DNA of 62,667 nucleotides from assembly GCA_025058595.1 (NCBI GenBank), contig JANXEK010000008.1:1-62667 (forward strand). Reading direction: 5' to 3'. Shown one piece after another: positions 1 to 62,667 of the stretch (position 1 is the stretch's first letter; the number at the start of each line of letters is the position of its first letter). Position numbers and translations under genes: made by a program. The stretch is from Candidatus Bathyarchaeota archaeon. GTDB taxonomy: Archaea > Thermoproteota > CALKCG01 > B24 > DRYS01. The notes beneath the pieces are model-generated. The model did no database searches, had not been told where the DNA came from, and saw nothing but the letters and a program-made list of their open reading frames with translations.

Positions 1-149
1 TAGAGACCGGTTTAGATTATCCGAAGTATATAATCCCGATGTACCATCCAGCATCGGCTTGCTATAACCCGAGGATGAAGAGGGTTATATCGGAGGATTG
101 GCGGCGTATCTCACCGCTACTTAAAAGCTATCTAGACGCGACCGGCTGA
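1..149 (+). CDS. Uracil-DNA glycosylase, family 4-type, C-terminal fragment
   Basis: Only the last 48 codons are in the window; the reading frame is open to the left edge and ends with TGA at 147-149. The peptide contains MYHPASACYNP, which matches the HP[AS]A-x-x-YNP signature near the C-terminus of the Fe-S family 4/5 uracil-DNA glycosylases, where the His contacts the flipped uracil. These enzymes remove uracil arising from cytosine deamination, a frequent lesion in thermophiles. The last 22 bp overlap the convergent hypF 3' end. The Fe-S cysteines lie outside the window, so family 4 versus family 5 is inferred only from this motif. Confidence 0.7.
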   Translation, partial: ETGLDYPKYIIPMYHPASACYNPRMKRVISEDWRRISPLLKSYLDATG

Positions 150-2452
150 TCGGCTATCTTAGATCTTAGCAGCGCGTAGTATGCTTGACCGAGCGATATA
201 CCTCCATCACCAGGTGGAGCTAACCTATGTCGCACGAAATCGACCCCCTCACCCTCCACTATCCTCCTGAACTCTCTGATTATGATATCGTTGTAAGCTA
301 CACCGCCCGTGAACCCTATATGCTTCACACCTAACTCCGACGCTTTACCTACGGCATAGTATGCGAAGCTCCTAGCGATGTAGACGTGAGCAGAGTAAGC
401 TAGATCCCTCCTACAAGCTCTACCAAGGTTATCGAAGATAGATTCTATCAGAGGCTTCGTAGCGATACTTCCGTTAGCGTATACAGGATCTAGGCGTAGT
501 ACATCCTCCCCTCCCTGAGCAGCCGATTCGAGCTTCATAGCCGGCTCGCCTTCATATGTCCTCTCGAAGCATACCTCGAGTAGCGTCGATACAGCATCCA
601 ATATCCTACCGCAACTCGTCGTAGGAATATATCTACCCCTCTCTAGCTGGCTCAATATTATACCAAGCTCCCTCTCTCCGTAGGGTAGCATGTAGCTCCT
701 AGCTTTAACCCATTCCTCGATCCTAGGATCATCCCTCAATATACCTATAACCATCCTCACGGGATAACGGGTAGCTAGATCCCCTCCCACCATAGGATGT
801 TCCTCTAGATGACCTATCCTCATCCACCTATCTCTAGATGCATAGATAACCTCGCCACCCCAAGCAGCTCCATCTAAACCGTAGCCGAAGCCGTCAGCAG
901 CTACTACGACCGCTTCATCCAACCCTGTCTCTGCTAGTAGACTGTATACGTGAGCTACGTGATGTTGAACCTGGATTAGAGGTATACGCATCTCTTCAGC
1001 TAGATCGAAGGCTAGCCTCGTCGTCGCGAACCGCGGGTTAAGATCGCATACCACAAGTTTAGGGTTGATCGATAATAGATTCTTGAAATGCTCTATAGAA
1101 CCTTTAAGGAAGGATAGGGATTCGACGCTATCTATATCCCCTATATGCTGCGTCAGATACGCTTCACGATCTTTAACGATGCATGCTACGACGTTTTCTT
1201 CACATCCTAGCGCGAGTATATCTAGATCCGTACGATACTTAAGCTTGATAGGCGTAGGAGTGTATCCTCTAGATCTCCTAACGATCACCGGCATCCGATC
1301 TACGATCTTAACTACAGAATCATCGCATCTCTGTACTATCGGTCTATCATGAAATAGTATGTAGTCGGCTATCCTGCCGAGTTTAGATATAGCTTCCCTA
1401 TCATCTAAGATTATAGGTTGACCAGATAAGTTTCCGCTCGTCATAACTAGGGCAGGCTCCTTCGTCCCTTCGAACAATAGTATATGGAGCCCTGTATAGG
1501 GTAGCATCACCCCGACTAGATGCAGGTTGGGAGCTATGAGATCCGATAGATAGTAATCCCTGCTCTTCCTAAGGAGGACTATAGGGCGGATATAGCTCTC
1601 TAGAATATCCCTCTCGGTATCTGTTATCTCGGCGAAACTTTCCACAGCTTCTATATCTCTAGCCATTACAGCGAACGGCTTACCCTTCCTACCCTTCCTC
1701 CCCCTAAGCCTCCTTACAGGTTCATCGATAGTAGTAGCCGTAGCTATATGGAATCCACCATAACCCTTTACAGCTACTATAAACCCCTCATCTATAAGCC
1801 TACCAGCCTCTAGTATAGGATCTACGCATTCCACCTTAAATCCGTGTCCATCGGTGAGGTACACCTTAGGACCGCATCTAGGACAAGCTATAGTTTGAGC
1901 ATGAAACCTTCTATCGAGTGGATCCGTATATTCGATACGACATTCATCGCACATCTCGAAGATCTTCATAGAAGTGTTACAGCGATCGTATGGAAGCTTC
2001 TCTATCACGGTGAATCTTGGACCGCAATCGGTGCATGTTATGAAGAAATACCTGTAACGTCTATCGGAAGACGTTCTAAGCTCCCTTAAACACGAGCTAC
2101 ATATAGCTATATCTGGAGGTATTATGGAGCCGCCATCTACCCTATCCTCCCCGCTCCTCTCTATCCTAAACACCTCCTCCCCCCTAGGCTCTACTTCCGA
2201 TGTTTCGATATGATCTATGATAGCTATCGGCGGCTTCTCCCTAGCAAAGCTATCTAAGAATCCATAGATAGACGGCTTAACGCCTTCGACATATATCTCT
2301 ACATCTCCGCCTCCAAGATTCCTAACGTAGCCTCTAAGATCGTATCTACGAGCTAGACGGTATACAAACGGGCGGAAACCTACACCTTGAACTACGCCTT
2401 TAACTTTAACTAGGAGTCCTACGATATCTTCAGAGCTATACCTCCTCTTCAA
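128..2452 (-). CDS. hypF: Carbamoyltransferase HypF, [NiFe] hydrogenase maturation
   Basis: 774 aa, the full length expected for HypF. Domains in order: acylphosphatase (residues about 15-100, GVVQGVGFRPFVYRLA), two zinc knuckles (CxxC pairs at about 118/121, 140/143, 168/171 and 190/193), a YrdC-like carbamoyl-AMP-forming domain (about 205-390), and a Kae1-like transferase domain with the HHVAH metal motif near residue 500. HypF makes the thiocarboxamide on HypE that becomes the cyanide ligands of the [NiFe] centre, so a hydrogenase is expected elsewhere in the genome. It is the last gene of the leftward rpoD operon and overlaps rps2 by 17 bp. The start at 2452 (ATG) is the only sensible one before the acylphosphatase motif. 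Confidence 0.95.
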   Translation of the reverse strand: MKRRYSSEDIVGLLVKVKGVVQGVGFRPFVYRLARRYDLRGYVRNLGGGDVEIYVEGVKPSIYGFLDSFAREKPPIAIIDHIETSEVEPRGEEVFRIERSGEDRVDGGSIIPPDIAICSSCLRELRTSSDRRYRYFFITCTDCGPRFTVIEKLPYDRCNTSMKIFEMCDECRIEYTDPLDRRFHAQTIACPRCGPKVYLTDGHGFKVECVDPILEAGRLIDEGFIVAVKGYGGFHIATATTIDEPVRRLRGRKGRKGKPFAVMARDIEAVESFAEITDTERDILESYIRPIVLLRKSRDYYLSDLIAPNLHLVGVMLPYTGLHILLFEGTKEPALVMTSGNLSGQPIILDDREAISKLGRIADYILFHDRPIVQRCDDSVVKIVDRMPVIVRRSRGYTPTPIKLKYRTDLDILALGCEENVVACIVKDREAYLTQHIGDIDSVESLSFLKGSIEHFKNLLSINPKLVVCDLNPRFATTRLAFDLAEEMRIPLIQVQHHVAHVYSLLAETGLDEAVVVAADGFGYGLDGAAWGGEVIYASRDRWMRIGHLEEHPMVGGDLATRYPVRMVIGILRDDPRIEEWVKARSYMLPYGERELGIILSQLERGRYIPTTSCGRILDAVSTLLEVCFERTYEGEPAMKLESAAQGGEDVLRLDPVYANGSIATKPLIESIFDNLGRACRRDLAYSAHVYIARSFAYYAVGKASELGVKHIGFTGGVAYNDIIIREFRRIVEGEGVDFVRHRLAPPGDGGISLGQAYYALLRSKIADQPVASR

Positions 2453-3056
2453 ACTCCTTCACTGGTACGTTTAACTCTTCGTTAGGTGATAATACACCAC
2501 TAGCTCTCAAGATTTCACGTGTCAACAACCAGAAAGCCATAGCTAACGCTCTCCTACCCTTATTATTGCATGGTATAGCTAAATCTACGTTAGAGAGAGA
2601 GTTATCGGTATCTACGAGTGAAACAACCGGTATCCCTACCTTCGAAGCCTCTACTACAGCCTGCTCGTCAGCTCTAGGATCGACCACTAGGACTACCTTC
2701 GGCTCTACGTACGTAGCTAGGCTTGGATTCGTGAAAGTCCCAGGTAGGAAACGTCCGACTATCGGTTTAAACCCTGTTAGTTCGCAGAACTTCAATATAG
2801 GCTTACGTGCGTGAACTCTCGACGATACTACATAGACATCTGATGGTGTATACCTAGCTAAGAACTTCGCAGCGATCTGTATCCTCTCCATTATCTTCAG
2901 CATATTGATTATATTAACCCCATCACTCCTAACTTTATAGATGAACGGCTCCATATGTCTAGTTTTAACCATGGAGCCTATATGTATACCCGAGGATAAT
3001 GCGGCGTCTAACGGTATAAGGGCGCCGCTTCCGCCACCCGGTACTTCGCTACTCAT
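2436..3056 (-). CDS. rps2: 30S ribosomal protein S2 (uS2)
   Basis: 206 aa, the usual length for archaeal S2. Recognisable family stretches are SGIHIGSMVKTRHM near residue 22, VYVVSSRVHARKPILKF near 95, GRFLPGTFTNP and the VVDPRADEQAVVEAS segment that precedes IPVVSLVDTDN. S2 sits on the solvent side of the 30S head-body junction. It lies 6 bp downstream of enolase and overlaps hypF, in the eno-rps2 order known from many crenarchaea. No anomalies are seen. Confidence 0.97.
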   Translation of the reverse strand: MSSEVPGGGSGALIPLDAALSSGIHIGSMVKTRHMEPFIYKVRSDGVNIINMLKIMERIQIAAKFLARYTPSDVYVVSSRVHARKPILKFCELTGFKPIVGRFLPGTFTNPSLATYVEPKVVLVVDPRADEQAVVEASKVGIPVVSLVDTDNSLSNVDLAIPCNNKGRRALAMAFWLLTREILRASGVLSPNEELNVPVKEFEEEV

Positions 3057-3062
3057 AGCTTC

Positions 3063-4328
3063 TCACCTAAACCTAACCCGAGCCATCCTAGCTTCAGAAC
3101 CAAGATACTCCTCTATACGTATGAGCTCGTTCACCTTAGCTATACGCTCCCCACCGACTACACCAAGCTTTACGAAGGGGCATCTTAAGCCTACGGCTAG
3201 ATGTGAAAGTACAGCCGACTCTGTCTCCCCAGATCTATGAGAGAATATAGTCGTATAGAGGTTCTCGTGAGCATATTCGACCGTAGCTATGGTATCGGAT
3301 AATGTACCTACCTGGTTAGGCTTAACTATCAGAGCGTTCGCCGATCCCAACTCCACACCCCTCCTAAGCCTCTCTATATTGGTTACGAATAGATCATCCC
3401 CAACTATGAGGCAACCCTTCACCTTCGATGTAAGCTCTCTGAACCCTTCGAAATCCTCCTCGTTGAGTGGATCCTCGACGTATACCAGCCTATAACTCCT
3501 AATCTTATCTACTATGAAATCTATCTGTTCACCCGTCGTAAGCTTCTTCTCCCCATGCCTATAGAGGTATACACCTTCCCCCTCACTCCAGAAGGATGAT
3601 GAAGCTACATCTACACCGAACCTTACCTCGAAGCCGATTTCACCTGAAGCTTTCTCCACAGCTTCTGCGACATACTCGAAAGCTTTATCATCGCTTACAG
3701 CCGGAGCCCAAGCCCCCTCATCACCCTTACCCCCGAAGAATGGGATACCTTCCCTCTCGAGAATCCTACGTAGATATCTATGGGCTAAGATGTTAGCTTG
3801 GGCAGCTTCTATGAAGCTTCCCGCACCTAGCGGTATAGATAGGTATTCCTGTATATCTGGACATCCTACACCGGCATGTTTACCTCCACCCAGTATATTA
3901 CCTACAGGGTATGGTAGATATCTAGAGTTCCTCCCACCTAGATATACGAATAACGGTAGATCATACGATGACGCCGCCGCTAGAGCGTTCGCTATAGATA
4001 CGGCGTAAGCTGTATTCCCACCTATACGTGAGAAGCGTCGACTACCATCCACCTCCTTAAGTGTAGCATCTACCTCCTCCTGCTCCTCAGAATCCATACC
4101 TATAAGCTTGGGGGCTACCTCATCCCTCAAGATCTTCAGAGCTTCATCTACACCTCCAGGTGGGTACGCTACAGCCTCCCATCTGCCGGTACTAGCACCG
4201 GCAGGCGCTGATACTCTACCCACCCCACCACCCCTCGTGTATATCTCGACCTCTACCGTAGGGTTACCCCTACTATCGAATACCTTGCGAGCTTGAACAC
4301 CCTCTATTATCGTATAATCCGTCATCAC
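3063..4328 (-). CDS. eno: Enolase (2-phosphoglycerate dehydratase)
   Basis: 421 aa, normal for an archaeal enolase, which interconverts 2-phosphoglycerate and phosphoenolpyruvate. Visible motifs are [15 protein letters not shown] at the N-terminus, GASTGRWEA (loop 1), GGKHAG, the metal ligand block [11 protein letters not shown] and [16 protein letters not shown] with the catalytic lysine, and SHRSGETE near the C-terminus. The protein starts MMTDYT, so the first or second ATG could be used. The 5' end overlaps the rpoN stop by 4 bp, implying translational coupling within the ribosomal operon. Confidence 0.97.
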
Positions 4329-4537
4329 TCACGCCTCCTATATATCGCATACCTTATAACATCATCTATAAACTCTACCGTAGATAGCATGGTAGCTCTA
4401 CAACAGTAACGCTTTATACCCAGATCATCTAGGATCTTAGCCGGATCCTCCCCGTTTGCAGCCCTCGATTTAAAGGAATCCCATTTATCCGCTAGAAGCT
4501 TCCCACAGCTGAAACACCTTATAGGAACCATACCCAA
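4325..4537 (-). CDS. rpoN: DNA-directed RNA polymerase subunit N (Rpb10 homologue)
   Basis: 70 aa with the zinc-binding pattern CFSCGK (residues 8-13) and YCCRAT near residue 44, the invariant CxxC...CC of RpoN/Rpb10. RpoN anchors the RpoD-RpoL platform in archaeal RNA polymerase. The true start may be the second methionine ([10 protein letters not shown]), two codons in, since most family members begin there. It sits between rps9 (12 bp upstream) and enolase (4-bp overlap). No rpoK follows, unlike in many crenarchaeal clusters. Confidence 0.95.
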
Positions 4538-4549
4538 GGTGAACCCCTC

Positions 4550-4981
4550 CTACCTGTAACTCTTCTGCCTCCTCCTCCTAGGACCAGGTCCCCCGAACTT
4601 CTTCGGCTCAGTCTGTCTAGGATCACCTACTAGCATCGTTCGATCGTACTCCCTGAAGATCGAGTCGAGCTTCTTATCCCTACTCCATTTAACCAGAGCT
4701 CTAGCGATAGCCATCCTGATAGCTTGAGCCTGCCCCATCACACCGCCACCGCTAACGTTTACATCTATATCGATAGATTTCGCTAGATCTGGGTTTACAA
4801 GGTTAGCGATTAGGATAGGCTCCTCGGCTATTATACGCGCCTCCTCAGGCTCCAGCAGCTGTATCGGCCTACTATTAACCCTGATCACCCCACTCCCACT
4901 CCTTACATACGCTCTAGCAACCGCAGTCTTCCTCCATCCGACTGCTACCAATCCTTTACGAGCAGCTTTAACCCTACTCAA
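4550..4981 (-). CDS. rps9: 30S ribosomal protein S9 (uS9)
   Basis: 143 aa ending in the family's basic tail RRRRQKSYR, whose final residues reach the P-site tRNA. Other conserved pieces are [18 protein letters not shown] near residue 14, [22 protein letters not shown] near 74 and the [15 protein letters not shown] linker. The gene overlaps rpl13 by 4 bp (ATGA-type coupling). Confidence 0.97.
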
Positions 4982-5427
4982 TCCACCTTCCCACCTATCC
5001 AGCCGATACTCTCCGCTAACTCAGCAAGTGTGATAAACCTACATCTAAGCTTATCGGCTTTAGCCTCCGGTATCTCCGAAACCCTATAACCCTTCAACTC
5101 CCCAGGGAAACCTATGTAGACCTTCAACCGTTTATAAGCTCTACGCCCCCTATCGGTTCTATATGGAAGCATCCCCCTAACGACTCTACGTAGGATCCTA
5201 TCAGGTCTTCTATGATGAATCGGACCGGCTCTATAACGGCCCACCTCTAAGAAGGTTTTCCACTCCTCTACAACCGATTTCTCAGATGTACACGATACTA
5301 CAGCTTTCTCAGCGTTCACCACGAATATACGGTAACCTTCGAGTAGCTTCTTAGCTACGAAGCTTGCAAGCCTACCGAGTATATGACCGGATGCATCTAT
5401 CACGATGCAATCTGTAAACTCGGACAT
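4978..5427 (-). CDS. rpl13: 50S ribosomal protein L13 (uL13)
   Basis: 149 aa. Family features are the N-terminal [49 protein letters not shown] (basic rRNA-binding motif) and the [12 protein letters not shown] segment. It lies 6 bp downstream of rpl18e and overlaps rps9 by 4 bp. L18e-L13-S9 is the standard archaeal and eukaryote-like gene order. Confidence 0.97.
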
Positions 5428-5433
5428 GAGCCA

Positions 5434-5790
5434 TCACCCTATAATCTTAACGTACGATCCGCTAGGATTCTCCTCGACTAGCCTCCTCAAACTTATGCAT
5501 CTACCACCTACAGCTTCTATCTTACTCCTAGCTTTCGCGGAGAAAGCTACAGCGGCTACGGTAACCTTCTTCGTAATGGATCCACCGCCAAGAACTTTAC
5601 CTGGAACCGCGGCGATATCACCTTCTTCGAGATACCTATCCAGCTTGGAAAGGTTGACAATCCTTCCTCCCCCACGCTTCTCAAGCTCATCGGCTAGAGC
5701 ATCCCATATACCTCTATTCTGAGATTTAGCCGCACTCCTAAGGATCTTAATAGTCTCTATGAGGATAGGGTTCGATCTACCTAGCTTCAT
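5434..5790 (-). CDS. rpl18e: 50S ribosomal protein L18e (eL18)
   Basis: 118 aa, typical for the archaeal and eukaryotic L18e family. Conserved pieces are RSAAKSQNRGIWDALADELEK near residue 18, VPGKVLGGGSITKKVTVAA near 62 and the C-terminal basic segment. The 5' end overlaps rpoD by 4 bp, so it is probably co-translated with the polymerase subunit. Confidence 0.96.
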   Translation of the reverse strand: MKLGRSNPILIETIKILRSAAKSQNRGIWDALADELEKRGGGRIVNLSKLDRYLEEGDIAAVPGKVLGGGSITKKVTVAAVAFSAKARSKIEAVGGRCISLRRLVEENPSGSYVKIIG

Positions 5791-6602
5791 CTACCCACAC
5801 CTCCGAGCTTAGATAGGAAATCTGATGCTTTAGCTTTAAGGATTTTAAGAGCCTCCTCGAATACCCTCTGAGGGGGGAGTGAGCCTGTGGTTTCAAACCT
5901 CATATAGTAGGCATCATTCTCCGGTTTAACCTCTATGGCTGCTCTAGGACATGAAGCCACGCAATCGTTGCATAGGGTACATTCGAGTACGTTAACAGGG
6001 CTAGCTATACCATCCCTTAAAGCTAAAACCCTCCGGTAGCAGACATCTACACATCTACCGCACCCATCGCACCTATCCCTATGGATAGTAATCGAAGCGA
6101 TATATCTATGGTAGCATACGGTTACAGGCTGCCATTTAGCATGCTGTAAGCCTGTCCCCAGCCTAGCGTAAGCTTCAAGCTTAACCCTCTGACCTGGAGC
6201 AAGCTTAACTATAGGTATATTCGGGCTTACAGGTTTAACCGTAGGATTGGATGGATCGGGTTTTAGATCCGAAGAATACACCACCCTTACGGAATCCTCA
6301 GCCCCGACATCTAGCACTAGGACAGCTCTACATCTACCGCATCCGAGAGGCTCACCGCAACCGCAATCTTCAGGTTTAACGAACGAATCTAGATCCGTTA
6401 CGAGCGGTATAAGCCCGAGCCTATGAGCTAAAACCTCATCATACATAAACGAGCTATTCTCTACGATCAATACATCATCTATAGCCATGGATGGAACCTC
6501 GGCTATCATTATCCTCCTTATAGCGTTAACTAGACCTAACGGTAGACCTCGTATAACTAACGCCATCGAATCTCCGGTTTTCTCGACTATCTCTACGCTC
6601 AA
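5787..6602 (-). CDS. rpoD: DNA-directed RNA polymerase subunit D with two 4Fe-4S motifs (Rpb3 homologue)
   Basis: 271 aa. The N-terminal part is the alpha-type dimerisation domain (RGLPLGLVNAIRRIMIAEVP near residue 18; SFMYDEVLAHRLGLIPL near 51). A cysteine-rich insert (CGCGEPLGCGRC, about 81-92) is followed by a ferredoxin-like domain with two complete CxxCxxCxxxC motifs (CDGCGRCVDVC about 178-188; CTLCNDCVASC about 207-217). In Sulfolobus and Methanosarcina RpoD the comparable clusters are structural. Here both motifs keep all four cysteines, which suggests two [4Fe-4S] clusters. First gene of the leftward operon, just downstream of a clear TATA element. Confidence 0.96.
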   Translation of the reverse strand: MSVEIVEKTGDSMALVIRGLPLGLVNAIRRIMIAEVPSMAIDDVLIVENSSFMYDEVLAHRLGLIPLVTDLDSFVKPEDCGCGEPLGCGRCRAVLVLDVGAEDSVRVVYSSDLKPDPSNPTVKPVSPNIPIVKLAPGQRVKLEAYARLGTGLQHAKWQPVTVCYHRYIASITIHRDRCDGCGRCVDVCYRRVLALRDGIASPVNVLECTLCNDCVASCPRAAIEVKPENDAYYMRFETTGSLPPQRVFEEALKILKAKASDFLSKLGGVGR

Positions 6603-6634
6603 ACCGTCTTCTTAGCATTTCAAGGTTGAATACC

Positions 6635-6645
6635 ATATATTTAAA
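6635..6645 (-). promoter_or_regulatory. TATA box for the rpoD-rpl18e-rpl13-rps9-rpoN-eno-rps2-hypF operon
   Basis: Read on the minus strand the bases are TTTAAATATAT, ending 33 bp before the rpoD ATG. An initiation site about 25 bp downstream would leave a very short leader. No other comparable element is visible until beyond hypF, so the eight genes may form one transcription unit of about 6.5 kb. Confidence 0.6.
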
Positions 6646-6729
6646 CTCTACGACGAAGAACTAAACATACCGTACGAGGGTATACTATGAGGGGGTTCCA
6701 GAGGTAGCTAGCTTCATCGTTCAGAAATC

Positions 6730-7966
6730 CTAAGATGACTTCACCTTATATCTGGATATACCTAGTAGGATTAACGCTCCTATTAAGCCGAGAGAGCCCA
6801 TAAGTATGAAGGCTGGATCGAAGGAGAGGTATGTATCGAGGAGGAATCCTATAACTCCCGTCCATATGGAGTTGGAGATGAAGTTCACGGTGAAGAACAA
6901 TCCTACGACTAGATCCCTATCGTATCCATGCACAGATCTAACGAGGTAGGATTGTAGTAGCGTCGGTAGGGAGAAGCCTGTGAACATCAGCAGGAATATA
7001 TGCAGTATCAGAAGGATGCTGCTAGATCTATGGAGAGCCATAGAGTAGGCTAGGATCGATGCAGCTACGGCTGAGGCTACCGTAGTCTTTATGTAACCTG
7101 CTTTATCCCCGCACCTACCGAGTATAAGCGGACCTATGGATCCTCCAAGAAGACCTATAGCGTATACCAAGCTTCTCTCGTATACATCGATCCCTATAAA
7201 ATCTGCTAGGAATATAGGGATGTAGGTAGTTAGCATCCCAACATCGACCCCTCCTGAGGTTACGATCTGAAGAAGCTATGACGGCTATGATACCCTTCGT
7301 CTTAAGTATCTTGCTTAGATCAGATTTCAAGCATCCTATAGCGTACGCATCGGTACCACCCCTAGATATTCCAGGATCCCTACCAAGATACCATACGATA
7401 ATGAAGCCTACCAGGAGAATCGGTATAGAGAATACGAGGAAAGTCCCCCTCCAACCTAACGCCATAGCTGAAGCCGTCATGAGGATAGGCCCGATTATAT
7501 TGCCTATATAGGCTACGCCGTAGTGGAAGCCTAACGCCCTACCTATAGATTCGCTATCGAACTTTTCACTTACTATCGCAGTCCCCATCGGATGCTGAGG
7601 AGCCGCACCTATACCCGAAAGCAGCCTCGCGACTATGAAATCTAATAGTTTACGCGATAAACCTGTGATGAATACCCCGGTAGATAGGAGCATGTTACCA
7701 ACCCCGAGGAGTAGGTATCTCGCTATCTTACGGCTAGCTATACTGAATACTATCTGGGATAACCCCCCGATCGAAGCAGCTATCGCTACAGCTAGACCGA
7801 ACTCCGTATAATCTATATTCAACTCTGAGATTATGAGAGGGAATAGTATAGAGGAGCCGACGAATATATGCTGCATAGTATGGGATAAGGTAACTATGAA
7901 TAGTACGTTACGTGGAGATAGCCCCTCAATATCCTCCGCCGACTGCCCCCTCACCGACGACACCAT
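6730..7966 (-). pseudogene. MFS transporter, interrupted by a single frameshift
   Basis: Two adjacent frames together make one 12-helix major facilitator protein. The upstream frame (from 7966, MVSSVRGQSAEDIEG) carries the first six helices, including the TM1-2 region and SGIGAAPQHPMGTAIVSEKF near residue 138, then turns into arginine-rich nonsense after IIAVIASS. The downstream frame resumes as QIVTSGGVDVGMLTTYIP and runs through helices 7-12 to the stop at 6730. The switch lies near 7268-7285. Deleting one base, or inserting two, would restore the frame. Substrate is unknown; the fold resembles drug/sugar MFS carriers. It may be a real decayed gene or an assembly error. Confidence 0.8.
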
Positions 7967-8169
7967 CCGTCGATCATAGTCGTATCGGATGCGATATCGA
8001 TCTTGAAATCTACGATTTAAGATTTACTATAGATCGAAGCGAAACAAGATGGTATGACAGCGAAGGATTGAGGATACTATACGGAAGAGATACATCCGAT
8101 ACACAGAGTTATGATAGAGAGATGAGCCTCTCTCAAGGTTGGTTATCAGATAGCTTGAGAGGTTATATG

Positions 8170-8181
8170 AAGTTTTTAACC
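8170..8181 (+). promoter_or_regulatory. Candidate TATA element for cobalamin adenosyltransferase
   Basis: GAAGTTTTTAAC lies about 40 bp before the ATG at 8221, the spacing expected for a near-leaderless archaeal transcript. An 8-bp inverted repeat (8130-8137 with 8154-8161) sits just upstream and could be a regulator site or chance. Confidence 0.4.
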
Positions 8182-8220
8182 CCGATACTCTAGATCTATT
8201 AGATCTAACGGTGTCGATCT

Positions 8221-8742
8221 ATGGGTAGGGGGAATATCCATCTATATACCGGGGGCGGGGAGGGGAAGAGTTTAACAGCGTTCGGTTTAGCGTTGAGAGC
8301 GGTAGGTCACGGGTATAAAGTGATAATAATACAGTTTCTTAAAGGTAGGAAGGATGTAGGCGAGTATAAGATTAAGGATAGACTTTCACCTGAATACGAG
8401 ATATACCAGTTTGGCAGGGAAGAGTTTATCGATCTAAGTAAACCTACACCGGTTGATTACGAGTTGGCTAGGATGGGGTTAGAGTTTGCTTGGGATGCTT
8501 TGAAGAAGAATCCTAGAGTGCTAGTCTTAGACGAGGTGAATCTTGCGGTAGCAGTAGGTTTACTCGAAGTAGAGGATGTATTATCCCTTCTAGATGCTAT
8601 ACCAGATGAGACTATAGCTGTGTTAACCGGTAGGAATGCTCCTAAGAAGCTTATAGAGAGAGCGGATCTCGTCACAGAGATGGTAGAAGTCAAGCATCCA
8701 TTCTATACAGGTGTATCTGCTAGGAAGGGTATAGAGTATTAG
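8221..8742 (+). CDS. cobO: Cob(I)yrinic acid a,c-diamide adenosyltransferase (CobO/CobA type)
   Basis: 173 aa. The P-loop is at the N-terminus (YTGGGEGKS, residues 9-17; many homologues have G-x-GKGKT). It is followed by GLALRAVGHGYKVIIIQFLKG and VLVLDEVNLAVAVGLL (Walker B-like, near 100). The C-terminal TGRNAPKKLIERADLVTEM and HPFYTGVSARKGIEY are strongly family-specific. The enzyme transfers adenosyl from ATP to the corrinoid cobalt, giving coenzyme B12 precursors. No other cobalamin gene is near. Its 3' end overlaps convergent aIF2-beta by 4 bp. Confidence 0.92.
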   Translation: MGRGNIHLYTGGGEGKSLTAFGLALRAVGHGYKVIIIQFLKGRKDVGEYKIKDRLSPEYEIYQFGREEFIDLSKPTPVDYELARMGLEFAWDALKKNPRVLVLDEVNLAVAVGLLEVEDVLSLLDAIPDETIAVLTGRNAPKKLIERADLVTEMVEVKHPFYTGVSARKGIEY

Positions 8743-9158
8743 TATGGTCTAACCGATGATCTAGCTCCGCATGCCTGACATACTAGGAATAGGAACCTCT
8801 TCTCCTTAACCAGAACGGTATCCGGTCTCCTACATACAGGGCATATCACATAATCTCTTATATACACGTTGATAGCTCTCTCTATACTCTGTTGGTTGAA
8901 TCTACCCTGAAGTATCAGGTTATCACCTTCGAACGATGGGGCTGTACCGAGCTCCCTAACTAGATAATTAGCCAACTCCCCCTCACCCCTATTCATAGCT
9001 TCTGCTATCTGTTTAAAATTCAGGATTATAGTCCTCTTACCAGCTACCTCAACTTTAGGGCGGGGCACCTCGAATCTACCCGTAGATTTTGGTTTAGCTG
9101 GAAGCCTACTATAGGCATCCTCAAGCATAGATTCATAGCTGAATCCAGATTCGCTCAT
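8739..9158 (-). CDS. eif2b: Translation initiation factor 2 subunit beta (aIF2-beta)
   Basis: 139 aa, normal archaeal length. An N-terminal helix that contacts aIF2-gamma (YESMLEDAYSRLP) is followed by the alpha/beta core with KQIAEAMNRGEGELANYLVREL near residue 48 and GRFNQQSIERAINVYIRDYV. A C-terminal zinc ribbon has CPVC (about 114-117) and CQAC (about 132-135). aIF2 delivers initiator tRNA to the small subunit. A TATA element lies only 30-40 bp upstream, so the mRNA may be leaderless. Confidence 0.95.
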   Translation of the reverse strand: MSESGFSYESMLEDAYSRLPAKPKSTGRFEVPRPKVEVAGKRTIILNFKQIAEAMNRGEGELANYLVRELGTAPSFEGDNLILQGRFNQQSIERAINVYIRDYVICPVCRRPDTVLVKEKRFLFLVCQACGARSSVRPY

Positions 9159-9187
9159 AGCCTATGTAGAGATATCCCACCATACGA

Positions 9188-9198
9188 TTTTAATAAAG
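9188..9198 (-). promoter_or_regulatory. TATA element for aIF2-beta
   Basis: Minus strand reads CTTTATTAAAA, 30-40 bp upstream of the ATG at 9158, consistent with a leaderless or nearly leaderless transcript. Confidence 0.5.
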
Positions 9199-9349
9199 AT
9201 TCCCTCAGAGGATCGCAGCCCGATAGGGAAGAGATACGGGTTTAACCTAGAAGCAGTATACAGTAGGATCTTGATCCCTAGATCGATTTGATATGCTAGA
9301 CGAGTAAAACCCTTAATAACCGATAGTCTTCGATAAACCTAAAAGCAGG

Positions 9350-9766
9350 ATGGATGAACTAGGTAAAGCTATAACGAAACTGGATAGGAGGATCAGAGAT
9401 ATCGAGAAGCTTCATAAAGCTGTAGAGCTATACCTCAAGGTAGACCCGTATAGGCTTCTCCATGGAGTAGTAAACCTAGATAAACTACCGCCGGAGAAAC
9501 GTAGGAAGCTTCTAGTCGAAGCACGAACGCTGTTGAGATATATCAATTCAGAATCTGGAGTACATGTAAACCCCGGGTTAGAGGATAACTTGCTACTCTT
9601 AGCATGGCTCCTAATACTATTCCCCGAGCCGTTTCTGAGCGATGCTGCAGGACTCGGGGTTATAGGCTTATGGCTTTTGATTAAGAAGGCGAAAGGCGAG
9701 CGGATAGATCTATCTACGATTAAATACTCGTTGAAACGTGGGATGGAGATGTTGAAGAAACATTAG
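9350..9766 (+). CDS. Small membrane-associated protein of unknown function
   Basis: 138 aa, not recognised. The N-terminal 40 residues are highly charged and helical (KAITKLDRRIRDIEKLHKAV), probably a coiled coil. A hydrophobic hairpin at about residues 80-112 (NLLLLAWLLILFPEPF and LGVIGLWLLIKKAKG) looks like two membrane segments separated by a short acidic turn, followed by a basic tail ending MEMLKKH. The gene stands alone between divergent aIF2-beta and metG. The coding call rests on an intact frame with an ATG and codon use like its neighbours. Confidence 0.7.
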   Translation: MDELGKAITKLDRRIRDIEKLHKAVELYLKVDPYRLLHGVVNLDKLPPEKRRKLLVEARTLLRYINSESGVHVNPGLEDNLLLLAWLLILFPEPFLSDAAGLGVIGLWLLIKKAKGERIDLSTIKYSLKRGMEMLKKH

Positions 9767-9867
9767 AGCAGCAGGATTACCATACACATCCCCTCTTAGA
9801 CGGAGAGGATAAGCCATACCTACTCTATCACGGTTGTATCCTCCTAGATATCGTACGGGGGAAGGGA

Positions 9868-9884
9868 GAAATATTTACTTAAAC
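9868..9884 (+). promoter_or_regulatory. Candidate TATA element for metG
   Basis: AAATATTTACTTAAACC-type AT-rich block about 42-55 bp before the GTG at 9926, in the 160-bp gap after the previous gene. Confidence 0.4.
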
Positions 9885-9925
9885 CCTGATGATATCCTGT
9901 AGACACGCAGAGAGAATGCTATAGG

Positions 9926-11614
9926 GTGGGGGTGTTTAGCGAGCTGAATAGACGTGTATTGATAACGGCGGCTCTCCCGTATGTATATGCGCCGAGGCAT
10001 TTCGGCCACCTAGCGGGAGCATACCTTCCGGCGGATATATATGCTAGGTTCAGGAGGCTTATGGGGGATGACGTACTCTTCGTCTGTGGGACGGATGAGA
10101 ATGCGGCTTCTGTGATCTTAGAGGCTTTAAGGCAGGGGTTAACCCCTAAGGAGCTATGCGATAAGTACTACGAAATACAGAAGGATGTTTTCGAGAAGCT
10201 AGCTATAAGCTTCGATATATACTCTAGAACTTCTAAGCCTATACACTACGAAACAGTTAGAGAGTTCTACGGAAACCTATATCTTAAGGGCTACGTATAT
10301 CCTAGGGAGATTACGCAGCTCTACTGTCCTAACTGTAAGAAGCCTCTACCAGATAGGTTCGTTAGAGGTGTATGCCCGTATTGCGGAGCAGAGGATCAGT
10401 ATGGGGATGTATGCGAGGTTTGCGGTAGATGGTATGAAGCATGGGAGCTGGTAAACCCGAGATGTAGCCTATGCGGAGCTAAACCGGTGGAGCAGAAGAC
10501 GGTACACTGGTTTCTGAAGCTTTCAGCTCTAACGGAAGATGTGTTGAGATATGTAGAGCCGAAGAAGAATTGGAGGAAGGCGACATACAATAAGACTATA
10601 GATTGGCTTAAGAAGGAGGGGTTGAAGGATAAGGATATAACGAGAGATTACGATTGGGGTCCACCAGCGCCATTCCCAGGTGTCGAAGGGCAGGTGATAT
10701 ACAACTGGGCTGAAAACCTTCTAGGATACATATCGGCTACTAAGGATTGGGCTATAGAGAAGAGCGATCCGGATGCGTGGAAGGGCTTCTGGTTAGATGG
10801 TAATACAGAGCTCTACTGCTTCATAGGTAAGGATAATCTATTCTTTCATACGATACTATTCCCAGCGCTACTTATAGCTCACGGTGGATACATTCTACCT
10901 GAGAATGTTATCGTTAACGAGTTCGTGACGTTAGAGGGGCGTAAGCTATCCACCAGTCGCGGATGGGTTGTATGGCTTCATGAGATGCTCGAATCGTTCC
11001 ATCCGGATATTATAAGATTCTACGCGGCGAGGATAGCTCCTGAATTCAGGGATAGCGATTTTAAGTGGAGCGATTTCATGTCTAAGGTTAACGATGAGTT
11101 GATAGGGAACCTAGCTAACTTCCTCTATAGGACGTTGACGTTAACATATAAACTGTTTAACGGAGAAGTACCGGATCCAGGGATACTAGCAGATGAGGAT
11201 GAAGCGTATCTAGATGAGGTTGATAAGTTGATCGTGAGGGTTGAGAGGAGTCTAGAGAACTTCAGGTTTAAGGAGGGGCTTTCGATCATACTCTCACTCT
11301 CCGCTCTCGGGAATAGGTTACTTAACGAAAGGGAGCCTTGGAGGGGTGCTAAGGATGAAGCTGCTAGAACATTGTATGTAGCGTTACAGATAATCTATAA
11401 GCTTAGCATCCTACTATCCATGTATCTACCGTATACTGCGATCGAGCTTAGGAGGATACTCGGGTTGAGCGAGCAGGCTAGGTGGGATGAACTCTACGCT
11501 AAGCTTAAACCAGGTGTTAAGATAGGTAAGCCGAGGATATTCTTCGAGAGGATATCGAGGGAGGATATAGAGGGGGAGGAAGCTAAGCTTAAGGTGAGAA
11601 TTACTGAGAGTTAA
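9926..11614 (+). CDS. metG: Methionyl-tRNA synthetase
   Basis: 562 aa. Class I signatures are HFGH (residues 25-28, the HIGH motif) and KLSTSR near residue 340 (the KMSKS motif). Between them are the zinc knuckles of the MetG1 type, with CPNC, CPYC, CEVC and CSLC pairs at about residues 134-190. The anticodon-binding helical domain fills the C-terminus, ending near residue 560. No C-terminal EMAP/tRNA-binding domain is present. The start is GTG within a G-rich context (TAGGGTGGGGGTG); a second GTG two codons later is equally possible. The following PHP gene begins before or just at the stop. Confidence 0.96.
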   Translation: MGVFSELNRRVLITAALPYVYAPRHFGHLAGAYLPADIYARFRRLMGDDVLFVCGTDENAASVILEALRQGLTPKELCDKYYEIQKDVFEKLAISFDIYSRTSKPIHYETVREFYGNLYLKGYVYPREITQLYCPNCKKPLPDRFVRGVCPYCGAEDQYGDVCEVCGRWYEAWELVNPRCSLCGAKPVEQKTVHWFLKLSALTEDVLRYVEPKKNWRKATYNKTIDWLKKEGLKDKDITRDYDWGPPAPFPGVEGQVIYNWAENLLGYISATKDWAIEKSDPDAWKGFWLDGNTELYCFIGKDNLFFHTILFPALLIAHGGYILPENVIVNEFVTLEGRKLSTSRGWVVWLHEMLESFHPDIIRFYAARIAPEFRDSDFKWSDFMSKVNDELIGNLANFLYRTLTLTYKLFNGEVPDPGILADEDEAYLDEVDKLIVRVERSLENFRFKEGLSIILSLSALGNRLLNEREPWRGAKDEAARTLYVALQIIYKLSILLSMYLPYTAIELRRILGLSEQARWDELYAKLKPGVKIGKPRIFFERISREDIEGEEAKLKVRITES

Positions 11615-12269
11615 GCTAGATCTACATGTGCATACCGTTAAGTCTGGAGATTCATCGATAGATATACCTAGCCTAATAGCCTATGCTGAAGTGAAGGGTC
11701 TAGATGGGGTGGCTATCACCGATCACAACGTCGCACCAACCCTTAGCTTGATCGAGGAGATCGGTAGGAGGATTATGGTTATACCTGGGTTAGAGGTGAA
11801 AACAGAGGTCGGACACATGATAGGGTTAGGTATTACTGGTATCGAGATCTCTGGTAAAGTCTATGCTCAAAGCTTCATCGACTATATGCATAGATTGGGA
11901 GGGATAGTTGTCTTAGCTCATCCAAACCCTATGAGGATGAATGACTCCATGTATACGAAGCTATCTAGGGTGGATTGCGTAGAAGTCCTTAATGCATCTC
12001 TAAGACCGTATAAGATAGCTTATGCTAGAAACTATATGTTAGCGGAGACGCTAAAAGCATCTAAGCTCGGCGGAAGCGATAGCCATATACCGTATACGAT
12101 AGGAGATGCATACACGATAGTCGAATGCGATGATCAAGATTGGAGGGATGCAGTCGAAGCCATATCCGCTGGGCTATGTAGACCGGCTGGTAGGGCTTCC
12201 AGCCTATCATCGAGGGTTTTGAGGATGTTACTCAAACTATCCAGCCTATCCTCGACGCTAGGCTTCTAA
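11604..12269 (+). CDS. PHP-domain metal-dependent phosphoesterase
   Basis: The protein contains the PHP motifs DLHVHT (metal-binding HxH), ITDHN, IPGLEVKTEVGHMIGLGI, LAHPNP and GGSDSHIPYTIGDAYTIV. It is therefore a trinuclear-metal phosphoesterase of the PHP family (TrpH/YciV-like; substrate unknown, about 220 aa). The only in-frame GTG (11628) would cut off the first metal-binding His (KLDLH). No ATG, GTG or TTG lies between the in-frame TGA at 11595 and that point. A CTG at 11604 has GGTGA 6 nt upstream and restores the complete motif, so a CTG start inside the metG 3' end is proposed. The 3' end overlaps the convergent TIM-barrel gene by 38 bp. Confidence 0.75.
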   Translation: MRVKLDLHVHTVKSGDSSIDIPSLIAYAEVKGLDGVAITDHNVAPTLSLIEEIGRRIMVIPGLEVKTEVGHMIGLGITGIEISGKVYAQSFIDYMHRLGGIVVLAHPNPMRMNDSMYTKLSRVDCVEVLNASLRPYKIAYARNYMLAETLKASKLGGSDSHIPYTIGDAYTIVECDDQDWRDAVEAISAGLCRPAGRASSLSSRVLRMLLKLSSLSSTLGF

Positions 12270-13074
12270 CTTTATCTAAACTCATCTTCAGATAGTCTCT
12301 ATCCTTAGAGAAGACTTCTAACGTTACCGTTCCACTATACCCATAGCTTCTCAGAGTCTTGAACACTTCATCCCAATCTATCGAGCCTACACCTATAGGT
12401 AGATGTAGATCCCAGCCTTTAGAAGCTGATCCACCTATATTATCAGATATATGGATATGTAGAAGCTTATCCCCAGGTCTAAACCTATCTAGGAAGACTG
12501 CTAGGTCGAGGGATTCTACATCCAGGTTAGCATGAGCTACATCGAGGTGGAAGCCTACATCCGCTTCATCCACCATCCTAACATACTCATCTATACGCCA
12601 CATCCGGCCTCCATCCATATTCTCGACCACAACCCTCATACCGTTATCTAGAGCTCTACGACCCACCTCCCTGAGAGATTCTATGAGAGCTTCTAGCAGC
12701 TTAGATCTATACGGCTGCCTACGGTATATGCTTGAAGCTAGAAGGAACGGGTGGAACGTAACCTTCTCTACATCTAGCTTTGCAAGTATATCTACCGCCT
12801 CCAAAGCTTCCTCTACGAAAACCTTACGTATACGTTCATATGGATGAGCCAACTCTAGAAACCAAGCCGTATGACCCACTATCTGAAGATCGTAGCATGA
12901 AACCTCATCCTTTATAGCCGTCAACCTATCCATTATATCCTTAGCTAGGGATCTAGGACCCTCCACCGTGAGATCCATATAATCGAATCCGAGTGAAGCT
13001 GTAGATCTAACCTCCTCTACGATATCTCTAGACGGATCGTTCATAGCTCCGAAGATCATCTTCATAAAGATCAC
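12232..13074 (-). CDS. Sugar phosphate isomerase/epimerase (AP-endonuclease-2 TIM barrel)
   Basis: 280 aa. The xylose-isomerase-like TIM barrel is recognised by its strand-end metal ligands: VTFHPFLLAS near residue 104, VVVENMDGG near 148 (Glu), FHLDVAHANL near 173 (Asp, His), LLHIHISDN near 203 and TVTLEVFSKD near 256 (Glu). Substrate cannot be told; members include hexulose-phosphate and keto-acid epimerases as well as endonuclease IV. Codons 1-4 (MIFMKM) offer alternative starts. It is the first of three such TIM barrels in the window. Confidence 0.85.
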   Translation of the reverse strand: MIFMKMIFGAMNDPSRDIVEEVRSTASLGFDYMDLTVEGPRSLAKDIMDRLTAIKDEVSCYDLQIVGHTAWFLELAHPYERIRKVFVEEALEAVDILAKLDVEKVTFHPFLLASSIYRRQPYRSKLLEALIESLREVGRRALDNGMRVVVENMDGGRMWRIDEYVRMVDEADVGFHLDVAHANLDVESLDLAVFLDRFRPGDKLLHIHISDNIGGSASKGWDLHLPIGVGSIDWDEVFKTLRSYGYSGTVTLEVFSKDRDYLKMSLDKVRSLASRIGWIV

Positions 13075-13234
13075 CTTGATGAGAGGAAGAGATAGACGAT
13101 ATAAATCCTTCTCTATGAAGATACTGTAAACCTCTACATAGATTACGATAACTCTACAGGCTTCGAGGAACCTATAACCGAGCTAACGGTGAAACTAAAC
13201 CTTATTATGAAGGTTTAAGAGATAATTGCTAGAA

Positions 13235-13307
13235 GCCGGGGTGGCTGAGAGGCGTAGGCGGCGGGCTGCAGACCCGCATCACAGGGGTTCGAATCCCCTC
13301 CCCGGCT
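13235..13307 (+). tRNA. tRNA-Cys (GCA)
   Basis: Acceptor stem GCCGGGG/CCCCGGC with discriminator T, anticodon stem GCGGG/CCCGC with loop CTGCAGA giving anticodon GCA, and T arm AGGGG-TTCGAAT-CCCCT. 73 nt, no intron, CCA not encoded. A TATA-like CCTTATTATG block at about 13199-13209 precedes it by some 25-35 bp. Confidence 0.93.
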
Positions 13308-13714
13308 CTACGGAGCCATGATTTCCGACTAGCTTCAGCGATCGAGTAGACAACTCCTATGATATACTTAATCGAATCGTGTATAGAGGAGGGATAGGCT
13401 ACCCCCCGGGGGGTAGACCATGAATATTTCCATACCTCCGCCATTAATAATCACCTAAAAATCCATACTAAACATCTTCTATAAAGGTTATGATCGAGGT
13501 TTAAGATCGTGGAAGGTTTAAGGAAGCTTAAAGATATTATAGATACTTCTATATAGCGTGAATGGAGCCTCCTCGTATCAAATCAATATATTCTAGAAGT
13601 AAATTCTGTATAACGCTATAACCTATAGCTGTAACTTCGCTAGTCGAACTTTTAGAAACATAAAACATAAGTATATAGGGTTTAACTAGCGTTCTAAGCT
13701 TAACGTCTAGGAGA
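13308..13714. other. Intergenic region with an 18-bp perfect palindrome
   Basis: 407 bp without a supportable gene. It holds the palindrome at 13399-13416, an AT-rich second half and the promoter of the following oxidoreductase (TATA-like AAGTATATAG at about 13669-13678). Short frames in it lack family features. Confidence 0.6.
13399..13416. repeat. Perfect palindrome CTACCCCCCGGGGGGTAG
   Basis: Eighteen bases equal to their own reverse complement, with an all-GC core of six C and six G. It lies between tRNA-Cys and the first carbohydrate gene, in sequence otherwise near 40 percent GC. It could be a dimeric-regulator operator or a cruciform; there is no loop, so a simple RNA hairpin terminator is unlikely. 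Confidence 0.6.
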
Positions 13715-13723
13715 GTGGTATTT

Positions 13724-14893
13724 ATGTCGAAGATCCTATCTTTAGGTTTAATCGGTTGTGGAGGTATCTCTGCTTCTCATGTAAACGGGTTGAAGGAGCT
13801 GTATACTCATGGGCTCAAAGTGGTACGGGTTGATGCTGTATGCGATATCGCTCTAGAGAATGCTGAGAGGAGGGCTGAAGAGATAGCGTTAATCCAAGGG
13901 TTTAAACCTAGAGTATACTCTAGCCTAGAGGATATGTTTTCTAAGGAATCCTTAGAAGCCGTGGATATATGTCTACCGCACGATCAGCATCATAGCATCG
14001 CTATACGCTGCTTAGAGGAGGATCTACATGTACTTATAGAGAAGCCTCTAGCTATAACGATGAGAGCTGCTAAGCTTATCATAGATAAAGCTACATCTAA
14101 GAGTAGGATTCTAGCCGTAGCTGAGAATTATCGTAGAACACCCGATAACCGTACGGTTAAATGGATCATGGATCAGCATATGATAGGAGAGCCTAGGATG
14201 ATATTCTGGTTAGGTTTAAGCTGGAATCCTAAACCTTGGGGTTGGAGAGAGAATAAATTTAAAGCTGGTGGAAGCTGGGTTTTCGATGGAGGTGTACATA
14301 TAGCGGATATAGATCGATACCATCTTGGAAGGGAGGCTGTAGAGGTTTATGCTAAGAATAGGATATTCGAACCATTTAAGGATGGAGTGGAATCCACCGT
14401 CGACGATGCTACCCTAGCTATAATCGAGTATGAGGGCGACGTATACGCTCAATGGTCTTGGTCTCGCATAGCTCCAGGCTACCCGTTGAATCTCAGAGTG
14501 ATATACGGATCTAGAGGATCGATATACATGCCTGGCCTAACAAACTTCCCGTCAGGATATGTTAGGATACAGATAGATGGATACGTAGAGGAGAGGAGTA
14601 TAAGCTTCATCAGAAGCGAAGCTATAAAAGCTATCAAACCAGAGATTCTCGAAGAAATGTTTCCTAGAGGTATCACAGATTCATTCGCTATAGAGATATA
14701 CGATTTCTATAGATCTATCGTATATGGGCTTAAACCTGAAGTCGATGGAATCGAAGCATATAGGGATATGGCTATACCCCTAGCCTTCTACGAATCCGCT
14801 AAGCTCGGCGAACCGGTTAAGGTTAAAGATGTAGAGGGATTAAAGGTTGAAGAGTATCAAGCGGAGATAAACGAGTATCTAGGTTTAAGATAA
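13724..14893 (+). CDS. Gfo/Idh/MocA family NAD(P)-dependent oxidoreductase
   Basis: About 390 aa. The N-terminal Rossmann fold is marked by LGLIGCGGISASHVNGL, then VDICLPHDQHHSIAIRCLEED and VLIEKPLAIT (the E-K-P signature, near residue 108). A catalytic-domain FDGGVHIADIDRYHLG follows near 185. Family enzymes oxidise or reduce sugars, inositols and their derivatives. A GTG at 13715 would add three codons; ATG 13724 is preferred because TAGGAG lies a workable distance upstream. It opens the carbohydrate block, converging on a second family member. Confidence 0.88.
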   Translation: MSKILSLGLIGCGGISASHVNGLKELYTHGLKVVRVDAVCDIALENAERRAEEIALIQGFKPRVYSSLEDMFSKESLEAVDICLPHDQHHSIAIRCLEEDLHVLIEKPLAITMRAAKLIIDKATSKSRILAVAENYRRTPDNRTVKWIMDQHMIGEPRMIFWLGLSWNPKPWGWRENKFKAGGSWVFDGGVHIADIDRYHLGREAVEVYAKNRIFEPFKDGVESTVDDATLAIIEYEGDVYAQWSWSRIAPGYPLNLRVIYGSRGSIYMPGLTNFPSGYVRIQIDGYVEERSISFIRSEAIKAIKPEILEEMFPRGITDSFAIEIYDFYRSIVYGLKPEVDGIEAYRDMAIPLAFYESAKLGEPVKVKDVEGLKVEEYQAEINEYLGLR

Positions 14894-14903
14894 CACCTCC
14901 TAT

Positions 14904-16055
14904 TCAACGATATACGATCTCCATCCTCCTCCCCATCCTCGCAGATTCTATTATCGCATCGCATACCTCTGCACAACGATACCCATCCTCAAAGGTAGCG
15001 CCATACGGCTCTATAGGTTTATCCTCGACTAAGCATCGTAGGAAGTGGTAGAGTTCGTTCACGAATGTATGCTCCCACCCGATTATATGGCCTGAAGGCC
15101 AATAAGCCCTTATAAACGGGTGCACATCAGATTCTGTAACGAGTATCTCCCTCCAACCCTCCGTAGCTTTCTCTCCTACGATGTACATCCTCAACTCGTT
15201 CAACCTCTCAAGATTGAATTCTATAGAACCCTTCTCACCGTTTATCTCGAAGCAATTATAATTCTTATGTCCGGTAGCAAACCTACTAGCCTCCAACGTA
15301 CCTATAGCTCCGTTCTCAAACTCTAACGTCGCAGCGAATGCATCATCGACGGTAACCCTCCCCCTCTTCGACGGATCACTCTCGAGAGGTCTCTCCTCGA
15401 TAAACGTCCTAGTTACACCATTAACAGCTTTAACCTCCCCTACCAGGAACCTCGCTAGATCGATTATATGGCTTCCAAGATCACCTAGAGCACCCGACCC
15501 AGCATCCTCCACCCTAAGCCTCCATACCAATGGGAAGCTTGGATCCACTATCCAGTCCTGAAGGTAATGTGCTCTGAAATGGTATATACGGCCTAGTACA
15601 CCATCCTCTATAAGTCTACGAGCAAGCATAACAGCAGGTACGAATCTATAGTTGAACGCACACATAGCTTTAACACCAGTCCTACGAGCTACATCCCTCA
15701 TATCCATAGCCTCGGAAGCGTTACGTGCTAGAGGCTTCTCGCATACGATATGCTTCCCCTCCTCCATAGCCTCTATGCACGGATCCCTATGCATATTGTT
15801 AGGTAAACCGTTATCCACGATCTCGACTTCAGGATCTTTAACAGCCTGCCTCCAATCGGTCGTATACCTCCTATACCCATACCTTAAAGCAGCCTCTCTA
15901 ACACGCTCCCCGCTCCTACCATATATAGTAACCAGTCTAGGTATAGCCGGCGGAGGCCAGAAGAATAGGGGTATATCCCTCCATGCATGGCTATGAGCTT
16001 TACCCATAAAAGCATATCCAAGCATAGCTACACCTACTTCCCTAAGACTAGACAT
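14904..16055 (-). CDS. Gfo/Idh/MocA family NAD(P)-dependent oxidoreductase
   Basis: 383 aa. Rossmann motif VAMLGYAFMGKAHSHAW, then IVDNGLPNNMHRDPCIEAMEEG and IVCEKPLARNASEA (EKP signature near residue 102). The C-terminal domain has GSGALGDLGSHIIDLARFL near residue 195, typical of myo-inositol/glucose-fructose dehydrogenase relatives. It is convergent with the previous oxidoreductase (10-bp gap) and divergent from the TIM-barrel gene at 16167, with AT-rich promoter-like sequence between them. The two oxidoreductases differ greatly in sequence, so they are not a recent duplication. Confidence 0.9.
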   Translation of the reverse strand: MSSLREVGVAMLGYAFMGKAHSHAWRDIPLFFWPPPAIPRLVTIYGRSGERVREAALRYGYRRYTTDWRQAVKDPEVEIVDNGLPNNMHRDPCIEAMEEGKHIVCEKPLARNASEAMDMRDVARRTGVKAMCAFNYRFVPAVMLARRLIEDGVLGRIYHFRAHYLQDWIVDPSFPLVWRLRVEDAGSGALGDLGSHIIDLARFLVGEVKAVNGVTRTFIEERPLESDPSKRGRVTVDDAFAATLEFENGAIGTLEASRFATGHKNYNCFEINGEKGSIEFNLERLNELRMYIVGEKATEGWREILVTESDVHPFIRAYWPSGHIIGWEHTFVNELYHFLRCLVEDKPIEPYGATFEDGYRCAEVCDAIIESARMGRRMEIVYR

Positions 16056-16166
16056 ATATAGCCACCTAGATAGGTTACATTATACTGTAGCTCATTTAAA
16101 ACTGTCGGAATCACAATTTATTCTGAACCGTAAAATCTTAATACTCTCACCATGTAAAACTATGGT

Positions 16167-17144
16167 ATGGTGGTATCTATGGTTATGAAGATAGGATTCC
16201 TAACCGTAGCGTTCAACGACTGGTCTCTAGAGAAGGTCTTAGACCATGTATCTAGGCTTGGATACGAAGCTGTAGAGCTTGCAGCATGGAGGGCTAGCAA
16301 CCATCTAAACCTGGATAAGATCCTATCTGGAGGTGCAAGCGAGCTTACGAGGATCGTTAAATCTAGAGGTCTATTCATCTCTGCTCTAAGCAATCATCTA
16401 GAATCCCAGCTCGTATTAGGGCCTCATGATAGCTCTACAGATGAATGGTTTAAAGGTGCATCTGAAGAGAAGATAGCGTATGGCATCAAACGTACGAAGA
16501 TGACGATAGAAGCTGCAAGCCTCCTAGATGTACCCGTCGTATGCGGCTTCGTAGGTCATCCGAACTGGGGTTCATGGTATATATTCCCGCCTGCATACGA
16601 GAAGATGTGGGATAGCTATTGGAAGCTATTCGAGGAGAGATGGTGTGAGATACTAGATTTCGCATCTGAACATAAAGTTAGATTCGCTCATGAAGTCCAT
16701 CCGCAGGAGATGGCTTACAACCTATACACAGCTAAGAAAGCTATGGAAGTTGTTAAACGGGAGAATTTCGGTTTCAACTTCGATCCAAGCCATCTAGTAT
16801 GGCAGGGTATAGATCCAGTAGTATTCATACATGAGATCGGGGGTAGAATATACCATGTACATGCTAAAGATGTAGAGGTTGTTAAAGAAGCCATAGCTTC
16901 CGACGGAGTCCTATCGACAGGATCGTGGATGAGGAGAGGTAGAGGCATGAGGTTTAGAGTACCTGGCTGGGGTGATGTGAATTGGCGTCGAGTTATCACA
17001 GCATTGGTAGAAATAGGCTACGATTACGTCCTATCGTTCGAGCATGAGGATCCAGTTATGTCCCCAGAGGATGGTGTCGAGAAAGCTATAACGTATCTAA
17101 AGCCTCTGATAATAAAGAAGCCTCTCGAACGTGTTTGGTGGTAG
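16167..17144 (+). CDS. Sugar phosphate isomerase/epimerase, IolE/hydroxypyruvate-isomerase-like TIM barrel
   Basis: Up to 325 aa. Strand-end motifs are YEAVELAAWRASNHLNL (near 30), VVCGFVGHPNWGSWY (near 130), VRFAHEVHPQEMAYN (Glu and His ligands), NFGFNFDPSHLVWQGIDP (Asp and His), IYHVHAKDVEV and YVLSFEHEDPVMS (final Glu). The pattern fits the IolE-like branch. Three in-frame ATGs (16167, 16179, 16185) begin the frame. ATG 16179 has GGTGG five bases upstream and may be the real start. It leads a rightward run with the ThDP enzyme and the iron alcohol dehydrogenase, so these are likely one catabolic unit. Confidence 0.88.
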   Translation: MVVSMVMKIGFLTVAFNDWSLEKVLDHVSRLGYEAVELAAWRASNHLNLDKILSGGASELTRIVKSRGLFISALSNHLESQLVLGPHDSSTDEWFKGASEEKIAYGIKRTKMTIEAASLLDVPVVCGFVGHPNWGSWYIFPPAYEKMWDSYWKLFEERWCEILDFASEHKVRFAHEVHPQEMAYNLYTAKKAMEVVKRENFGFNFDPSHLVWQGIDPVVFIHEIGGRIYHVHAKDVEVVKEAIASDGVLSTGSWMRRGRGMRFRVPGWGDVNWRRVITALVEIGYDYVLSFEHEDPVMSPEDGVEKAITYLKPLIIKKPLERVWW

Positions 17145-17187
17145 ATAGAAGGCTGATCAACCCATAACTATCGCATAACTAGTAGGA

Positions 17188-18876
17188 GTGGGATCGGTGG
17201 GTATACTGGTGCAGATAGCTGAGATAATAGTGAAAACCCTTGAGAAGCTTAACGTAGACTTTATATTCGGTATACCTGGATCCCAGACATGCCCATTCTA
17301 TGATGCATTATACTCATCGACTATAAGACATATACTCGTCCGACACGAGCAATCAGCCGCATACATGGCTGATGCGTATGCTAAAGTTACCGGTAGACCA
17401 GGTATCTGCGACGGTACAGGCGGACCTGGAGCGACTAACCTGATGACAGGTGTAGCTACATCATGGACCGATCGTATACCTGTACTCGTATTCACAGGTC
17501 AACAACCGTTAAACGAGCTAGGTAGAGGTGCGTTCCAAGAACTCGATCATAACGCTATATTCTCTCCGATAACTAAAATGTCTATAAGGCTTTCAAGCTC
17601 TATGGATATCTATCGTATCGTTAGAAAGGCTTATAGTTTATCGATGGAAGGAAGACCTGGACCAGTACATATAGATATGCCGCTAGATATCCAATTAGCC
17701 GATCTACCGATCATGGATGTAGAATTTCGAGATGTAGAGCCCTCCTACACCAAGGAGCCTACGAGTGATGTAGAAGCGGTGAGGAAGGCTACCTCCCTCC
17801 TAGCTTCATCCCATAAACCTCTTATAATAGCTGGTGGAGGCGTTCACTATTCCGGTCTAGGCGCATGGATGGAGGTTAAAGCTCTAGCAGAATACATGGC
17901 CATACCTGTAGCTACCACTTTCAACGGTAGGGGGGCGTTCCCAGAGGATCATCCTCTATCGGCCGGTAGAATGGGTGTAAATTCACCATCGTATACAGAT
18001 GAGATGCTTTCATCAGCCGATACCATAATAGCTGTAGGATGTAGGTTTGCAGCTCTAAGCACCCGCCGCTGGAGGATCCCTAACCCTGAAGCCACTCTGA
18101 TACATATAGATGTAGATCCATCGGTGATAGGTTTAAACTATAAGGCTAGCATAGCTATAATCGGCGACGCAAAGAAGATCATAAGATGCATGCTAGAAGA
18201 AGCTTCCAACTTAACCGATACCGGTATATCTAGACGTAGAGATTGGCTTAGATTCCTAGAGGAAGCTAAGGAGAAGTGGAGGAGGTCAGAATGGTTCTCC
18301 AAGATACACTCGGATGATACACCCCTAAAGCCTCAAAGGGTATGCCACGAGATAAGAAGGGTGTTCGATAGATCGACGATATTCACACTCGATGCTGGCA
18401 ATAATAAGCTATGGGCATCTACGTTCCTAGAGATATACGAGCCTAGGACATGGATACAATCCGGATGCTTCGGTCCCATGGGCTACGCGCTGCCAGCAGC
18501 TATATCGTGTAAACTCGTGAAACCTGATAGGACTGTAGTCGCTATATGCGGGGATGGAGGCTTCTATATGAGTCTACACGAGCTAGCTACATCGATTCAG
18601 GAGGATATACCGATCATCGTATGCGTATTCAACGATGGAGCTCTAGGTACTATAAAGCATCGACAGATGACAGCATACAGCGGAAGGTACATCTCTGTAG
18701 ATCTAGTCAACCCTAGCTTCGCTAAGATAGCGGAAGCCTTCGGATGCTACGGTTTAGAAGTCGAAACATCAGCACAGCTCAGATCTGCTCTAGAAGAAGC
18801 TTTGAAAGCGAATAGAGCCGGTGAAACGGTAGTATTAGATATACGTATAGATGGCTCGGAACCGCTCCCACCCTGA
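17188..18876 (+). CDS. Thiamine-diphosphate enzyme of the acetolactate synthase family
   Basis: 562 aa, full length for the family. N-terminal PYR domain: FIFGIPGSQTCPFYDAL and RHEQSAAYMADAYA with the ThDP-activating Glu near residue 53, then GGPGATNLMTGVA. Central FAD/NAD-like domain near 190-330. C-terminal PP domain: CFGPMGYALPAAI and GDGGFYMSLHEL...VCVFNDG (the GDG-x-N ThDP/Mg2+ motif near residue 455-485). No regulatory subunit gene is adjacent and the context is sugar catabolism. A catabolic keto-acid or cyclitol-dione lyase is therefore as likely as biosynthetic acetolactate synthase. It is clearly shorter than classic IolD (about 640 aa). Confidence 0.88.
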   Translation: MGSVGILVQIAEIIVKTLEKLNVDFIFGIPGSQTCPFYDALYSSTIRHILVRHEQSAAYMADAYAKVTGRPGICDGTGGPGATNLMTGVATSWTDRIPVLVFTGQQPLNELGRGAFQELDHNAIFSPITKMSIRLSSSMDIYRIVRKAYSLSMEGRPGPVHIDMPLDIQLADLPIMDVEFRDVEPSYTKEPTSDVEAVRKATSLLASSHKPLIIAGGGVHYSGLGAWMEVKALAEYMAIPVATTFNGRGAFPEDHPLSAGRMGVNSPSYTDEMLSSADTIIAVGCRFAALSTRRWRIPNPEATLIHIDVDPSVIGLNYKASIAIIGDAKKIIRCMLEEASNLTDTGISRRRDWLRFLEEAKEKWRRSEWFSKIHSDDTPLKPQRVCHEIRRVFDRSTIFTLDAGNNKLWASTFLEIYEPRTWIQSGCFGPMGYALPAAISCKLVKPDRTVVAICGDGGFYMSLHELATSIQEDIPIIVCVFNDGALGTIKHRQMTAYSGRYISVDLVNPSFAKIAEAFGCYGLEVETSAQLRSALEEALKANRAGETVVLDIRIDGSEPLPP

Positions 18877-18933
18877 ATATAGGTAAGGTTATTAAGCCTA
18901 TAGACCCATCCGATCTATAGGTGTCCATTATCT

Positions 18934-20112
18934 ATGTCCGAATCTATACGGAAGGCTCTCATCTCGTACGAAATCAAACTTCCAAGGAAGATATTATTCG
19001 GTATAGATTCTCTAGGTAGATTAGGTTCGGAAGCCAGAGTCTTAACCGAAGGTAGATGCGCTCTTATAGTTACAGACGAGAATATAGTTAGGATAGGTAT
19101 AGCTCGTAGAGTTGAAGATACCCTTCTAGACGAAGGTTTTAAGGTCGAAGTTTTCGATAAGGTAGAGCCTGAACCATCCATAGATACTGCCGAAGCTATC
19201 TCGAAGCTCGTTAGATCCAGTAAGTTCGATCTCGTAGTAGGGGTTGGAGGCGGAAGCGTTATGGATATGGCTAAGATAGCTTCGATAGCTTCGACAAACC
19301 TTAAGCCTATAAGGAGCTATATAGGTGTCAACCTAGTAGAGAAACCTGGTCTACCGCATATACTCGTACCTACAACAGCCGGTACAGGCTCTGAAGTTAC
19401 AGATATAGCCGTAGTAACCATACCCGAGGATGAGATTAAATCATCTATGATAAGCCCATACCTACTCCCAGATGTAGCTATAGTAGATCCGAGCCTAACA
19501 TACACACTCCCACCCAGTATAACAGCTTCAACGGGTCTGGATGCTATAAGCCATGCATTAGAGGCGTTGATGTCCGTAAACTCGAACCATATAACGGATA
19601 TAGTAGCGTTAGAAGCTCTGAGATTAGCGTATAGATATCTACCCGAAGCATATAGATCGTCAAACCCTGAAAACAGATATTATATGAGCTTAGCGGCGCT
19701 CCTAGCAGGTATAGCGTTATGCAACGCAGGCGTATGCCTCGGGCATGCTCTAGCATACACATTCGCGGTATCCTACAGGGTACCTCACGGCGTATCATGC
19801 GGTCTAACCCTACCATATGCGTTCGAATACAACTCGACAAATATCGGCCGGAAGATACCTTCGATAGCGAAATCCCTAGGCATAGACGTAGAGGGTAGAA
19901 GCATAGAAGAACTATCTAAATCGATAACAGACCATCTATTCGAACTCGTAGAAACGGTAGGTATACCTACTAAGCTGAGAGAGATAGGTATAGATAGAAA
20001 CGCTATACCAACCCTAGCTTCGAAACTTCTATCCCTAGAAAGACTACTGAAACGCAACCCTAAAGCCATAACCATAAACGAAGCGTTAAAAATCGTAGAG
20101 AGTATGTGGTGA
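18934..20112 (+). CDS. Iron-type (group III) alcohol dehydrogenase
   Basis: 392 aa. Nucleotide-binding GVGGGSVMDMAK (near residue 106) and VPTTAGTGSEVTDIAVV (near 145). Metal ligands are visible in TGLDAISHALEAL (Asp about 200, His about 204), CLGHALAYTFAVSY (His about 271) and VPHGVSCGLTLPY (His about 284), so all four are intact. Such enzymes reduce aldehydes or oxidise primary alcohols and lactaldehyde-like products of sugar breakdown. It follows the ThDP enzyme by 57 bp and probably processes the aldehyde released there, which is inference. Confidence 0.9.
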   Translation: MSESIRKALISYEIKLPRKILFGIDSLGRLGSEARVLTEGRCALIVTDENIVRIGIARRVEDTLLDEGFKVEVFDKVEPEPSIDTAEAISKLVRSSKFDLVVGVGGGSVMDMAKIASIASTNLKPIRSYIGVNLVEKPGLPHILVPTTAGTGSEVTDIAVVTIPEDEIKSSMISPYLLPDVAIVDPSLTYTLPPSITASTGLDAISHALEALMSVNSNHITDIVALEALRLAYRYLPEAYRSSNPENRYYMSLAALLAGIALCNAGVCLGHALAYTFAVSYRVPHGVSCGLTLPYAFEYNSTNIGRKIPSIAKSLGIDVEGRSIEELSKSITDHLFELVETVGIPTKLREIGIDRNAIPTLASKLLSLERLLKRNPKAITINEALKIVESMW

Positions 20113-20286
20113 AAGCGAACCTCAGATACATATCGATATACGAGAAACGATAATCGAGGGTAGGAAACTGGTGTAGGAGTAGGTTTAACTACAGCATGCG
20201 GAGAAGGGTAGAAGGCTGCTAACCTCAATCGTAACTCGTAGAGCGGTGATAGCATTAAAGAGATACCCTCAATAGATCTTGTTACC

Positions 20287-20520
20287 TCATGGAAAACGTT
20301 TCTTTGGAGGTTCTTCGTGATCGTAGTAAAATCTACCACAGAATGGACAACGTGTAGACCAATTCGCTGAAAGAGGTGAGCCTCCATATATAATTTCTTG
20401 AGCAACTACACCGCATGCTGGACAAATCAACGTATACTCATCGTAATACTCAACTCCACCTACATCATGCCAATAACACTCGGAATTTCTACCACACCTT
20501 GGACATTTCAATCCTTCCAT
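20287..20520 (-). CDS. Small zinc-ribbon protein
   Basis: 77 aa with three CxxC knuckles: CPRC (residues 6-9), CPAC (about 33-36) and CPFC (about 57-60). A fourth pair could be completed by Cys15/His18 (CYWH). This resembles rubrerythrin/transposon-type or ribosome-associated zinc-ribbon proteins; no exact family is recognised. It has its own upstream AT-rich elements (20536-20562) and a GGAAGGGG ribosome-binding sequence directly before the ATG. It marks the border between the carbohydrate block and the decayed region. Confidence 0.65.
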   Translation of the reverse strand: MEGLKCPRCGRNSECYWHDVGGVEYYDEYTLICPACGVVAQEIIYGGSPLSANWSTRCPFCGRFYYDHEEPPKKRFP

Positions 20521-21197
20521 GCCCCTTCCTACTCTAATTAATAAGAGATGCAGGATTTAAACATCGTCTTCTCATGAATTTTGAAGCATCATTTCAATTT
20601 TACTATTCCATAGTAGAAAACTTCTTCGATAGCAGTTATCATTATAAGCATGCTAAACAACCAAACTCCACTTAGAAATAGGAAGAATGCTAAACATTAG
20701 TAGAAGCTGTACCTTACTCGATATATCTCTCAGTCAACTTTATCATTTCACTTCTCTTCTCTCTATCATAATTTAAGAAAAATTTAAATATATTACATTA
20801 TATGTAAATGACCTAAGGAAACTATAAAAATTAAAATGTAAGATGAACAGATATATTCCTAGTTTTTAAGAGTTAAACGCTTTCACATCCATCGAAAAAG
20901 TCGACGCCGGGATTTGAACCCGGCCTCCAGGCTCCACAAGCTAATAAAAATAGAATAAAGTTTGAACAAATTTGAAAATTTTGCACTATAGATCTGAAAT
21001 TAGCAGAAACAATATTTGAATGTCATCTAACATATGTAATAATACTTTTAAAATATATAAGCAAATCTGACTGTTTTAGTATAGAGAATGTTGAGAATAT
21101 TAGACGTTTCTGGTCGTCTCATATATTAATCGCCTTTAGCTCTGCATGAAGAGTTGCTATGAAAAACATAGCTCTAGACCGCTGCATGGCGATGATA
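20521..21197. other. AT-rich decayed region containing the tRNA-His 3' fragment
   Basis: Base composition is clearly more AT-rich than the flanks. On the minus strand between about 20790 and 20589, three short frames in succession give MIKLTERYIE, then VQLLLMFSILPISKWSLVV, then MLIMITAIEEVFYYGIVKLK. They read as one small membrane protein broken by frameshifts, preceded by a TATA-like AATATATTTAAATTT (about 20785-20805). At 20900-20938 is the copy of the tRNA-His 3' half. No intact gene is seen. Confidence 0.4.
20900..20938 (-). repeat. Partial tRNA-His 3' half (distal attachment-site copy)
   Basis: Bases 20905-20938 are identical over 34 nt to 22945-22978 inside tRNA-His, in the same orientation, exactly 2040 bp apart; 20900-20904 match at three of five positions. 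The identity begins in the anticodon loop and runs through the T arm into the acceptor stem. This is the piece left at the far end when an element integrates into the 3' half of a tRNA gene. Confidence 0.8.
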
Positions 21198-21653
21198 TCA
21201 TCCCAAATAGACAGAGTTTAACCCCTCCTTTAAAGCTACTTCGTGAAGCTTTCTATCAGCTACAAAGAATTGCTCTGCCCTAACATTTTTAGCTGAAACC
21301 ACTTGTAGAGCATCCGCCTGATATACTCGATACCTCTCGATTAGCCTCCACGAATCCTTTAATATCGATCTTCGTATACCGACTATAAGCAATATGCCTA
21401 ACCTCATAAGCCTTATCGTCTCGGCTAGGAACCTCCTCTTAATGGTCACGTAATCCTCTTCACGAATTCTCCTCAAAATCCTCGCTCTATCAATTACCCC
21501 TAATACTTCACCTATATTCCATAGGTTAAATGATATTCTTAACTCCCCCAGATAACACCTCCTATAGAGACCTCTCACAACGTCGCTGCCAGGCTCATCC
21601 ACATATCTCTTTACTATCGCACTAGTGTCTAAGTAAACTATTTCCCCGCTCAT
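21198..21653 (-). CDS. vapC: VapC-type PIN-domain toxin ribonuclease
   Basis: 151 aa. PIN features: N-terminal VYLDTSAIVKRYVDEPGS (first Asp, residue 9), a central Glu in NIGEVLGVIDRA (about 49), and YQADALQVVSAK (Asp about 113) followed by FFVADRKLHEVA (Asp about 132), giving the usual acidic metal site. VapC toxins cleave specific RNAs, often tRNA or rRNA loops, when the antitoxin is lost. It overlaps the antitoxin gene by 32 bp. It is the only apparently intact module in the 2-kb element, as expected of an addiction system. Confidence 0.88.
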   Translation of the reverse strand: MSGEIVYLDTSAIVKRYVDEPGSDVVRGLYRRCYLGELRISFNLWNIGEVLGVIDRARILRRIREEDYVTIKRRFLAETIRLMRLGILLIVGIRRSILKDSWRLIERYRVYQADALQVVSAKNVRAEQFFVADRKLHEVALKEGLNSVYLG

Positions 21654-21897
21654 CCCTCAGCTCCCTTGTCAAAGTGCTAACCAACCCCTCTACGGGCTTT
21701 ACAGGCTCAAAGTCTATCTCTAAACAGCTTAGATCGCCGCCCACCTCTAACAGATCTTCCTCGATGCCGATCATAAGTTCGTCCCTAATCAATTCTTCCA
21801 GTAGACTGCTAATCTCTAGCCCTGCCTCTACAGCCCGCCTCTTAAGCCCCTTCCAGAGATCCTCATCGATATAGATGCTACTCTTGATCTTACCCAT
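21622..21897 (-). CDS. vapB: VapB-type ribbon-helix-helix antitoxin
   Basis: 91 aa. The N-terminal KIKSSIYIDEDLWKGLKRRA followed by SSLLEELIRDEL is a ribbon-helix-helix DNA-binding fold. The acidic C-terminal half (GIEEDLLEVGGDLSCLEID) is the likely toxin-neutralising tail. First gene of the leftward toxin-antitoxin operon, with a TATA-like element at 21927-21938 upstream. Autoregulation is expected from the family. Confidence 0.85.
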   Translation of the reverse strand: MGKIKSSIYIDEDLWKGLKRRAVEAGLEISSLLEELIRDELMIGIEEDLLEVGGDLSCLEIDFEPVKPVEGLVSTLTRELRDERGNSLLRH

Positions 21898-21926
21898 AAG
21901 TTCTTCAAGTTATACTTACAGAAAAT

Positions 21927-21938
21927 AGTATATAAGTA
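21927..21938 (-). promoter_or_regulatory. TATA element for vapBC
   Basis: Minus strand TACTTATATACT, about 30-40 bp upstream of the vapB ATG at 21897. Confidence 0.45.
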
Positions 21939-22095
21939 TTTCGGTAGAAACTTAATTAAACTAATTTCTGCGCTCTCAACTAAATACAAGACTTGAACAT
22001 TATCGTGTTGAACCATAATTCACATACCTATCGCCGCTCTACACCATACATATGGGTGAGTTGATTCGTGGAGAAGCCTCTTTAGTGATGATATC

Positions 22096-22320
22096 TCATA
22101 GAAGTTTTCTTACGAGTATGCTTCTAAGATCTTGTACTCCAGATTTGATGCTAGCCTTTAGCTTTGGTCTACTATGGAGAGCTTCTGCGATGCTATTACC
22201 GGTATTCCCGTTCAGGCTTTATGTTATGATGTGTACTTGGTATGGTAGTCAGACTATTAGGATGAATATATTTACCACGACTGCAAATATGAGAATGGCA
22301 TAATACACTTTCGCATAGTG
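22096..22320 (-). pseudogene. Decayed small membrane protein
   Basis: One minus-strand frame gives YAKVYYAILIFAVVVNIFI, then an in-frame TGA, a second in-frame stop (TAA), and a charged tail NSIAEALHSRPKLKASI...RSILVRKLL ending at a TGA at 22096-22098. A transmembrane segment plus a basic tail broken by two stops in the same frame suggests a dead gene of the integrated element. Family unknown. Confidence 0.35.
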
Positions 22321-22360
22321 AGTAATCAGGGAGATTTTATACATATATGCGGATATATAG

Positions 22361-22640
22361 TCAGTCGATATGCCAGAATGTGATGATCACCCTCCCATGG
22401 TCATGCTATCGAAGCCGCTTACCATCAGCTGAAGACCATACATGTTTACACCCTAAGTGGATGTAGACGGTATCGAATAGTTCTCTAGATGCTTCATCAC
22501 TCGATCGATCTAGGCTAACACCCCGCTCCAGCCGGTATTCACATACCCTTCAATCTTGATGAAAAAATTGTCTTCACAGAAACCCCATCAGTTCATCCAG
22601 TCGATATTCAACAACCTTCTGGTGTATATCGCTGATTTTA
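22361..22640 (-). pseudogene. Decayed gene of unknown family
   Basis: The minus-strand frame ending at 22361 reads VCEYRLERGVSLDRSSDEAS, then ELFDTVYIHLGCKHVWSSAD, then a TAG at 22406-22408, then HDHGRVIITFWHID before its natural TGA. Upstream in the same frame is KVVEYRLDELMGFL, followed by stops. A neighbouring frame carries EDNFFIKIEGYVNTGWSGVL. The Cys/His content and continuous coding character either side of the TAG argue for a real gene damaged by point mutations and a frameshift. No family is recognised. Confidence 0.4.
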
Positions 22641-22734
22641 ATGGAATTCACTATGTTTGAGTGATAAACTATATTTTAACATGTAAATTTCAAGATGTTT
22701 CGACTAAAACCTTCTTCCTATATAAGATAGAGGG

Positions 22735-22937
22735 TTGAATACGAGAGCGGGTAAGAAGAACGTAGTCATCTACCTAGACTCACAGGTGGTAAAAGAAACT
22801 AAAGAACCGACTTAAACATATCAAAGCTTTACAAGAATGTCTTAAAAGAAGCTATAAGATACCTAGAAGGTGAGGATAGCGAAAACATTCTCGGTTCCCA
22901 GCCGTCGGATAGCTCTAAATCCGATAGATATGGATAA
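22735..22937 (+). pseudogene. Frameshifted ribbon-helix-helix (CcdA/antitoxin-like) gene abutting tRNA-His
   Basis: From a TTG at 22735 the frame reads NTRAGKKNVVIYLDSQVVKE and stops at 22813. The other frame continues LNISKLYKNVLKEAIRYLEG and ends with TAA at 22935-22937, one base before the tRNA-His 3' end. Together they match the pattern of short archaeal RHH/CcdA-like regulators (VYLDxxVV, then LNxSKxxxNxLKEAI-x-x-LE). A one-base loss near 22805-22812 explains the break. Position at the attachment site fits an element-borne regulator. Confidence 0.5.
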
Positions 22938-22938
22938 G

Positions 22939-23012
22939 GGCCGCCGCCGGGATTTGAACCCGGCCTCCAGGCTCCACAGGCCTGTGCGCTGCCAAGCTAC
23001 GCTACGGCGGCC
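22939..23012 (-). tRNA. tRNA-His (GTG)
   Basis: Minus strand. Acceptor GCCGCCG/CGGCGGC preceded by an encoded G-1 (histidine identity, pairing with C73), anticodon stem CAGGC/GCCTG with loop CTGTGGA giving anticodon GTG, T arm CCGGG-TTCAAAT-CCCGG. No intron, CCA not encoded. It carries the attachment sequence of the adjoining element, and its 3' half is duplicated at 20900-20938. Confidence 0.93.
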
Positions 23013-23131
23013 ATCTATCGCTAAGGTAGTCTATCTCCCCTAATCTATAGCTGAATGGTTATATAGGTCTTCCTAGTAAACCTTACTCTCCATAACCATT
23101 CGGGGAGTGTAGCTGAGTAGGGATGAGAGGC

Positions 23132-23440
23132 TTAAACCTCCTCCACTATAGCTTTCGATCGTAGTCCTATCGAGGGTGAAGATATCTGGCTTCCTTTTAC
23201 GAGCTTCTTTACTTCCATAGCCATTCTCTCTACATATGGATATCCAGCCCTAATACCTTCTATGCTAAGCTTAGCTTCATGGAAGCCCCATAAGTGTAAA
23301 GCTTATACACGATCCTAGGCTTCATAAAACCATTCACCTAGCTTTTCGCTAACGATTCTAGCTACATCGTTAAGTTCACTAGCTATCTAGTAAGTTTTAG
23401 AGTATATCGTGGAAGCTTTCTTCGATAAGCTATCAGATCT
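23132..23440 (-). pseudogene. PaREP1/HEPN-like gene inactivated by three in-frame stops
   Basis: The minus-strand frame ending at TAA 23132-23134 reads, in order: KASTIYSKTY, TAG (23387), IASELNDVARIVSEKLGEWF, YEA, TAG (23315), DRV, TAA (23303), then ALHLWGFHEAKLSIEGIRAG and YPYVERMAMEVKKLVKG. The LHxWGFHEA core followed by R-x-x-x-PYVERM resembles the PaREP1 family (crenarchaeal repeated HEPN-like proteins). Two of the stops sit where Trp is plausible (EAW, TYW), so single G-to-A changes could have killed it. The frame is otherwise unbroken, indicating recent decay. Confidence 0.6.
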
Positions 23441-23745
23441 AGTTTGAGAATCCTTAAAATAACATCGATAATGTAAATCTCGTAATCTAAACAGCTTCTC
23501 TCGTAAGATGATTTGAAGAAATACAGCCTCACTTTACATATTAATTTAACTATGACTATTTAAGTTTTTGCTAAACTTAATATATAATCATAACTACCTA
23601 CTAAATTGAAAATAATTAATAGACGAAGTGAACGTCGATACATTTATCTCTATTATATAAAACTTCATTTTATAATTCGTTATAAGCAATGTTTAAAGCA
23701 TCATCGTACAACCTATTATGATAGGTAGCGGGAGGTTGATTTTAG
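23441..23745. other. AT-rich intergenic region
   Basis: About 300 bp. The distal part may hold the unrecognisable N-terminal part of the PaREP1-like pseudogene (minus frame EKLFRLRDLHYRC). The rest is very AT-rich with several TATA-like blocks and presumably carries the promoter of the DUF362-like gene. No intact gene seen. Confidence 0.5.
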
Positions 23746-25344
23746 TTGGGGTTTAATAGGTGGGATGCCGAGTCATGGATTAATAGAGTTGAACCTACCT
23801 GGTTCACTCCTAAGTTAGGTCGTAGGATCTATAAGCTTGTGAAGCCTATCAGAGAGTTTAAGCTATGGAGTGGCGGTGGAGAGATGTTTTGCTCTCGTAT
23901 ACCGCCGGATGCATCTATAACTTCTATCCCCTCGTATAACTATTCTACAGCGTATCTTCTAATATCCAATGTACTTTCATCCTTAAGCTCTATCAGCAAG
24001 GTTCTGTTGAAGTCTAATAACACAGGTTTTTTAGGTGCTTTCATGGGTGATCCTAGGCTTCGTAGGATTATGCGTGCTCACGGCATCAGCTTGGATCCGG
24101 ATCTACAGCCTATCGCTTCGCAACCATCTACGATTGCTGGTATAGTGGATGCTCTCCTAGATTATGGAGTGGATGTGATCGATATAGGTGAGAATATGCT
24201 TTGGCATGGTGGCACTCCGAGAGCCTTCTGGGAGACTGGATATCTACAGCTATTCAGAGGTGGAAGGTATCGTGGTAGGGTTTTCTTCGTAGATTTCTAT
24301 GAAGATGAATCTACCGAGTTAGAGGTTATACCGATCGATCGTATCGATGGATACGATCTAGGATTCTATACCGAGGCTAGGCCTCCTAAAGCGTTATACT
24401 ATGAAAACTACGATCTGATAATAGTGGCATCGCTAGCTAAGACTCATAACTGCTCATACTATTCTCTTATAGCTAAGAATTTCAGTGTAACGTGGAATCC
24501 TAGGAGGACTAGATGGCGTATACACGGTATACCGTTAAGGATCTTCAGCGATAGAAGCTACGTAGAAAATCTGCTCGGCTTACAGATCCCAGAAGATATA
24601 GAGTATAAGGTGTATACGGCTTCATCCGGCGGTAGACGCTATGCATTCATCTCTAACGGTCTATCATCTACATCGCCCCTATCGGTATACGAGGTTGGAG
24701 GAGAACTACTAGCCCAGGTGGATCCACATCATCTAGAAGGCCTCAATCTCTCGACGCTAACAGCGGGTATAGGGTATCTAGTAGTAAGATTCTCAGGGAT
24801 GTATTCCTCGATCGCTAGAAGACTTAAAGCGAGGGGTACAAAGATCGTCGGGTTGATATCAGGTGTAGTCGGTCAGGAAGGTGAAGGCCCGCTTATATAT
24901 GGTTGCAGAAGGTTTGGAGGTTTTGCTTTAGCCGGCTTCGATATTCCTGCTCTAGAACGTTTAGCCTTGGATATAATGTTTGGTTACGGTAATCTAGACT
25001 TCGTAGATCAGATGCGTATGATGAATCTTAGACTAGCTAGAAGGTATAGGATAGAGAAAGCTTTCCCGAGTGAAATCTATCCATGGACGATCGATCTACT
25101 AGCTAAGCTTACAAGCGACCCATCAAATCCTAGGGATCTAACGGTTACAGTGATAGATTTCGGGGGAAGCGATATAAAAAATCCATGGGATATGAGATCT
25201 GGAAGACCGTTTAAACCATCTAAAGCATTCTACATCCCCCAGCTGGAGTGGGTGAAACTATTGTATACGGATAGATCAGTTTTCAGGAGAGCTATGGATT
25301 ATATAGATAAGGGTATAGGAATACCGTTAATACCACCATCGTAA
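23746..25344 (+). CDS. DUF362-like protein of unknown function
   Basis: 532 aa. The region around residues 85-165 has the DUF362 layout: VLLKSNNTGFLGA, STIAGIVDALLDYGVDVIDI, then GENMLWHGGTPRAFWETGY. The second signature is DLIIVASLAKTHNCSYYSLI...AKNFSV near residue 225-245. Proteins with this domain often carry Fe-S motifs, but no CxxC cluster is present here. The C-terminal 250 residues are not recognised. GTG/TTG-type starts lie at or just before 23746 (TTGGGG). It is followed after 32 bp by an M24 peptidase in the same direction, which suggests a shared operon and perhaps a common peptide-like substrate. Confidence 0.6.
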   Translation: MGFNRWDAESWINRVEPTWFTPKLGRRIYKLVKPIREFKLWSGGGEMFCSRIPPDASITSIPSYNYSTAYLLISNVLSSLSSISKVLLKSNNTGFLGAFMGDPRLRRIMRAHGISLDPDLQPIASQPSTIAGIVDALLDYGVDVIDIGENMLWHGGTPRAFWETGYLQLFRGGRYRGRVFFVDFYEDESTELEVIPIDRIDGYDLGFYTEARPPKALYYENYDLIIVASLAKTHNCSYYSLIAKNFSVTWNPRRTRWRIHGIPLRIFSDRSYVENLLGLQIPEDIEYKVYTASSGGRRYAFISNGLSSTSPLSVYEVGGELLAQVDPHHLEGLNLSTLTAGIGYLVVRFSGMYSSIARRLKARGTKIVGLISGVVGQEGEGPLIYGCRRFGGFALAGFDIPALERLALDIMFGYGNLDFVDQMRMMNLRLARRYRIEKAFPSEIYPWTIDLLAKLTSDPSNPRDLTVTVIDFGGSDIKNPWDMRSGRPFKPSKAFYIPQLEWVKLLYTDRSVFRRAMDYIDKGIGIPLIPPS

Positions 25345-25376
25345 TACTTATAGTCTCGTATACCTGGTCTACGGGG

Positions 25377-26564
25377 GTGGTTGGGATATCTTCAGATGCC
25401 GGTAGGATATCTAGCGTTAAACGAGCTATGGAGGGTTACGGTATAGATGTATTGGTATGTAGGAATCCTGAGAACGTACTCTTTCTTTCAGGTTACTGGC
25501 CTTTAACAGGCTGGTCGTTAGTCGTAGTACCGTTGGACGGTGATCCAGCTCTTATTATACCTAGATCTGAGTTAGATTACGCCAGGGAATCGTGGATCAA
25601 GAATATGTATACATATGAAGCTGAGAGCTTAGAGCATATATGGAATCCATACCGCTTCATAGCCGGGATACTCGAAGGATTAGATCTACCTAAAGGTATC
25701 AGGGTGGGATGCGAACTCAGCATGGAAACAGTAGCTACAGGTAGTATCGCAGGGGAGGTGAGCTATGCATGTACACCTACATTCGATCTATTAAGGGATA
25801 TATTCAAAGCTGTATTAGTAGACGCTACACCGTTAATCTCTAAGCTTAGGATGGTTAAATCTAACCATGAGATAGAGCGTATCAAGATAGCTTCGAAGAT
25901 AGCATCTATAGCTATAGAGAAGCTGCTAGGAATAGTAAGGGATGGTTTGAAGGAATCTGAACTCGCAGCTTTAGCTGAATCCATCGTCTACTCTGAGGGT
26001 GTAGGATTCGAAGGAAAGGTTAAGAGGGCTAGGGGCTTTGCTTTCGTTATGTCCGGCGGATCGACTTCTAGGGCATGGTACCCGTTCAATATATCATCTG
26101 ATCGTAGAATTATGAGAGGCGACCCGATCCTGCTGGAGTTTAATGTATGCGCAGATGGGTATTGGGTAGATGTAACTAGGACATGGATCCTAGGTAGACC
26201 TACAAAAGAGCAGGAAGATATATTCTATATCTTGATGGAGGCTCAGGAATCGGTTTACAAATATGAGAACCCAGGTGTGAAGGCTTGCGACGTAGACAGG
26301 GTAGCTAGAAAAGTTATAGGTGTCAGAGGATACGATCGTTTCTTCCCACATAGGCTTGGTCATGGGGTAGGGTTGAGGCTGCATGAAGAGCCCATAATCC
26401 ATCCATTATCGTCTATCATAATCGAGAAGGGTATGATCCATACGGTAGAACCTGGTATATACACAGATAGATACGGATTAAGATTAGAAGATGTAGTTTT
26501 AGTTCTAGGTAAAGGTGTAGAGAATCTTTTCCCAGGATATAAGTTCTTAAGTCTAGGTGAATAG
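25377..26564 (+). CDS. M24-family metallopeptidase (Xaa-Pro aminopeptidase-like)
   Basis: 395 aa with an N-terminal creatinase-type domain (about 1-150, NPENVLFLSGYWPLTGWSLV) and a pita-bread catalytic domain. Ligand motifs: DGYWVDVTRT (second Asp, near 265), FFPHRLGHGVGLRLHEEP (His near 330), HTVEPGIY (Glu near 361) and GLRLEDVVLV (Glu near 375). The first ligand position, normally Asp seven residues before GY, appears as Glu in LLEFNVCADGY, a conservative change. It probably cleaves an N-terminal residue before proline, or a related amide. Translation may begin at GTG/TTG-type codons near 25377. Confidence 0.85.
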   Translation: MVGISSDAGRISSVKRAMEGYGIDVLVCRNPENVLFLSGYWPLTGWSLVVVPLDGDPALIIPRSELDYARESWIKNMYTYEAESLEHIWNPYRFIAGILEGLDLPKGIRVGCELSMETVATGSIAGEVSYACTPTFDLLRDIFKAVLVDATPLISKLRMVKSNHEIERIKIASKIASIAIEKLLGIVRDGLKESELAALAESIVYSEGVGFEGKVKRARGFAFVMSGGSTSRAWYPFNISSDRRIMRGDPILLEFNVCADGYWVDVTRTWILGRPTKEQEDIFYILMEAQESVYKYENPGVKACDVDRVARKVIGVRGYDRFFPHRLGHGVGLRLHEEPIIHPLSSIIIEKGMIHTVEPGIYTDRYGLRLEDVVLVLGKGVENLFPGYKFLSLGE

Positions 26565-26666
26565 CTGACAGCTCATTCTTATAATCTTCGCTCGTCTATC
26601 TTATGTAGTTTCCTTCAATATCGATCCATATGTATTTAGCTCTTATCGATTGCTATCTTCAACAAA

Positions 26667-26680
26667 ATATTTAAATATAT
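26667..26680 (+). promoter_or_regulatory. TATA box for the 120-aa gene at 26710
   Basis: ATATTTAAATATAT, the strongest TATA-like block in the window. It is centred about 36 bp before the ATG at 26710. Confidence 0.55.
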
Positions 26681-26709
26681 GTTGATCATCTCTATTTTTG
26701 TGAGAAGCT

Positions 26710-27072
26710 ATGGGTAGAGGTGTACGTCGAAAAACGAACCTTCCCGAAACTGCTGAAGTATTTTATAGGGGAAGATGGGTTAAAGCATCTGAGATAGTAC
26801 CTGAAAGAGTACCTAAAACTAAGATAGAAGAAGCAAGGAGTGAAATTATACGAAGAGTTGTAGACGAGGTACGATCTTCATCTGAATCTTCTCTTACAAG
26901 ACCAGAACTAATAAAGATATGTGAAGAGGTATCTAAAGAGAGAGGATTAAAGAGAAGGGTAAATTATCGATTCCTACTAGAGAGAGGGATCCTAGGTAGA
27001 CTTAGAGGTACTAGAAGATACTTCTTAACAGAGAAAGCTAAAGAACTTTACCCAGAACTATTCACTAGCTAG
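26710..27072 (+). CDS. Small basic protein with a possible winged-helix fold
   Basis: 120 aa, not assigned to a family. The N-terminus is basic (MGRGVRRKTNLPETAE). Residues about 55-118 (SLTRPELIKICEEVSKERGL, then YRFLLERGILGRLRGTRRYF, then LTEKAKELYPEL) look like a winged helix: recognition helix, beta-wing with RGTRRYFLT, closing helix. It stands alone with its own strong promoter, between the M24 peptidase and tRNA-Ala. A DNA-binding role is inference from this pattern. Confidence 0.6.
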   Translation: MGRGVRRKTNLPETAEVFYRGRWVKASEIVPERVPKTKIEEARSEIIRRVVDEVRSSSESSLTRPELIKICEEVSKERGLKRRVNYRFLLERGILGRLRGTRRYFLTEKAKELYPELFTS

Positions 27073-27177
27073 AACTACGATAATAGTAGAAAACATACGA
27101 ATAGAATAGAAAAGATCTAGCTTGTATACTGTGAACTCCATTTTTCCATCAATAACCCTTAACATTCACCGTTAACC

Positions 27178-27188
27178 CTTAAATAGTG
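27178..27188 (+). promoter_or_regulatory. TATA element for tRNA-Ala
   Basis: CTTAAATAGTG lies 29-39 bp before the mature tRNA start. Confidence 0.5.
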
Positions 27189-27216
27189 AGAGGTAGATCT
27201 GTATAGATATCGCCGT

Positions 27217-27291
27217 GGGCCGGTAGCTCAGCCTGGTATGAGCACCCGGTTCGCACCCGGGAGGTCGCGGGTTCGAATCCCGTCCGGTCCA
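27217..27291 (+). tRNA. tRNA-Ala (CGC)
   Basis: Acceptor GGGCCGG/CCGGTCC containing the G3:U70 wobble that defines alanine tRNAs, discriminator A, anticodon stem CCCGG/CCGGG with loop TTCGCAC giving anticodon CGC, and T arm GCGGG-TTCGAAT-CCCGT. 75 nt, no intron, CCA not encoded. Confidence 0.94.
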
Positions 27292-28201
27292 TAGGTTTCC
27301 ATGTCTCCTCCGTTTATTTCTAGGCTCGTCGTACTGTTAGTACTGGCTGGAAACTTCTCTATCGGCTCTTGGATATTATTAATCCTTGGCTCATAGACTC
27401 TGTATTCTTCGCCGTCATGAATATCATACTGGCTTGCACCATCATGCGTAGAGCAGAGAAGCGTATAAGACCGAGGTTTCCATCCCCTTATTCGCAGGTT
27501 TCCTCCGGGGAGGCGCCGTAAAACATGGGCGACGTTTTCGGCTTCGAAATAAAATTCTTGGATTAGCCGGGATCAGAAAGCGAAGGGGTTCACAAAGAAA
27601 GGTGCTATCAAAACCTCTATCTTCCACGACTTAGCTAACGAGCCGGGTATGATTGGGGAAGAGCAAGATTAGTCTTGACGCTATGTATGCTTAGGAGATA
27701 GTATATAGAGGAAGCTATTCTGCTAGCCATCCTCACCGCTGTCGCACTGATATGTAGGCTACTGAAACCTATCGGGTAGCCTGGGTGTCATCCATATTTG
27801 ATATAGTACGTTACCTCTAACCATTTCTACGGCTAAACGATTCAAATATCTGGGGACTAGAAACGTCTATGCCTACATAGTATTTCTGACCTCCTAGAAA
27901 TCCCTCCACTATAGCATCGATGTGTATAAAGCAGATATGGTGTCGAAGACCAGGGTATAGATAGATACGGGTACGAAGAGTGACTACGAGCGTGGATGGG
28001 AGGATGCGGTAGAATCCTTACCGCCAGAATAGTACATCGACCAAAGCCATCTATCAGGAGGAAACATAGAATAGAGTTAATCAAACCTCCCCCGAATATA
28101 ATGGACACCATCATCTAGGCTCAACAAGCTCACCACACCTACATCCTGTCATTAAAGTTATTCTACAGTTAGATGGCTCTAATATATCTGGTAGACGAGC
28201 T
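27292..28201. other. Gene-poor region of 0.9 kb downstream of tRNA-Ala
   Basis: No frame longer than about 85 codons and none with family features. Short coding-like scraps occur on the plus strand (EEAILLAILTAVALICRLL near 27709-27775; DYERGWEDAVESLPPE near 27980-28030), each flanked by stops. They may be remnants of genes inserted beside the tRNA and since decayed. No direct repeat of the tRNA was found here. Confidence 0.5.
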
Positions 28202-28564
28202 ATGCCTAGGTTTGTCGTCCACGAGCATATAGCTAGGAGGGCTGGTCTACACTACGATTTAAGGATAGAGGTGAATGGCGTTTTGAAGGATTGGGCTTTC
28301 AGGAAGCCCTTACCAGAAGATGTAAACGTTAAGAGGTTTGGTGTGGCTCAACCCGACCATGATTTATCATGGTTGGATTTCGAAGGCGAGATCGAAGATG
28401 GATATGGAGCAGGTATCATAAAGATATGGGATCGAGGTTCCTGCGATCTAATCGAGAAAACAGATAAATCGATGACCTTAGAATTTTACGGAAACAAGCT
28501 TAGAGGAAGCTACATGCTTCTAAAGTTTAAGGATGGATGGCTATTATTCAAAGTTAGAACCTAA
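28202..28564 (+). CDS. Stand-alone DNA 3'-phosphoesterase (LigD PE domain)
   Basis: 120 aa, a complete phosphoesterase domain without ligase or polymerase domains. The diagnostic N-terminus is RFVVHEHIARRAGLHYDLRI (His at about 7 and 17, Asp 19, with Arg 21: the HxxH...HYDxR catalytic set). It is followed by KDWAFRKP, then DFEGEIEDGYGAGIIKIWD and the C-terminal KFKDGWLLFKV. These enzymes trim 3'-phosphate and 3'-ribonucleoside ends during break repair. Similar free-standing PE proteins are known from some archaea. The neighbouring genes give no repair context. Confidence 0.9.
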   Translation: MPRFVVHEHIARRAGLHYDLRIEVNGVLKDWAFRKPLPEDVNVKRFGVAQPDHDLSWLDFEGEIEDGYGAGIIKIWDRGSCDLIEKTDKSMTLEFYGNKLRGSYMLLKFKDGWLLFKVRT

Positions 28565-28684
28565 CGGTGCCGAGATAGAGCTTACCGCTAACTGCTACAG
28601 AGAAAATGCTGTGAGCACAGATACTTTATATGTCGATAAAACAGGTACAATAGCGTTGAATAAACTTTCCATCAGATGTGTATA

Positions 28685-29659
28685 TTATGTCACTTTATAG
28701 CCACCGAAGATTTCGACTAAGAATATTATATAGAGGAAGAGTAGGACTACCCCCTCCCTCCAACTCACTCTTCTGTTCGAGATGAAATACCATAGTATTA
28801 AACATATCATTATCGTGAATGTAGCCATACTCGCATAGGATGCCATATTCACCCTAAATTCTCGTCCTATCAAAGCGACTCCTAGGATAAGGGTTATATT
28901 TGTGAAGCAGCTCCCAACGATATTTCCTAAAACTAATTCTAAATGTCCCTTCAAAGATGATTTTAAACCGATGGTAAATTCTGGTAGGCTTGTTCCAAAG
29001 GCTATTATCGTAGCACCTATCACCGTGCTAGGAATACCGATATATTCCGCGATATATGAAGCTGAATCTACTGCTATATACGCGCTTGTGACGATCGCGA
29101 TCAACCCGACGATAGTTAAGAATAGGTATCTTTCCCCCTTCCCCCTTACCTCTTGAGGACTATCCGTACTTTCGACCCTCCTCCTCTTCGACGTTCTATA
29201 CATTTCATATATGAAGATCGCTATAAGGATCATACCGATAAACCTGCTAACGTATCCGATATAGATTAGAGCTAAAGGGATGATCGAAGATGCGAAAAGC
29301 CCGAAATAAAGATTTCTCACCTCTTCTTTAACTATGAGATATAATTGCGACGTTCTCAGAGAAGCTATCAGGAAGATTAAACCAAGTATGAAGCATATAT
29401 TCACGATATTCGAACCTAGAACGTTTCCGATAGCTATACCTATCTCCCCGACCCCCATAGCGACAAGTATGGAAACGCTAAGTTCAGGTAACGTTGTGAT
29501 TAACGCGACTAACATATAGCCTACGACGGTTTTCCCTAAACCTGTTATCTCAGCAACCTTAACAGCGTTATTAACTGCTAGGTCACCCGCTTCATTAAGG
29601 ATGTATAGGGAGATTAGAAGGATTAACGCATTACCAGGTAAACCTAGCCATTCAAACAA
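28685..29659 (-). CDS. Sodium/calcium exchanger (CaCA family)
   Basis: 324 aa with about ten hydrophobic segments arranged as two inverted halves. The alpha-repeats are visible: LITTLPELSVSILVAMGVGE...GNVLGSNIVNICFILGL (near 55-95) and AFGTSLPEFTIGLKSSLKGH...LGNIVGSCFTNITLILG (near 220-265), each with the acidic ion-binding Glu in the LPE motif. It likely extrudes Ca2+ in exchange for Na+ or H+. A G-rich ribosome-binding stretch (GGGGGG) precedes the ATG. Confidence 0.92.
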   Translation of the reverse strand: MFEWLGLPGNALILLISLYILNEAGDLAVNNAVKVAEITGLGKTVVGYMLVALITTLPELSVSILVAMGVGEIGIAIGNVLGSNIVNICFILGLIFLIASLRTSQLYLIVKEEVRNLYFGLFASSIIPLALIYIGYVSRFIGMILIAIFIYEMYRTSKRRRVESTDSPQEVRGKGERYLFLTIVGLIAIVTSAYIAVDSASYIAEYIGIPSTVIGATIIAFGTSLPEFTIGLKSSLKGHLELVLGNIVGSCFTNITLILGVALIGREFRVNMASYASMATFTIMICLILWYFISNRRVSWREGVVLLFLYIIFLVEIFGGYKVT

Positions 29660-30060
29660 TGTAGATCAACCCCCCTTCGTTTTCATCCTCGTCGCCCTCT
29701 CATAAGACTTGAGTCTGCATTGGGGGTATAGCTATACCCAACTTAATAAACCTTTCATAAACGCTATTACCATCTAGAAGGATCGTGATAACCATACAGT
29801 TATATATCTTATATAAAGCGTTTATTTTTTTTACAAAGCATCGATAATATAATTTCTTAAAGATAGTTGGTAAAATAAGGAGATTGGCATGGTTAAACAC
29901 GATATGATGGTTTGGCTCTAATTTTATGTTTAAAAATACCTAGGTCATAGTTTAGATATAGGTGAAGTAGAGCTAGCGATAGATATACGGTTTAGATGGA
30001 GCGATCGATGTTTAACGTGGTTTTCATATCTACTCGATATTGAATTGTAAAGGGTGATAG
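29660..30060. other. AT-rich intergenic region
   Basis: About 400 bp between the exchanger's 5' end and the cdvC 3' end. Contains long AT runs (e.g. around 29820-29880) but no gene, tRNA or convincing hairpin; T-rich stretches on the minus strand may include the cdv operon terminator. Confidence 0.4.
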
Positions 30061-31188
30061 CTATATAGCTCTATACTCTTCAAACCATCTCTGATATCTA
30101 GTTATGGTGGTATTGTTTACGCTAGGCTTTCTCCTACTCAAAGCATCCATGAAATCCTTCATGCTTACTGGTCTAGGATAGCTTTTCGGATCGTCTACCC
30201 TTCCAGTCTCGAAGAATTCTCTGACTACTATAGCGTAGGCTTCTCTTACAAGTTCTGTGAGATCGTGGAATGTATAGCCTTCGGTTACTTTAGCTATCTT
30301 CTCTAGATCTACGTCATCCTCAAGAGTTAGATTCCGGGTAGTCTTCTTCAATAGAGCTAACCTACCGTTGTAGTCTGGTGGGGGTATGTAGATACGCTTC
30401 TGGAACCTTCGGATGAAGGGTTCATCTAGATCCCAAGGCTTATTGGTAGCCCCTATAACGTATACATAGCTATGCCTCCCCTTCTCGAATATGCCATCCA
30501 TCTCCTTCAGAAGCTGGTTCCTAACCCTAACCTCCCCTCCGACCTCCTGGTTCCTTATACCTGCTATAGAATCTATCTCATCTATGAATATTATCGCAGG
30601 CTTCCCCTTCTCCGTGTAACCTTTCGCCTCAGAGAATAGAGCTGCGACGTTCTTCTCGCTCTCACCTAGCCATTTACTCATAATCGTAGCCGCATCGACG
30701 TTGAAGAATGTAGCCTCTATCTCGCTAGCTACGGCTGCAGCTAGCATAGTCTTTCCGCATCCTGGAGGGCCGAAGAATAGTATGCCTCTAGGCCATCCTA
30801 ACGGGAATAGATCAGGCCTCTTCAGAGGGTAGACTATAGCTTCGATTATAGCTTTCTTAGCTTCTTCGAGATCGACTATATCATCCCATCTTATCGACGG
30901 TTTAGAAGCTAGGATAGCTGTAGATGTTTGTCTAGAGTAATCTCCTCCGCCTAGGATCTGGGGTTGAAGCTTGGATCTAAGCTCCTCCACCCTACGCTGA
31001 TATGCTTTAATCCTCTCCTTATACACATGGATATAGGGTAGCTCGGGATAATACATACATATCCTACTGAGGATCTCTATCGCTCTACTATACTTCTCTA
31101 TAGCTCTATCATACTGTCCGCTTCTATCGTAGTCTACAGCTTCAGAGGCGCTTTTAACGGCGAGCTCTTCGAGTTCACGCATATCCAT
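30061..31188 (-). CDS. cdvC: Cell division protein CdvC (Vps4-type AAA ATPase)
   Basis: 375 aa. An N-terminal MIT three-helix bundle (residues 1-75; SASEAVDYDRSGQYDRAIEK) binds the ESCRT-III tail. A single AAA domain follows, with Walker A GPPGCGKT (140-147), Walker B IIFIDEID (199-206), sensor ATNKPWDLDEPFIRRFQKR (near 255) and a pore-loop aromatic in MSKWLGES (170-177). It remodels and disassembles CdvB polymers at the division ring. Last gene of the four-gene cdv operon, 49 bp after cdvB. Confidence 0.95.
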   Translation of the reverse strand: MDMRELEELAVKSASEAVDYDRSGQYDRAIEKYSRAIEILSRICMYYPELPYIHVYKERIKAYQRRVEELRSKLQPQILGGGDYSRQTSTAILASKPSIRWDDIVDLEEAKKAIIEAIVYPLKRPDLFPLGWPRGILFFGPPGCGKTMLAAAVASEIEATFFNVDAATIMSKWLGESEKNVAALFSEAKGYTEKGKPAIIFIDEIDSIAGIRNQEVGGEVRVRNQLLKEMDGIFEKGRHSYVYVIGATNKPWDLDEPFIRRFQKRIYIPPPDYNGRLALLKKTTRNLTLEDDVDLEKIAKVTEGYTFHDLTELVREAYAIVVREFFETGRVDDPKSYPRPVSMKDFMDALSRRKPSVNNTTITRYQRWFEEYRAI

Positions 31189-31237
31189 TAGGCTACCCCC
31201 ATCAAATCCTAGCGGCTACGAACGTTCACCTAGATAA

Positions 31238-32062
31238 TCAGCGTCTTAAGATTATCTTCCCTTCTTCTTCAAGCGATTTTAACGCACGTATCACATCCTC
31301 CGGAGATGCTTGTAGCTCTCTAGCGCATACAGATACCTTCAAAGCCCCCTTGCTACTCTGTATATACTCTAATAGCTTCACCTTCAATTCATCGAAGCTT
31401 ATAGTAGGAGGGCTAGCAGACGGAGTCCCCCCGATTGGGGTCGGTGTATCCTTCGTAAGTATACCTTCAGCTTCCGTTATAGGTGTTCTACTCTTTTCCA
31501 CCTCCTCTACAGGGAGTTCTGGGAAGCTTTCCCTAATCTTCTGTTCAGCTATGAACGCCGCCTCCTCTATAATCCTTCTAGCTTCATCGTTCAGCTCAAC
31601 CTCCTCAAGTTTATGTCCGTTTATAACCTTCATCTCGCTAACGGTCGTTATCAGGAGTCGGCCAACTTCATCCAACCCGTTAGCGACATCCGGTACGATG
31701 TTAGCTATCTGCTTACGCATCTCTTTTACAAGTCCGAGGACAGGTGCAAGCTGAATCATCAGATCGCTAAACTCATGTATAGTCTCCAGCCTAAGTATTA
31801 CACGCTCTAAAGCTAGCTGTATACTTAAAAGGAGTTTAGCTATACTCCTAACCTCTGAGCATTCGTTAGCATACATCTTACTCCTAGCATAGTCTTTGGA
31901 TAAGTATGCTCCTACGCATCTCTCGAAGATCTCTCTATCCCTACGTTGAAGTTTAGCCATTATGTGCTCAAGCTTCTCCTTCTGAGATTCAAGCTTATAT
32001 ATCGCTACGTTTATACGTTCCTTCAACGATTGTTTGGAGGGTGCAAAGAATCTACGTATCAT
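31238..32062 (-). CDS. cdvB: Cell division protein CdvB (ESCRT-III with C-terminal winged helix)
   Basis: 274 aa. A basic helical hairpin forms the ESCRT-III core (residues 10-170; SLKERINVAIYKLESQKEKL, then RDREIFERCVGAYLSKDYAR). It is followed by a Pro-rich linker (TPTPIGGTPSASPPT, about 202-216) and a winged-helix domain (about 217-274, LLEYIQSSKGALKVSVCARE to EEEGKIILRR) that binds the CdvA C-terminal peptide. The linker is where the MIT-interacting motif for CdvC is expected. It polymerises at midcell to drive constriction. Confidence 0.94.
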   Translation of the reverse strand: MIRRFFAPSKQSLKERINVAIYKLESQKEKLEHIMAKLQRRDREIFERCVGAYLSKDYARSKMYANECSEVRSIAKLLLSIQLALERVILRLETIHEFSDLMIQLAPVLGLVKEMRKQIANIVPDVANGLDEVGRLLITTVSEMKVINGHKLEEVELNDEARRIIEEAAFIAEQKIRESFPELPVEEVEKSRTPITEAEGILTKDTPTPIGGTPSASPPTISFDELKVKLLEYIQSSKGALKVSVCARELQASPEDVIRALKSLEEEGKIILRR

Positions 32063-32110
32063 CCTTCATCCCCCCACCGTCTACTAGCCCTCCAAGCCAT
32101 ATCTACCAGT

Positions 32111-32848
32111 CTACTCCTCCACCCTTACTACCAGCGGCTCTATAGGTTTCTCTAAAGGTTTGGTGGACGTAGCCTCCTCCAGCTTAAACCCCGGTTTCTC
32201 GGATAATTCGACTTCGCTCCTAACACCGCTCTCGACTATAGGGGTGAAACCCTTCTCGGCTATACATATAAACTTCTCTATATCCTCCTTCTCGCTTCTA
32301 TAGTAGCTTATACCCTTCTCTATCGAAGATCTAGCTTCGTTAAAAGTATCCGGTAGGATCTCACCGAGGATATACTGTAGCTTAAGTACTGCTAAGACGT
32401 ATTCTAGATCCTTAATCCTCCCTTCGAGCGTCTCCACCCTTCTCTTAAGAGATTCTATGAATGAAACCTTCTTAGACTCCAACTCCTCTATAGCCGAGTT
32501 ATACATAGCTTTAAGCTTCTCGTATGCTTCCCCGGTTATCTCTCCATTCTTATACAACGTATCTAGAGCTTTAAGCCTAGCTAAACTTACGCTATAGACC
32601 CTCTCTAATATATTCGCTTCAACCCTCCATCCATATATGTATACGAGCTTCCCATTCCTTATCTTAACCCTATCACCTTTAAGCTTCCGATATTCTCCAT
32701 CACCCGTCTCGACGTCGAACGTCTCGACTTCATTCTTCGCGTTAACGGTGAAACCTACAACTCTACCCAAGCTTTTACCATAGCTGTCCATGATAGGTTT
32801 ACCGAGAAAATTCTTAACATGCTCGAATCTAAACGGCAAAATTTGCAC
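32111..32848 (-). CDS. cdvA: Cell division protein CdvA
   Basis: 245 aa. The N-terminal PRC-barrel-like domain (about 1-75; KPIMDSYGKSLGRVVGFTVN) is followed by a long coiled coil (about 85-195, with KRRVETLEGRIKDLEYVLAV) and a C-terminal peptide (KPLEKPIEPLVVRVEE). The C-terminal peptide fits the E3B segment that recruits CdvB through its winged helix. CdvA binds membrane and DNA and defines the division site. It sits between two ESCRT-III genes, 3 bp after the upstream one. Confidence 0.93.
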   Translation of the reverse strand: MQILPFRFEHVKNFLGKPIMDSYGKSLGRVVGFTVNAKNEVETFDVETGDGEYRKLKGDRVKIRNGKLVYIYGWRVEANILERVYSVSLARLKALDTLYKNGEITGEAYEKLKAMYNSAIEELESKKVSFIESLKRRVETLEGRIKDLEYVLAVLKLQYILGEILPDTFNEARSSIEKGISYYRSEKEDIEKFICIAEKGFTPIVESGVRSEVELSEKPGFKLEEATSTKPLEKPIEPLVVRVEE

Positions 32849-32851
32849 CTC

Positions 32852-33475
32852 CTATACTTTCTTCATAGATTCTCTCGAAGGTAATTCTGTCGAAGGTATC
32901 TCCGGTAGCGTCTCCTTCATCTTCTGCTCTGCTACGAAGGATGCCTTCTCTAGTATCTGTCTAGCCTCTTCGCTAGCAGCTTCTATCTCCCAGCTCCTAC
33001 CGGTAGCCTCTCCCACCTCTGCTACTATACCGTTAAGCTCCTCTCCTATAGCTCCAAGCTCATAGCTTACCTCAGGTATTATACCTGAAAGCTGCGTCTT
33101 GAGTACGTTAACTACACTAGCTACAGGAGCCATAACCGCTACTACATCGCCGAACTCCTGTACTGTCTCCAACCTTAGGATAGCCTGCTCTATAGCTAAC
33201 TGTGCCCTGAGCATTATATTCAGCATCTTCCTTACCTCAGCGCATTCGTTAGCATACATCGCCGCTCGTATAGGATCCTTCGCTAGCTGTGCCTCTACAC
33301 ATCTCTCGAATAGATTCCTATCCTGCTTCTGCATACGCGTCGTCGCCATCTCGAGTTTATCCTTCTGTATCTTAAGCCTATAGATCGTCTTACCTATCCT
33401 CTCCTTAAGCGGAGGCTGCTTCTTAAGTAGCCCTGTCCCCCTCTCCCATGCTTTGAATAGATCTCTTGTACTCAT
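32852..33475 (-). CDS. CdvB paralogue (ESCRT-III core without winged helix)
   Basis: 207 aa. Aligns by eye with the CdvB core: PLKERIGKTIYRLKIQKDKL, MQKQDRNLFERCVEAQLAKD, YANECAEVRKMLNIMLRAQL and AIEQAILRLETVQEFGDVVA. It ends at residue 207 after KMKETLPEIPSTELPS and lacks the winged helix. It corresponds to the CdvB1/B2 class that co-polymerises with CdvB; which subclass cannot be told. First gene of the operon, with an ideal AGGAGGTG ribosome-binding site eight bases before the ATG and a TATA box further upstream. Confidence 0.92.
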   Translation of the reverse strand: MSTRDLFKAWERGTGLLKKQPPLKERIGKTIYRLKIQKDKLEMATTRMQKQDRNLFERCVEAQLAKDPIRAAMYANECAEVRKMLNIMLRAQLAIEQAILRLETVQEFGDVVAVMAPVASVVNVLKTQLSGIIPEVSYELGAIGEELNGIVAEVGEATGRSWEIEAASEEARQILEKASFVAEQKMKETLPEIPSTELPSRESMKKV

Positions 33476-33483
33476 CTTAAGCC

Positions 33484-33491
33484 CACCTCCT
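33484..33491 (-). promoter_or_regulatory. Strong Shine-Dalgarno site for the cdv operon
   Basis: Minus strand AGGAGGTG, eight bases before the first cdv ATG (33475), a near-perfect complement to the 16S rRNA 3' end. Many other genes here are nearly leaderless, so this is notable. Confidence 0.6.
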
Positions 33492-33524
33492 AGGCTTAGG
33501 GCCTGATGGGGAGAGAGGTTTGCG

Positions 33525-33538
33525 AAACTATAAATACC
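33525..33538 (-). promoter_or_regulatory. TATA box for the cdv operon
   Basis: Minus strand GGTATTTATAGTTT, about 50-63 bp upstream of the first ATG, predicting a leader of about 25-30 nt that holds the Shine-Dalgarno site. Confidence 0.55.
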
Positions 33539-33709
33539 ATTTTAACAGTATCTATCAAAACATGCACCCTAAATAGATAGATGTTGATTTTACCGATAAG
33601 ATAGTTTGATCGATGCATGCATATTCTAGTAATACTTAAGTTATATGTAGAGTATTTAGAATCGCAAGTTTATGAGCTGGTTTACATTAAAACAAGTAGG
33701 TGATTCGGC

Positions 33710-34399
33710 GTGGATCGGACGGTAGCCATTATAGGTGGAACCGGTAGTCAGGGTTTCGGTTTAGCTCTAAGATGGCTTAAAGCTGGAGAGCATGTTATCA
33801 TAGGATCTAGGTTTAGAGAGAAAGCTCAAGCTAAAGCTGATGAAGCTAGGAAAATATTAGGTAGAGGTATAAAGGTTGAAGGATCCTCTAACGATGAAGC
33901 AGCAGGTAAGGCCGATATAATCGTGTTAACGGTTCCATTCGAAGTGCAGCTCAGCATCGTTAAAAGGATAAGGCCATACCTCTCCGATGGGAAGATACTC
34001 GTAGATGTTACGGTACCTTTAGCGTCGAGTATAGGCGGAGATCCGTGGAAGATCTTATATCCATGGGATGGATCGGCTGCCGAACAGGCTGCACGCTACG
34101 TTCCTAGAGGTGTTAGAGTAGTATCAGCATTCCATACTATAAGCTCCGATATCCTCTCCGATATCGATAGCGAGGTAGATTGTGATGTGTTGATATGCGG
34201 AGATGATGACGAAGCTAAACGTATAGTCGCAGAGCTAGCGGAGGAGATACCAGGTGTCAGAGCTGTAGATTGCGGTCCGTTAGAGAATTCTAGGTTAACA
34301 GAATCTCTCGCTCCCCTGATGATATATCTCTGCAAATCCTACGGTGTTAAAACTGTAGGTATCAGGATTACAGGTATTCCTACCATCAGATGGGGTTAA
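33710..34399 (+). CDS. npdG: F420H2:NADP+ oxidoreductase (NADPH-dependent F420 reductase)
   Basis: 229 aa, normal length. N-terminal dinucleotide fold VAIIGGTGSQGFGLALRWLK (residues 5-24), IIGSRFREKAQAKADEARK, DIIVLTVPFEVQL (near 70) and VVSAFHTISSDIL (near 142). These match NpdG/Fno, which transfers hydride between F420H2 and NADP+. The cell therefore uses F420, consistent with the LLM-type oxidoreductase at 41104. The start is GTG at 33710 with GGTGA a few bases upstream. Confidence 0.9.
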   Translation: MDRTVAIIGGTGSQGFGLALRWLKAGEHVIIGSRFREKAQAKADEARKILGRGIKVEGSSNDEAAGKADIIVLTVPFEVQLSIVKRIRPYLSDGKILVDVTVPLASSIGGDPWKILYPWDGSAAEQAARYVPRGVRVVSAFHTISSDILSDIDSEVDCDVLICGDDDEAKRIVAELAEEIPGVRAVDCGPLENSRLTESLAPLMIYLCKSYGVKTVGIRITGIPTIRWG

Positions 34400-34974
34400 C
34401 CGGTTTTCTTTGCTCTCTCATACATACGTTCAAGAGTCCATCTTATAGCGCTCTGTATATCTCTAATCCTAGCCGGATCGTATAGGTTATTAAGTATAAG
34501 CTCCCTAAGTACACCTTCCTCGACTTTCAACTCGTAGTTGAACGCCCTATCAGGCGGTATCCTACCCCTACTCACCGCTTCTAGATCTTGAGATGTTATC
34601 GGCTCTAAAACCTTCCTGATGAGGAAAGCTTTGAAGGGCTGTATATCCTCCTTTAAAGCTAGATCTCTAGAGAATACTATCCTCATACGTGTATCCTCAC
34701 GATATACTGTAGCAAGTAGTATCCCATCCGATGAACGTATAGGTACCCCTCCAGGTTCTGGTTGCACCTGTTTAGGCTGGATAGGTTCAGGAGTAACTTC
34801 TTTAGCTAAAGCCGAGGCTGGCTGGAAGCTTTTCTCGGCTATAAAGGTGCTTAGCATCGAGGATAGAGCTTCGAGTATTCCCACCTCGTTTTTAAGGTCT
34901 ACTACCCTCTTATCTATCCACTCCTTCAACTCGATCAGCTTCTTTACATCCAGCTCCTCTCTTTCAGATGTCAT
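34396..34974 (-). CDS. Conserved archaeal protein of unknown function
   Basis: 192 aa, not assigned. The N-terminal 45 residues form a probable coiled coil (ELDVKKLIELKEWIDKRVVD). A Pro-rich linker (about 65-80) follows, then an alpha/beta domain (about 85-190): DGILLATVYREDTRMRIVFS, RGRIPPDRAFNYELKVEEGV and IRDIQSAIRWTLERMYERAK. The last part looks conserved and basic enough to contact nucleic acid. It overlaps the npdG stop by 4 bp from the other strand and lies upstream of Lhr on the opposite strand. Confidence 0.7.
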   Translation of the reverse strand: MTSEREELDVKKLIELKEWIDKRVVDLKNEVGILEALSSMLSTFIAEKSFQPASALAKEVTPEPIQPKQVQPEPGGVPIRSSDGILLATVYREDTRMRIVFSRDLALKEDIQPFKAFLIRKVLEPITSQDLEAVSRGRIPPDRAFNYELKVEEGVLRELILNNLYDPARIRDIQSAIRWTLERMYERAKKTG

Positions 34975-35299
34975 ATAAACAGCCTCACTACGTATTATAG
35001 TCTGAATCTTCAGATTAATCTTTACCCCCCTCTACCGATACTCTATATCGATTACGATTCTAACCTAGCTCGTTAGATCCTCTTTCGCGATCCTCGATAA
35101 ATCTTGAAAGGTTTTAAGAGTCTTAGTCAGCTTGTTGAGTCTACTTCAAAGCCCGTTTAGGGCTCATCCGAAAACTCCTTCATCATCCTAACTACAAAAT
35201 TCGGCTTAACTACAGTTTAAATATTGCTTTTCACAGCTATCAAACCAGAATTATCTCGAAGTAGCAGCTTAATAGGGTCTCAGGTGCGGTGCATCCGAT
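34975..35299. other. Divergent intergenic region with the lhr promoter
   Basis: 325 bp between the unknown 192-aa gene (leftward) and lhr (rightward). A TATA-like AGTTTAAATAT sits at 35214-35224, about 75 bp before the lhr GTG. The leftward gene has a weaker AT block near 35010-35025. No RNA gene is recognised. Confidence 0.45.
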
Positions 35300-38164
35300 G
35301 TGGAAGCTGGGTCTAAGGAGCTACCATATCCGTTTAACCTGTTAGCTAGACCTATACAGGATGCTCTCATCGAACGTGGATTCCTGAAACCTACGGAACC
35401 CCAAGTCGAAGTTATACCTAGGATACTTAGAGGCGAAAATATACTGTTATCCGCTCCGACAGGTACCGGTAAAACCGAAGCCGCCGTACTTCCGGTCCTA
35501 GATCTACTTCTAAGATTACCTGAACGTAGATTCGGCGTCTATGCTCTCTACATAACGCCTCTACGCGCTTTGAATAGAGACCTTCTAGATAGGATCGGAT
35601 GGTGGTGTAGGAAGGTTGGTGTAACGGTTGCCGTAAGGCATGGTGACACCGACAATAGGGAACGGGTAATGCAGGCTAGAAGCCCGCCTGAAATGCTTAT
35701 AACGACACCTGAAACTCTTCAAGCAATCCTTACCGGTAGAGTTATGCGTAGACATCTATCAAGTGTCAGATGGGTCATAGTCGATGAGATACATGAATTC
35801 GCAGAGGATAAGAGAGGCAGTCAGCTATCCCTAGCGTTGGAGAGGCTCACTCTGCTAACCTCGAACGATTTTCAGCGTATAGGTCTATCGGCTACGATAG
35901 GTAGCCTCGAGGAGGTTGGTAGATTCCTAGTAGGGGTGGGTAGGAGTGTATCAGTGGTTAAAGTTCCCGTCGCTAAACATATGAAGTTAGAAGTCCTATA
36001 CCCTCAACCTCAACCGGAGGATTACGAGTTAGCCGATATGCTATACACTAGGCCTGAGGTAGCCGCTAGACTTAGACTTCTAAGGAAGCTTATCGAGAGT
36101 TATGAATCCGTACTACTTTTCACGAATACACGTTCCATAGCCGAGGTCTTAGCTAGCAGGTTTAGGGTATGGGATGACGATATACCTGTAAGTATACATC
36201 ATAGCAGTCTCTCTAAGCCTGCACGTATAATGGCTGAGATAGGGTTGAAGAAAGGCGATCTTAAGGGTCTCGTATGTACTTCGAGCTTAGAGCTGGGTAT
36301 AGATATCGGTAGGGTGGATCTCACCGTTCAGTATATGAGTCCCAGGCAGGTTACGAGGCTTATACAGAGGGTCGGGCGTAGCGGGCATAGCCTGGGTAGG
36401 GTTTCGAAGGGTATAATCGTAACCATGGATAGCGACGATTCCCTCGAAGCCATAGTTATAGCTAGGAGGGCGTTGAAGGAGGAGCTTGAACCTGCTATGA
36501 TACCTTATAAGCCTTACGATGTATTAGCGCATCAGATAGCGGGGTTGCTTATGTACAGGAAGCGGTGGAGATTCGATGAGATACTACAAGTATTTAGAAG
36601 GGCGTATCCATATAGAGATCTATCAGAGGAGGATCTAGTTAAGGTCTTATCGTACATGCATGGGAGGTATCCTAGGCTTGCATGGGTTTCTTTCGAGGAT
36701 AGAGTTGTAGCTAAGCCTGCGAGGGGTAAAGCTCTCTACGAATACTACTTCGAAAACCTATCCATGATACCCGACGAGAAACAATACCTCGTATACGATG
36801 AAGTTAACGATACACCTGTAGGTATATTAGACGAGGCTTTTGTAGCTGAGTACGGTGAACCTGGGGTTAAGTTCATATGTCAAGGCCGTCCGTGGCTACT
36901 CGTCAGTATAATAGGCGATAGGATATACGTGAAGCCTGTGGATGATCCTACGGGAGCTATACCAAGTTGGGTTGGAGAAGAGATACCAGTCCCCTTCGAA
37001 GTCGCATCGGAGGTTGGACGTATAAGGAGGAAACTTGAAGAATATTTCGAGAAAGGTCTAGGTATCGAGTCTTCGGCGAAGAGGATCGCTAGGATATATC
37101 CGATCGATCCCTCCATCCTTATGGAGGCTATTAAGGAGAGTTGGAGTCAACTAGCTCAAAGCTACCCCCTGCCTACAGATAAGAGGATAGTGGTGGAGAG
37201 ATGGGGTGACTATCTAATCGTACACGTACATGGCGGTAGTTTGATCAATAGAAGCCTAGGAAGGATATTGGGCGATATACTCACAGATAGATATGGCGTA
37301 AGCGTAGCCGTACAGCAGGATCCGTATAGAGTGATAATTCATCTACCGGGCGGATCGGTGGATGTATCCGAGGTGGCCTCGATACTTAGGTCGCTTTCAG
37401 GCAGTGAGATCCGTACTAGGGGTTCAGAAGCTGCCGAGAAGACTGGGTTATTCAAACGTAGGTTGGTGCACGTAGCTAGAAGGTTTTCAGCTATACGTGA
37501 AGATGTGGATTTCACGGATGTATCGCTTAGTCAGATAGCCGAAAGTATGAAGGGTACCGTGATCTACGAAGAAGCTTTGAAGGAGACCCTAGAGAAGGAT
37601 ATGGATATAGACGGCTTGGTAGAGAATATACTGGAGCCCATCCGTAAGGGTTTAATCGATATAGTAGCCATAGACTCTGAGGAGCCATCCCCGCTAGCTA
37701 GGATAGGGATGGAGAGGATAGGTAGGAAGACTGATATAATACCTGCAGATAAGATGAAGAAGATCCTCCTAGAATCTGTTAAAGCTAGGTTGATGAACGA
37801 ATCTAGAACATTGGTATGTACAGAATGCTTCGAATACGTCGAGACGACGGTTCTTAAGCTTCTATCAGATGCTAGATGCCCGGTATGCGGATCTAGCCGT
37901 CTAGCCCCTCTAAATATAGATGAAGACGAAGCGTATAAGTTGATTTCTAAGGTTAAACGTCAGGATAAGCTTCATGAAGAATTGGCTAAAGCCGGTATGC
38001 TGGTAGCGACATATGGGTTGCCAGCTATCTATGCTCTCTCAGCTAAAGGCTTAAGCTTAGAGGATGTAGAAGCGATACTGGAAGCGGAACCTAAGCTTAC
38101 AGATAGATTCTTTGAACTCGTGATAGAAGCGGAAAGAAAAGCTTTAGCGAGGAGATACTGGTAG
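35300..38164 (+). CDS. lhr: Lhr-type superfamily 2 helicase
   Basis: 954 aa, typical of archaeal Lhr. Motif I SAPTGTGKTE (51-60), motif Ia YITPLRALNRDL, motif II VDEIHEFAEDKRGSQL (DEIH box, near 155), motif III LSATIGS (near 195), motif VI TRLIQRVGRSGHSLGRV (near 352). The Lhr core, with its winged helix and beta-barrel domains, fills 390-850. A C-terminal zinc-binding pair CTEC...CPVC (near 835-865) is visible. Lhr unwinds forked DNA and RNA-DNA hybrids in repair. GTG start; the out-of-frame ATG two bases earlier is not used. Confidence 0.94.
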   Translation: MEAGSKELPYPFNLLARPIQDALIERGFLKPTEPQVEVIPRILRGENILLSAPTGTGKTEAAVLPVLDLLLRLPERRFGVYALYITPLRALNRDLLDRIGWWCRKVGVTVAVRHGDTDNRERVMQARSPPEMLITTPETLQAILTGRVMRRHLSSVRWVIVDEIHEFAEDKRGSQLSLALERLTLLTSNDFQRIGLSATIGSLEEVGRFLVGVGRSVSVVKVPVAKHMKLEVLYPQPQPEDYELADMLYTRPEVAARLRLLRKLIESYESVLLFTNTRSIAEVLASRFRVWDDDIPVSIHHSSLSKPARIMAEIGLKKGDLKGLVCTSSLELGIDIGRVDLTVQYMSPRQVTRLIQRVGRSGHSLGRVSKGIIVTMDSDDSLEAIVIARRALKEELEPAMIPYKPYDVLAHQIAGLLMYRKRWRFDEILQVFRRAYPYRDLSEEDLVKVLSYMHGRYPRLAWVSFEDRVVAKPARGKALYEYYFENLSMIPDEKQYLVYDEVNDTPVGILDEAFVAEYGEPGVKFICQGRPWLLVSIIGDRIYVKPVDDPTGAIPSWVGEEIPVPFEVASEVGRIRRKLEEYFEKGLGIESSAKRIARIYPIDPSILMEAIKESWSQLAQSYPLPTDKRIVVERWGDYLIVHVHGGSLINRSLGRILGDILTDRYGVSVAVQQDPYRVIIHLPGGSVDVSEVASILRSLSGSEIRTRGSEAAEKTGLFKRRLVHVARRFSAIREDVDFTDVSLSQIAESMKGTVIYEEALKETLEKDMDIDGLVENILEPIRKGLIDIVAIDSEEPSPLARIGMERIGRKTDIIPADKMKKILLESVKARLMNESRTLVCTECFEYVETTVLKLLSDARCPVCGSSRLAPLNIDEDEAYKLISKVKRQDKLHEELAKAGMLVATYGLPAIYALSAKGLSLEDVEAILEAEPKLTDRFFELVIEAERKALARRYW

Positions 38165-38169
38165 GTGAT

Positions 38170-38655
38170 TCAACCTGTGAGTTTAGCTCTCATCAGGTAT
38201 GCATGCTCTCCATCCATATAGTAGAACGGTATCTGTGATACTGTCTCGAACCCGAGCTTCCTGTAGAGGTTGATGGCCGCTGTATTAGATACTCTAACTT
38301 CTAGTATACACTCTTCTAGATTCCTCATCCTCATAGATTCCAAAGCCTTAGTTAGCAGGGATCTCCCTATACCTCTACGTCTGTATTCAGGTAGGACCGC
38401 TATCGATATGATATGGCCTCTACGTCTCGCTCTAAGTCTAGGTAGATCTAAGCCAGCCGCCTCCTCCCTACACATAACGTATCCTACGATCTTCCCATCT
38501 ACTTCGGCGACGTAGAATAGATCTGGATATTTCTCTCTCATCTCCTCGAAGAATATCGATGTATAATTCTCAGGTAGACACCTTCTATTGATCGCTATAA
38601 CCTCCCCTAGATCCTCCTTCCTACACTCTCTTATCTTATACCTACGTTCATCCAA
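38170..38655 (-). CDS. rimI: N-terminal protein acetyltransferase, RimI/Ard1 type (GNAT)
   Basis: 161 aa with the GNAT fold: YKIRECRKEDLGEVIAINRR, FEEMREKYPDLFYVAEVDGK, IVGYVMCREE, then IISIAVLPEYRRRGIGRSLL (acetyl-CoA P-loop RRxGIGxxL near 105), LEVRVSNTAAINLYRKLGFE and YYMDGEHAYLM. The set is diagnostic for archaeal Ard1/RimI, which acetylates nascent protein N-termini. Convergent with lhr, 5-bp gap. A TATA-like block (CCGTTATATACAG on the minus strand, about 38684-38696) precedes it. Confidence 0.93.
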   Translation of the reverse strand: MDERRYKIRECRKEDLGEVIAINRRCLPENYTSIFFEEMREKYPDLFYVAEVDGKIVGYVMCREEAAGLDLPRLRARRRGHIISIAVLPEYRRRGIGRSLLTKALESMRMRNLEECILEVRVSNTAAINLYRKLGFETVSQIPFYYMDGEHAYLMRAKLTG

Positions 38656-38759
38656 CCCCTAGATATGGATAACCCCTCTCAGCCTGTATATAACGGTTAC
38701 TAGAGTTTGAACACAACCTTTTTCTAGAGCTACAGCCATCACCCAACTAGGGTTAAACC

Positions 38760-39389
38760 TTGAGCTGGAGGAATGAAGCTGTTCTCTACCTGTGTAACAT
38801 GCTCGTACGTCTCGGCGCTCTACAATTCGGTATGTTCAAGCTTACAAGCGGTAAGATCAGCCCATACTATATAGATCTAAGGATAGTTCCGAGCTTCCCT
38901 TCGGTATTCAAGAGGATATGCGATCTCTACGTTAAACTACTAGAGGAGGAGGTCGGTCTCGATAGCTTCGATAGGATAGCAGGTATACCTACAGCTGGTA
39001 TACCGTTCGCATCGATAGCCGCTTTCCTTCTAGATAAGCCTCTACTCTACGTTAGGAAGGAGGAGAGGGTTCACGGACGTGAACGTAGGATAGAGGGTGT
39101 AGTTAAACCTGGAGATAAAGTCGTGGTTCTCGATGATCTTATAACGACCGGTAAAAGCATACTTAGCGCCGTTAGAGTTTTGAGAGGGGAGGGTGTGGTA
39201 GTCGAGGATGCCGTCGTCCTTATAGATAGGATGGAGGGTGGGAGTGAGAAGCTTGGGGAGGATGGTGTAAAACTCCACTCGGTTGCATCCATACTCGATA
39301 TAGCGGAGACTCTCAGCCATTCAGGCGTTATAACCGATGAGCAGTATAAGGCTATAGTCAGACAAGTTAAAGGTACTATACGTTCGTAA
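38760..39389 (+). CDS. pyrE: Orotate phosphoribosyltransferase
   Basis: 209 aa. PRPP-binding motif VVVLDDLITTGKSILSA at about 118-134, preceded by RIAGIPTAGIPFASIAAFLL and PLLYVRKEERVHG with the catalytic Lys/Glu. The N-terminus contains KLTSGKISPYYIDLR. Forms OMP from orotate and PRPP in pyrimidine synthesis; no other pyr genes are adjacent. TTG start at 38760; the next in-frame ATG (38800 region) would remove conserved residues. Confidence 0.92.
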   Translation: MSWRNEAVLYLCNMLVRLGALQFGMFKLTSGKISPYYIDLRIVPSFPSVFKRICDLYVKLLEEEVGLDSFDRIAGIPTAGIPFASIAAFLLDKPLLYVRKEERVHGRERRIEGVVKPGDKVVVLDDLITTGKSILSAVRVLRGEGVVVEDAVVLIDRMEGGSEKLGEDGVKLHSVASILDIAETLSHSGVITDEQYKAIVRQVKGTIRS

Positions 39390-39465
39390 ACCCTATCTCT
39401 AAACTCTCTATAACGTTTTTCTCTTAGCATCGCGAAGACTATATCTATACTCATCGAGTACTAGT

Positions 39466-40815
39466 ATGGATAGTGAGTTAGCTATGGCGGGTAGGATCGA
39501 TCTAAGGAGGAGGGTGAGGGTAGCGGATGCCCGGTACGGCGAGGTTGTATTAGCAGGGTTCGTTCAGGATATCAGGGTTCTAAAGAATATCGCTTTCATA
39601 GTGTTGAGAGATATATCCGGTGTAGCTCAGATAGTATTCAAGAGAGGCTCCATACCGGATGAGCTATTCGAAAAGGTATGCTCCATACCTAGGGAGAGCG
39701 TGGTAGCGGTACAAGGGTTTATGGTTGAAAGCTCTATAGCTAAGCTGGGTAGAGAGGTTATCCCGGTAGAGTTTGAGGTTTTAAGCGAAGCATCATCCCC
39801 GATCCCTATAGAATTCCTAGATTCATCTGTAGAGACTAGTATCGGTAGAAGGCTCGACTATAGATTCCTAGATCTCAGGAATCCGGCAGTCTCAGCTATA
39901 TTCAAGGTTCAAAGCGTGATCACAGGTTTATTACACGAATTCTTCAGAAGTAGAGGATTCATAGAAGTTCATACACCTAAGATAGTAGCTGAAGCTACGG
40001 AATCCGGTGCATCTGTTTTCCCCGTAGACTACTTCGGTAGGAGGGCTTACCTAGCTCAAAGCCCTCAGTTCTATAAGCAGATGCTTATGGCTTCAGGCTT
40101 CGAGAAGGTTTACGAGATAGGGCCTGTATTCAGAGCTGAACCCCATCATACGCCGAGGCATCTATGCGAGTATACGAGTATAGATTTCGAGGTTAGCTAC
40201 ATAGAGAGTTACCATGATGTTATGGATGTAGTCGAGGATATGATCGTCTACGTAGCCGATCGTATAGGAGGGATATGTGGAAGGGAGTTCGATATACTAG
40301 GCGTTAAGCCTCCTAGGATAGTTAAAGGTCTTCCGAGGATAACGGTTAGGGAAGCGTACAAGATGGTGGAATCTAGAGGCTATAAGCCAACGTATATGGA
40401 GGATCTAGATACTCGTGGGGAGAGGGTGTTCTCGAAAGCCGTGGAGGAGGAGTATGGCTGCAAGGCAGCTTTCCTGATAGAGTTTCCATGGAGATCTGAA
40501 TCTAGGCCATTCTACGTTATGCGTAAGCGTGATGAGCCTGATTGGGCCTACAGCTTCGATCTGATATGGATGGGTTTAGAGGTGACGACAGGAGGTCAGA
40601 GGGAGCATAGGTACGATCTACTAAGGAGTCAATGTATAGAGAAGGGATACAACCCAGATAACTTCAGCTTCTACCTAGAATTCTTCAAGTATGGTGTACC
40701 TCCCCATGGGGGTTCAGGTACAGGCTTAGAACGTCTAACCATGAGGATAGTAGGTTTAGATAATATAAGGGAGGCAGTCCTGCTTCCCAGAGATCCGGAG
40801 AGGGTTAAACCTTAA
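39466..40815 (+). CDS. aspS: Aspartyl-tRNA synthetase (archaeal type)
   Basis: 449 aa. N-terminal OB-fold anticodon domain (about 15-115; VVLAGFVQDIRVLKNIAFIV), then class II motif 1 (FRSRGFIEVHTPKIV, near 165), motif 2 (YEIGPVFRAEPHHTPRHLCE, near 222) and motif 3 (GGSGTGLERLTMRIVGL, near 415). QSPQFYKQMLMASGFEKVYE is also diagnostic. Discriminating versus non-discriminating charging of tRNA-Asn cannot be decided by eye. Confidence 0.95.
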   Translation: MDSELAMAGRIDLRRRVRVADARYGEVVLAGFVQDIRVLKNIAFIVLRDISGVAQIVFKRGSIPDELFEKVCSIPRESVVAVQGFMVESSIAKLGREVIPVEFEVLSEASSPIPIEFLDSSVETSIGRRLDYRFLDLRNPAVSAIFKVQSVITGLLHEFFRSRGFIEVHTPKIVAEATESGASVFPVDYFGRRAYLAQSPQFYKQMLMASGFEKVYEIGPVFRAEPHHTPRHLCEYTSIDFEVSYIESYHDVMDVVEDMIVYVADRIGGICGREFDILGVKPPRIVKGLPRITVREAYKMVESRGYKPTYMEDLDTRGERVFSKAVEEEYGCKAAFLIEFPWRSESRPFYVMRKRDEPDWAYSFDLIWMGLEVTTGGQREHRYDLLRSQCIEKGYNPDNFSFYLEFFKYGVPPHGGSGTGLERLTMRIVGLDNIREAVLLPRDPERVKP

Positions 40816-40863
40816 ATCTTAAAATCCGTAGGATATACCATTCTATTTATGTGAGGTGTTTGT

Positions 40864-41088
40864 ATGAGTGGATGTCGTATATCGAAGAAGTATATCGAAG
40901 AAGCTTTATCGATAATCCTTCAAGGCAGAGGCGCCGGTAAGGTTCCATCGGATAGAGCTTTGAGTATGCTGAGATACGCATCTGAAGGTAAGCTATCCTC
41001 AGCATCCGGTTTCAAATCCCTTCTAGAGGTATTAGAATACATGGATCCGGAGAAAGCTAGAGATATAAGGTCTAGATGTGGGCTCTGA
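40864..41088 (+). CDS. Small helical protein of unknown function
   Basis: 74 aa, not recognised; apparently all-helical (YIEEALSIILQGRGAGKVPS, SALRYAS-type repeats, YMDPEKARDIRSRCGL). It lies between aspS (48 bp) and the LLM oxidoreductase (15 bp) in the same direction, so it is probably co-transcribed. Intact frame and ATG preceded by GAGGTG support it as real. Confidence 0.6.
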   Translation: MSGCRISKKYIEEALSIILQGRGAGKVPSDRALSMLRYASEGKLSSASGFKSLLEVLEYMDPEKARDIRSRCGL

Positions 41089-41103
41089 TGAGAGGTGTAG
41101 GTT

Positions 41104-42099
41104 ATGAGGTTCGGTGTAGAATTCGTCCCTAGAGAGCCTTTCTGGAGGACGACCCTATACGTTATAGAGGCTGAGAGGCTTGGATTCGAATATGTATGGG
41201 TTACAGATCACTACAACAATAGAAACGTCTTCACGACGCTTACCGCTACAGCTATCTACACTAGAAGTATAAAGCTTGGTGTAGGTGTAACGAACCCGTA
41301 CATAAGGCATCCAGCAGCTACAGCATCAGCTGTAGCCTCCTTAGCCGAGATAGCTCCAGATAGAGTAGCTCTAGGTATAGGAGCAGGAGATAGAGCTACG
41401 CTCGAAGGTATCGGTATCGAGATCGTTAAACCTTTACCGGCTATAAGGGAGTCCGTGCATATAATCAGAGGGTTGTTAGCGGGGAATCCGGTCTCCATCG
41501 ATGGGAGTGTATTTAAAGTTAAATCTGCTTCGCTAAACTTCAAATGCAGATCCTACATACCGATCTACATAGGTGCTCAAGGCCCGCAGATGCTATCCCT
41601 AGCCGGAGAAATCGGTGATGGTGTACTTATAAACGCAAGCCACCCGGAGGATTTCAGATACGCTATAGAGTATGTGAGGAAGGGTGTTGAGAAGGCTTCG
41701 AAGGATATCAAGAACGTGGATATAGTAGCCTATACAGCCTTCTCGGTGGCAGATGAGGAAGCTAAAGCTATGGAGACATCTAGGCAGGTGGTAGCCTTCA
41801 TAGTAGCCGGAAGCCCTGAGGCTGTGTTGGAGAGGCATGGTATAAACCTCGAGCTAGCTTCTCGTATAAGGGGGCTTATAGTATCAGGACGTTTCGATGA
41901 AGCATTCAAATCTGTAACAACCGATATGATCGATGCATTCAGTGTTTCAGGCAGCCCATCCTCCGTAGCTAAACGTATAGAGGAATGTTTGAAGATGGGT
42001 GTGACACAGTTCGTAGTAGGTTCACCTATAGGTCCCCAGCCATATGAAGCTATGAAGATTATAAGTTCTAGGATAATACCTATGTTCAAAGCTGTATAG
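41104..42099 (+). CDS. LLM-class oxidoreductase, F420-dependent type
   Basis: 331 aa bacterial-luciferase-like TIM barrel. Motifs: ERLGFEYVWVTDHYNNRN (near 20-37), YTRSIKLGVGVTNPYIRHPA (near 58-75), PDRVALGIGAGDRATLEGIG (near 93-112), YIPIYIGAQGPQMLSLAGEI (near 152-170) and the C-terminal GVTQFVVGSPIGP. It is closest by motif to methylene-tetrahydromethanopterin reductase relatives. Members use F420 or FMN; the presence of npdG in the window favours F420. The true substrate is not clear. It sits immediately upstream of the inositol-type genes but a promoter separates them. Confidence 0.87.
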   Translation: MRFGVEFVPREPFWRTTLYVIEAERLGFEYVWVTDHYNNRNVFTTLTATAIYTRSIKLGVGVTNPYIRHPAATASAVASLAEIAPDRVALGIGAGDRATLEGIGIEIVKPLPAIRESVHIIRGLLAGNPVSIDGSVFKVKSASLNFKCRSYIPIYIGAQGPQMLSLAGEIGDGVLINASHPEDFRYAIEYVRKGVEKASKDIKNVDIVAYTAFSVADEEAKAMETSRQVVAFIVAGSPEAVLERHGINLELASRIRGLIVSGRFDEAFKSVTTDMIDAFSVSGSPSSVAKRIEECLKMGVTQFVVGSPIGPQPYEAMKIISSRIIPMFKAV

Positions 42100-42139
42100 C
42101 CTTTCCTAACCCCCATACTATTTCGGCTCTTATAGATAA

Positions 42140-42150
42140 CTCTTAAATCG
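42140..42150 (+). promoter_or_regulatory. TATA element for the iolG-like gene
   Basis: ACTCTTAAATC-type block about 34-44 bp before the TTG at 42184. Confidence 0.4.
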
Positions 42151-42183
42151 TATATTCCTACTGTCATCGTATTGGTGTAGCTG

Positions 42184-43191
42184 TTGAATCACGTACGATA
42201 CGCCGTCATCGGTTTAGGTAGGATAGGTAGACTACATTGCGAGACGCTTAGATCGAGGGTAGATAAAGCTGAGCTTGCAGCTGTATGCGATGTATCAGAG
42301 GATCTAGCTAGATCCATGGGGGAGAAGCTTCGTGTGGCATGGTACTCGGATTACTCGAAAGTTCTAGTAGATCCGAATATCGATGCGGTAATCGTAGCTA
42401 CACCCACTTTCACCCATAAAGATATCGTCTTAGAAGCTTTGAAGGAGGGGAAACACGTATTCGTGGAGAAACCTCTAACTCCATCATCAGATGAAGCTAG
42501 AGAGATCGTCTCCTCTGTTGGAAAGAGGGATCTAAAGGTTATGGTAGGCTACCAGCGTAGATTCGATTACGTGTATAGGGATGCTAAACGTAGGATCGAG
42601 GAGGGCGCTATAGGTCGGCCGGTCTGCTTAGTCGATATAGCTAGAGATCCGCAGCCCCCCTCAGGCTGGGCTGCCGATCCGAGGCTGAGTGGGGGTATCT
42701 TCGCGGATATGCTCACGCATGACTTCGATATGGCGAGATGGCTCCTAGACTTAGAGGTATCGAAGGTCTATGTATCCGGTGGAAGCTTCTTCTATAATGA
42801 TCTGAGGATATTCGGAGACGTAGATTTCGCTAACGTTATGCTCGAGTTTGAAGGCGGCGTTCAAGGATTTATACAGGGTTGTAGGAGATCTGTATACGGC
42901 TACGATCTAAGGACGGAGATTCTAGGGACGGATGGTACGATCTCTATCGGTTGTAGCTTCGACCATTCACTTTACTACGGTACCTCAGATGGTGTGAAGT
43001 TCCGTGGAGCTCCGTGGTTTGAGAGAAGGTTTTATGAAGCTTATATCGAAGAGTTGAAGAGTTTCACGGAGGCCGTGTTGACCGATTCCACACCTCAGGT
43101 TACCGTGGAAGATGGGTATAAAGCTCTATGTATATCGGATGCATGCTGGAGATCCTTCAGGGAAGGGAAAGCTATACCTGTACATTACTAG
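42184..43191 (+). CDS. iolG: Inositol 2-dehydrogenase-like Gfo/Idh/MocA oxidoreductase
   Basis: 335 aa, length of IolG. Rossmann motif YAVIGLGRIGRLHCETL (residues 5-21), IDAVIVATPTFTHKDIVLEA, VFVEKPLTPSSDEA (EKP near 97) and the catalytic-domain GGIFADMLTHDFDMARWLLD (near 165, with the Lys97 and Asp/His pair of inositol dehydrogenases). Expected reaction: NAD-dependent oxidation of myo-inositol to 2-keto-myo-inositol. The inositol assignment rests mainly on the next three genes. TTG start. Own TATA element upstream. Confidence 0.75.
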   Translation: MNHVRYAVIGLGRIGRLHCETLRSRVDKAELAAVCDVSEDLARSMGEKLRVAWYSDYSKVLVDPNIDAVIVATPTFTHKDIVLEALKEGKHVFVEKPLTPSSDEAREIVSSVGKRDLKVMVGYQRRFDYVYRDAKRRIEEGAIGRPVCLVDIARDPQPPSGWAADPRLSGGIFADMLTHDFDMARWLLDLEVSKVYVSGGSFFYNDLRIFGDVDFANVMLEFEGGVQGFIQGCRRSVYGYDLRTEILGTDGTISIGCSFDHSLYYGTSDGVKFRGAPWFERRFYEAYIEELKSFTEAVLTDSTPQVTVEDGYKALCISDACWRSFREGKAIPVHY

Positions 43192-43201
43192 GTTGGTTGA
43201 G

Positions 43202-43211
43202 CTTTAAATCC
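43202..43211 (+). promoter_or_regulatory. TATA element for the iolM-like gene
   Basis: CTTTAAATCC about 35-50 bp before the candidate starts 43246 (TTG) and 43255 (ATG). Confidence 0.4.
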
Positions 43212-43245
43212 TTACACTCGGTAGCTTATTCGTGGAGGGGTAGGT

Positions 43246-44445
43246 TTGGGTAGGATGCTAGCCGCCGTCCTCTACGCAGATTTCGATCCACGTAGAGTTT
43301 ACGCTGTATCTAGAGAGGAAGTTACCACTCGTAAGGTTCGTGAAGGTAGTAACGTATGGAGGAATCCTAAGCTTACGTTAGAGGAGAGAAATATACCGAA
43401 ACCTAGGGGTAGGGAGGTATTGATCAGGGTCAAAGCTGTAGGGATATGCGGTAGCGATATCCATATGACGGAGTATGATAGCGAAGGCTACATGCTATAC
43501 CCAGGTTTAACTAAGCTACCTGTAACCTTAGGACATGAGTTCAGCGGTATAGTAGAGGAGGTCGGTAGTGATGTTGTAAACGTTAAACCTGGCGATATGG
43601 TTACTAGCGAGGAGATGCTTTGGTGCGGTGAATGCTTGATATGTAGATCTGTAGATGTCAATCACTGTACTAGGCTTAACGATCCTAGAGATCTAGAATT
43701 CGGTGAGTTAGGCTTTACGCATGACGGCGCTATGGCTGAATACGTAGTAGTCCATGAGAAGTATCTTTGGAGTATAAACCCGCTCCTAGATAGGTATGGA
43801 AGCGAGGATAGAGTCTTCGAGGCAGGTAGTCTAGTGGAGCCTGCATCCGTAGCGTATAGAGCGATATTCAATAGAGCTGGAGGATTCGATCCAGGTGGAT
43901 ACGTAGCTGTATGGGGTGCGGGACCTATAGGTCTATCGGCTATAGCTCTAGCTAAAGCTGCAGGTGCTAGTAAGGTTATAGCTTTCGAGGTAAGCCCTGT
44001 TAGAATGGAGCTAGCTAGATCTATGGGTGCAGACTATGTATTCAATCCGATCGAGCTCGAGAGGATGGGTATACAGCCTTGGGGGAAGATACTAGATATT
44101 ACCGGTGGATGGGGTGTGGATTTGCATATAGAAGCTTCAGGTGTACCCGAACTACTAGCGCAGATGGAGAAGAGCTTAGCGGTCGGAGGTAAAATTACAT
44201 GGATAGGTAGAGCTCCTAGAGCTGTATCTATGTATCCTGAAGTATTCCAGGTTAGGAAGGGGCAGATATACGGTAGTCAAGGTCATTCTGGATGGGGCAT
44301 ATTCAGGAACGTTATAAGGTTGATGTCGTCTGGATCGGTGGATACTACTAAGATGATAACTAGTAGGTTTAGGTTGAACGATGTTTCTAGAGCTTTCGAT
44401 AGAGCTAGACAGAGGATCGATGGTAAGATAACGTTGAAGCCTTAG
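43246..44445 (+). CDS. iolM: Zinc alcohol dehydrogenase resembling scyllo-inosose 3-dehydrogenase
   Basis: 399 aa. Medium-chain dehydrogenase with catalytic zinc Cys in AVGICGSDIHM (near 68), GHEFSGIVEEVG (near 95), structural zinc CGECLICRSVDVNHC (near 126-140) and Rossmann GAGPIGLSAIALAKAAGA. Idiosyncratic stretches SEGYMLYPGLTKLPVTLGHE, EEMLWCGEC, GSLVEPASVAYRAI and VRKGQIYGSQGHSGWGIF match my recollection of Thermotoga maritima TM0412 (IolM) almost phrase for phrase. IolM oxidises 2-keto-myo-inositol to a diketone. ATG 43255, three codons in, may be the real start. Confidence 0.75.
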   Translation: MGRMLAAVLYADFDPRRVYAVSREEVTTRKVREGSNVWRNPKLTLEERNIPKPRGREVLIRVKAVGICGSDIHMTEYDSEGYMLYPGLTKLPVTLGHEFSGIVEEVGSDVVNVKPGDMVTSEEMLWCGECLICRSVDVNHCTRLNDPRDLEFGELGFTHDGAMAEYVVVHEKYLWSINPLLDRYGSEDRVFEAGSLVEPASVAYRAIFNRAGGFDPGGYVAVWGAGPIGLSAIALAKAAGASKVIAFEVSPVRMELARSMGADYVFNPIELERMGIQPWGKILDITGGWGVDLHIEASGVPELLAQMEKSLAVGGKITWIGRAPRAVSMYPEVFQVRKGQIYGSQGHSGWGIFRNVIRLMSSGSVDTTKMITSRFRLNDVSRAFDRARQRIDGKITLKP

Positions 44446-44510
44446 AGTGTAGGGATAGAGTTAGAGTTATCTCCCCAGCTGCATCTACGTATATCCTCGG
44501 TGTCTGCGTT

Positions 44511-45470
44511 ATGGGTTGCGCTATTGGTAGTCGCTGGTCTAAACCTGTGTTAGATCGCTATAACCGTAAGATATACCTAGATCAGATGAATACTAGTGAG
44601 CTTGAGGAGAAGGTAAGAGAGAACGATGTAGTCTTCCTACCAGTGGGGTCGTTGGAAGCTCACGGTCCCTTCGCCCCTCTAGGGGAGGATACGATAATAG
44701 GCGTCTCTATAGCGGAGAGGGTAGCCTATGAGACAGGTGTTACGGTAGCTCCACCTATACCGTATGGTAGTCATCCTAGCCACCACTACGGTATACCTGG
44801 TACCATCCCCGTCAGAGCTACGCTACTAGCCGAGTATGTAGCGGAGGTTGTTAAGTGGCTATCTAACGCTGGTTTCAAGAAGATCTTCATCTGGAATAGC
44901 CACGGGCAGGAGTATGTCCTCCCCATAGCTAAGGATCTAGCTATAGTAGAGAAGGGTGTCCATGCGCTTATATTGGTTACTAGCTGGTGGGCTTGGGTTC
45001 AAGATATATTGAGGAAAGCCGGTAGCGGGGAGGAGGTAGCTCCAGGTGTGAGGATAGAGGCTCCGTTCATACATGCGGATGAAGTCGAAACCAGTGTCGT
45101 ATGGTATCTAGCTCCAGATCTAATCGACGAGGATAAGCTAAAGAGGGAGGGTGAATGGGGTGTGTACAGACCGCTACCAGCTAGATGGGTTAACACAGCT
45201 GGGAATGTATTCACAGATAGACCTTTCAACTGGTACGATGTAAGCTCTCTACCGGAGTTCTACTATTACCGTAAAGGCTTTGTAGGCTATGCTAATCTTG
45301 CAGATCCGGTTAAAGGTAGGGTTCTCGTCGAGAAGGTTGTAGAGAGGGTTGTAGAATTCGTGGAATGGCTTAAGAGAAGTTATCCGGCGGGTAGGATACC
45401 TAGGACTTGGATAGAATTCGAAGATCTATATTTCGATAAACCTAGATCCTGGTGTGAACCTAAGGGTTAA
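44511..45470 (+). CDS. iolN: Creatininase-family hydrolase, candidate diketo-inositol hydrolase
   Basis: 319 aa. Creatininase-fold ligands are visible: LPVGSLEAHGPFAPLGEDT (Glu, His, Asp near 47-60), GIPGTIPVRATLLAEYV, FIWNSHGQEYVL (His and Glu near 128) and FIHADEVETSVVWY (Glu near 195). This is a metal-dependent amidohydrolase-type fold. Standing between IolM- and IolO-like genes it is the best candidate for the ring-opening hydrolase IolN of the Thermotoga pathway. That iolN belongs to this fold is from memory. Alternative: another lactamase/amidase role. Confidence 0.65.
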   Translation: MGCAIGSRWSKPVLDRYNRKIYLDQMNTSELEEKVRENDVVFLPVGSLEAHGPFAPLGEDTIIGVSIAERVAYETGVTVAPPIPYGSHPSHHYGIPGTIPVRATLLAEYVAEVVKWLSNAGFKKIFIWNSHGQEYVLPIAKDLAIVEKGVHALILVTSWWAWVQDILRKAGSGEEVAPGVRIEAPFIHADEVETSVVWYLAPDLIDEDKLKREGEWGVYRPLPARWVNTAGNVFTDRPFNWYDVSSLPEFYYYRKGFVGYANLADPVKGRVLVEKVVERVVEFVEWLKRSYPAGRIPRTWIEFEDLYFDKPRSWCEPKG

Positions 45471-45473
45471 CGG

Positions 45474-46292
45474 TTGGTGGGCTCGCTGAAGCTATCCGTG
45501 GTCTATCTCTTAACGTCGGATCCAAGGTTCAACCTAGGTGTGAGGGGTTCTCTAGATGACCTGCTACCTAGGATTAGATCCATAGGGCTAGATGGCGTAG
45601 AGTATAACATACCTAACCCCTTCGATGTGGATGGTGTTAGGTTGCGTAGGGTTACCGAGGATTACGGTTTAGATATACCAGTATTATCGACAGGTTTATC
45701 GTATATACTCCACGGTATCAACCTGTCCAGTGTAGATGAGGATTCTAGGTTGAAAGCTGTTAAGTGGATGCGTCGATACATAGATCTATCTTGCGAGCTA
45801 GGATCGTATAGAGTCGTCTTAGGCTTGGTTAGGGGTAGATGTACCGATCGAGATCAGGGTATACGTCTACTCGCATCCTCTCTGAGAGAACTCGATCGTT
45901 ACGCGTACGAGAAAGGTGTACATATACTGTTGGAACCTTTGAGTAGCGGTGAAACAAACCTTGTAAATAGCATCGAGGAGGCTCTTATGTTCGTAGAGAT
46001 GTTTAGATCTATACGTATCCTATTCGATGTATACCATGCGTTAAACGAGGAGAAGGATCTCGTTAGATCCTTAGGATATGCCGGGAGATACGTAGAGCAT
46101 ATACATGTAGCTGATATGAGTAGAGGTGTATCTGAGCTAGGGGAGCTCCCCCTAAATCAGCTCTTTAGTATCCTAAGCTCGATAGGATATGAAGGATATG
46201 TAAGTTTAGAAGCTAGGATGGAGTATAGCGTCGAAGAATCTCTTAGAAGATTCATAGATATCGTTAAAGCTCTCCTTAAACCCTTACGATGA
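45474..46292 (+). CDS. iolO: TIM-barrel epimerase resembling 5-keto-L-gluconate epimerase
   Basis: 272 aa. Xylose-isomerase-like barrel with the peptide VVLGLVRGR near 120, then VHILLEPLSSGETN (Glu near 154), IRILFDVYHALNEE (Asp/His near 185), YVEHIHVADMSRG (near 208) and GYVSLEARMEY (Glu near 243). The N-terminal LSVVYLLTSDPRF and STGLSYILHGINLS also parallel TM0416 (IolO) as I remember it. IolO turns 5-keto-L-gluconate into D-tagaturonate. It begins 3 bp after the iolN-like stop, so the two are surely co-transcribed. TTG start; GTG at 45477 is an alternative. Confidence 0.7.
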   Translation: MVGSLKLSVVYLLTSDPRFNLGVRGSLDDLLPRIRSIGLDGVEYNIPNPFDVDGVRLRRVTEDYGLDIPVLSTGLSYILHGINLSSVDEDSRLKAVKWMRRYIDLSCELGSYRVVLGLVRGRCTDRDQGIRLLASSLRELDRYAYEKGVHILLEPLSSGETNLVNSIEEALMFVEMFRSIRILFDVYHALNEEKDLVRSLGYAGRYVEHIHVADMSRGVSELGELPLNQLFSILSSIGYEGYVSLEARMEYSVEESLRRFIDIVKALLKPLR

Positions 46293-46467
46293 AGCTAGTC
46301 GAAGTTATACGGATGGAAAGCTTAGGAGAACAGGAGGCTATCCACAGTCGATGGGGGTACGAAGATCGAACGTAGATGAGGCTACCAGAGTGGTCGGTAA
46401 GGCTTCAGCCGTGGAGTATATCTACCCTATACCTATGCTACGTCGGTAGACTTAGCAGTAAAGTTAT

Positions 46468-47571
46468 GTGCGGATGGAGGTAGGGTTATTAGTATCCCGA
46501 AATCATATAATGTATGGTTTGCGAAACTGTATCCGAAGCCTAAGTCTAACCTATCTACTACTCATCTCTATAGTCATCGAATCGTATATACCGTCTAACC
46601 CTGGGTTGAGGTATATCGAGTATAGGGTTTATGAGGTTGAAGATGTAGCTACCCTAACCTATCTAGGTTCTAATAGGACTGTCTACGTAGATTGGCTTGT
46701 TCCGTTGAATAACAGTCATCAACTATCCTATGTGCTTGAGTTGAACCCTAAGGTATACGATAGGTTTACGGATAGATGGGGTAACGTTATCTATAGGTTT
46801 AAGATCGATCTAGATGTTTACGGATCGACGTTTAGGTTGGAGGGTAGGTATCGCGTCGTATGCTATAGTACGGTCTCAGCGGTGGATACCGGAGGGTATG
46901 GTAGATTGGAGGATATAGATTTAGATCGTATAGACTCGGTGTATCTCGCTCCAAGCTACTGGTGGAATTTCACAGATCCAATCGTATCTAGGCTTCTCGA
47001 AGAGATTAAGTCATCTCTAATCGGGGATTCTCGCATCGATGTATTGATCGGAGAAGCTAAGAAGATAGTTAATTCTAAGCTATCGTATAGAAGGATCGAG
47101 GAGAGGTTAGGTGCATCAGAAGCTTTGAGGAGGGGTTACGGGGATTGCTCAGAATTCTCAGATCTACTGATATCTCTAGCTAGAGGTTTAGGTATACCTG
47201 CTCGAAGGGTTTTAGGTGTGTATATCGAGGATTCCGAGGTTAAAGGTTGGCATGCATGGGTTGAGGTATGGAGTCCACCATTCGGGTGGATACCCATAGA
47301 AGCTACCGATCCGCTACCCCCGATCAAGCCTTTAGGCCATATAACATCGAACTATCTCGCTCTATACGTCGAGGGATACCAGGAGGATACTGTGGATGAA
47401 GAGTTTAGGGATGAGGAGATACTGTTCGATGTTAAGCTGATCGAGCATACCAGGTTGGTGGAGGATCCATATGTTAGGGTTGCTAGGGATCTCGCTATAT
47501 CGGTATCCATAGCTGTGGTAGCCATAGTAGCTATCCATATAGCTGTGAAGATGCGTAGAGCTAAGGGTTAA
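46468..47571 (+). CDS. Membrane-anchored transglutaminase-like protein
   Basis: 367 aa. N-terminal signal or anchor (SLTYLLLISIVIESYI, near 24-40), an extracytoplasmic beta-rich region to about 190, then a transglutaminase-core domain. Its catalytic triad is visible: RGYGDCSEFSDLLISLARGL (Cys near 226), GWHAWVEVW (His near 262) and PIEATDPLPP (Asp near 279). A second membrane helix (LAISVSIAVVAIVAIHIAVK) and basic tail close the protein. Archaeal members probably act as cysteine proteases or amidases on extracellular proteins. Stands alone; convergent with aspartate kinase. Confidence 0.85.
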   Translation: MRMEVGLLVSRNHIMYGLRNCIRSLSLTYLLLISIVIESYIPSNPGLRYIEYRVYEVEDVATLTYLGSNRTVYVDWLVPLNNSHQLSYVLELNPKVYDRFTDRWGNVIYRFKIDLDVYGSTFRLEGRYRVVCYSTVSAVDTGGYGRLEDIDLDRIDSVYLAPSYWWNFTDPIVSRLLEEIKSSLIGDSRIDVLIGEAKKIVNSKLSYRRIEERLGASEALRRGYGDCSEFSDLLISLARGLGIPARRVLGVYIEDSEVKGWHAWVEVWSPPFGWIPIEATDPLPPIKPLGHITSNYLALYVEGYQEDTVDEEFRDEEILFDVKLIEHTRLVEDPYVRVARDLAISVSIAVVAIVAIHIAVKMRRAKG

Positions 47572-47572
47572 G

Positions 47573-48985
47573 CTAATCTTCGTATAGCTTGAATTCATCG
47601 TGTATCGCTCTCACAGCCTCCTCTCCATCCTCCTCCTTGACGACGAAGGATATGTTGTACTCTGAGGAGCCCTGAGCTATCATACGTACGTTTATCCCCT
47701 TCGAAGCTACCGCTCTAAACACTTTAGCAGCTACCCCCGGCGTCCCCCTCATACCGGCTCCTACCACCGATACTACGCATATATCCGGCTCGTAGTATAC
47801 CCTACTGACGAGTAAACCTGTAACGCTCGATTCTAAAGCTGCGACAGCTCTATCGAGCGAACCTCTATCGATCACCATAGTTATATTGGCTTCGGAGCTA
47901 CTTTGCGATATCATAAGTATATTCACACCAGCTCTACCTAAAGCTTCGAAAACTTTAGCCGCTACACCTGGTAAACCGACCATACCCGTCCCCTCGACTG
48001 CTAGGAGGGCTACATCCCTTATCAAAACGACTGTTTTAACTATACGTCTATCGACTTCAGGTCTACCAGGCTCTATAGATGTCCCATGCTTACCGGTATC
48101 GAATAGATTCCTAACCCTGACTGGGATGCCTCGTGAAGCTATAGGATCGAATACCCTTGGATGCAACCCTTTAACGCTAAACCTAGCTAGCTCTATAGCC
48201 TCCTCGTAGCTTAGCTTATCTATAGTTCTAGCTCTTCTCTCGATCATAGGATCAGCCGTCATTATACCGTCTACATGCGTCCATAGGTAAACCTCATCGG
48301 AATCTAGACATGCAGCTAGGATAGTAGCTGTATAATCTGCTCCACCACGTCCAAGCGTAGTTATACAGCCATCTATCGTCGCACCTGAGAAACCGGCTAC
48401 CACAGGCGTTATGCCACGATCTATCAGAGGCTTCAACCTCTTAGAAACCTCGACTCTCGTATTCTCTATCAACGGGTTAGCATCCCCGAACCTTCCATCT
48501 GTAACTATGCCAGCCTCCCACCCCGCTAGAGCTACGCTATCAATCCCCTCCTCCGTGAGCTTGCTAGATACTATGATAGCGGATAGAACCTCTCCTATCG
48601 AAGCTATATAGTCTCTAACCTTAGCTGTAACCTCTCTAAGCTTCACGCATGTATAGGATATACTCCTCACCTCCCCCACTACCGCCTCGATCCTTTTAAG
48701 AGCAGCCTCCCTAGCTTCGATACTACCTAAAGCCTCCATCGCTAGCTTTACATACACTTCTCTTACCCAGTTTATATGCCCCCCTACCCTATCCTCGACA
48801 CCTAGCTCCATCTCCCTACATAGGGATAGAAGCCTATCGGTCACCCCTTCCACAGCAGCTACGACTACTACTAGCCTATAACCCCTACTCAACGCATCCC
48901 TTACGATGTCTACTATCCTCTCCATACCTTCGGCTGTAGCTACGCATCTCTCGCCAAACTTATAGATTAGAATCCTACTGCTCAC
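47573..48985 (-). CDS. lysC: Aspartate kinase with two ACT domains
   Basis: About 470 aa from the preferred GTG at 48985; the frame is open to 49042. Amino-acid kinase fold: VVVVAAVEGVTDRLL, GRGGADYTATILAACLDSDE and YLWTHVDGIMTADPMI, then tandem ACT domains (LPGVAAKVFEALGRAGVNIL; TPGVAAKVFRAVASKGINVR) that bind allosteric lysine or threonine. The usual N-terminal KFGGTSV reads KFGERCV here, an unusual change in the phosphate-binding loop. The GTG at 48985 has GGTGA eight bases upstream and gives the natural N-terminus SSRILIYKFG. It overlaps the upstream gene by 11 bp. Confidence 0.88.
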   Translation of the reverse strand: MSSRILIYKFGERCVATAEGMERIVDIVRDALSRGYRLVVVVAAVEGVTDRLLSLCREMELGVEDRVGGHINWVREVYVKLAMEALGSIEAREAALKRIEAVVGEVRSISYTCVKLREVTAKVRDYIASIGEVLSAIIVSSKLTEEGIDSVALAGWEAGIVTDGRFGDANPLIENTRVEVSKRLKPLIDRGITPVVAGFSGATIDGCITTLGRGGADYTATILAACLDSDEVYLWTHVDGIMTADPMIERRARTIDKLSYEEAIELARFSVKGLHPRVFDPIASRGIPVRVRNLFDTGKHGTSIEPGRPEVDRRIVKTVVLIRDVALLAVEGTGMVGLPGVAAKVFEALGRAGVNILMISQSSSEANITMVIDRGSLDRAVAALESSVTGLLVSRVYYEPDICVVSVVGAGMRGTPGVAAKVFRAVASKGINVRMIAQGSSEYNISFVVKEEDGEEAVRAIHDEFKLYED

Positions 48986-50270
48986 GATACGTATCACCCT
49001 TCTTCGGAGATCCGTGTAGAGCTTTAAGCTTAGCAAGCTCATCTACGAGCATAGGTAGGAATACACCTACATCCGATACTACGCCTATCGATTGAGCCGC
49101 CCCCCTATCGAGAAGCTTAACCGGTACAGCCGGGTTTATATCTACGCATACGACTTTAACAGTAGAAGGTATCATATTCCCTACAGCTATAGAGTGTAGC
49201 ATAGATGCTAGCATTAAGACTAGGCCTGCATCCTTAAGATGCATTCTATACGCTTTCTGAGCTTCAACTACATCCGTTATGACATCGGGTATAGGTCCAT
49301 CATCCCTTATCGAGCCTGCTAGCACGTATGGTACATCGTTAACTATGCATTCGTAGAATATCCCCTTCTTCAATATCCCCTTCTCGACTGCTCTACGTAG
49401 ACCTCCGCACTTCATCACCTCGTTTATAGCTACCAGGTGATTCTTATTTCCACCAGGTATCCTATACCCTTCATCCACCTTGAACCCGAGCGATGTACCG
49501 AAGAGGGCGTACTCTACATCGTGAACAGCTAGCGCATTACCGGATAGAAGAGCGTCGACGAACCCCATACGGATCATACGTGCTAGATGTTCACCTCCAC
49601 CCGTATGTACCACCGCAGGTCCAGCTACGACTACTATCCTACCCCTGGATGCCTTCACCTTATACATCTCCTCAGCTATCCTCTTAACTATAGTCGGTGT
49701 AGGCTTCTCAGGTGAAGCTCTACTACTCATAAACTCGAAGATACCTACACCCGTCCTAGGATATTCTGGAAGCTTAACCCTCACACCTTCATCGCCTACG
49801 ACTACAAGATCCCCTCTACGTACATCCCTAATACCCTTACAGTATGCTCTACCGGCTACAGGGTCCACTACTATAACTTTATCCATACATACATCTTCGA
49901 CCTGCACCCATCTACCATTATACCTTATCCATGTAGGATGGTTCGTAGTAGCGTAGAATCCATCCGGTAGAACCATATCATCTGGGGCCTCCTCTAACTT
50001 AGCATCCTCTATGTATACCGGTAGAGCTCCTAAACTTCTAAGCTCTTTAAGTATGTATTCGAGGTGGTCGCGACTCCTACCCTTAACCATTATCCTAGCG
50101 TAGCTCGTCTCATCCTTCCTCCTACCTATACGGAAATCTAATACCTCGAACTCCCCTCCTAGATCCATAACTCTATCGAAAACCTTAGGTAGTATGTACG
50201 AATCTATGAGATGTCCTTCAAGTTCGATTATCTCTGTATATTCATCGCCTGGATCTTGGAATACGATCAC
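48975..50270 (-). CDS. TIGR00300 (LOR/SDH-type) protein, probable ornithine cyclodeaminase
   Basis: 431 aa. N-terminal domain starts YTEIIELEGHLIDSYILPKV; middle DGFYATTNHPTWIRYNGRWV (near 128); C-terminal dinucleotide-binding domain VVVAGPAVVHTGGGEHLARM (near 225), YRIPGGNKNHLVAINEVMKC and the tail VKLLDRGAAQSIGVVSDVGV. These are hallmarks of the archaeal LOR/SDH-like family, for which an ornithine cyclodeaminase function (ornithine to proline and ammonia) has been described. Overlaps aspartate kinase downstream, so a role in amino-acid metabolism is consistent. Confidence 0.82.
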   Translation of the reverse strand: MIVFQDPGDEYTEIIELEGHLIDSYILPKVFDRVMDLGGEFEVLDFRIGRRKDETSYARIMVKGRSRDHLEYILKELRSLGALPVYIEDAKLEEAPDDMVLPDGFYATTNHPTWIRYNGRWVQVEDVCMDKVIVVDPVAGRAYCKGIRDVRRGDLVVVGDEGVRVKLPEYPRTGVGIFEFMSSRASPEKPTPTIVKRIAEEMYKVKASRGRIVVVAGPAVVHTGGGEHLARMIRMGFVDALLSGNALAVHDVEYALFGTSLGFKVDEGYRIPGGNKNHLVAINEVMKCGGLRRAVEKGILKKGIFYECIVNDVPYVLAGSIRDDGPIPDVITDVVEAQKAYRMHLKDAGLVLMLASMLHSIAVGNMIPSTVKVVCVDINPAVPVKLLDRGAAQSIGVVSDVGVFLPMLVDELAKLKALHGSPKKGDTYREQ

Positions 50271-50374
50271 CCACCATCATGACCACCATCTAAACCTATA
50301 ACCCTAGGAAGCAATCATACAATTCATCGCAGCCGCTATTTAACGGTTTCCCTTCCGCGAATAGCTATAGGGAT

Positions 50375-50385
50375 AGTTTAATAAA
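50375..50385 (+). promoter_or_regulatory. TATA element for the URO-D-family gene
   Basis: AGTTTAATAAA 30-40 bp before the TTG at 50415, in the 144-bp gap shared with the divergent LOR/SDH gene. Confidence 0.5.
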
Positions 50386-50414
50386 GTCGGACGTCATCCA
50401 TCGTTATCGGTGGT

Positions 50415-51581
50415 TTGAGAGGTTTGAATCTACGGATTAGATTCCTAGAGGTAGCTAGATTCGGTAAACCGGATAGGATACCGTTATCGTTATGGGGTAT
50501 TAGACCTGCTACGCTTAAAAGGTGGTGGATGGAGGGTTTACCCCCAGGGATGGATGCAGCTACATACTTTAGGTTCGACATATATGGTATGAAGACTTTC
50601 AATATAACCTCGTGGCCTTCTGAAGGCTTCCAGTGGGAGCCTAGCGATAGGCTTGTAAACCTAGGCCCCATCCCCCCTTTCGATTACAAGATTATAAGGG
50701 AGGATGATAGGTATAGGGTATGGGTGGATAGTCTAGGTATAACCCAGCTGGGATTCCAAGATGATTGGAAGTATGGTTGGAGCGGGTTCGCTACGAGGAC
50801 GTTCGTAGATTTCCCCGTTAAGTGTAGGGATGATTTCGAGCGTATAAAGGGTAGATATGACCCGCATCACCCAGATAGATATCCATCTAGATGGGGGGAG
50901 ACGGTCGAGTATCTAAGGAAAAATAATGATGGAAGCTTCCTCATACATATGTCGCTGAGAGGTGCTTTCTGGTGGATTAGGGATATGATGGGGTTGGAGG
51001 CTACCCTGATAAGCTTCTTCAAAGATAGACAGCTTATCAGGGATATACTTGATCTATACCTGGATTTCCATATCGAAGCTTTAAGGAGAGCTATCGGAGA
51101 GGTTGAGGTAGACTATGTTACACTCAACGAGGATATGGCTTATAAACGTGGATCAATGATTTCACCCAAGATGTTTAGAGAGTATATTTCACCGGTTTAC
51201 CGTGAGTTTATCAAGTTCCTTAAAGATAATGGTGTTAAGATAGTTATAGTAGATAGCGATGGGTATGTCGAACCTCTAATACCCGAGCTTCTATCTGTAG
51301 GAGTTGATGGTATATCTCCATGCGAAGTAGCCGCAGGTATGGATGTAGTAGAGCTTAGGAGGAAGTATCCAAACCTCGTTATGATGGGTGGTATAGATAA
51401 GAGGATGCTAGCATCGTCCAAGCTAGACATAGATAGGGAGGTCTACAGAAAGGTTCCACCGTTAGTAGAGAGTAGAGGCTACTTTCCAGGTGTAGATCAC
51501 GCCGTCCCACCCGATATATCGTTCGATAACTTCAGCTACTTTGTAGAGCTTCTCAAAAAGCTATGCGGCTGGATCGATTAA
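50415..51581 (+). CDS. Uroporphyrinogen decarboxylase-family protein (corrinoid methyltransferase-like)
   Basis: 388 aa TIM barrel of the URO-D superfamily. The N-terminal RIRFLEVARFGKPDRIPLSL replaces the canonical R-F-R-P motif of true HemE. VEVDYVTLNEDMAYKRGSMI (near 235), MFREYISPVYREFIKFLKDN and IVDSDGYVEPLIPELLSVGV followed by NLVMMGGIDKRML resemble MtaA/CmuA-type methyltransferases. It is therefore unlikely to be a heme enzyme. The next gene is a DUF2284 protein overlapping by 19 bp. Start TTG (50415) or TTG 50424. Confidence 0.85.
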   Translation: MRGLNLRIRFLEVARFGKPDRIPLSLWGIRPATLKRWWMEGLPPGMDAATYFRFDIYGMKTFNITSWPSEGFQWEPSDRLVNLGPIPPFDYKIIREDDRYRVWVDSLGITQLGFQDDWKYGWSGFATRTFVDFPVKCRDDFERIKGRYDPHHPDRYPSRWGETVEYLRKNNDGSFLIHMSLRGAFWWIRDMMGLEATLISFFKDRQLIRDILDLYLDFHIEALRRAIGEVEVDYVTLNEDMAYKRGSMISPKMFREYISPVYREFIKFLKDNGVKIVIVDSDGYVEPLIPELLSVGVDGISPCEVAAGMDVVELRRKYPNLVMMGGIDKRMLASSKLDIDREVYRKVPPLVESRGYFPGVDHAVPPDISFDNFSYFVELLKKLCGWID

Positions 51582-52117
51582 CCCATAGGTGGTTATCCTT
51601 GGATGATGGATACTACTCGCTATCTTTAGAGGATCTATGCAATCTAGCTGTGAAGCTAGGTGCTAAAACAGCTAGGATCCTAAGATCTGAGGATATCGTA
51701 ATCGCAGATTGGGTTAGACTTAAATGTATGTATGGATGCGGAGGATACGGTGAGAGGCTTACATGCCCACCCTATTCTCCGACACCGGAGGAGACTAGAA
51801 GGATACTTAGATCGTATGAATACTGCATACTGGTAGAGTTTCTACCTGAAGCTGATATCCATAGGGTTATGGCTGGACTCGAGAGGGAGGCTTTCCTAGC
51901 TGGATACTACTCCGCCTTCGCTATGGCTGTGGGTCCATGCGAGCTATGTGAGGAGTGTACGCTTAAGAGTTGTAGGTATCCTGAGATAGCTAGGCCATCC
52001 ATGGAGGCGTGTGGTATAGACGTCTATGCTACGGCTAGAAAGGCTGGCTTCGATATCAAGCCTCTTAAATCTCGTAGAGAGACTCCGAAATACTTCGGGC
52101 TACTGTTGGTTAGGTAG
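51563..52117 (+). CDS. DUF2284 cysteine-rich metal-binding protein
   Basis: 184 aa. Cys-rich pattern: CMYGCGGYGERLTCPPYSPT (near 56-75) and CELCEECTLKSCRYPEIARP (near 132-150), followed by SMEACGIDVYATARKAGFDI. The CxxC-x-x-C...C arrangement probably holds one or two Fe-S or zinc sites. As far as I recall, DUF2284 proteins often neighbour corrinoid methyltransferases. The 19-bp overlap with the URO-D gene means translational coupling. The function is unproven. The 3' end overlaps kae1 by 8 bp on the other strand. Confidence 0.85.
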   Translation: MRLDRLTHRWLSLDDGYYSLSLEDLCNLAVKLGAKTARILRSEDIVIADWVRLKCMYGCGGYGERLTCPPYSPTPEETRRILRSYEYCILVEFLPEADIHRVMAGLEREAFLAGYYSAFAMAVGPCELCEECTLKSCRYPEIARPSMEACGIDVYATARKAGFDIKPLKSRRETPKYFGLLLVR

Positions 52118-53129
52118 CGATCCACTTCACCTCTACATCCTCTATCCTCCATCTAGGTTTAACCACGCTTTCCTCTATGCTTGTAGTATCACCTACGCTA
52201 TAGTGTAGGATACCTGTCCAAGCTATCATAGCACCGTTATCCGTAGCATACTCATCTCGAACTATGTAGACCTTAGCTCGATGAGCTTCAACCATCTTGG
52301 ATAGCATCTCCTGCATCCTCCGGTTACGTGCGAATCCTCCTATAACGAGTATCTCAGATTTACCTGTATGCGCTAATGCTCTCTCCGTAACCTCTATAAG
52401 CATCGATAGAGCCGTCTCTCTAAGACTATACGCTACATCCTCGAGTCTATACTTTCCGCTCTTATAGGCTTTCAAAGCTGCTGTTAGGAGCCCTGAGAAT
52501 TGTAGATCCATACCCTTAACGGTGTAGGGTAGAGGTATGTATGTAGATCCTCTATCGGCTACTTCATCGAATACCGGTCCAGGCCACGGGTTCGTAGGAT
52601 CGTACAATCCTACCTCTCTAGCGAATACATCGAAACAGTTAGCTATTGTTATATCTAGCGTTTCGCCGAGTACCCTATACCTCCCATCCTCGTAGCCTAG
52701 AAGCTGTGTATTACCACCTGTAACTAGTAGTGTAAGCGGATTCTGAGCGCCTGTGGTGATCCTACCTATCTCTATATGTGCTAATAGATGGTTGACACCG
52801 ATCAAAGGTTTACGTATAGCTAGGGAGATAGCTCTAGCAACGGTAGCCGTAATCCTTAGGCATGGACCGAGTCCGGGTCCCTGAGAGAAAGCTACCGCAT
52901 CTACATCCCATATCCTCAACCCGGCTTCATCTAAGGCTCTACGTATAGTCTCCCCTGCAACCATGCTATGGTGTTGAGCTGCATCCCTCGGATGTATACC
53001 CATACCAGGTGGAGGCTTATAGGAGCTTCTAACGTTAGCTAGTATCCTACCGCTACTATCTGCTAAACCTACACCGAAAGTATGAGCGGTCCCCTCTATC
53101 CCTAAACAGATCTTGCGGCCTCCCTCCAT
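52110..53129 (-). CDS. kae1: KEOPS subunit Kae1, tRNA N6-threonylcarbamoyladenosine transferase
   Basis: 339 aa. ASKHA-fold motifs: CLGIEGTAHTFGVGLADSSG (residues 5-24), VAFSQGPGLGPCLRITATVA, GVNHLLAHIEIGRI (metal-binding His pair near 107-111), VTGGNTQLLGYEDGRYRVLG, PGPVFDEVADRGSTY and DEYATDNGAMIAWTGIL (metal Asp near 300). Transfers the threonylcarbamoyl group to A37 of ANN-decoding tRNAs. Unlike the fused Kae1-Bud32 of some archaea, the kinase is separate, encoded at 55293. A TATA block (53149-53162, minus) suggests an almost leaderless mRNA. Confidence 0.96.
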   Translation of the reverse strand: MEGGRKICLGIEGTAHTFGVGLADSSGRILANVRSSYKPPPGMGIHPRDAAQHHSMVAGETIRRALDEAGLRIWDVDAVAFSQGPGLGPCLRITATVARAISLAIRKPLIGVNHLLAHIEIGRITTGAQNPLTLLVTGGNTQLLGYEDGRYRVLGETLDITIANCFDVFAREVGLYDPTNPWPGPVFDEVADRGSTYIPLPYTVKGMDLQFSGLLTAALKAYKSGKYRLEDVAYSLRETALSMLIEVTERALAHTGKSEILVIGGFARNRRMQEMLSKMVEAHRAKVYIVRDEYATDNGAMIAWTGILHYSVGDTTSIEESVVKPRWRIEDVEVKWIAT

Positions 53130-53148
53130 CCCGCTGCCACCTCTACTC

Positions 53149-53162
53149 TAAAATATTTAGGT
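53149..53162 (-). promoter_or_regulatory. TATA box for kae1
   Basis: Minus strand CCTAAATATTTTAG, 20-33 bp upstream of the ATG at 53129, predicting a leaderless transcript. Confidence 0.5.
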
Positions 53163-53250
53163 ATAGGTTCAACTTTAGTATATCCTCGCTTATCAGCCGT
53201 GTCTTGGTGGAGTATGCTGGAAGGTTGGATGAGTTCTCTAAGCTTATCTA

Positions 53251-53727
53251 ATGGCATCAGGTTTATCTTCTCCCCATATCCTACTATTCTACGAGGATAT
53301 CTTGCCGCCTTCGATCGATGTAGAGAAGGAGGTTAAAGGTACTACGCTTAGAGTATACTTGTGTATAGTCGCTAACGGGCCTATCAGGATGAGGGATATA
53401 CAGAGAGGTCTAGGATTCTCTACGCCTAGCTTAGCATACTATCATGTAGAGAAGCTTATTAAGCTCGGATTAGTGGAGGAGGATGAAGATGGATTATATA
53501 GGGCTTCTAGGGTTGTAGAGCTATCTATACTTAAACCCTACATAGTATTCGGAGGTAGGCTTATCCCGAGGCTAGTATTCTACGCTGTATTCTTCACAAG
53601 CTTCTTAACATCATACGTAATACTCTCGTGGGGTGATCTAAACATCTATACGGTTGCGGTCGCTATGATAGCTGCAGCTGCTTTCTGGTATGAAACCGTG
53701 AGGGCTTGGAGGTATAAACCCTTCTGA
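53251..53727 (+). CDS. Membrane-anchored winged-helix regulator
   Basis: 158 aa. Residues about 22-90 form a winged helix: TLRVYLCIVANGPIRMRDIQ, then LGFSTPSLAYYHVEKLIKLG and a wing LVEEDEDGLYR. Two hydrophobic helices follow (RLVFYAVFFTSFLTSYVILS about 108-127; IYTVAVAMIAAAAFWYETV about 134-152). Membrane-tethered wHTH proteins of this kind are common in archaea and probably sense membrane or envelope state. It is paired with the small membrane protein 53 bp downstream. The ATG at 53251 lies a little before the conserved region. Confidence 0.75.
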   Translation: MASGLSSPHILLFYEDILPPSIDVEKEVKGTTLRVYLCIVANGPIRMRDIQRGLGFSTPSLAYYHVEKLIKLGLVEEDEDGLYRASRVVELSILKPYIVFGGRLIPRLVFYAVFFTSFLTSYVILSWGDLNIYTVAVAMIAAAAFWYETVRAWRYKPF

Positions 53728-53780
53728 AGTTTCAAATAGTTAGAGCTATAACGAGCTTTACAGCTATAGTATCCTCGAAA

Positions 53781-54062
53781 TTGAGGATCGAGATATTAGC
53801 GTCAATCCTTATAGCCTCGTTACTAGGCTTAACTACGGTATACCTAATAGATGTATCCACTAGGGGTGGAGGTGTATCGGATTTAAAGCCGCCCCTCCAG
53901 CCCGATAGAAGCATAGGTTTAGAGGGACAGAAGGTTTCAAACGGAAGCCAAGATACAGCTACCACTGTATCTAGGGGATTCGAGCTATATAGCTTTATGC
54001 TAGCGTTGATAGCAGCTTCTACGTTCTCGCATATAGTTAGACGTAGGCTTCAGAGATTCTAG
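53781..54062 (+). CDS. Small membrane protein paired with the wHTH regulator
   Basis: 93 aa, no known family. Two membrane segments (ILASILIASLLGLTTVYLI, residues 5-23; YSFMLALIAASTFSHIV near 70-86) flank a polar 45-residue loop rich in Gly, Ser and Thr. It closely follows the membrane wHTH gene and probably forms an operon or complex with it. TTG start at 53781. The 3' end overlaps sua5 by 4 bp on the opposite strand. Confidence 0.6.
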   Translation: MRIEILASILIASLLGLTTVYLIDVSTRGGGVSDLKPPLQPDRSIGLEGQKVSNGSQDTATTVSRGFELYSFMLALIAASTFSHIVRRRLQRF

Positions 54063-54697
54063 CAATCCGCTAAGGCTTCCAGTATCTCTTCCAATCTATA
54101 GGATCCATGAGGATACACCCTCTCTATCTTTGGTGGATCGTAGGTGAGATCTACTATGGTCGATACAGGTCTGATCGGGAGCAGACCATAGTCTAGTATT
54201 AGATCCACGCTATCTCCTATCTGTCTCAAGATATCTTCTACACCGTAGGGGTTCGCCTCCCTATGGATGTTAGCGCTCGTAGCGGTTATAGGTCTCCCGA
54301 GCTTCTTCGCTATCATCGTAGCAATCCTATGGCTCGATATCCTAGCTGCGAAAGCTCTAGGATTAACTATATCTGGAACCCTAGGCTTCTTCCATGTAGC
54401 TATAGTTAACGGTCCAGGGTTGAATCGTCTTATAAGCTTTAGAGCTTTCTCATCTAGGTATGCGTACTCCATCCACATATCTAGGTCTGCTACTATAGCG
54501 GTGAGGGATCTATCTACCGGCCTCCTCTTAGCACTATACACTTTAAACACGGCGTCTATATTCGTTATATCCGCCGCAAGCCCGTAGCATGTCTCTGTAG
54601 GGTATACGACCAACCCTCCACGTTCGAGTATGGATACAGCTGTTTCTACCGCGCCTTCTATATCCTCTTCGATCTTCAATACTCTAGCTTTAGGCAT
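54059..54697 (-). CDS. sua5: Threonylcarbamoyl-AMP synthase (Sua5/YrdC/YciO)
   Basis: 212 aa, YrdC domain only. Motifs: GGLVVYPTETCYGLAADITN (near 27-46), VYSAKRRPVDRSLTAIVADL (the KxRxxxxPL-type segment, with Ser-Leu here), NPGPLTIATWK, FAARISSHRIA and PITATSANIH (near 140). Makes threonylcarbamoyl-AMP from threonine, bicarbonate and ATP, the substrate of Kae1. The SUA5 C-terminal domain is absent, as in YrdC. Divergent from the aKMT-like gene with a shared AT-rich promoter. Confidence 0.93.
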   Translation of the reverse strand: MPKARVLKIEEDIEGAVETAVSILERGGLVVYPTETCYGLAADITNIDAVFKVYSAKRRPVDRSLTAIVADLDMWMEYAYLDEKALKLIRRFNPGPLTIATWKKPRVPDIVNPRAFAARISSHRIATMIAKKLGRPITATSANIHREANPYGVEDILRQIGDSVDLILDYGLLPIRPVSTIVDLTYDPPKIERVYPHGSYRLEEILEALADC

Positions 54698-54729
54698 ATA
54701 CCACCCACCTCCTAGGGGAGGTCGATACT

Positions 54730-54740
54730 AAAGTTTAAAG
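54730..54740. promoter_or_regulatory. Divergent promoter between sua5 and the aKMT/bud32 pair
   Basis: AAAGTTTAAAG about 38-48 bp before the rightward ATG (54778) and about 33-43 bp before the leftward ATG (54697). It is nearly palindromic in its AT core, so it could serve both directions. AGGAGGTG lies between it and sua5 on the minus strand. Confidence 0.45.
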
Positions 54741-54777
54741 GGAGGTGTAGATGTAATTTTTCTCTTTCGGTGTCTGT

Positions 54778-55308
54778 ATGGCGGATAGCTTAGCTCCCTT
54801 CGTTCCATCGCCTATAGAGGTAGTTCGACGTATGCTCTCCCTAGCTGAGGTTAACTCTAAGGATGTAGTCTACGATCTGGGATGCGGCGATGGACGTATA
54901 CTTACGGCCGCTATCACAGAGTTCAACGCTAGGAAGGCTGTAGGATACGAGATAAGAAGCGATCTATACCTTAAGGTTCTCTCAACCATACAGGAGCTTA
55001 AACCGGTTATACCGGATATAGAGGGTAGGATTAAAGTGTATAACAACGATGCTATGAAAGCCGATCTCTCAGAAGCTACGGTAGTAACGTTATATCTTAC
55101 GACTCTAGGTAACGAGAAGCTTAAACCTAAATTCGAATCTGAGCTTAAACCTGGAGCTAGGGTTGTAAGCCACGATTTCACGATACCAGGATGGGCTCCT
55201 GCTAAGATAGATAGATTCCAAGGCCATGTAATATACCTGTACATAGTACCCGATAGTTTCAAGGATCAATCGCTGAAGGCTAGAGAGAGGGTTTGGCGTC
55301 TATTCTAG
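54778..55308 (+). CDS. Protein-lysine N-methyltransferase, aKMT type
   Basis: 176 aa class I SAM methyltransferase. SAM motifs VVYDLGCGDGRILTAAI (residues 35-51) and AVGYEIRSDLYLK; ATVVTLYLTTLGNEKLKPKF (near 98-117) and ELKPGARVVSHDFTIPGWAP (near 122-140). The layout parallels Sulfolobus aKMT4, the broad-specificity archaeal lysine methyltransferase, as I recall its sequence. It overlaps bud32 by 16 bp, so the two are co-translated. Modifying abundant proteins such as chromatin proteins is its presumed role. Confidence 0.78.
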   Translation: MADSLAPFVPSPIEVVRRMLSLAEVNSKDVVYDLGCGDGRILTAAITEFNARKAVGYEIRSDLYLKVLSTIQELKPVIPDIEGRIKVYNNDAMKADLSEATVVTLYLTTLGNEKLKPKFESELKPGARVVSHDFTIPGWAPAKIDRFQGHVIYLYIVPDSFKDQSLKARERVWRLF

Positions 55309-55961
55309 AAGGTAGAGACCTCCACCTCATATATAGGGGTGCTGAAGCTGAAATCTACCTAGGCTCATGGTATGGGAGGAAGGCTATATTCAAATACCGT
55401 ATACCTAAAAGCTACAGGATAAAGGAGATAGACGATCATATAAGGGGTAGGAGGACTATACTAGAAGCTAGGATCCTTAGGGATGCTAAAAATGCCGGTA
55501 TCCCATCACCCACCGTATACTACGTAGATCCACCTGAAGCTCTACTGGTCATGAGCTATATAGATGGGTTTAGACTTAAAGAATATATCAACTCTACCAG
55601 TGTAGATGAAGCTATAACACTTTCGAGGAAGATAGGCTGCTGTATAGCTAGACTGCATAAAGCAGGTATACAGCATGGAGATCCTACGACATCTAACATG
55701 ATACTCGTAGGGGATGGGAGGGTATTCTTGGTAGACTACGGGTTATCGCAGTATACCGTTAAAGCTGAGGATAGAGCTGTAGATCTGATAATATTCGAGA
55801 GAGCGCTACTAAGCGTACACTACAAAGTATACAGATGCTGTATGAAGGCTTTCATCGAAGAATACGAGAAGATCCTAGGGGAGGAGTACGGTGAAGTTAA
55901 GAAGCGTATGGAGGAGATAAAAGCTAGAGGTAGATATGTATCTAGACGTCTTCTAAGATAG
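55293..55961 (+). CDS. bud32: KEOPS subunit Bud32 (atypical protein kinase/ATPase)
   Basis: 222 aa. Kinase-fold motifs: GAEAEIYLGSWYGRKAIFKY (Lys near 34), then KSYRIKEIDDHIRGRRTILE (basic loop near 40-60), LHKAGIQHGDPTTSNMIL (HGD catalytic loop near 125) and VFLVDYGLSQYT (DYG metal loop near 145), then the C-terminal EDRAVDLIIFERALLSVHYK. Supports Kae1 in t6A formation. TTG start inside the upstream gene. With kae1 and sua5 nearby, three t6A genes lie within 3.9 kb. Confidence 0.94.
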   Translation: MASILEGRDLHLIYRGAEAEIYLGSWYGRKAIFKYRIPKSYRIKEIDDHIRGRRTILEARILRDAKNAGIPSPTVYYVDPPEALLVMSYIDGFRLKEYINSTSVDEAITLSRKIGCCIARLHKAGIQHGDPTTSNMILVGDGRVFLVDYGLSQYTVKAEDRAVDLIIFERALLSVHYKVYRCCMKAFIEEYEKILGEEYGEVKKRMEEIKARGRYVSRRLLR

Positions 55962-56036
55962 ATCGCCGACTCTATATCCATGAGTTTATCGATAGAAAGG
56001 TTTTTTAGATAGACTCACCATAGCTTCTAGCCAGGC

Positions 56037-58619
56037 ATGAATCCAGGGAAAACCTCCCTAATACTAGCGTATCTAGCTGTTCTCATCCTACCTACGATCC
56101 TAATATGCGTTACACCTGTCTCAGCAGAGCAAGTACCATACGGTCCATTCCCAGATAGAGTTATAATATTTAGGCATGCAGATGAAGCTACAGTCGTACC
56201 GATGATAGAGAAGGGTGAGATGGATGCATGGCTATTCTATCTACGACTCCCAGAGAATATAAGGAAGGCTGAAGAGTCTCCGCATGTAGATCTGATAAGT
56301 ACATATGGAGGATCTATTCAGCTTCTCGTAAACCCGCTGGAAACTACAGAAGTCTTCAATCCATTCCATATAAGAGAGATTAGGGAAGCTTTAAACTGGC
56401 TTATCGACCGTAGCTATATAGTCAGCGAGATATACCATGGTAGAGCTGCTCCTAGATGGACCATGTTCAGATCTGTATCACCAGATTACTCTAGGATAGT
56501 AGATTTTGCTAAGATACTCGAATCTAGGTATAGCTATAACTTCGAGAAAGCCAAAGTACAGATATTCGAAGCTCTCTCTAGAGCTGGTGCAGAGTATAGA
56601 GAAGGTAAATGGTACTATGGAGGTAAGCCTATCACTGTAAACTTCCTGATAAGACCTGAAGATGAGAGGAAGCCTCTAGGAGATTACGTAGCTTCACAAC
56701 TCGAGAAGTTAGGGTTCACCGTTAATAGATTGTATAAACCTGCTAGAGATGCATTCTTACTATGGGGTTCTTTCAGCCCCACTAAACGAGGAGAATGGCA
56801 TGTATACACAGCTGGATGGGCTCATACCGCTATAACTGCATACGATGATACAGATCCATGGTTCTGGTATTCGCCGGATAACGCGCCGTTATTCGAAGAA
56901 TACCGTGGGCCCCCGCTCCTTAGAGAAGCTATAGATAAGCTTAATAATGCCGAGTATAAGTCTATGGAGGAACGCTTAGAACTCGTTAAAAGAATCTGCG
57001 AATTAGCCCTATGGGATGGGGTACATGTATGGGTAATAGATCAGGTTATGTCCTTCCCCACAACGGCTAAGCTGGGTCCTTCTGTTAAAGACCTTTATGG
57101 TGGAGCTATGAGCTTTTGGTTCCTACGTACTATCAGAAGAGTCGAGGGTTATGGAGGAGATGTTAAACTAGGCAATAGAATAATGTTTATCGAAGGTTTC
57201 AATCCGATCGCAGGTTTTTCATGGCTCTACGACGTATATGCATATTATCTAGTAGCCGATCCAGGTATATTCCCACATCCACACACAGGAGTATATATAC
57301 CTGTAAGAGCGGAGTATACAGTTACGACAGCTGGACCTGAGGGTAAGCTTAGCGTCCCAGCGGATGCGTTAAAATACGATCTCTCGCTAGGGAAGTTTAT
57401 ACCTGTCGGTGGAGGCGTCAGCGCTACAAGCAAGGTTACCTTCAAGTTTACACTCGGTAAATGGCATCATGGTCAACCTATAACGAAAGCCGATATACTC
57501 TACGGTATAGCAGAGGTATTCAAAGTTACTCTAAAAGAGTCTCCACTTTACGATCCGGTCGCAGCATCTCCAGGTAGAGTATTGTTCACAGATTCGTTTA
57601 GAGGTGTTAGGTTTATAGCTGATGATACGGTTGAAGTCTACGTAGATTACTGGCATGTAGATAATAGCTATATCGCTAGCGTGGCTAGTGTATGGGTTGA
57701 TACACCGTGGGAACTACTGGTATTGATGAATGAAGCTGTCCTCGAGAAGAAGCTTGCATGGTCAGTCGATGTAGCTGATGAATGGGGTGTAGATCAGCTA
57801 GATCTAACTAAGGGTCCATCCATAGGTATACTTAAAGATCTCTTAGATAAGCTAGTTAGAGAGAATCGTATACCACCGGAATTGAAGGATATAATCACTC
57901 CAGATGTAGCTAGGGCTAGATGGGCTGCGCTTAGATCGTTCTATGAGGCTAGAGGACACTTCTGGGTCAGTAACGGTCCATACGTATTCGGTTCAGCCGA
58001 TCCTAAAGCTTTACAAATGACCTTCGAAGCCTTCAGAGAATATCCGTTCAAAGCTGATAGATGGGATGGCATGATCGCGGTGAAAGTTCCAAGCGTACGT
58101 GTAGTTAGGGCTCCTGAAGATATCATCCCAGGCTTAGAAGCTACGTTTAGCTTAGCAGTCGAGGTAGGAGGTAAACCATACGATAGAGCGTCTGTGAAGT
58201 ATCTATTGCTAGATAGTTTAGGTAATCTAGTCGCTGTAGGGGTAGCTAAACCTAAAGGTGGAGGAGTCTTCGATATAACCTTCACAACCGTGGAAACCGG
58301 TAAACTCGCTCTAGGGACATACTCGTTACAGCTTATAGCTGTCGGAGAGGAAGCAGCTCTTCCATCCACATCATCCTATACGTTCACCGTTACACCGCCG
58401 ATCGCATATTTCGAGCGTCTAGTTAGAGCTACTAGAGCGGATATCGAAGCTCGTATCTCAGTCGTAGAGGGTCGTATAAGCGCTATATCTACTGATGTTA
58501 GTCGTCTATCGACTATGTTAGCAGGTCTTCAGAGTACGGTTAATATCGTACTAGCGTTATCGGCTGTAGCTATAGTGGTAGCCGTGGTAGCCATAGTACT
58601 ATCGCTACGTAAGAAGTAA
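56037..58619 (+). CDS. ABC transporter extracellular solute-binding protein, family 5
   Basis: 860 aa. Signal peptide (MNPGKTSLILAYLAVLILPT, cleavage likely near VSAEQ at residue 32), then the Opp/Dpp-type periplasmic fold (IREIREALNWLIDRSYIVSE near 118; GAMSFWFLRTIRR, KWHHGQPITKADILYGIAEV near 480). After about residue 700 an Ig-like segment precedes a coiled coil (ADIEARISVVEGRISAISTD near 800-820) and a C-terminal membrane anchor (IVLALSAVAIVVAVVAIVLS) followed by a basic tail RKK. The binding protein is therefore tethered by a stalk to the membrane. Substrate (oligopeptide or oligosaccharide) is not decided. Confidence 0.92.
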   Translation: MNPGKTSLILAYLAVLILPTILICVTPVSAEQVPYGPFPDRVIIFRHADEATVVPMIEKGEMDAWLFYLRLPENIRKAEESPHVDLISTYGGSIQLLVNPLETTEVFNPFHIREIREALNWLIDRSYIVSEIYHGRAAPRWTMFRSVSPDYSRIVDFAKILESRYSYNFEKAKVQIFEALSRAGAEYREGKWYYGGKPITVNFLIRPEDERKPLGDYVASQLEKLGFTVNRLYKPARDAFLLWGSFSPTKRGEWHVYTAGWAHTAITAYDDTDPWFWYSPDNAPLFEEYRGPPLLREAIDKLNNAEYKSMEERLELVKRICELALWDGVHVWVIDQVMSFPTTAKLGPSVKDLYGGAMSFWFLRTIRRVEGYGGDVKLGNRIMFIEGFNPIAGFSWLYDVYAYYLVADPGIFPHPHTGVYIPVRAEYTVTTAGPEGKLSVPADALKYDLSLGKFIPVGGGVSATSKVTFKFTLGKWHHGQPITKADILYGIAEVFKVTLKESPLYDPVAASPGRVLFTDSFRGVRFIADDTVEVYVDYWHVDNSYIASVASVWVDTPWELLVLMNEAVLEKKLAWSVDVADEWGVDQLDLTKGPSIGILKDLLDKLVRENRIPPELKDIITPDVARARWAALRSFYEARGHFWVSNGPYVFGSADPKALQMTFEAFREYPFKADRWDGMIAVKVPSVRVVRAPEDIIPGLEATFSLAVEVGGKPYDRASVKYLLLDSLGNLVAVGVAKPKGGGVFDITFTTVETGKLALGTYSLQLIAVGEEAALPSTSSYTFTVTPPIAYFERLVRATRADIEARISVVEGRISAISTDVSRLSTMLAGLQSTVNIVLALSAVAIVVAVVAIVLSLRKK

Positions 58620-58624
58620 TTCAA

Positions 58625-58650
58625 CCCCCCTCATCCTATTTTTCCCTTCA
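58625..58650 (+). terminator. Possible T-rich terminator after the binding protein
   Basis: A CCCCCCTCATCCTATTTTTC run follows the stop codon directly. T-runs are typical of archaeal termination. Weakly supported. Confidence 0.3.
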
Positions 58651-58689
58651 GCCATAGATTTATTGCGGTTGGCTTGGTAGTCTGTGGAG

Positions 58690-58701
58690 AAAAGTTTATA
58701 G
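58690..58701 (+). promoter_or_regulatory. TATA element for the permease operon
   Basis: AAAAGTTTATAG about 35-46 bp before the first permease ATG (58736). It suggests the permease-ATPase genes are transcribed separately from the more abundant binding protein. Confidence 0.5.
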
Positions 58702-58735
58702 GTTAACATGCTACCTATGCTATGGTTAAACCGGT

Positions 58736-59806
58736 ATGCGTCTACCGTTAGCGATGTTAAGATACCTAGCTAAACGTATAATGCTACTATTCACTACGCT
58801 CGTAGTAGCTGTATACCTGACCATAATCATAGCTAACGCCGGAGGCCTTATAGACGATATACTGAGAGCTCAGCTTAGATACGAGATTACTAGTAACCTA
58901 GCTAGATCTCCAGGCTGGGCTCAGCTTACAGAGGAGGAACAGAGGAAGATTATAAGCGATAGGCTTCAAGCCGCTATACAAGCTAAAGGGCTTGATAGAC
59001 CCTTCCTAGAACGTACATTCAGATATCTTATAGATGCTTTAACGTTAAGTCTCGGTAGAGCTCTTTTCATAACTAGTGCTAGCGGATCTAAAGCCGTAAG
59101 CGATATAGTGATCGAGAGATTACCGCAAACCGTACTACTATTCACTACGGGTACGATACTCTATTCGCTCATAGGTCTACTTATAGGGTTGTATATGGCT
59201 AGACGTCCAGGTGGATTCTTCGATAAGGTATTCTCCGTCTTCGCTGTAGTAACCCAGGTTATTCCTCCATGGTTCTTCGGTATACTCTTCATAATGGTAT
59301 TCGCATACTATCTTGGAATAACACCCTTCGGAGGTATGGTAAGCGTTCCTCCACCTAAGGATCCTCTAATCTACGCATTAGATGTAATCTACCATATGGC
59401 TTTACCGCTCTTTACATGGATATTCTCTCTCTTCGGTGCTTGGGCATATATAGCTAGGAACCTTATAATCCAGATAGCTGAGGAAGATTTCGTGAATACA
59501 GCTAAAGCTAAAGGTTTACCCGATAATATAGTTATGCGTAGACATGTATTAAGACCTAGTCTCCCCCCGATCGTAACCGTTATATCGTTATCGCTTATAG
59601 CTTCATGGCAGGGAGCTATAATAACCGAGACTGTATTCAACTGGCCTGGTTTAGGTACACTATTCTATCAGGCGATAAACTCGTTAGATGCACCTGTAGT
59701 CATAGGGTTAACGGTTATATATGCCTATCTACTCGTAGCTACCGTGCTCATACTTGACCTTATCTATAGTATACTCGATCCGAGAATCAGAGCTGGGAGG
59801 ATATAG
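58736..59806 (+). CDS. ABC transporter permease (OppB/DppB type)
   Basis: 356 aa with six predicted helices. N-terminal LRYLAKRIMLLFTTLVVAVY fits the OppB TM1. The conserved coupling motif appears as DFVNTAKAKGLPDNIVMRRH near residue 250 (EAA-loop, A-x-A-x-G). NWPGLGTLFYQAINSLDAPV near 303 is the diagnostic OppB loop. A polar region (about 40-85) lies outside. It starts the permease/ATPase operon with its own TATA element. Confidence 0.92.
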   Translation: MRLPLAMLRYLAKRIMLLFTTLVVAVYLTIIIANAGGLIDDILRAQLRYEITSNLARSPGWAQLTEEEQRKIISDRLQAAIQAKGLDRPFLERTFRYLIDALTLSLGRALFITSASGSKAVSDIVIERLPQTVLLFTTGTILYSLIGLLIGLYMARRPGGFFDKVFSVFAVVTQVIPPWFFGILFIMVFAYYLGITPFGGMVSVPPPKDPLIYALDVIYHMALPLFTWIFSLFGAWAYIARNLIIQIAEEDFVNTAKAKGLPDNIVMRRHVLRPSLPPIVTVISLSLIASWQGAIITETVFNWPGLGTLFYQAINSLDAPVVIGLTVIYAYLLVATVLILDLIYSILDPRIRAGRI

Positions 59807-59808
59807 GT

Positions 59809-61191
59809 ATGAGTATGCCTAGAGGGTTACGAGATGTAGTAGATGCCGTACTACATTCCAAGACCGGTGTAGTAGGATTATCGATCCTGATAGCTATAAT
59901 CGTTCTATCGATACTAGCGATAATATATGTACCGTTCGATATAGCTAGAGAATGGAATAACCCATCGTTCTGGCAGCGTAATCCTAGGCTTGCATCGCCT
60001 AGCTGGACGAACATATTTGTTGGAGGAAAGCTTCCAGAAACTATGATACTTTCTAACGATAGCTTCCGCAAATATTCGTATTATCTTGAGACTATAGGCT
60101 TAAAGTATTGTATACTTGAAACAGAGTTCCAATATCTTTATGAGGATTTCCCATCGGAACTTCGTCTCTCATTATACGTAGATACTGATGGAGCCTTTAT
60201 AACGGTACGCTGGATTCAGCCTAATGGTATAGATATAACTATATGGAGGGGTTTATTCAAGCGGGGTTTGAATACCATCTATATATCGCGTCAATTAGAT
60301 GTACGCGAGTATATCAGGGATTCGTTGAAAAGACTCAACCTTACGACCCCATCTGTAGTGAACCCTGAAGTAATCTTATTCACTGATAACAGTGTAACTC
60401 ATAGCGAGTTAACACCGGTTAACGGCGGGTATAGGGTTAGAGTGGAAGCTGTATCTTCGGATCTTTACGCAGATATCGAAGCTGAACTGATAGTATACGG
60501 TAAAGTTTACGGTTTAGTAGGTACAGATAATAATAGGCGCGACCTCTTCGTAGGTCTAGTTTGGGGTGCACCTATAGCTTTAGCTTTTGGTTTGATCGCA
60601 GCTATAGCTACAAGCTTCATACAGACGCTCATAGGATCCTTAAGCGCATGGTATGGTAGGTTAGTCGATGAGGTTATTCAAAGAATCACCGATATATACA
60701 TGATAATACCATTCCTACCTATACTCATCACTATATCCGTCATATACAGGATAGATATATGGACGCTTCTGATAGTGGTGGTAGGTCTAAGTCTCTTCGG
60801 AGGAGCTACGAAGACAGCTAGAAGTATGACCTTCCAGATTATGACTGAACAGTATATCGAAGCAGCTGCTTCCTATGGAGCTAGTCGTAAACGTATCCTA
60901 TTCCTATACATACTACCTAGATTAATGCCTTACACTATGGCTAACATAGTGTTATCCGTACCAGGCTACGTATTCTTGGAGGCAGCTTTGAGCGTACTAG
61001 GTTTAGGTGATCCTATGATGCCTACATGGGGTAAGATTATAAGCGATGCCTACTCGGGAGGGGCGGTAGTACATGGATTGTGGTGGTGGATCCTACTACC
61101 CTCAGCTCTAATAATACTCACGGCTATATCGTTTGCGTTTATAGGTTTAGCTCTAGATAAAGTCGTTAACCCTAGGTTGAGGGAGAGGTAA
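59809..61191 (+). CDS. ABC transporter permease (OppC/DppC type) with a large external insertion
   Basis: 460 aa, longer than the usual 290-330. After the first helix (VGLSILIAIIVLSILAIIYV, near 25-44) comes a stretch of about 190 residues without membrane helices (IAREWNNPSFWQRNPRLASP and onward), presumably outside the cell. The permease domain then begins near 240 (DLFVGLVWGAPIALAFGLIA). The EAA loop is EQYIEAAASYGASRKRILFL near 350. FLEAALSVLGLGDPMMPTWG and AYSGGAVVHGLWWWILLPSA complete the C-terminus. The insertion probably contacts the binding protein or S-layer. It follows the first permease by 2 bp. Confidence 0.92.
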   Translation: MSMPRGLRDVVDAVLHSKTGVVGLSILIAIIVLSILAIIYVPFDIAREWNNPSFWQRNPRLASPSWTNIFVGGKLPETMILSNDSFRKYSYYLETIGLKYCILETEFQYLYEDFPSELRLSLYVDTDGAFITVRWIQPNGIDITIWRGLFKRGLNTIYISRQLDVREYIRDSLKRLNLTTPSVVNPEVILFTDNSVTHSELTPVNGGYRVRVEAVSSDLYADIEAELIVYGKVYGLVGTDNNRRDLFVGLVWGAPIALAFGLIAAIATSFIQTLIGSLSAWYGRLVDEVIQRITDIYMIIPFLPILITISVIYRIDIWTLLIVVVGLSLFGGATKTARSMTFQIMTEQYIEAAASYGASRKRILFLYILPRLMPYTMANIVLSVPGYVFLEAALSVLGLGDPMMPTWGKIISDAYSGGAVVHGLWWWILLPSALIILTAISFAFIGLALDKVVNPRLRER

Positions 61192-61194
61192 GGG

Positions 61195-62154
61195 ATGGAG
61201 GATCTCCTGAAGATCAGGAACTTGAAACTATACTATAGGACTAGGAGGGGTATAGTTAGGGCTGTAGATAACGTTAACTTCGATCTACATAGAGGTGAAA
61301 CCCTAGCTATAGTAGGCGAATCTGGATGTGGGAAATCCTCAACAGCTATAGCTATAGTACGGATACTACCCAGGAATATCGATACCTATGAAGGTGAGAT
61401 AATCCTGGATGGAGTAGATATCATGAAGATGGATGATGAAAGATTTAGGGAGGAGGTAGCTTGGAGGAGGATCTCTATGGTATTCCAAGGAGCTATGAAT
61501 GCTTTAAACCCTGTAATAAAGATAGGATTCCAGGTTGCCGAGCCCCTCATAGTCCATGGTAAACTAAGTAGGGGTGAAGCATTCGATAAAGCTAGAGAGT
61601 TGTTAAGCTTAGTCGGTCTCCCCTCGTTCTTAGCAGAAAGATATCCTCACGAGCTTAGCGGGGGTATGAAGCAGAGGGTTATTATAGCTATGGCTTTAGC
61701 ATTAAACCCGGAGGTAGTTATACTAGATGAACCTACATCTGCGTTAGACGTTATAACTCAAGCTAACATAATGAACCTATTAAAGAGACTTAAGAGAGAA
61801 GAGGGTCTCTCATACATCTTCATAACACATGATCTAGCTCTTGCGAGCGAACTTGCAGACACGATTATAGTTATGTATGGCGGTAAGATAGTAGAGTATG
61901 GGACTGCAGAGCAGGTATACTTGGATCCTAAACATCCATACTCTCAGAAACTTCTAGCTAGTATACCTACCTTAAGAACGGATAAGAAGCTTGAATTCAT
62001 CCCCTGTGCCCCCCCCTTTTTAGTAGCTCCACCCCCCGGTTGTCGTTTCCATCCTAGATGCTTGTATGCTATGCCTGTATGTAGGGAGAAGGAACCTATA
62101 ATTCGTGAAATAGAGAAGGATAGATACGTAGCATGCTGGCTATACGGTGGGTGA
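61195..62154 (+). CDS. ABC transporter ATPase (OppD/DppD type)
   Basis: 319 aa. Walker A GESGCGKSS (near 40-48), Q-loop FQGAMNALNP (near 96-105), signature LSGGMKQR (near 155), Walker B VVILDEPTSALD (near 175) and switch His in FITHDLALASE (near 205). The C-terminal oligopeptide-type extension carries four Cys in CAPPF...GCRFHPRCLYAMPVC (near 275-300), as in OppD/DppD. Begins 3 bp after the permease. Shares a 77-bp near-identical block with the next gene. Confidence 0.95.
   Translation: MEDLLKIRNLKLYYRTRRGIVRAVDNVNFDLHRGETLAIVGESGCGKSSTAIAIVRILPRNIDTYEGEIILDGVDIMKMDDERFREEVAWRRISMVFQGAMNALNPVIKIGFQVAEPLIVHGKLSRGEAFDKARELLSLVGLPSFLAERYPHELSGGMKQRVIIAMALALNPEVVILDEPTSALDVITQANIMNLLKRLKREEGLSYIFITHDLALASELADTIIVMYGGKIVEYGTAEQVYLDPKHPYSQKLLASIPTLRTDKKLEFIPCAPPFLVAPPPGCRFHPRCLYAMPVCREKEPIIREIEKDRYVACWLYGG
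61255..61331 (+). repeat. 77-bp near-identical repeat, copy 1 (in oppD-like gene)
   Basis: Matches 62240-62316 at 75 of 77 positions. The only differences are the two bases that change an Asn codon (AAC) to Ser (AGT). It covers the strand before and the Walker A loop of the ATPase. Confidence 0.9.
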
Positions 62155-62158
62155 TCAT

Positions 62159-62667
62159 TTGGATACCGGTAAACTACTCGAAGTGCGGAATCTGAAAGTT
62201 TGGTTTCCGATTAGAAGATTATTCAGGGAACCATTATTTGTTAGGGCTGTAGATAACGTTAGTTTCGATCTACATAGAGGTGAAACCCTAGCTATAGTAG
62301 GCGAATCTGGATGTGGTAAGACGACTCTGGGTAAGACGTGTCTCAGGCTTATCGAGCCGACATCTGGATCCATAGTATATGATGGAAGAGATATAACCAT
62401 GGCATCGAATAAGGATTTAAGATGGTATCGTAGGGAAGCTCAGATAATATACCAGGATCCATTCAGTAGTTTAAACCCATTCTTCACCGTATACAAAACC
62501 TTAGAGGAACCTTTAATAGTAAATGAAATCGAGGATGATAGATCGGAGCTTATCTATAAAGCTTTAGAAGATGTTAAGCTTACACCGATCGAAGAATTCG
62601 TAAGTAAATATCCCCATATGCTAAGCGGTGGACAGAGGCAGAGGGTAGCTATAGCTAGAGCGTTGAT
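62159..62667 (+). CDS. ABC transporter ATPase (OppF/DppF type), 3'-truncated by the window end
   Basis: Open to the right edge (169 codons seen). The proposed TTG start (62159) follows GGTGATCAT and gives DTGKLLEVRNLKVWFPIRRL. Walker A GESGCGKTTLG is near residue 50-60, Q-loop YQDPFSSLNPFFTV near 97-110 and signature LSGGQRQRVAIARAL at the very end; Walker B and the C-terminal domain lie beyond. FPIRR and PLFVRAVDNVSF are typical of OppF. It pairs with the OppD-like protein as the transporter's second ATPase. Confidence 0.92.
   Translation, partial: MDTGKLLEVRNLKVWFPIRRLFREPLFVRAVDNVSFDLHRGETLAIVGESGCGKTTLGKTCLRLIEPTSGSIVYDGRDITMASNKDLRWYRREAQIIYQDPFSSLNPFFTVYKTLEEPLIVNEIEDDRSELIYKALEDVKLTPIEEFVSKYPHMLSGGQRQRVAIARAL
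62240..62316 (+). repeat. 77-bp near-identical repeat, copy 2 (in oppF-like gene)
   Basis: Partner of 61255-61331, 985 bp away in the same orientation, 75 of 77 bases identical while the flanking parts of the two genes are strongly diverged. Confidence 0.9.

Follow-up and report, generated by a model that had tools for sequence, protein, structure and literature searches.

Archaea synthesise inositol for lipids and osmolytes. The question raised by the present locus is whether a member of the Thermoproteota, a Candidatus Bathyarchaeota archaeon, also degrades it, and by which route. The window, that is, the whole stretch of 62,667 nucleotides that was analysed, contains a gene block that the initial annotation had read as an archaeal copy of the myo-inositol degradation cluster of Thermotoga maritima (IolG-IolM-IolN-IolO; Rodionova et al. 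2013). No prior archaeal report of either the upper or the lower half of the pathway discussed here turned up in the open-access literature that was searched.

The gene block and its protein families

The block and its upstream neighbour are laid out as follows.

41104..42099, + strand: mer, F420-dependent 5,10-methylenetetrahydromethanopterin reductase (TIGR03555), neighbour gene
42100..42183, + strand: gap of 84 bp between mer and iolG, sequence read directly
42184..43191, + strand: iolG-like Gfo/Idh/MocA dehydrogenase, 335 aa
43246..44445, + strand: iolM, zinc MDR scyllo-inosose 3-dehydrogenase, 399 aa, alternative ATG start at 43255
44511..45470, + strand: iolN-like creatininase-fold hydrolase, 319 aa
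45474..46292, + strand: iolO-like TIM-barrel epimerase, 272 aa

The four iol genes are consecutive and co-directional (42184-46292), with intergenic gaps of 54, 65 and 3 bp, and their Pfam domains, in gene order GFO_IDH_MocA, ADH_N/ADH_zinc_N, Creatininase and AP_endonuc_2, agree with the families first assigned to these reading frames. A second, independent MAG from the window's genus (G001; loci L009/L103) has a syntenic block with 75-92% identity. The 84-bp gap contains a TTATAGATAA stretch at about 42130 and, judging from its sequence, is probably the start of the iol transcription unit.

Family assignments were made with the curated NCBIfam cut-offs, in bits, and the nearest structures were searched for in the PDB. 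IolM scores 502 bits against NF041097, which exceeds the cut-off of 450, and its best PDB match is 3ip1 (E 1.5e-95). The phrases that the initial annotation had linked to Thermotoga are indeed found in the protein and align with this structure, EGYMLYPGL being paired with EGYILYPGL, EEMLWCGEC with EEMLWCGHC, and GSQGHSGWG with GSQGHSGHG. At E<=1e-100, the IolM family has matches in T. maritima only among 14 control genomes. The other three proteins also have Iol families as their best matches, but at scores under the cut-offs: 332.8 bits vs 355 for IolG (TIGR04380, inositol 2-dehydrogenase), 213.6 vs 245 for IolN (NF041098; runner-up family 109.6), and 158 vs 300, thus far under, for IolO (NF041099; runner-up 70). 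The closest structures to IolG and IolO are 3ezy (E 2e-67) and TM_0416 (2zvr, E 8e-29), respectively, and the GLVRGR motif pointed out earlier in the epimerase aligns with the latter. The proposed homology to the Thermotoga proteins is upheld.

It is important to note that the three scores under the NCBI cut-offs speak against the reading, and so does IolO of this genus, in which the NRYET and SNRxAPG substrate-loop motifs are changed while the metal and catalytic residues are all retained. Because of the PDB E-values given above and the synteny in the second MAG, the block is nevertheless far beyond chance, and we consider it quite likely that it is an operon by which a Thermoproteota archaeon encodes the upper half of an inositol catabolism of the Thermotoga type. 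In the IolM tree, TM0412 groups with one archaeal sequence (G240; long branch), and the remaining Thermoproteota IolM are located on the opposite side.

Distribution across Thermoproteota

In a sample of 398 Thermoproteota genomes, IolM was found in 36 (about 9%) and strong IolN in 29, all 29 of them inside the IolM-positive set (p 8e-38, and 1e-20 at the genus level, collapsing to genera being the only way in which the p-values treat kinship). The two proteins occur as a unit in 13-17 families. IolN is present in 31 and IolO in 26 of the 37 IolM neighbourhoods, with shuffled gene orders, and some of these loci additionally contain the tagaturonate/fructuronate epimerase UxaE, a rhizopine-type sugar ABC transporter, or the genes called f4, f7 and f10 below. 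IolM is also present in 24 of the 28 genomes with UxaE (p 1e-25). As a point against the pathway, 12 of the 36 IolM genomes are without a strong UxaE.

Proposed upper half

While family membership, gene linkage and co-occurrence were observed, we infer every one of the reactions, which would proceed as follows. IolG would oxidise myo-inositol (or scyllo-inositol) to scyllo-inosose (2-keto-myo-inositol), and IolM would carry out a second oxidation to the 1,3-diketone 3-dehydro-scyllo-inosose. Next, IolN would hydrolyse the ring to yield 5-keto-L-gluconate, which IolO would epimerise to D-tagaturonate. The conversion of the latter to D-fructuronate may be performed by UxaE, known from the hexuronate catabolism of T. 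maritima and encoded elsewhere in the same genome (G000:C33:51532-52971). This protein scores 467 bits, and 73 bits for PF16257 (cut-off 27.1), and is near the solved isomerase 9kcs. Its neighbourhood (L105) gave no enzyme for the following step, the genes there being those of a BadF-type ATPase, an amidohydrolase and a beta-CASP nuclease.

Proposed lower half

The suggestion had been that the archaeon degrades inositol by the Thermotoga route, with tagaturonate/uronate genes to be looked for elsewhere in the genome. The upper-half homologues, the IolM/IolN unit and UxaE sustain the first part of this suggestion. On the other hand, UxuB-type enzymes (PF08125, Mannitol_dh_C), UxuA (PF03786) and altronate dehydratase (GD_AH_C) gave no match in this genome, absences that are provisional in a MAG of ~92% completeness, and the classical UxuB/UxuA or altronate lower route was therefore dropped here. 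Instead, and unlike in T. maritima, a transaldolase-like module tracks UxaE: f10, a transaldolase-fold protein of ~720 residues, is found in 27 of the 28 UxaE genomes, and f7, a TIM-barrel isomerase, in 26, the window's genome having both. The same route can thus be meant for the upper half at most.

The f10 protein has the fold of the transaldolase/fructose-6-phosphate aldolase (FSA) superfamily, with a Schiff-base lysine. It scores 44 bits for PF00923 (cut-off 27), its predicted structure (pLDDT 94) matches transaldolases in Foldseek with E 6e-9 and probability 1.0, and Lys364, aligned to the transaldolase Schiff-base lysine, is invariant (22/22). The column of the catalytic Glu in the transaldolase SxEV motif is occupied by Gln312, again in 22/22 sequences, and f10 is by this residue not a transaldolase proper; a Gln at that column is a trait of FSA-type aldolases. 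Since f10 is also carried by 24 genomes without IolM, it is not specific to inositol. A point in favour of the lower half proposed here is that, where IolM is missing or unlinked, f10 has beta-glucuronidase-type genes as neighbours.

D-fructuronate shares the stereochemistry of fructose at C3-C4, and f10 could cleave it in a retro-aldol reaction to dihydroxyacetone and tartronate semialdehyde. Another option is that the dihydroxyacetone unit would be handed to glyceraldehyde-3-phosphate. Tartronate semialdehyde could then be isomerised by f7 to hydroxypyruvate, a function suggested by context: the score of f7 for hydroxypyruvate isomerase (TIGR03234) is 35.1 bits, compared to a cut-off of 353, its structure is nearest to ketose 3-epimerases, and its likeness to ketose 3-epimerase/IolI is as strong as that to hydroxypyruvate isomerase. 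The reductase f4, which adjoins f10 in the window's genome and belongs to the glyoxylate reductase family (489.6 bits, cut-off 455), may reduce hydroxypyruvate to D-glycerate, to be phosphorylated by the glycerate kinase that the genome encodes.

For this genome, we regard the upper-half iol operon together with UxaE as likely, whereas the f10/f7/f4 lower half is more speculative, with somewhat less than an even chance. We give the same chance to the proposal that many Thermoproteota end both inositol and hexuronate catabolism by this undescribed retro-aldol route (UxaE, FSA-like f10, isomerase and hydroxypyruvate reductase), bypassing the reductase-dehydratase-KDG sequence. A literature search returned no paper on a fructuronate or tagaturonate aldolase.

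Alternative explanations

The strongest alternative, which we find rather unlikely, leaves the upper half as it is and has fructuronate or tagaturonate reduced and dehydrated by non-homologous archaeal enzymes to 2-keto-3-deoxygluconate (KDG), followed by a KDG/KDPG aldolase. The T. maritima route is UxuB-UxuA-KdgK-KdgA (PMC3750489). In one archaeal lineage (L101/L102), an altronate-dehydratase-type gene adjoins iolM, and KDG aldolases are common throughout Thermoproteota. A gene of the DHDPS/KDG-aldolase superfamily is located ~4 kb from f10 (L124:17189-18175), but it scores best with dapA and reaches only 79 of 390 bits for the archaeal KDG aldolase. In addition to the missing UxuA, Mannitol_dh_C and GD_AH_C matches, this scenario leaves the near-perfect tracking of UxaE by f10 and f7 unexplained.

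Another option, in our view unlikely, is that the substrate is different. It could be another cyclitol, such as scyllo-inositol, chiro-inositol or a methylated inositol, or a sugar acid that joins the route at 5-keto-L-gluconate, as happens when Luteolibacter degrades L-glucose/L-galactose, or else intracellular inositol from lipids or di-myo-inositol phosphate instead of uptake. An IolO-type epimerase is employed in L-glucose catabolism of Luteolibacter (PMC12632266), only 14 of the 37 IolM loci have IolG within 9 kb, and glycerophosphodiesterase and ABC transporter genes adjoin the iol genes in several relatives. The window's genome also contains INO1, and inositol is therefore made inside the cell. 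The family specificity of IolM and IolN and the contiguous IolG, however, indicate inosose chemistry, and one ABC binding protein (L017) is nearest to a protein binding rhizopine, an inositol derivative.

The LLM-class oxidoreductase gene upstream had been put forward as a possible F420 step. It is on the same strand, 84 bp from iolG, but it was found to be Mer, over both curated cut-offs (432.5 vs 348.7 bits for TIGR03555, and 429.2 vs 276 bits), and no genus other than that of the window was seen to have it next to iolG. An F420-dependent oxidation for the inositol pathway is thus highly improbable, and we judge mer to be a neighbour that is not counted in it.

Finally, a chance row of a generic sugar dehydrogenase, alcohol dehydrogenase, amidohydrolase and isomerase with no common pathway, conceivable in that every superfamily is large and three of the four proteins score under curated cut-offs, is scarcely credible and was ruled out by the IolM/IolN co-occurrence, strong IolN never being found without IolM in the 398 genomes, and by the clustering of iol genes in differing orders across many families.

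Relation to known systems

The cluster resembles the T. maritima pathway in its four enzyme families, best PDB matches and gene clustering, and differs in its archaeal host and the three lower scores. Among the genes around the window's cluster there is no transporter, regulator or inositol kinase, and no homologue of the PPi-dependent kinase TM0415, IolR or InoEFGK, which speaks against the reading. So does the failure of T. maritima itself to grow when inositol was the only source of carbon (PMC3750489).

The Bacillus-type pathway (IolE, IolD, IolB, IolC, IolJ) has IolG as first enzyme in common with the present one, but homologues of IolE/D/B/C are absent from the genes of the archaeal cluster. 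According to a 2022 survey, Bacillus-type inositol degradation is not established in archaea (PMC9430895), and Gagatemarchaeaceae were reported to have gained iolB, C, E and G (PMC10640624). Haloarchaeal loci (Haloterrigena, Haladaptatus) encode an IolM that shares 40-42% identity and carries this annotation from PGAP already. Unlike in the Thermotoga-type cluster, its gene adjoins, or is close to, that of a thiamine-pyrophosphate enzyme, and methylmalonate-semialdehyde dehydrogenase or LLM oxidoreductases are encoded in the surroundings. Since these neighbours are different, the Thermotoga route is not defined by the presence of IolM by itself.

The logic of the proposed lower half matches that of the sulfofructose transaldolase pathway (sulfo-SFT) in Eubacterium rectale, in which a ketose with an acidic substituent at position 6 is cleaved by a transaldolase-family enzyme, followed by reduction of the C3 fragment (PMC11968277). 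There, the substrate is 6-sulfofructose and the transfer is to glyceraldehyde-3-phosphate, whereas f10, at about 720 aa, has long extensions and a Gln replacing the catalytic Glu. If the aldolase step is true, it would be a new mode of hexuronate breakdown and would give a predicted function to an uncharacterised family of ~720-residue enzymes.

About 9% of the sampled Thermoproteota genomes carry a putative pathway of the Thermotoga type, which provides a concrete, testable gene set for archaeal inositol degradation, and the IolM-bearing genomes include near-complete, single-contig ones that look like cultured Thermofilum.

Putative inositol degradation gene cluster

The four consecutive forward-strand genes that the initial annotation had read as a Thermotoga-type inositol cluster are borne out by the open reading frames, Pfam and the best NCBIfam families, and the sequence phrases it cited for the MDR enzyme and the epimerase are indeed present in the proteins.

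41104-42099, 5,10-methylenetetrahydromethanopterin reductase (mer), upstream of iolG
42184-43191, +, iolG-like dehydrogenase, 335 aa (Pfam Gfo/Idh/MocA)
43246-44445, +, iolM, dehydrogenase, 399 aa (Pfam zinc MDR)
44511-45470, +, iolN-like creatininase, 319 aa (Pfam creatininase)
45474-46292, +, iolO-like TIM barrel, 272 aa (Pfam AP_endonuc_2)

Since the iol frames are consecutive on the + strand, with gaps of 54, 65 and 3 bp, they likely form one operon. The best NCBIfam families are, in order, inositol 2-dehydrogenase IolG (332.8 bits, cut-off 355), scyllo-inosose 3-dehydrogenase IolM (502, cut-off 450), 3-dehydro-scyllo-inosose hydrolase IolN (213.6, cut-off 245) and 5-keto-L-gluconate epimerase IolO (158, cut-off 300). 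The proposed kinship with Thermotoga proteins held in a PDB search, where the closest solved structures are 3ezy for IolG (E 2e-67) and 3ip1 for IolM (E 1.5e-95), which we take to be T. maritima TM0414 and TM0412, and 2zvr (TM_0416) for IolO (E 8e-29); IolN gave generic creatininase-family matches.

The exact substrate predicted for IolO is the weakest link in the upper half of the proposed pathway, from inositol to D-tagaturonate. In the alignment, the protein retains Glu, Glu, Asp, His, His, Arg and Glu, presumably the residues with which D-tagatose 3-epimerase family enzymes bind metal and catalyse the reaction. In the window's genus, SSGET, DVYHA and MSRGVSELG replace the NRYET, DTFHM and SNRxAPGxG motifs found in TM0416 and the majority of archaeal relatives.

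The upstream LLM gene, suggested as an F420 step, is mer, scoring above both curated cut-offs. It adjoins iolG only in the two genomes of the window's genus, and was rejected as a pathway member.

Distribution in Thermoproteota

In a scan of a genome collection, Thermoproteota MAGs yielded IolM with 66-87% identity, and many of them also encode IolG, IolN and IolO close to it, in varying order. Contamination as the origin of the cluster is unlikely, because the nearest locus (L009, IolM 87%, Candidatus Bathyarchaeota JZ_bin_32) is a second, independent assembly in which the whole region is syntenic with the window.

Among 398 Thermoproteota genomes, 36 from 17 families have IolM, 29 a strong IolN and 28 a strong UxaE. 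IolM accompanies IolN in 29/29 (p 8e-38; genus level 1.4e-20) and UxaE in 24/28 (p 1e-25; genus level 2e-15), the genus-level tests lowering phylogenetic dependence, of which some remains.

A Pyrodictiaceae MAG (L017) has iolN, iolO, uxaE and iolG no more than 10 kb from iolM. The group also includes an ABC transporter, and the nearest match to its binding protein is one for rhizopine, an inositol derivative. Glycerophosphodiesterase (GDPD) genes adjoin iol genes in L077, L085, L089, L074 and L017, several with an SBP_bac_1 ABC transporter, which suggests glycerophosphoinositol or other phosphodiesters as the inositol source in some lineages. Small cyclophilin-like PF04126 proteins repeatedly adjoin uxaE/iolM clusters (L010, L011, L077, L087, L092, L096).

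Proposed lower half of the pathway

The check for uronate genes elsewhere in the genome had a mixed result. UxaE is present (G000:C33:51532-52971; PF16257; solved isomerase 9kcs, E 4e-141). Searches of this genome, which is 92% complete, did not turn up UxuA, Mannitol_dh_C or the altronate dehydratase C-domain. The T. maritima glucuronate route is kdgA-kdgK-uxuB-uxuA (PMC3750489). In family f29, an altronate/galactarate dehydratase-type gene (PF20629) adjoins iolM (L101:10161-11330 and L102), which suggests that this lineage runs an altronate-KDG route.

Three other families recur around iolM and uxaE: f10 (~720 aa, PF00923), f7 (~310 aa, PF01261) and f4 (2-hydroxyacid dehydrogenase).

G000:C11:82973-85144, f10, directly beside f4 in the window's genome
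G000:C6:31723-32637, f7, apart from that pair

The f4 protein here matches NF009714 glyoxylate reductase (489.6 bits, cut-off 455). Elsewhere, f7-f4, f4-f10 and f7-uxaE-f10 are repeatedly neighbours. f10 is found in 52 genomes, including 27/28 with UxaE (p 2e-26), and f7 (E-values 1e-80 or better) in 47, including 26/28. A 579-aa beta-glucuronidase-like family (449 bits, cut-off 544, one member scanned) lies near f10 in genomes of genus g81 in which iolM is absent or unlinked, and this independently ties the module to hexuronates.

For the AlphaFold2 model of f10 from the window's genome (pLDDT 94.3), Foldseek gave 37 matches at E <= 0.001, every one a transaldolase or an aldolase of the transaldolase family (top match E 6e-9, target TM 0.66). 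In a profile alignment, RPNIVFKV falls on the transaldolase Schiff-base lysine segment; Lys364 is invariant (22/22 sequences), as is Gln312, at the site of the catalytic Glu of transaldolases. Gln there is typical of fructose-6-phosphate aldolase. The closest structures to f7 are ketose 3-epimerases; IolI is among its matches as well.

Since D-fructuronate shares the C3/C4 configuration of fructose, epimerisation by IolO and UxaE would give the inositol skeleton a stereochemistry that enzymes of the fructose-6-phosphate aldolase type accept. f10 would then split D-fructuronate into dihydroxyacetone and tartronate semialdehyde, and D-glycerate would result from isomerisation by f7 and then reduction by f4 acting as a hydroxypyruvate reductase, f7's role being the least certain; a glycerate kinase was found in the genome. 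The Iol, UxaE, f10, f7 and f4 activities are all predictions. A precedent in mechanism comes from the sulfofructose transaldolase pathway (PMC11968277).

Relation to known pathways and neighbouring genes

In 1,511 archaeal genomes, a published survey met homologues of the Bacillus-type cluster only sporadically and concluded that Bacteria alone have this degradation capability (PMC9430895); iolB, C, E and G were reported as gained in Gagatemarchaeaceae (PMC10640624). Among the open-access papers searched, none described an archaeal inositol pathway of the Thermotoga type or a fructuronate aldolase. Automatic IolM annotation already exists in haloarchaea; on Haloterrigena and Haladaptatus plasmids (L154, L155), IolM lies near a thiamine-pyrophosphate enzyme and has LLM/F420 oxidoreductases in its vicinity, which may represent a hybrid inositol pathway.

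T. maritima itself failed to grow with inositol alone (PMC3750489). As INO1 is present in the window's genome, the operon may recycle internal inositol instead of feeding growth.

Directly downstream of iolO is a transglutaminase-core gene (46468-47571), kept in the congener only. Two minus-strand genes follow (47573-50270) with a 68-base overlap, the first resembling an aspartokinase by eye. A likely one-carbon pair, in a genome also carrying mer, lies at 50415-52117: the gene of a URO-D/MtaA-like corrinoid methyltransferase and, overlapping it, that of a DUF2284 metal-binding protein. MtaA/URO-D-like methyltransferase genes also flank f10 and an IolO-like epimerase at L126:7565-13052 (G016).
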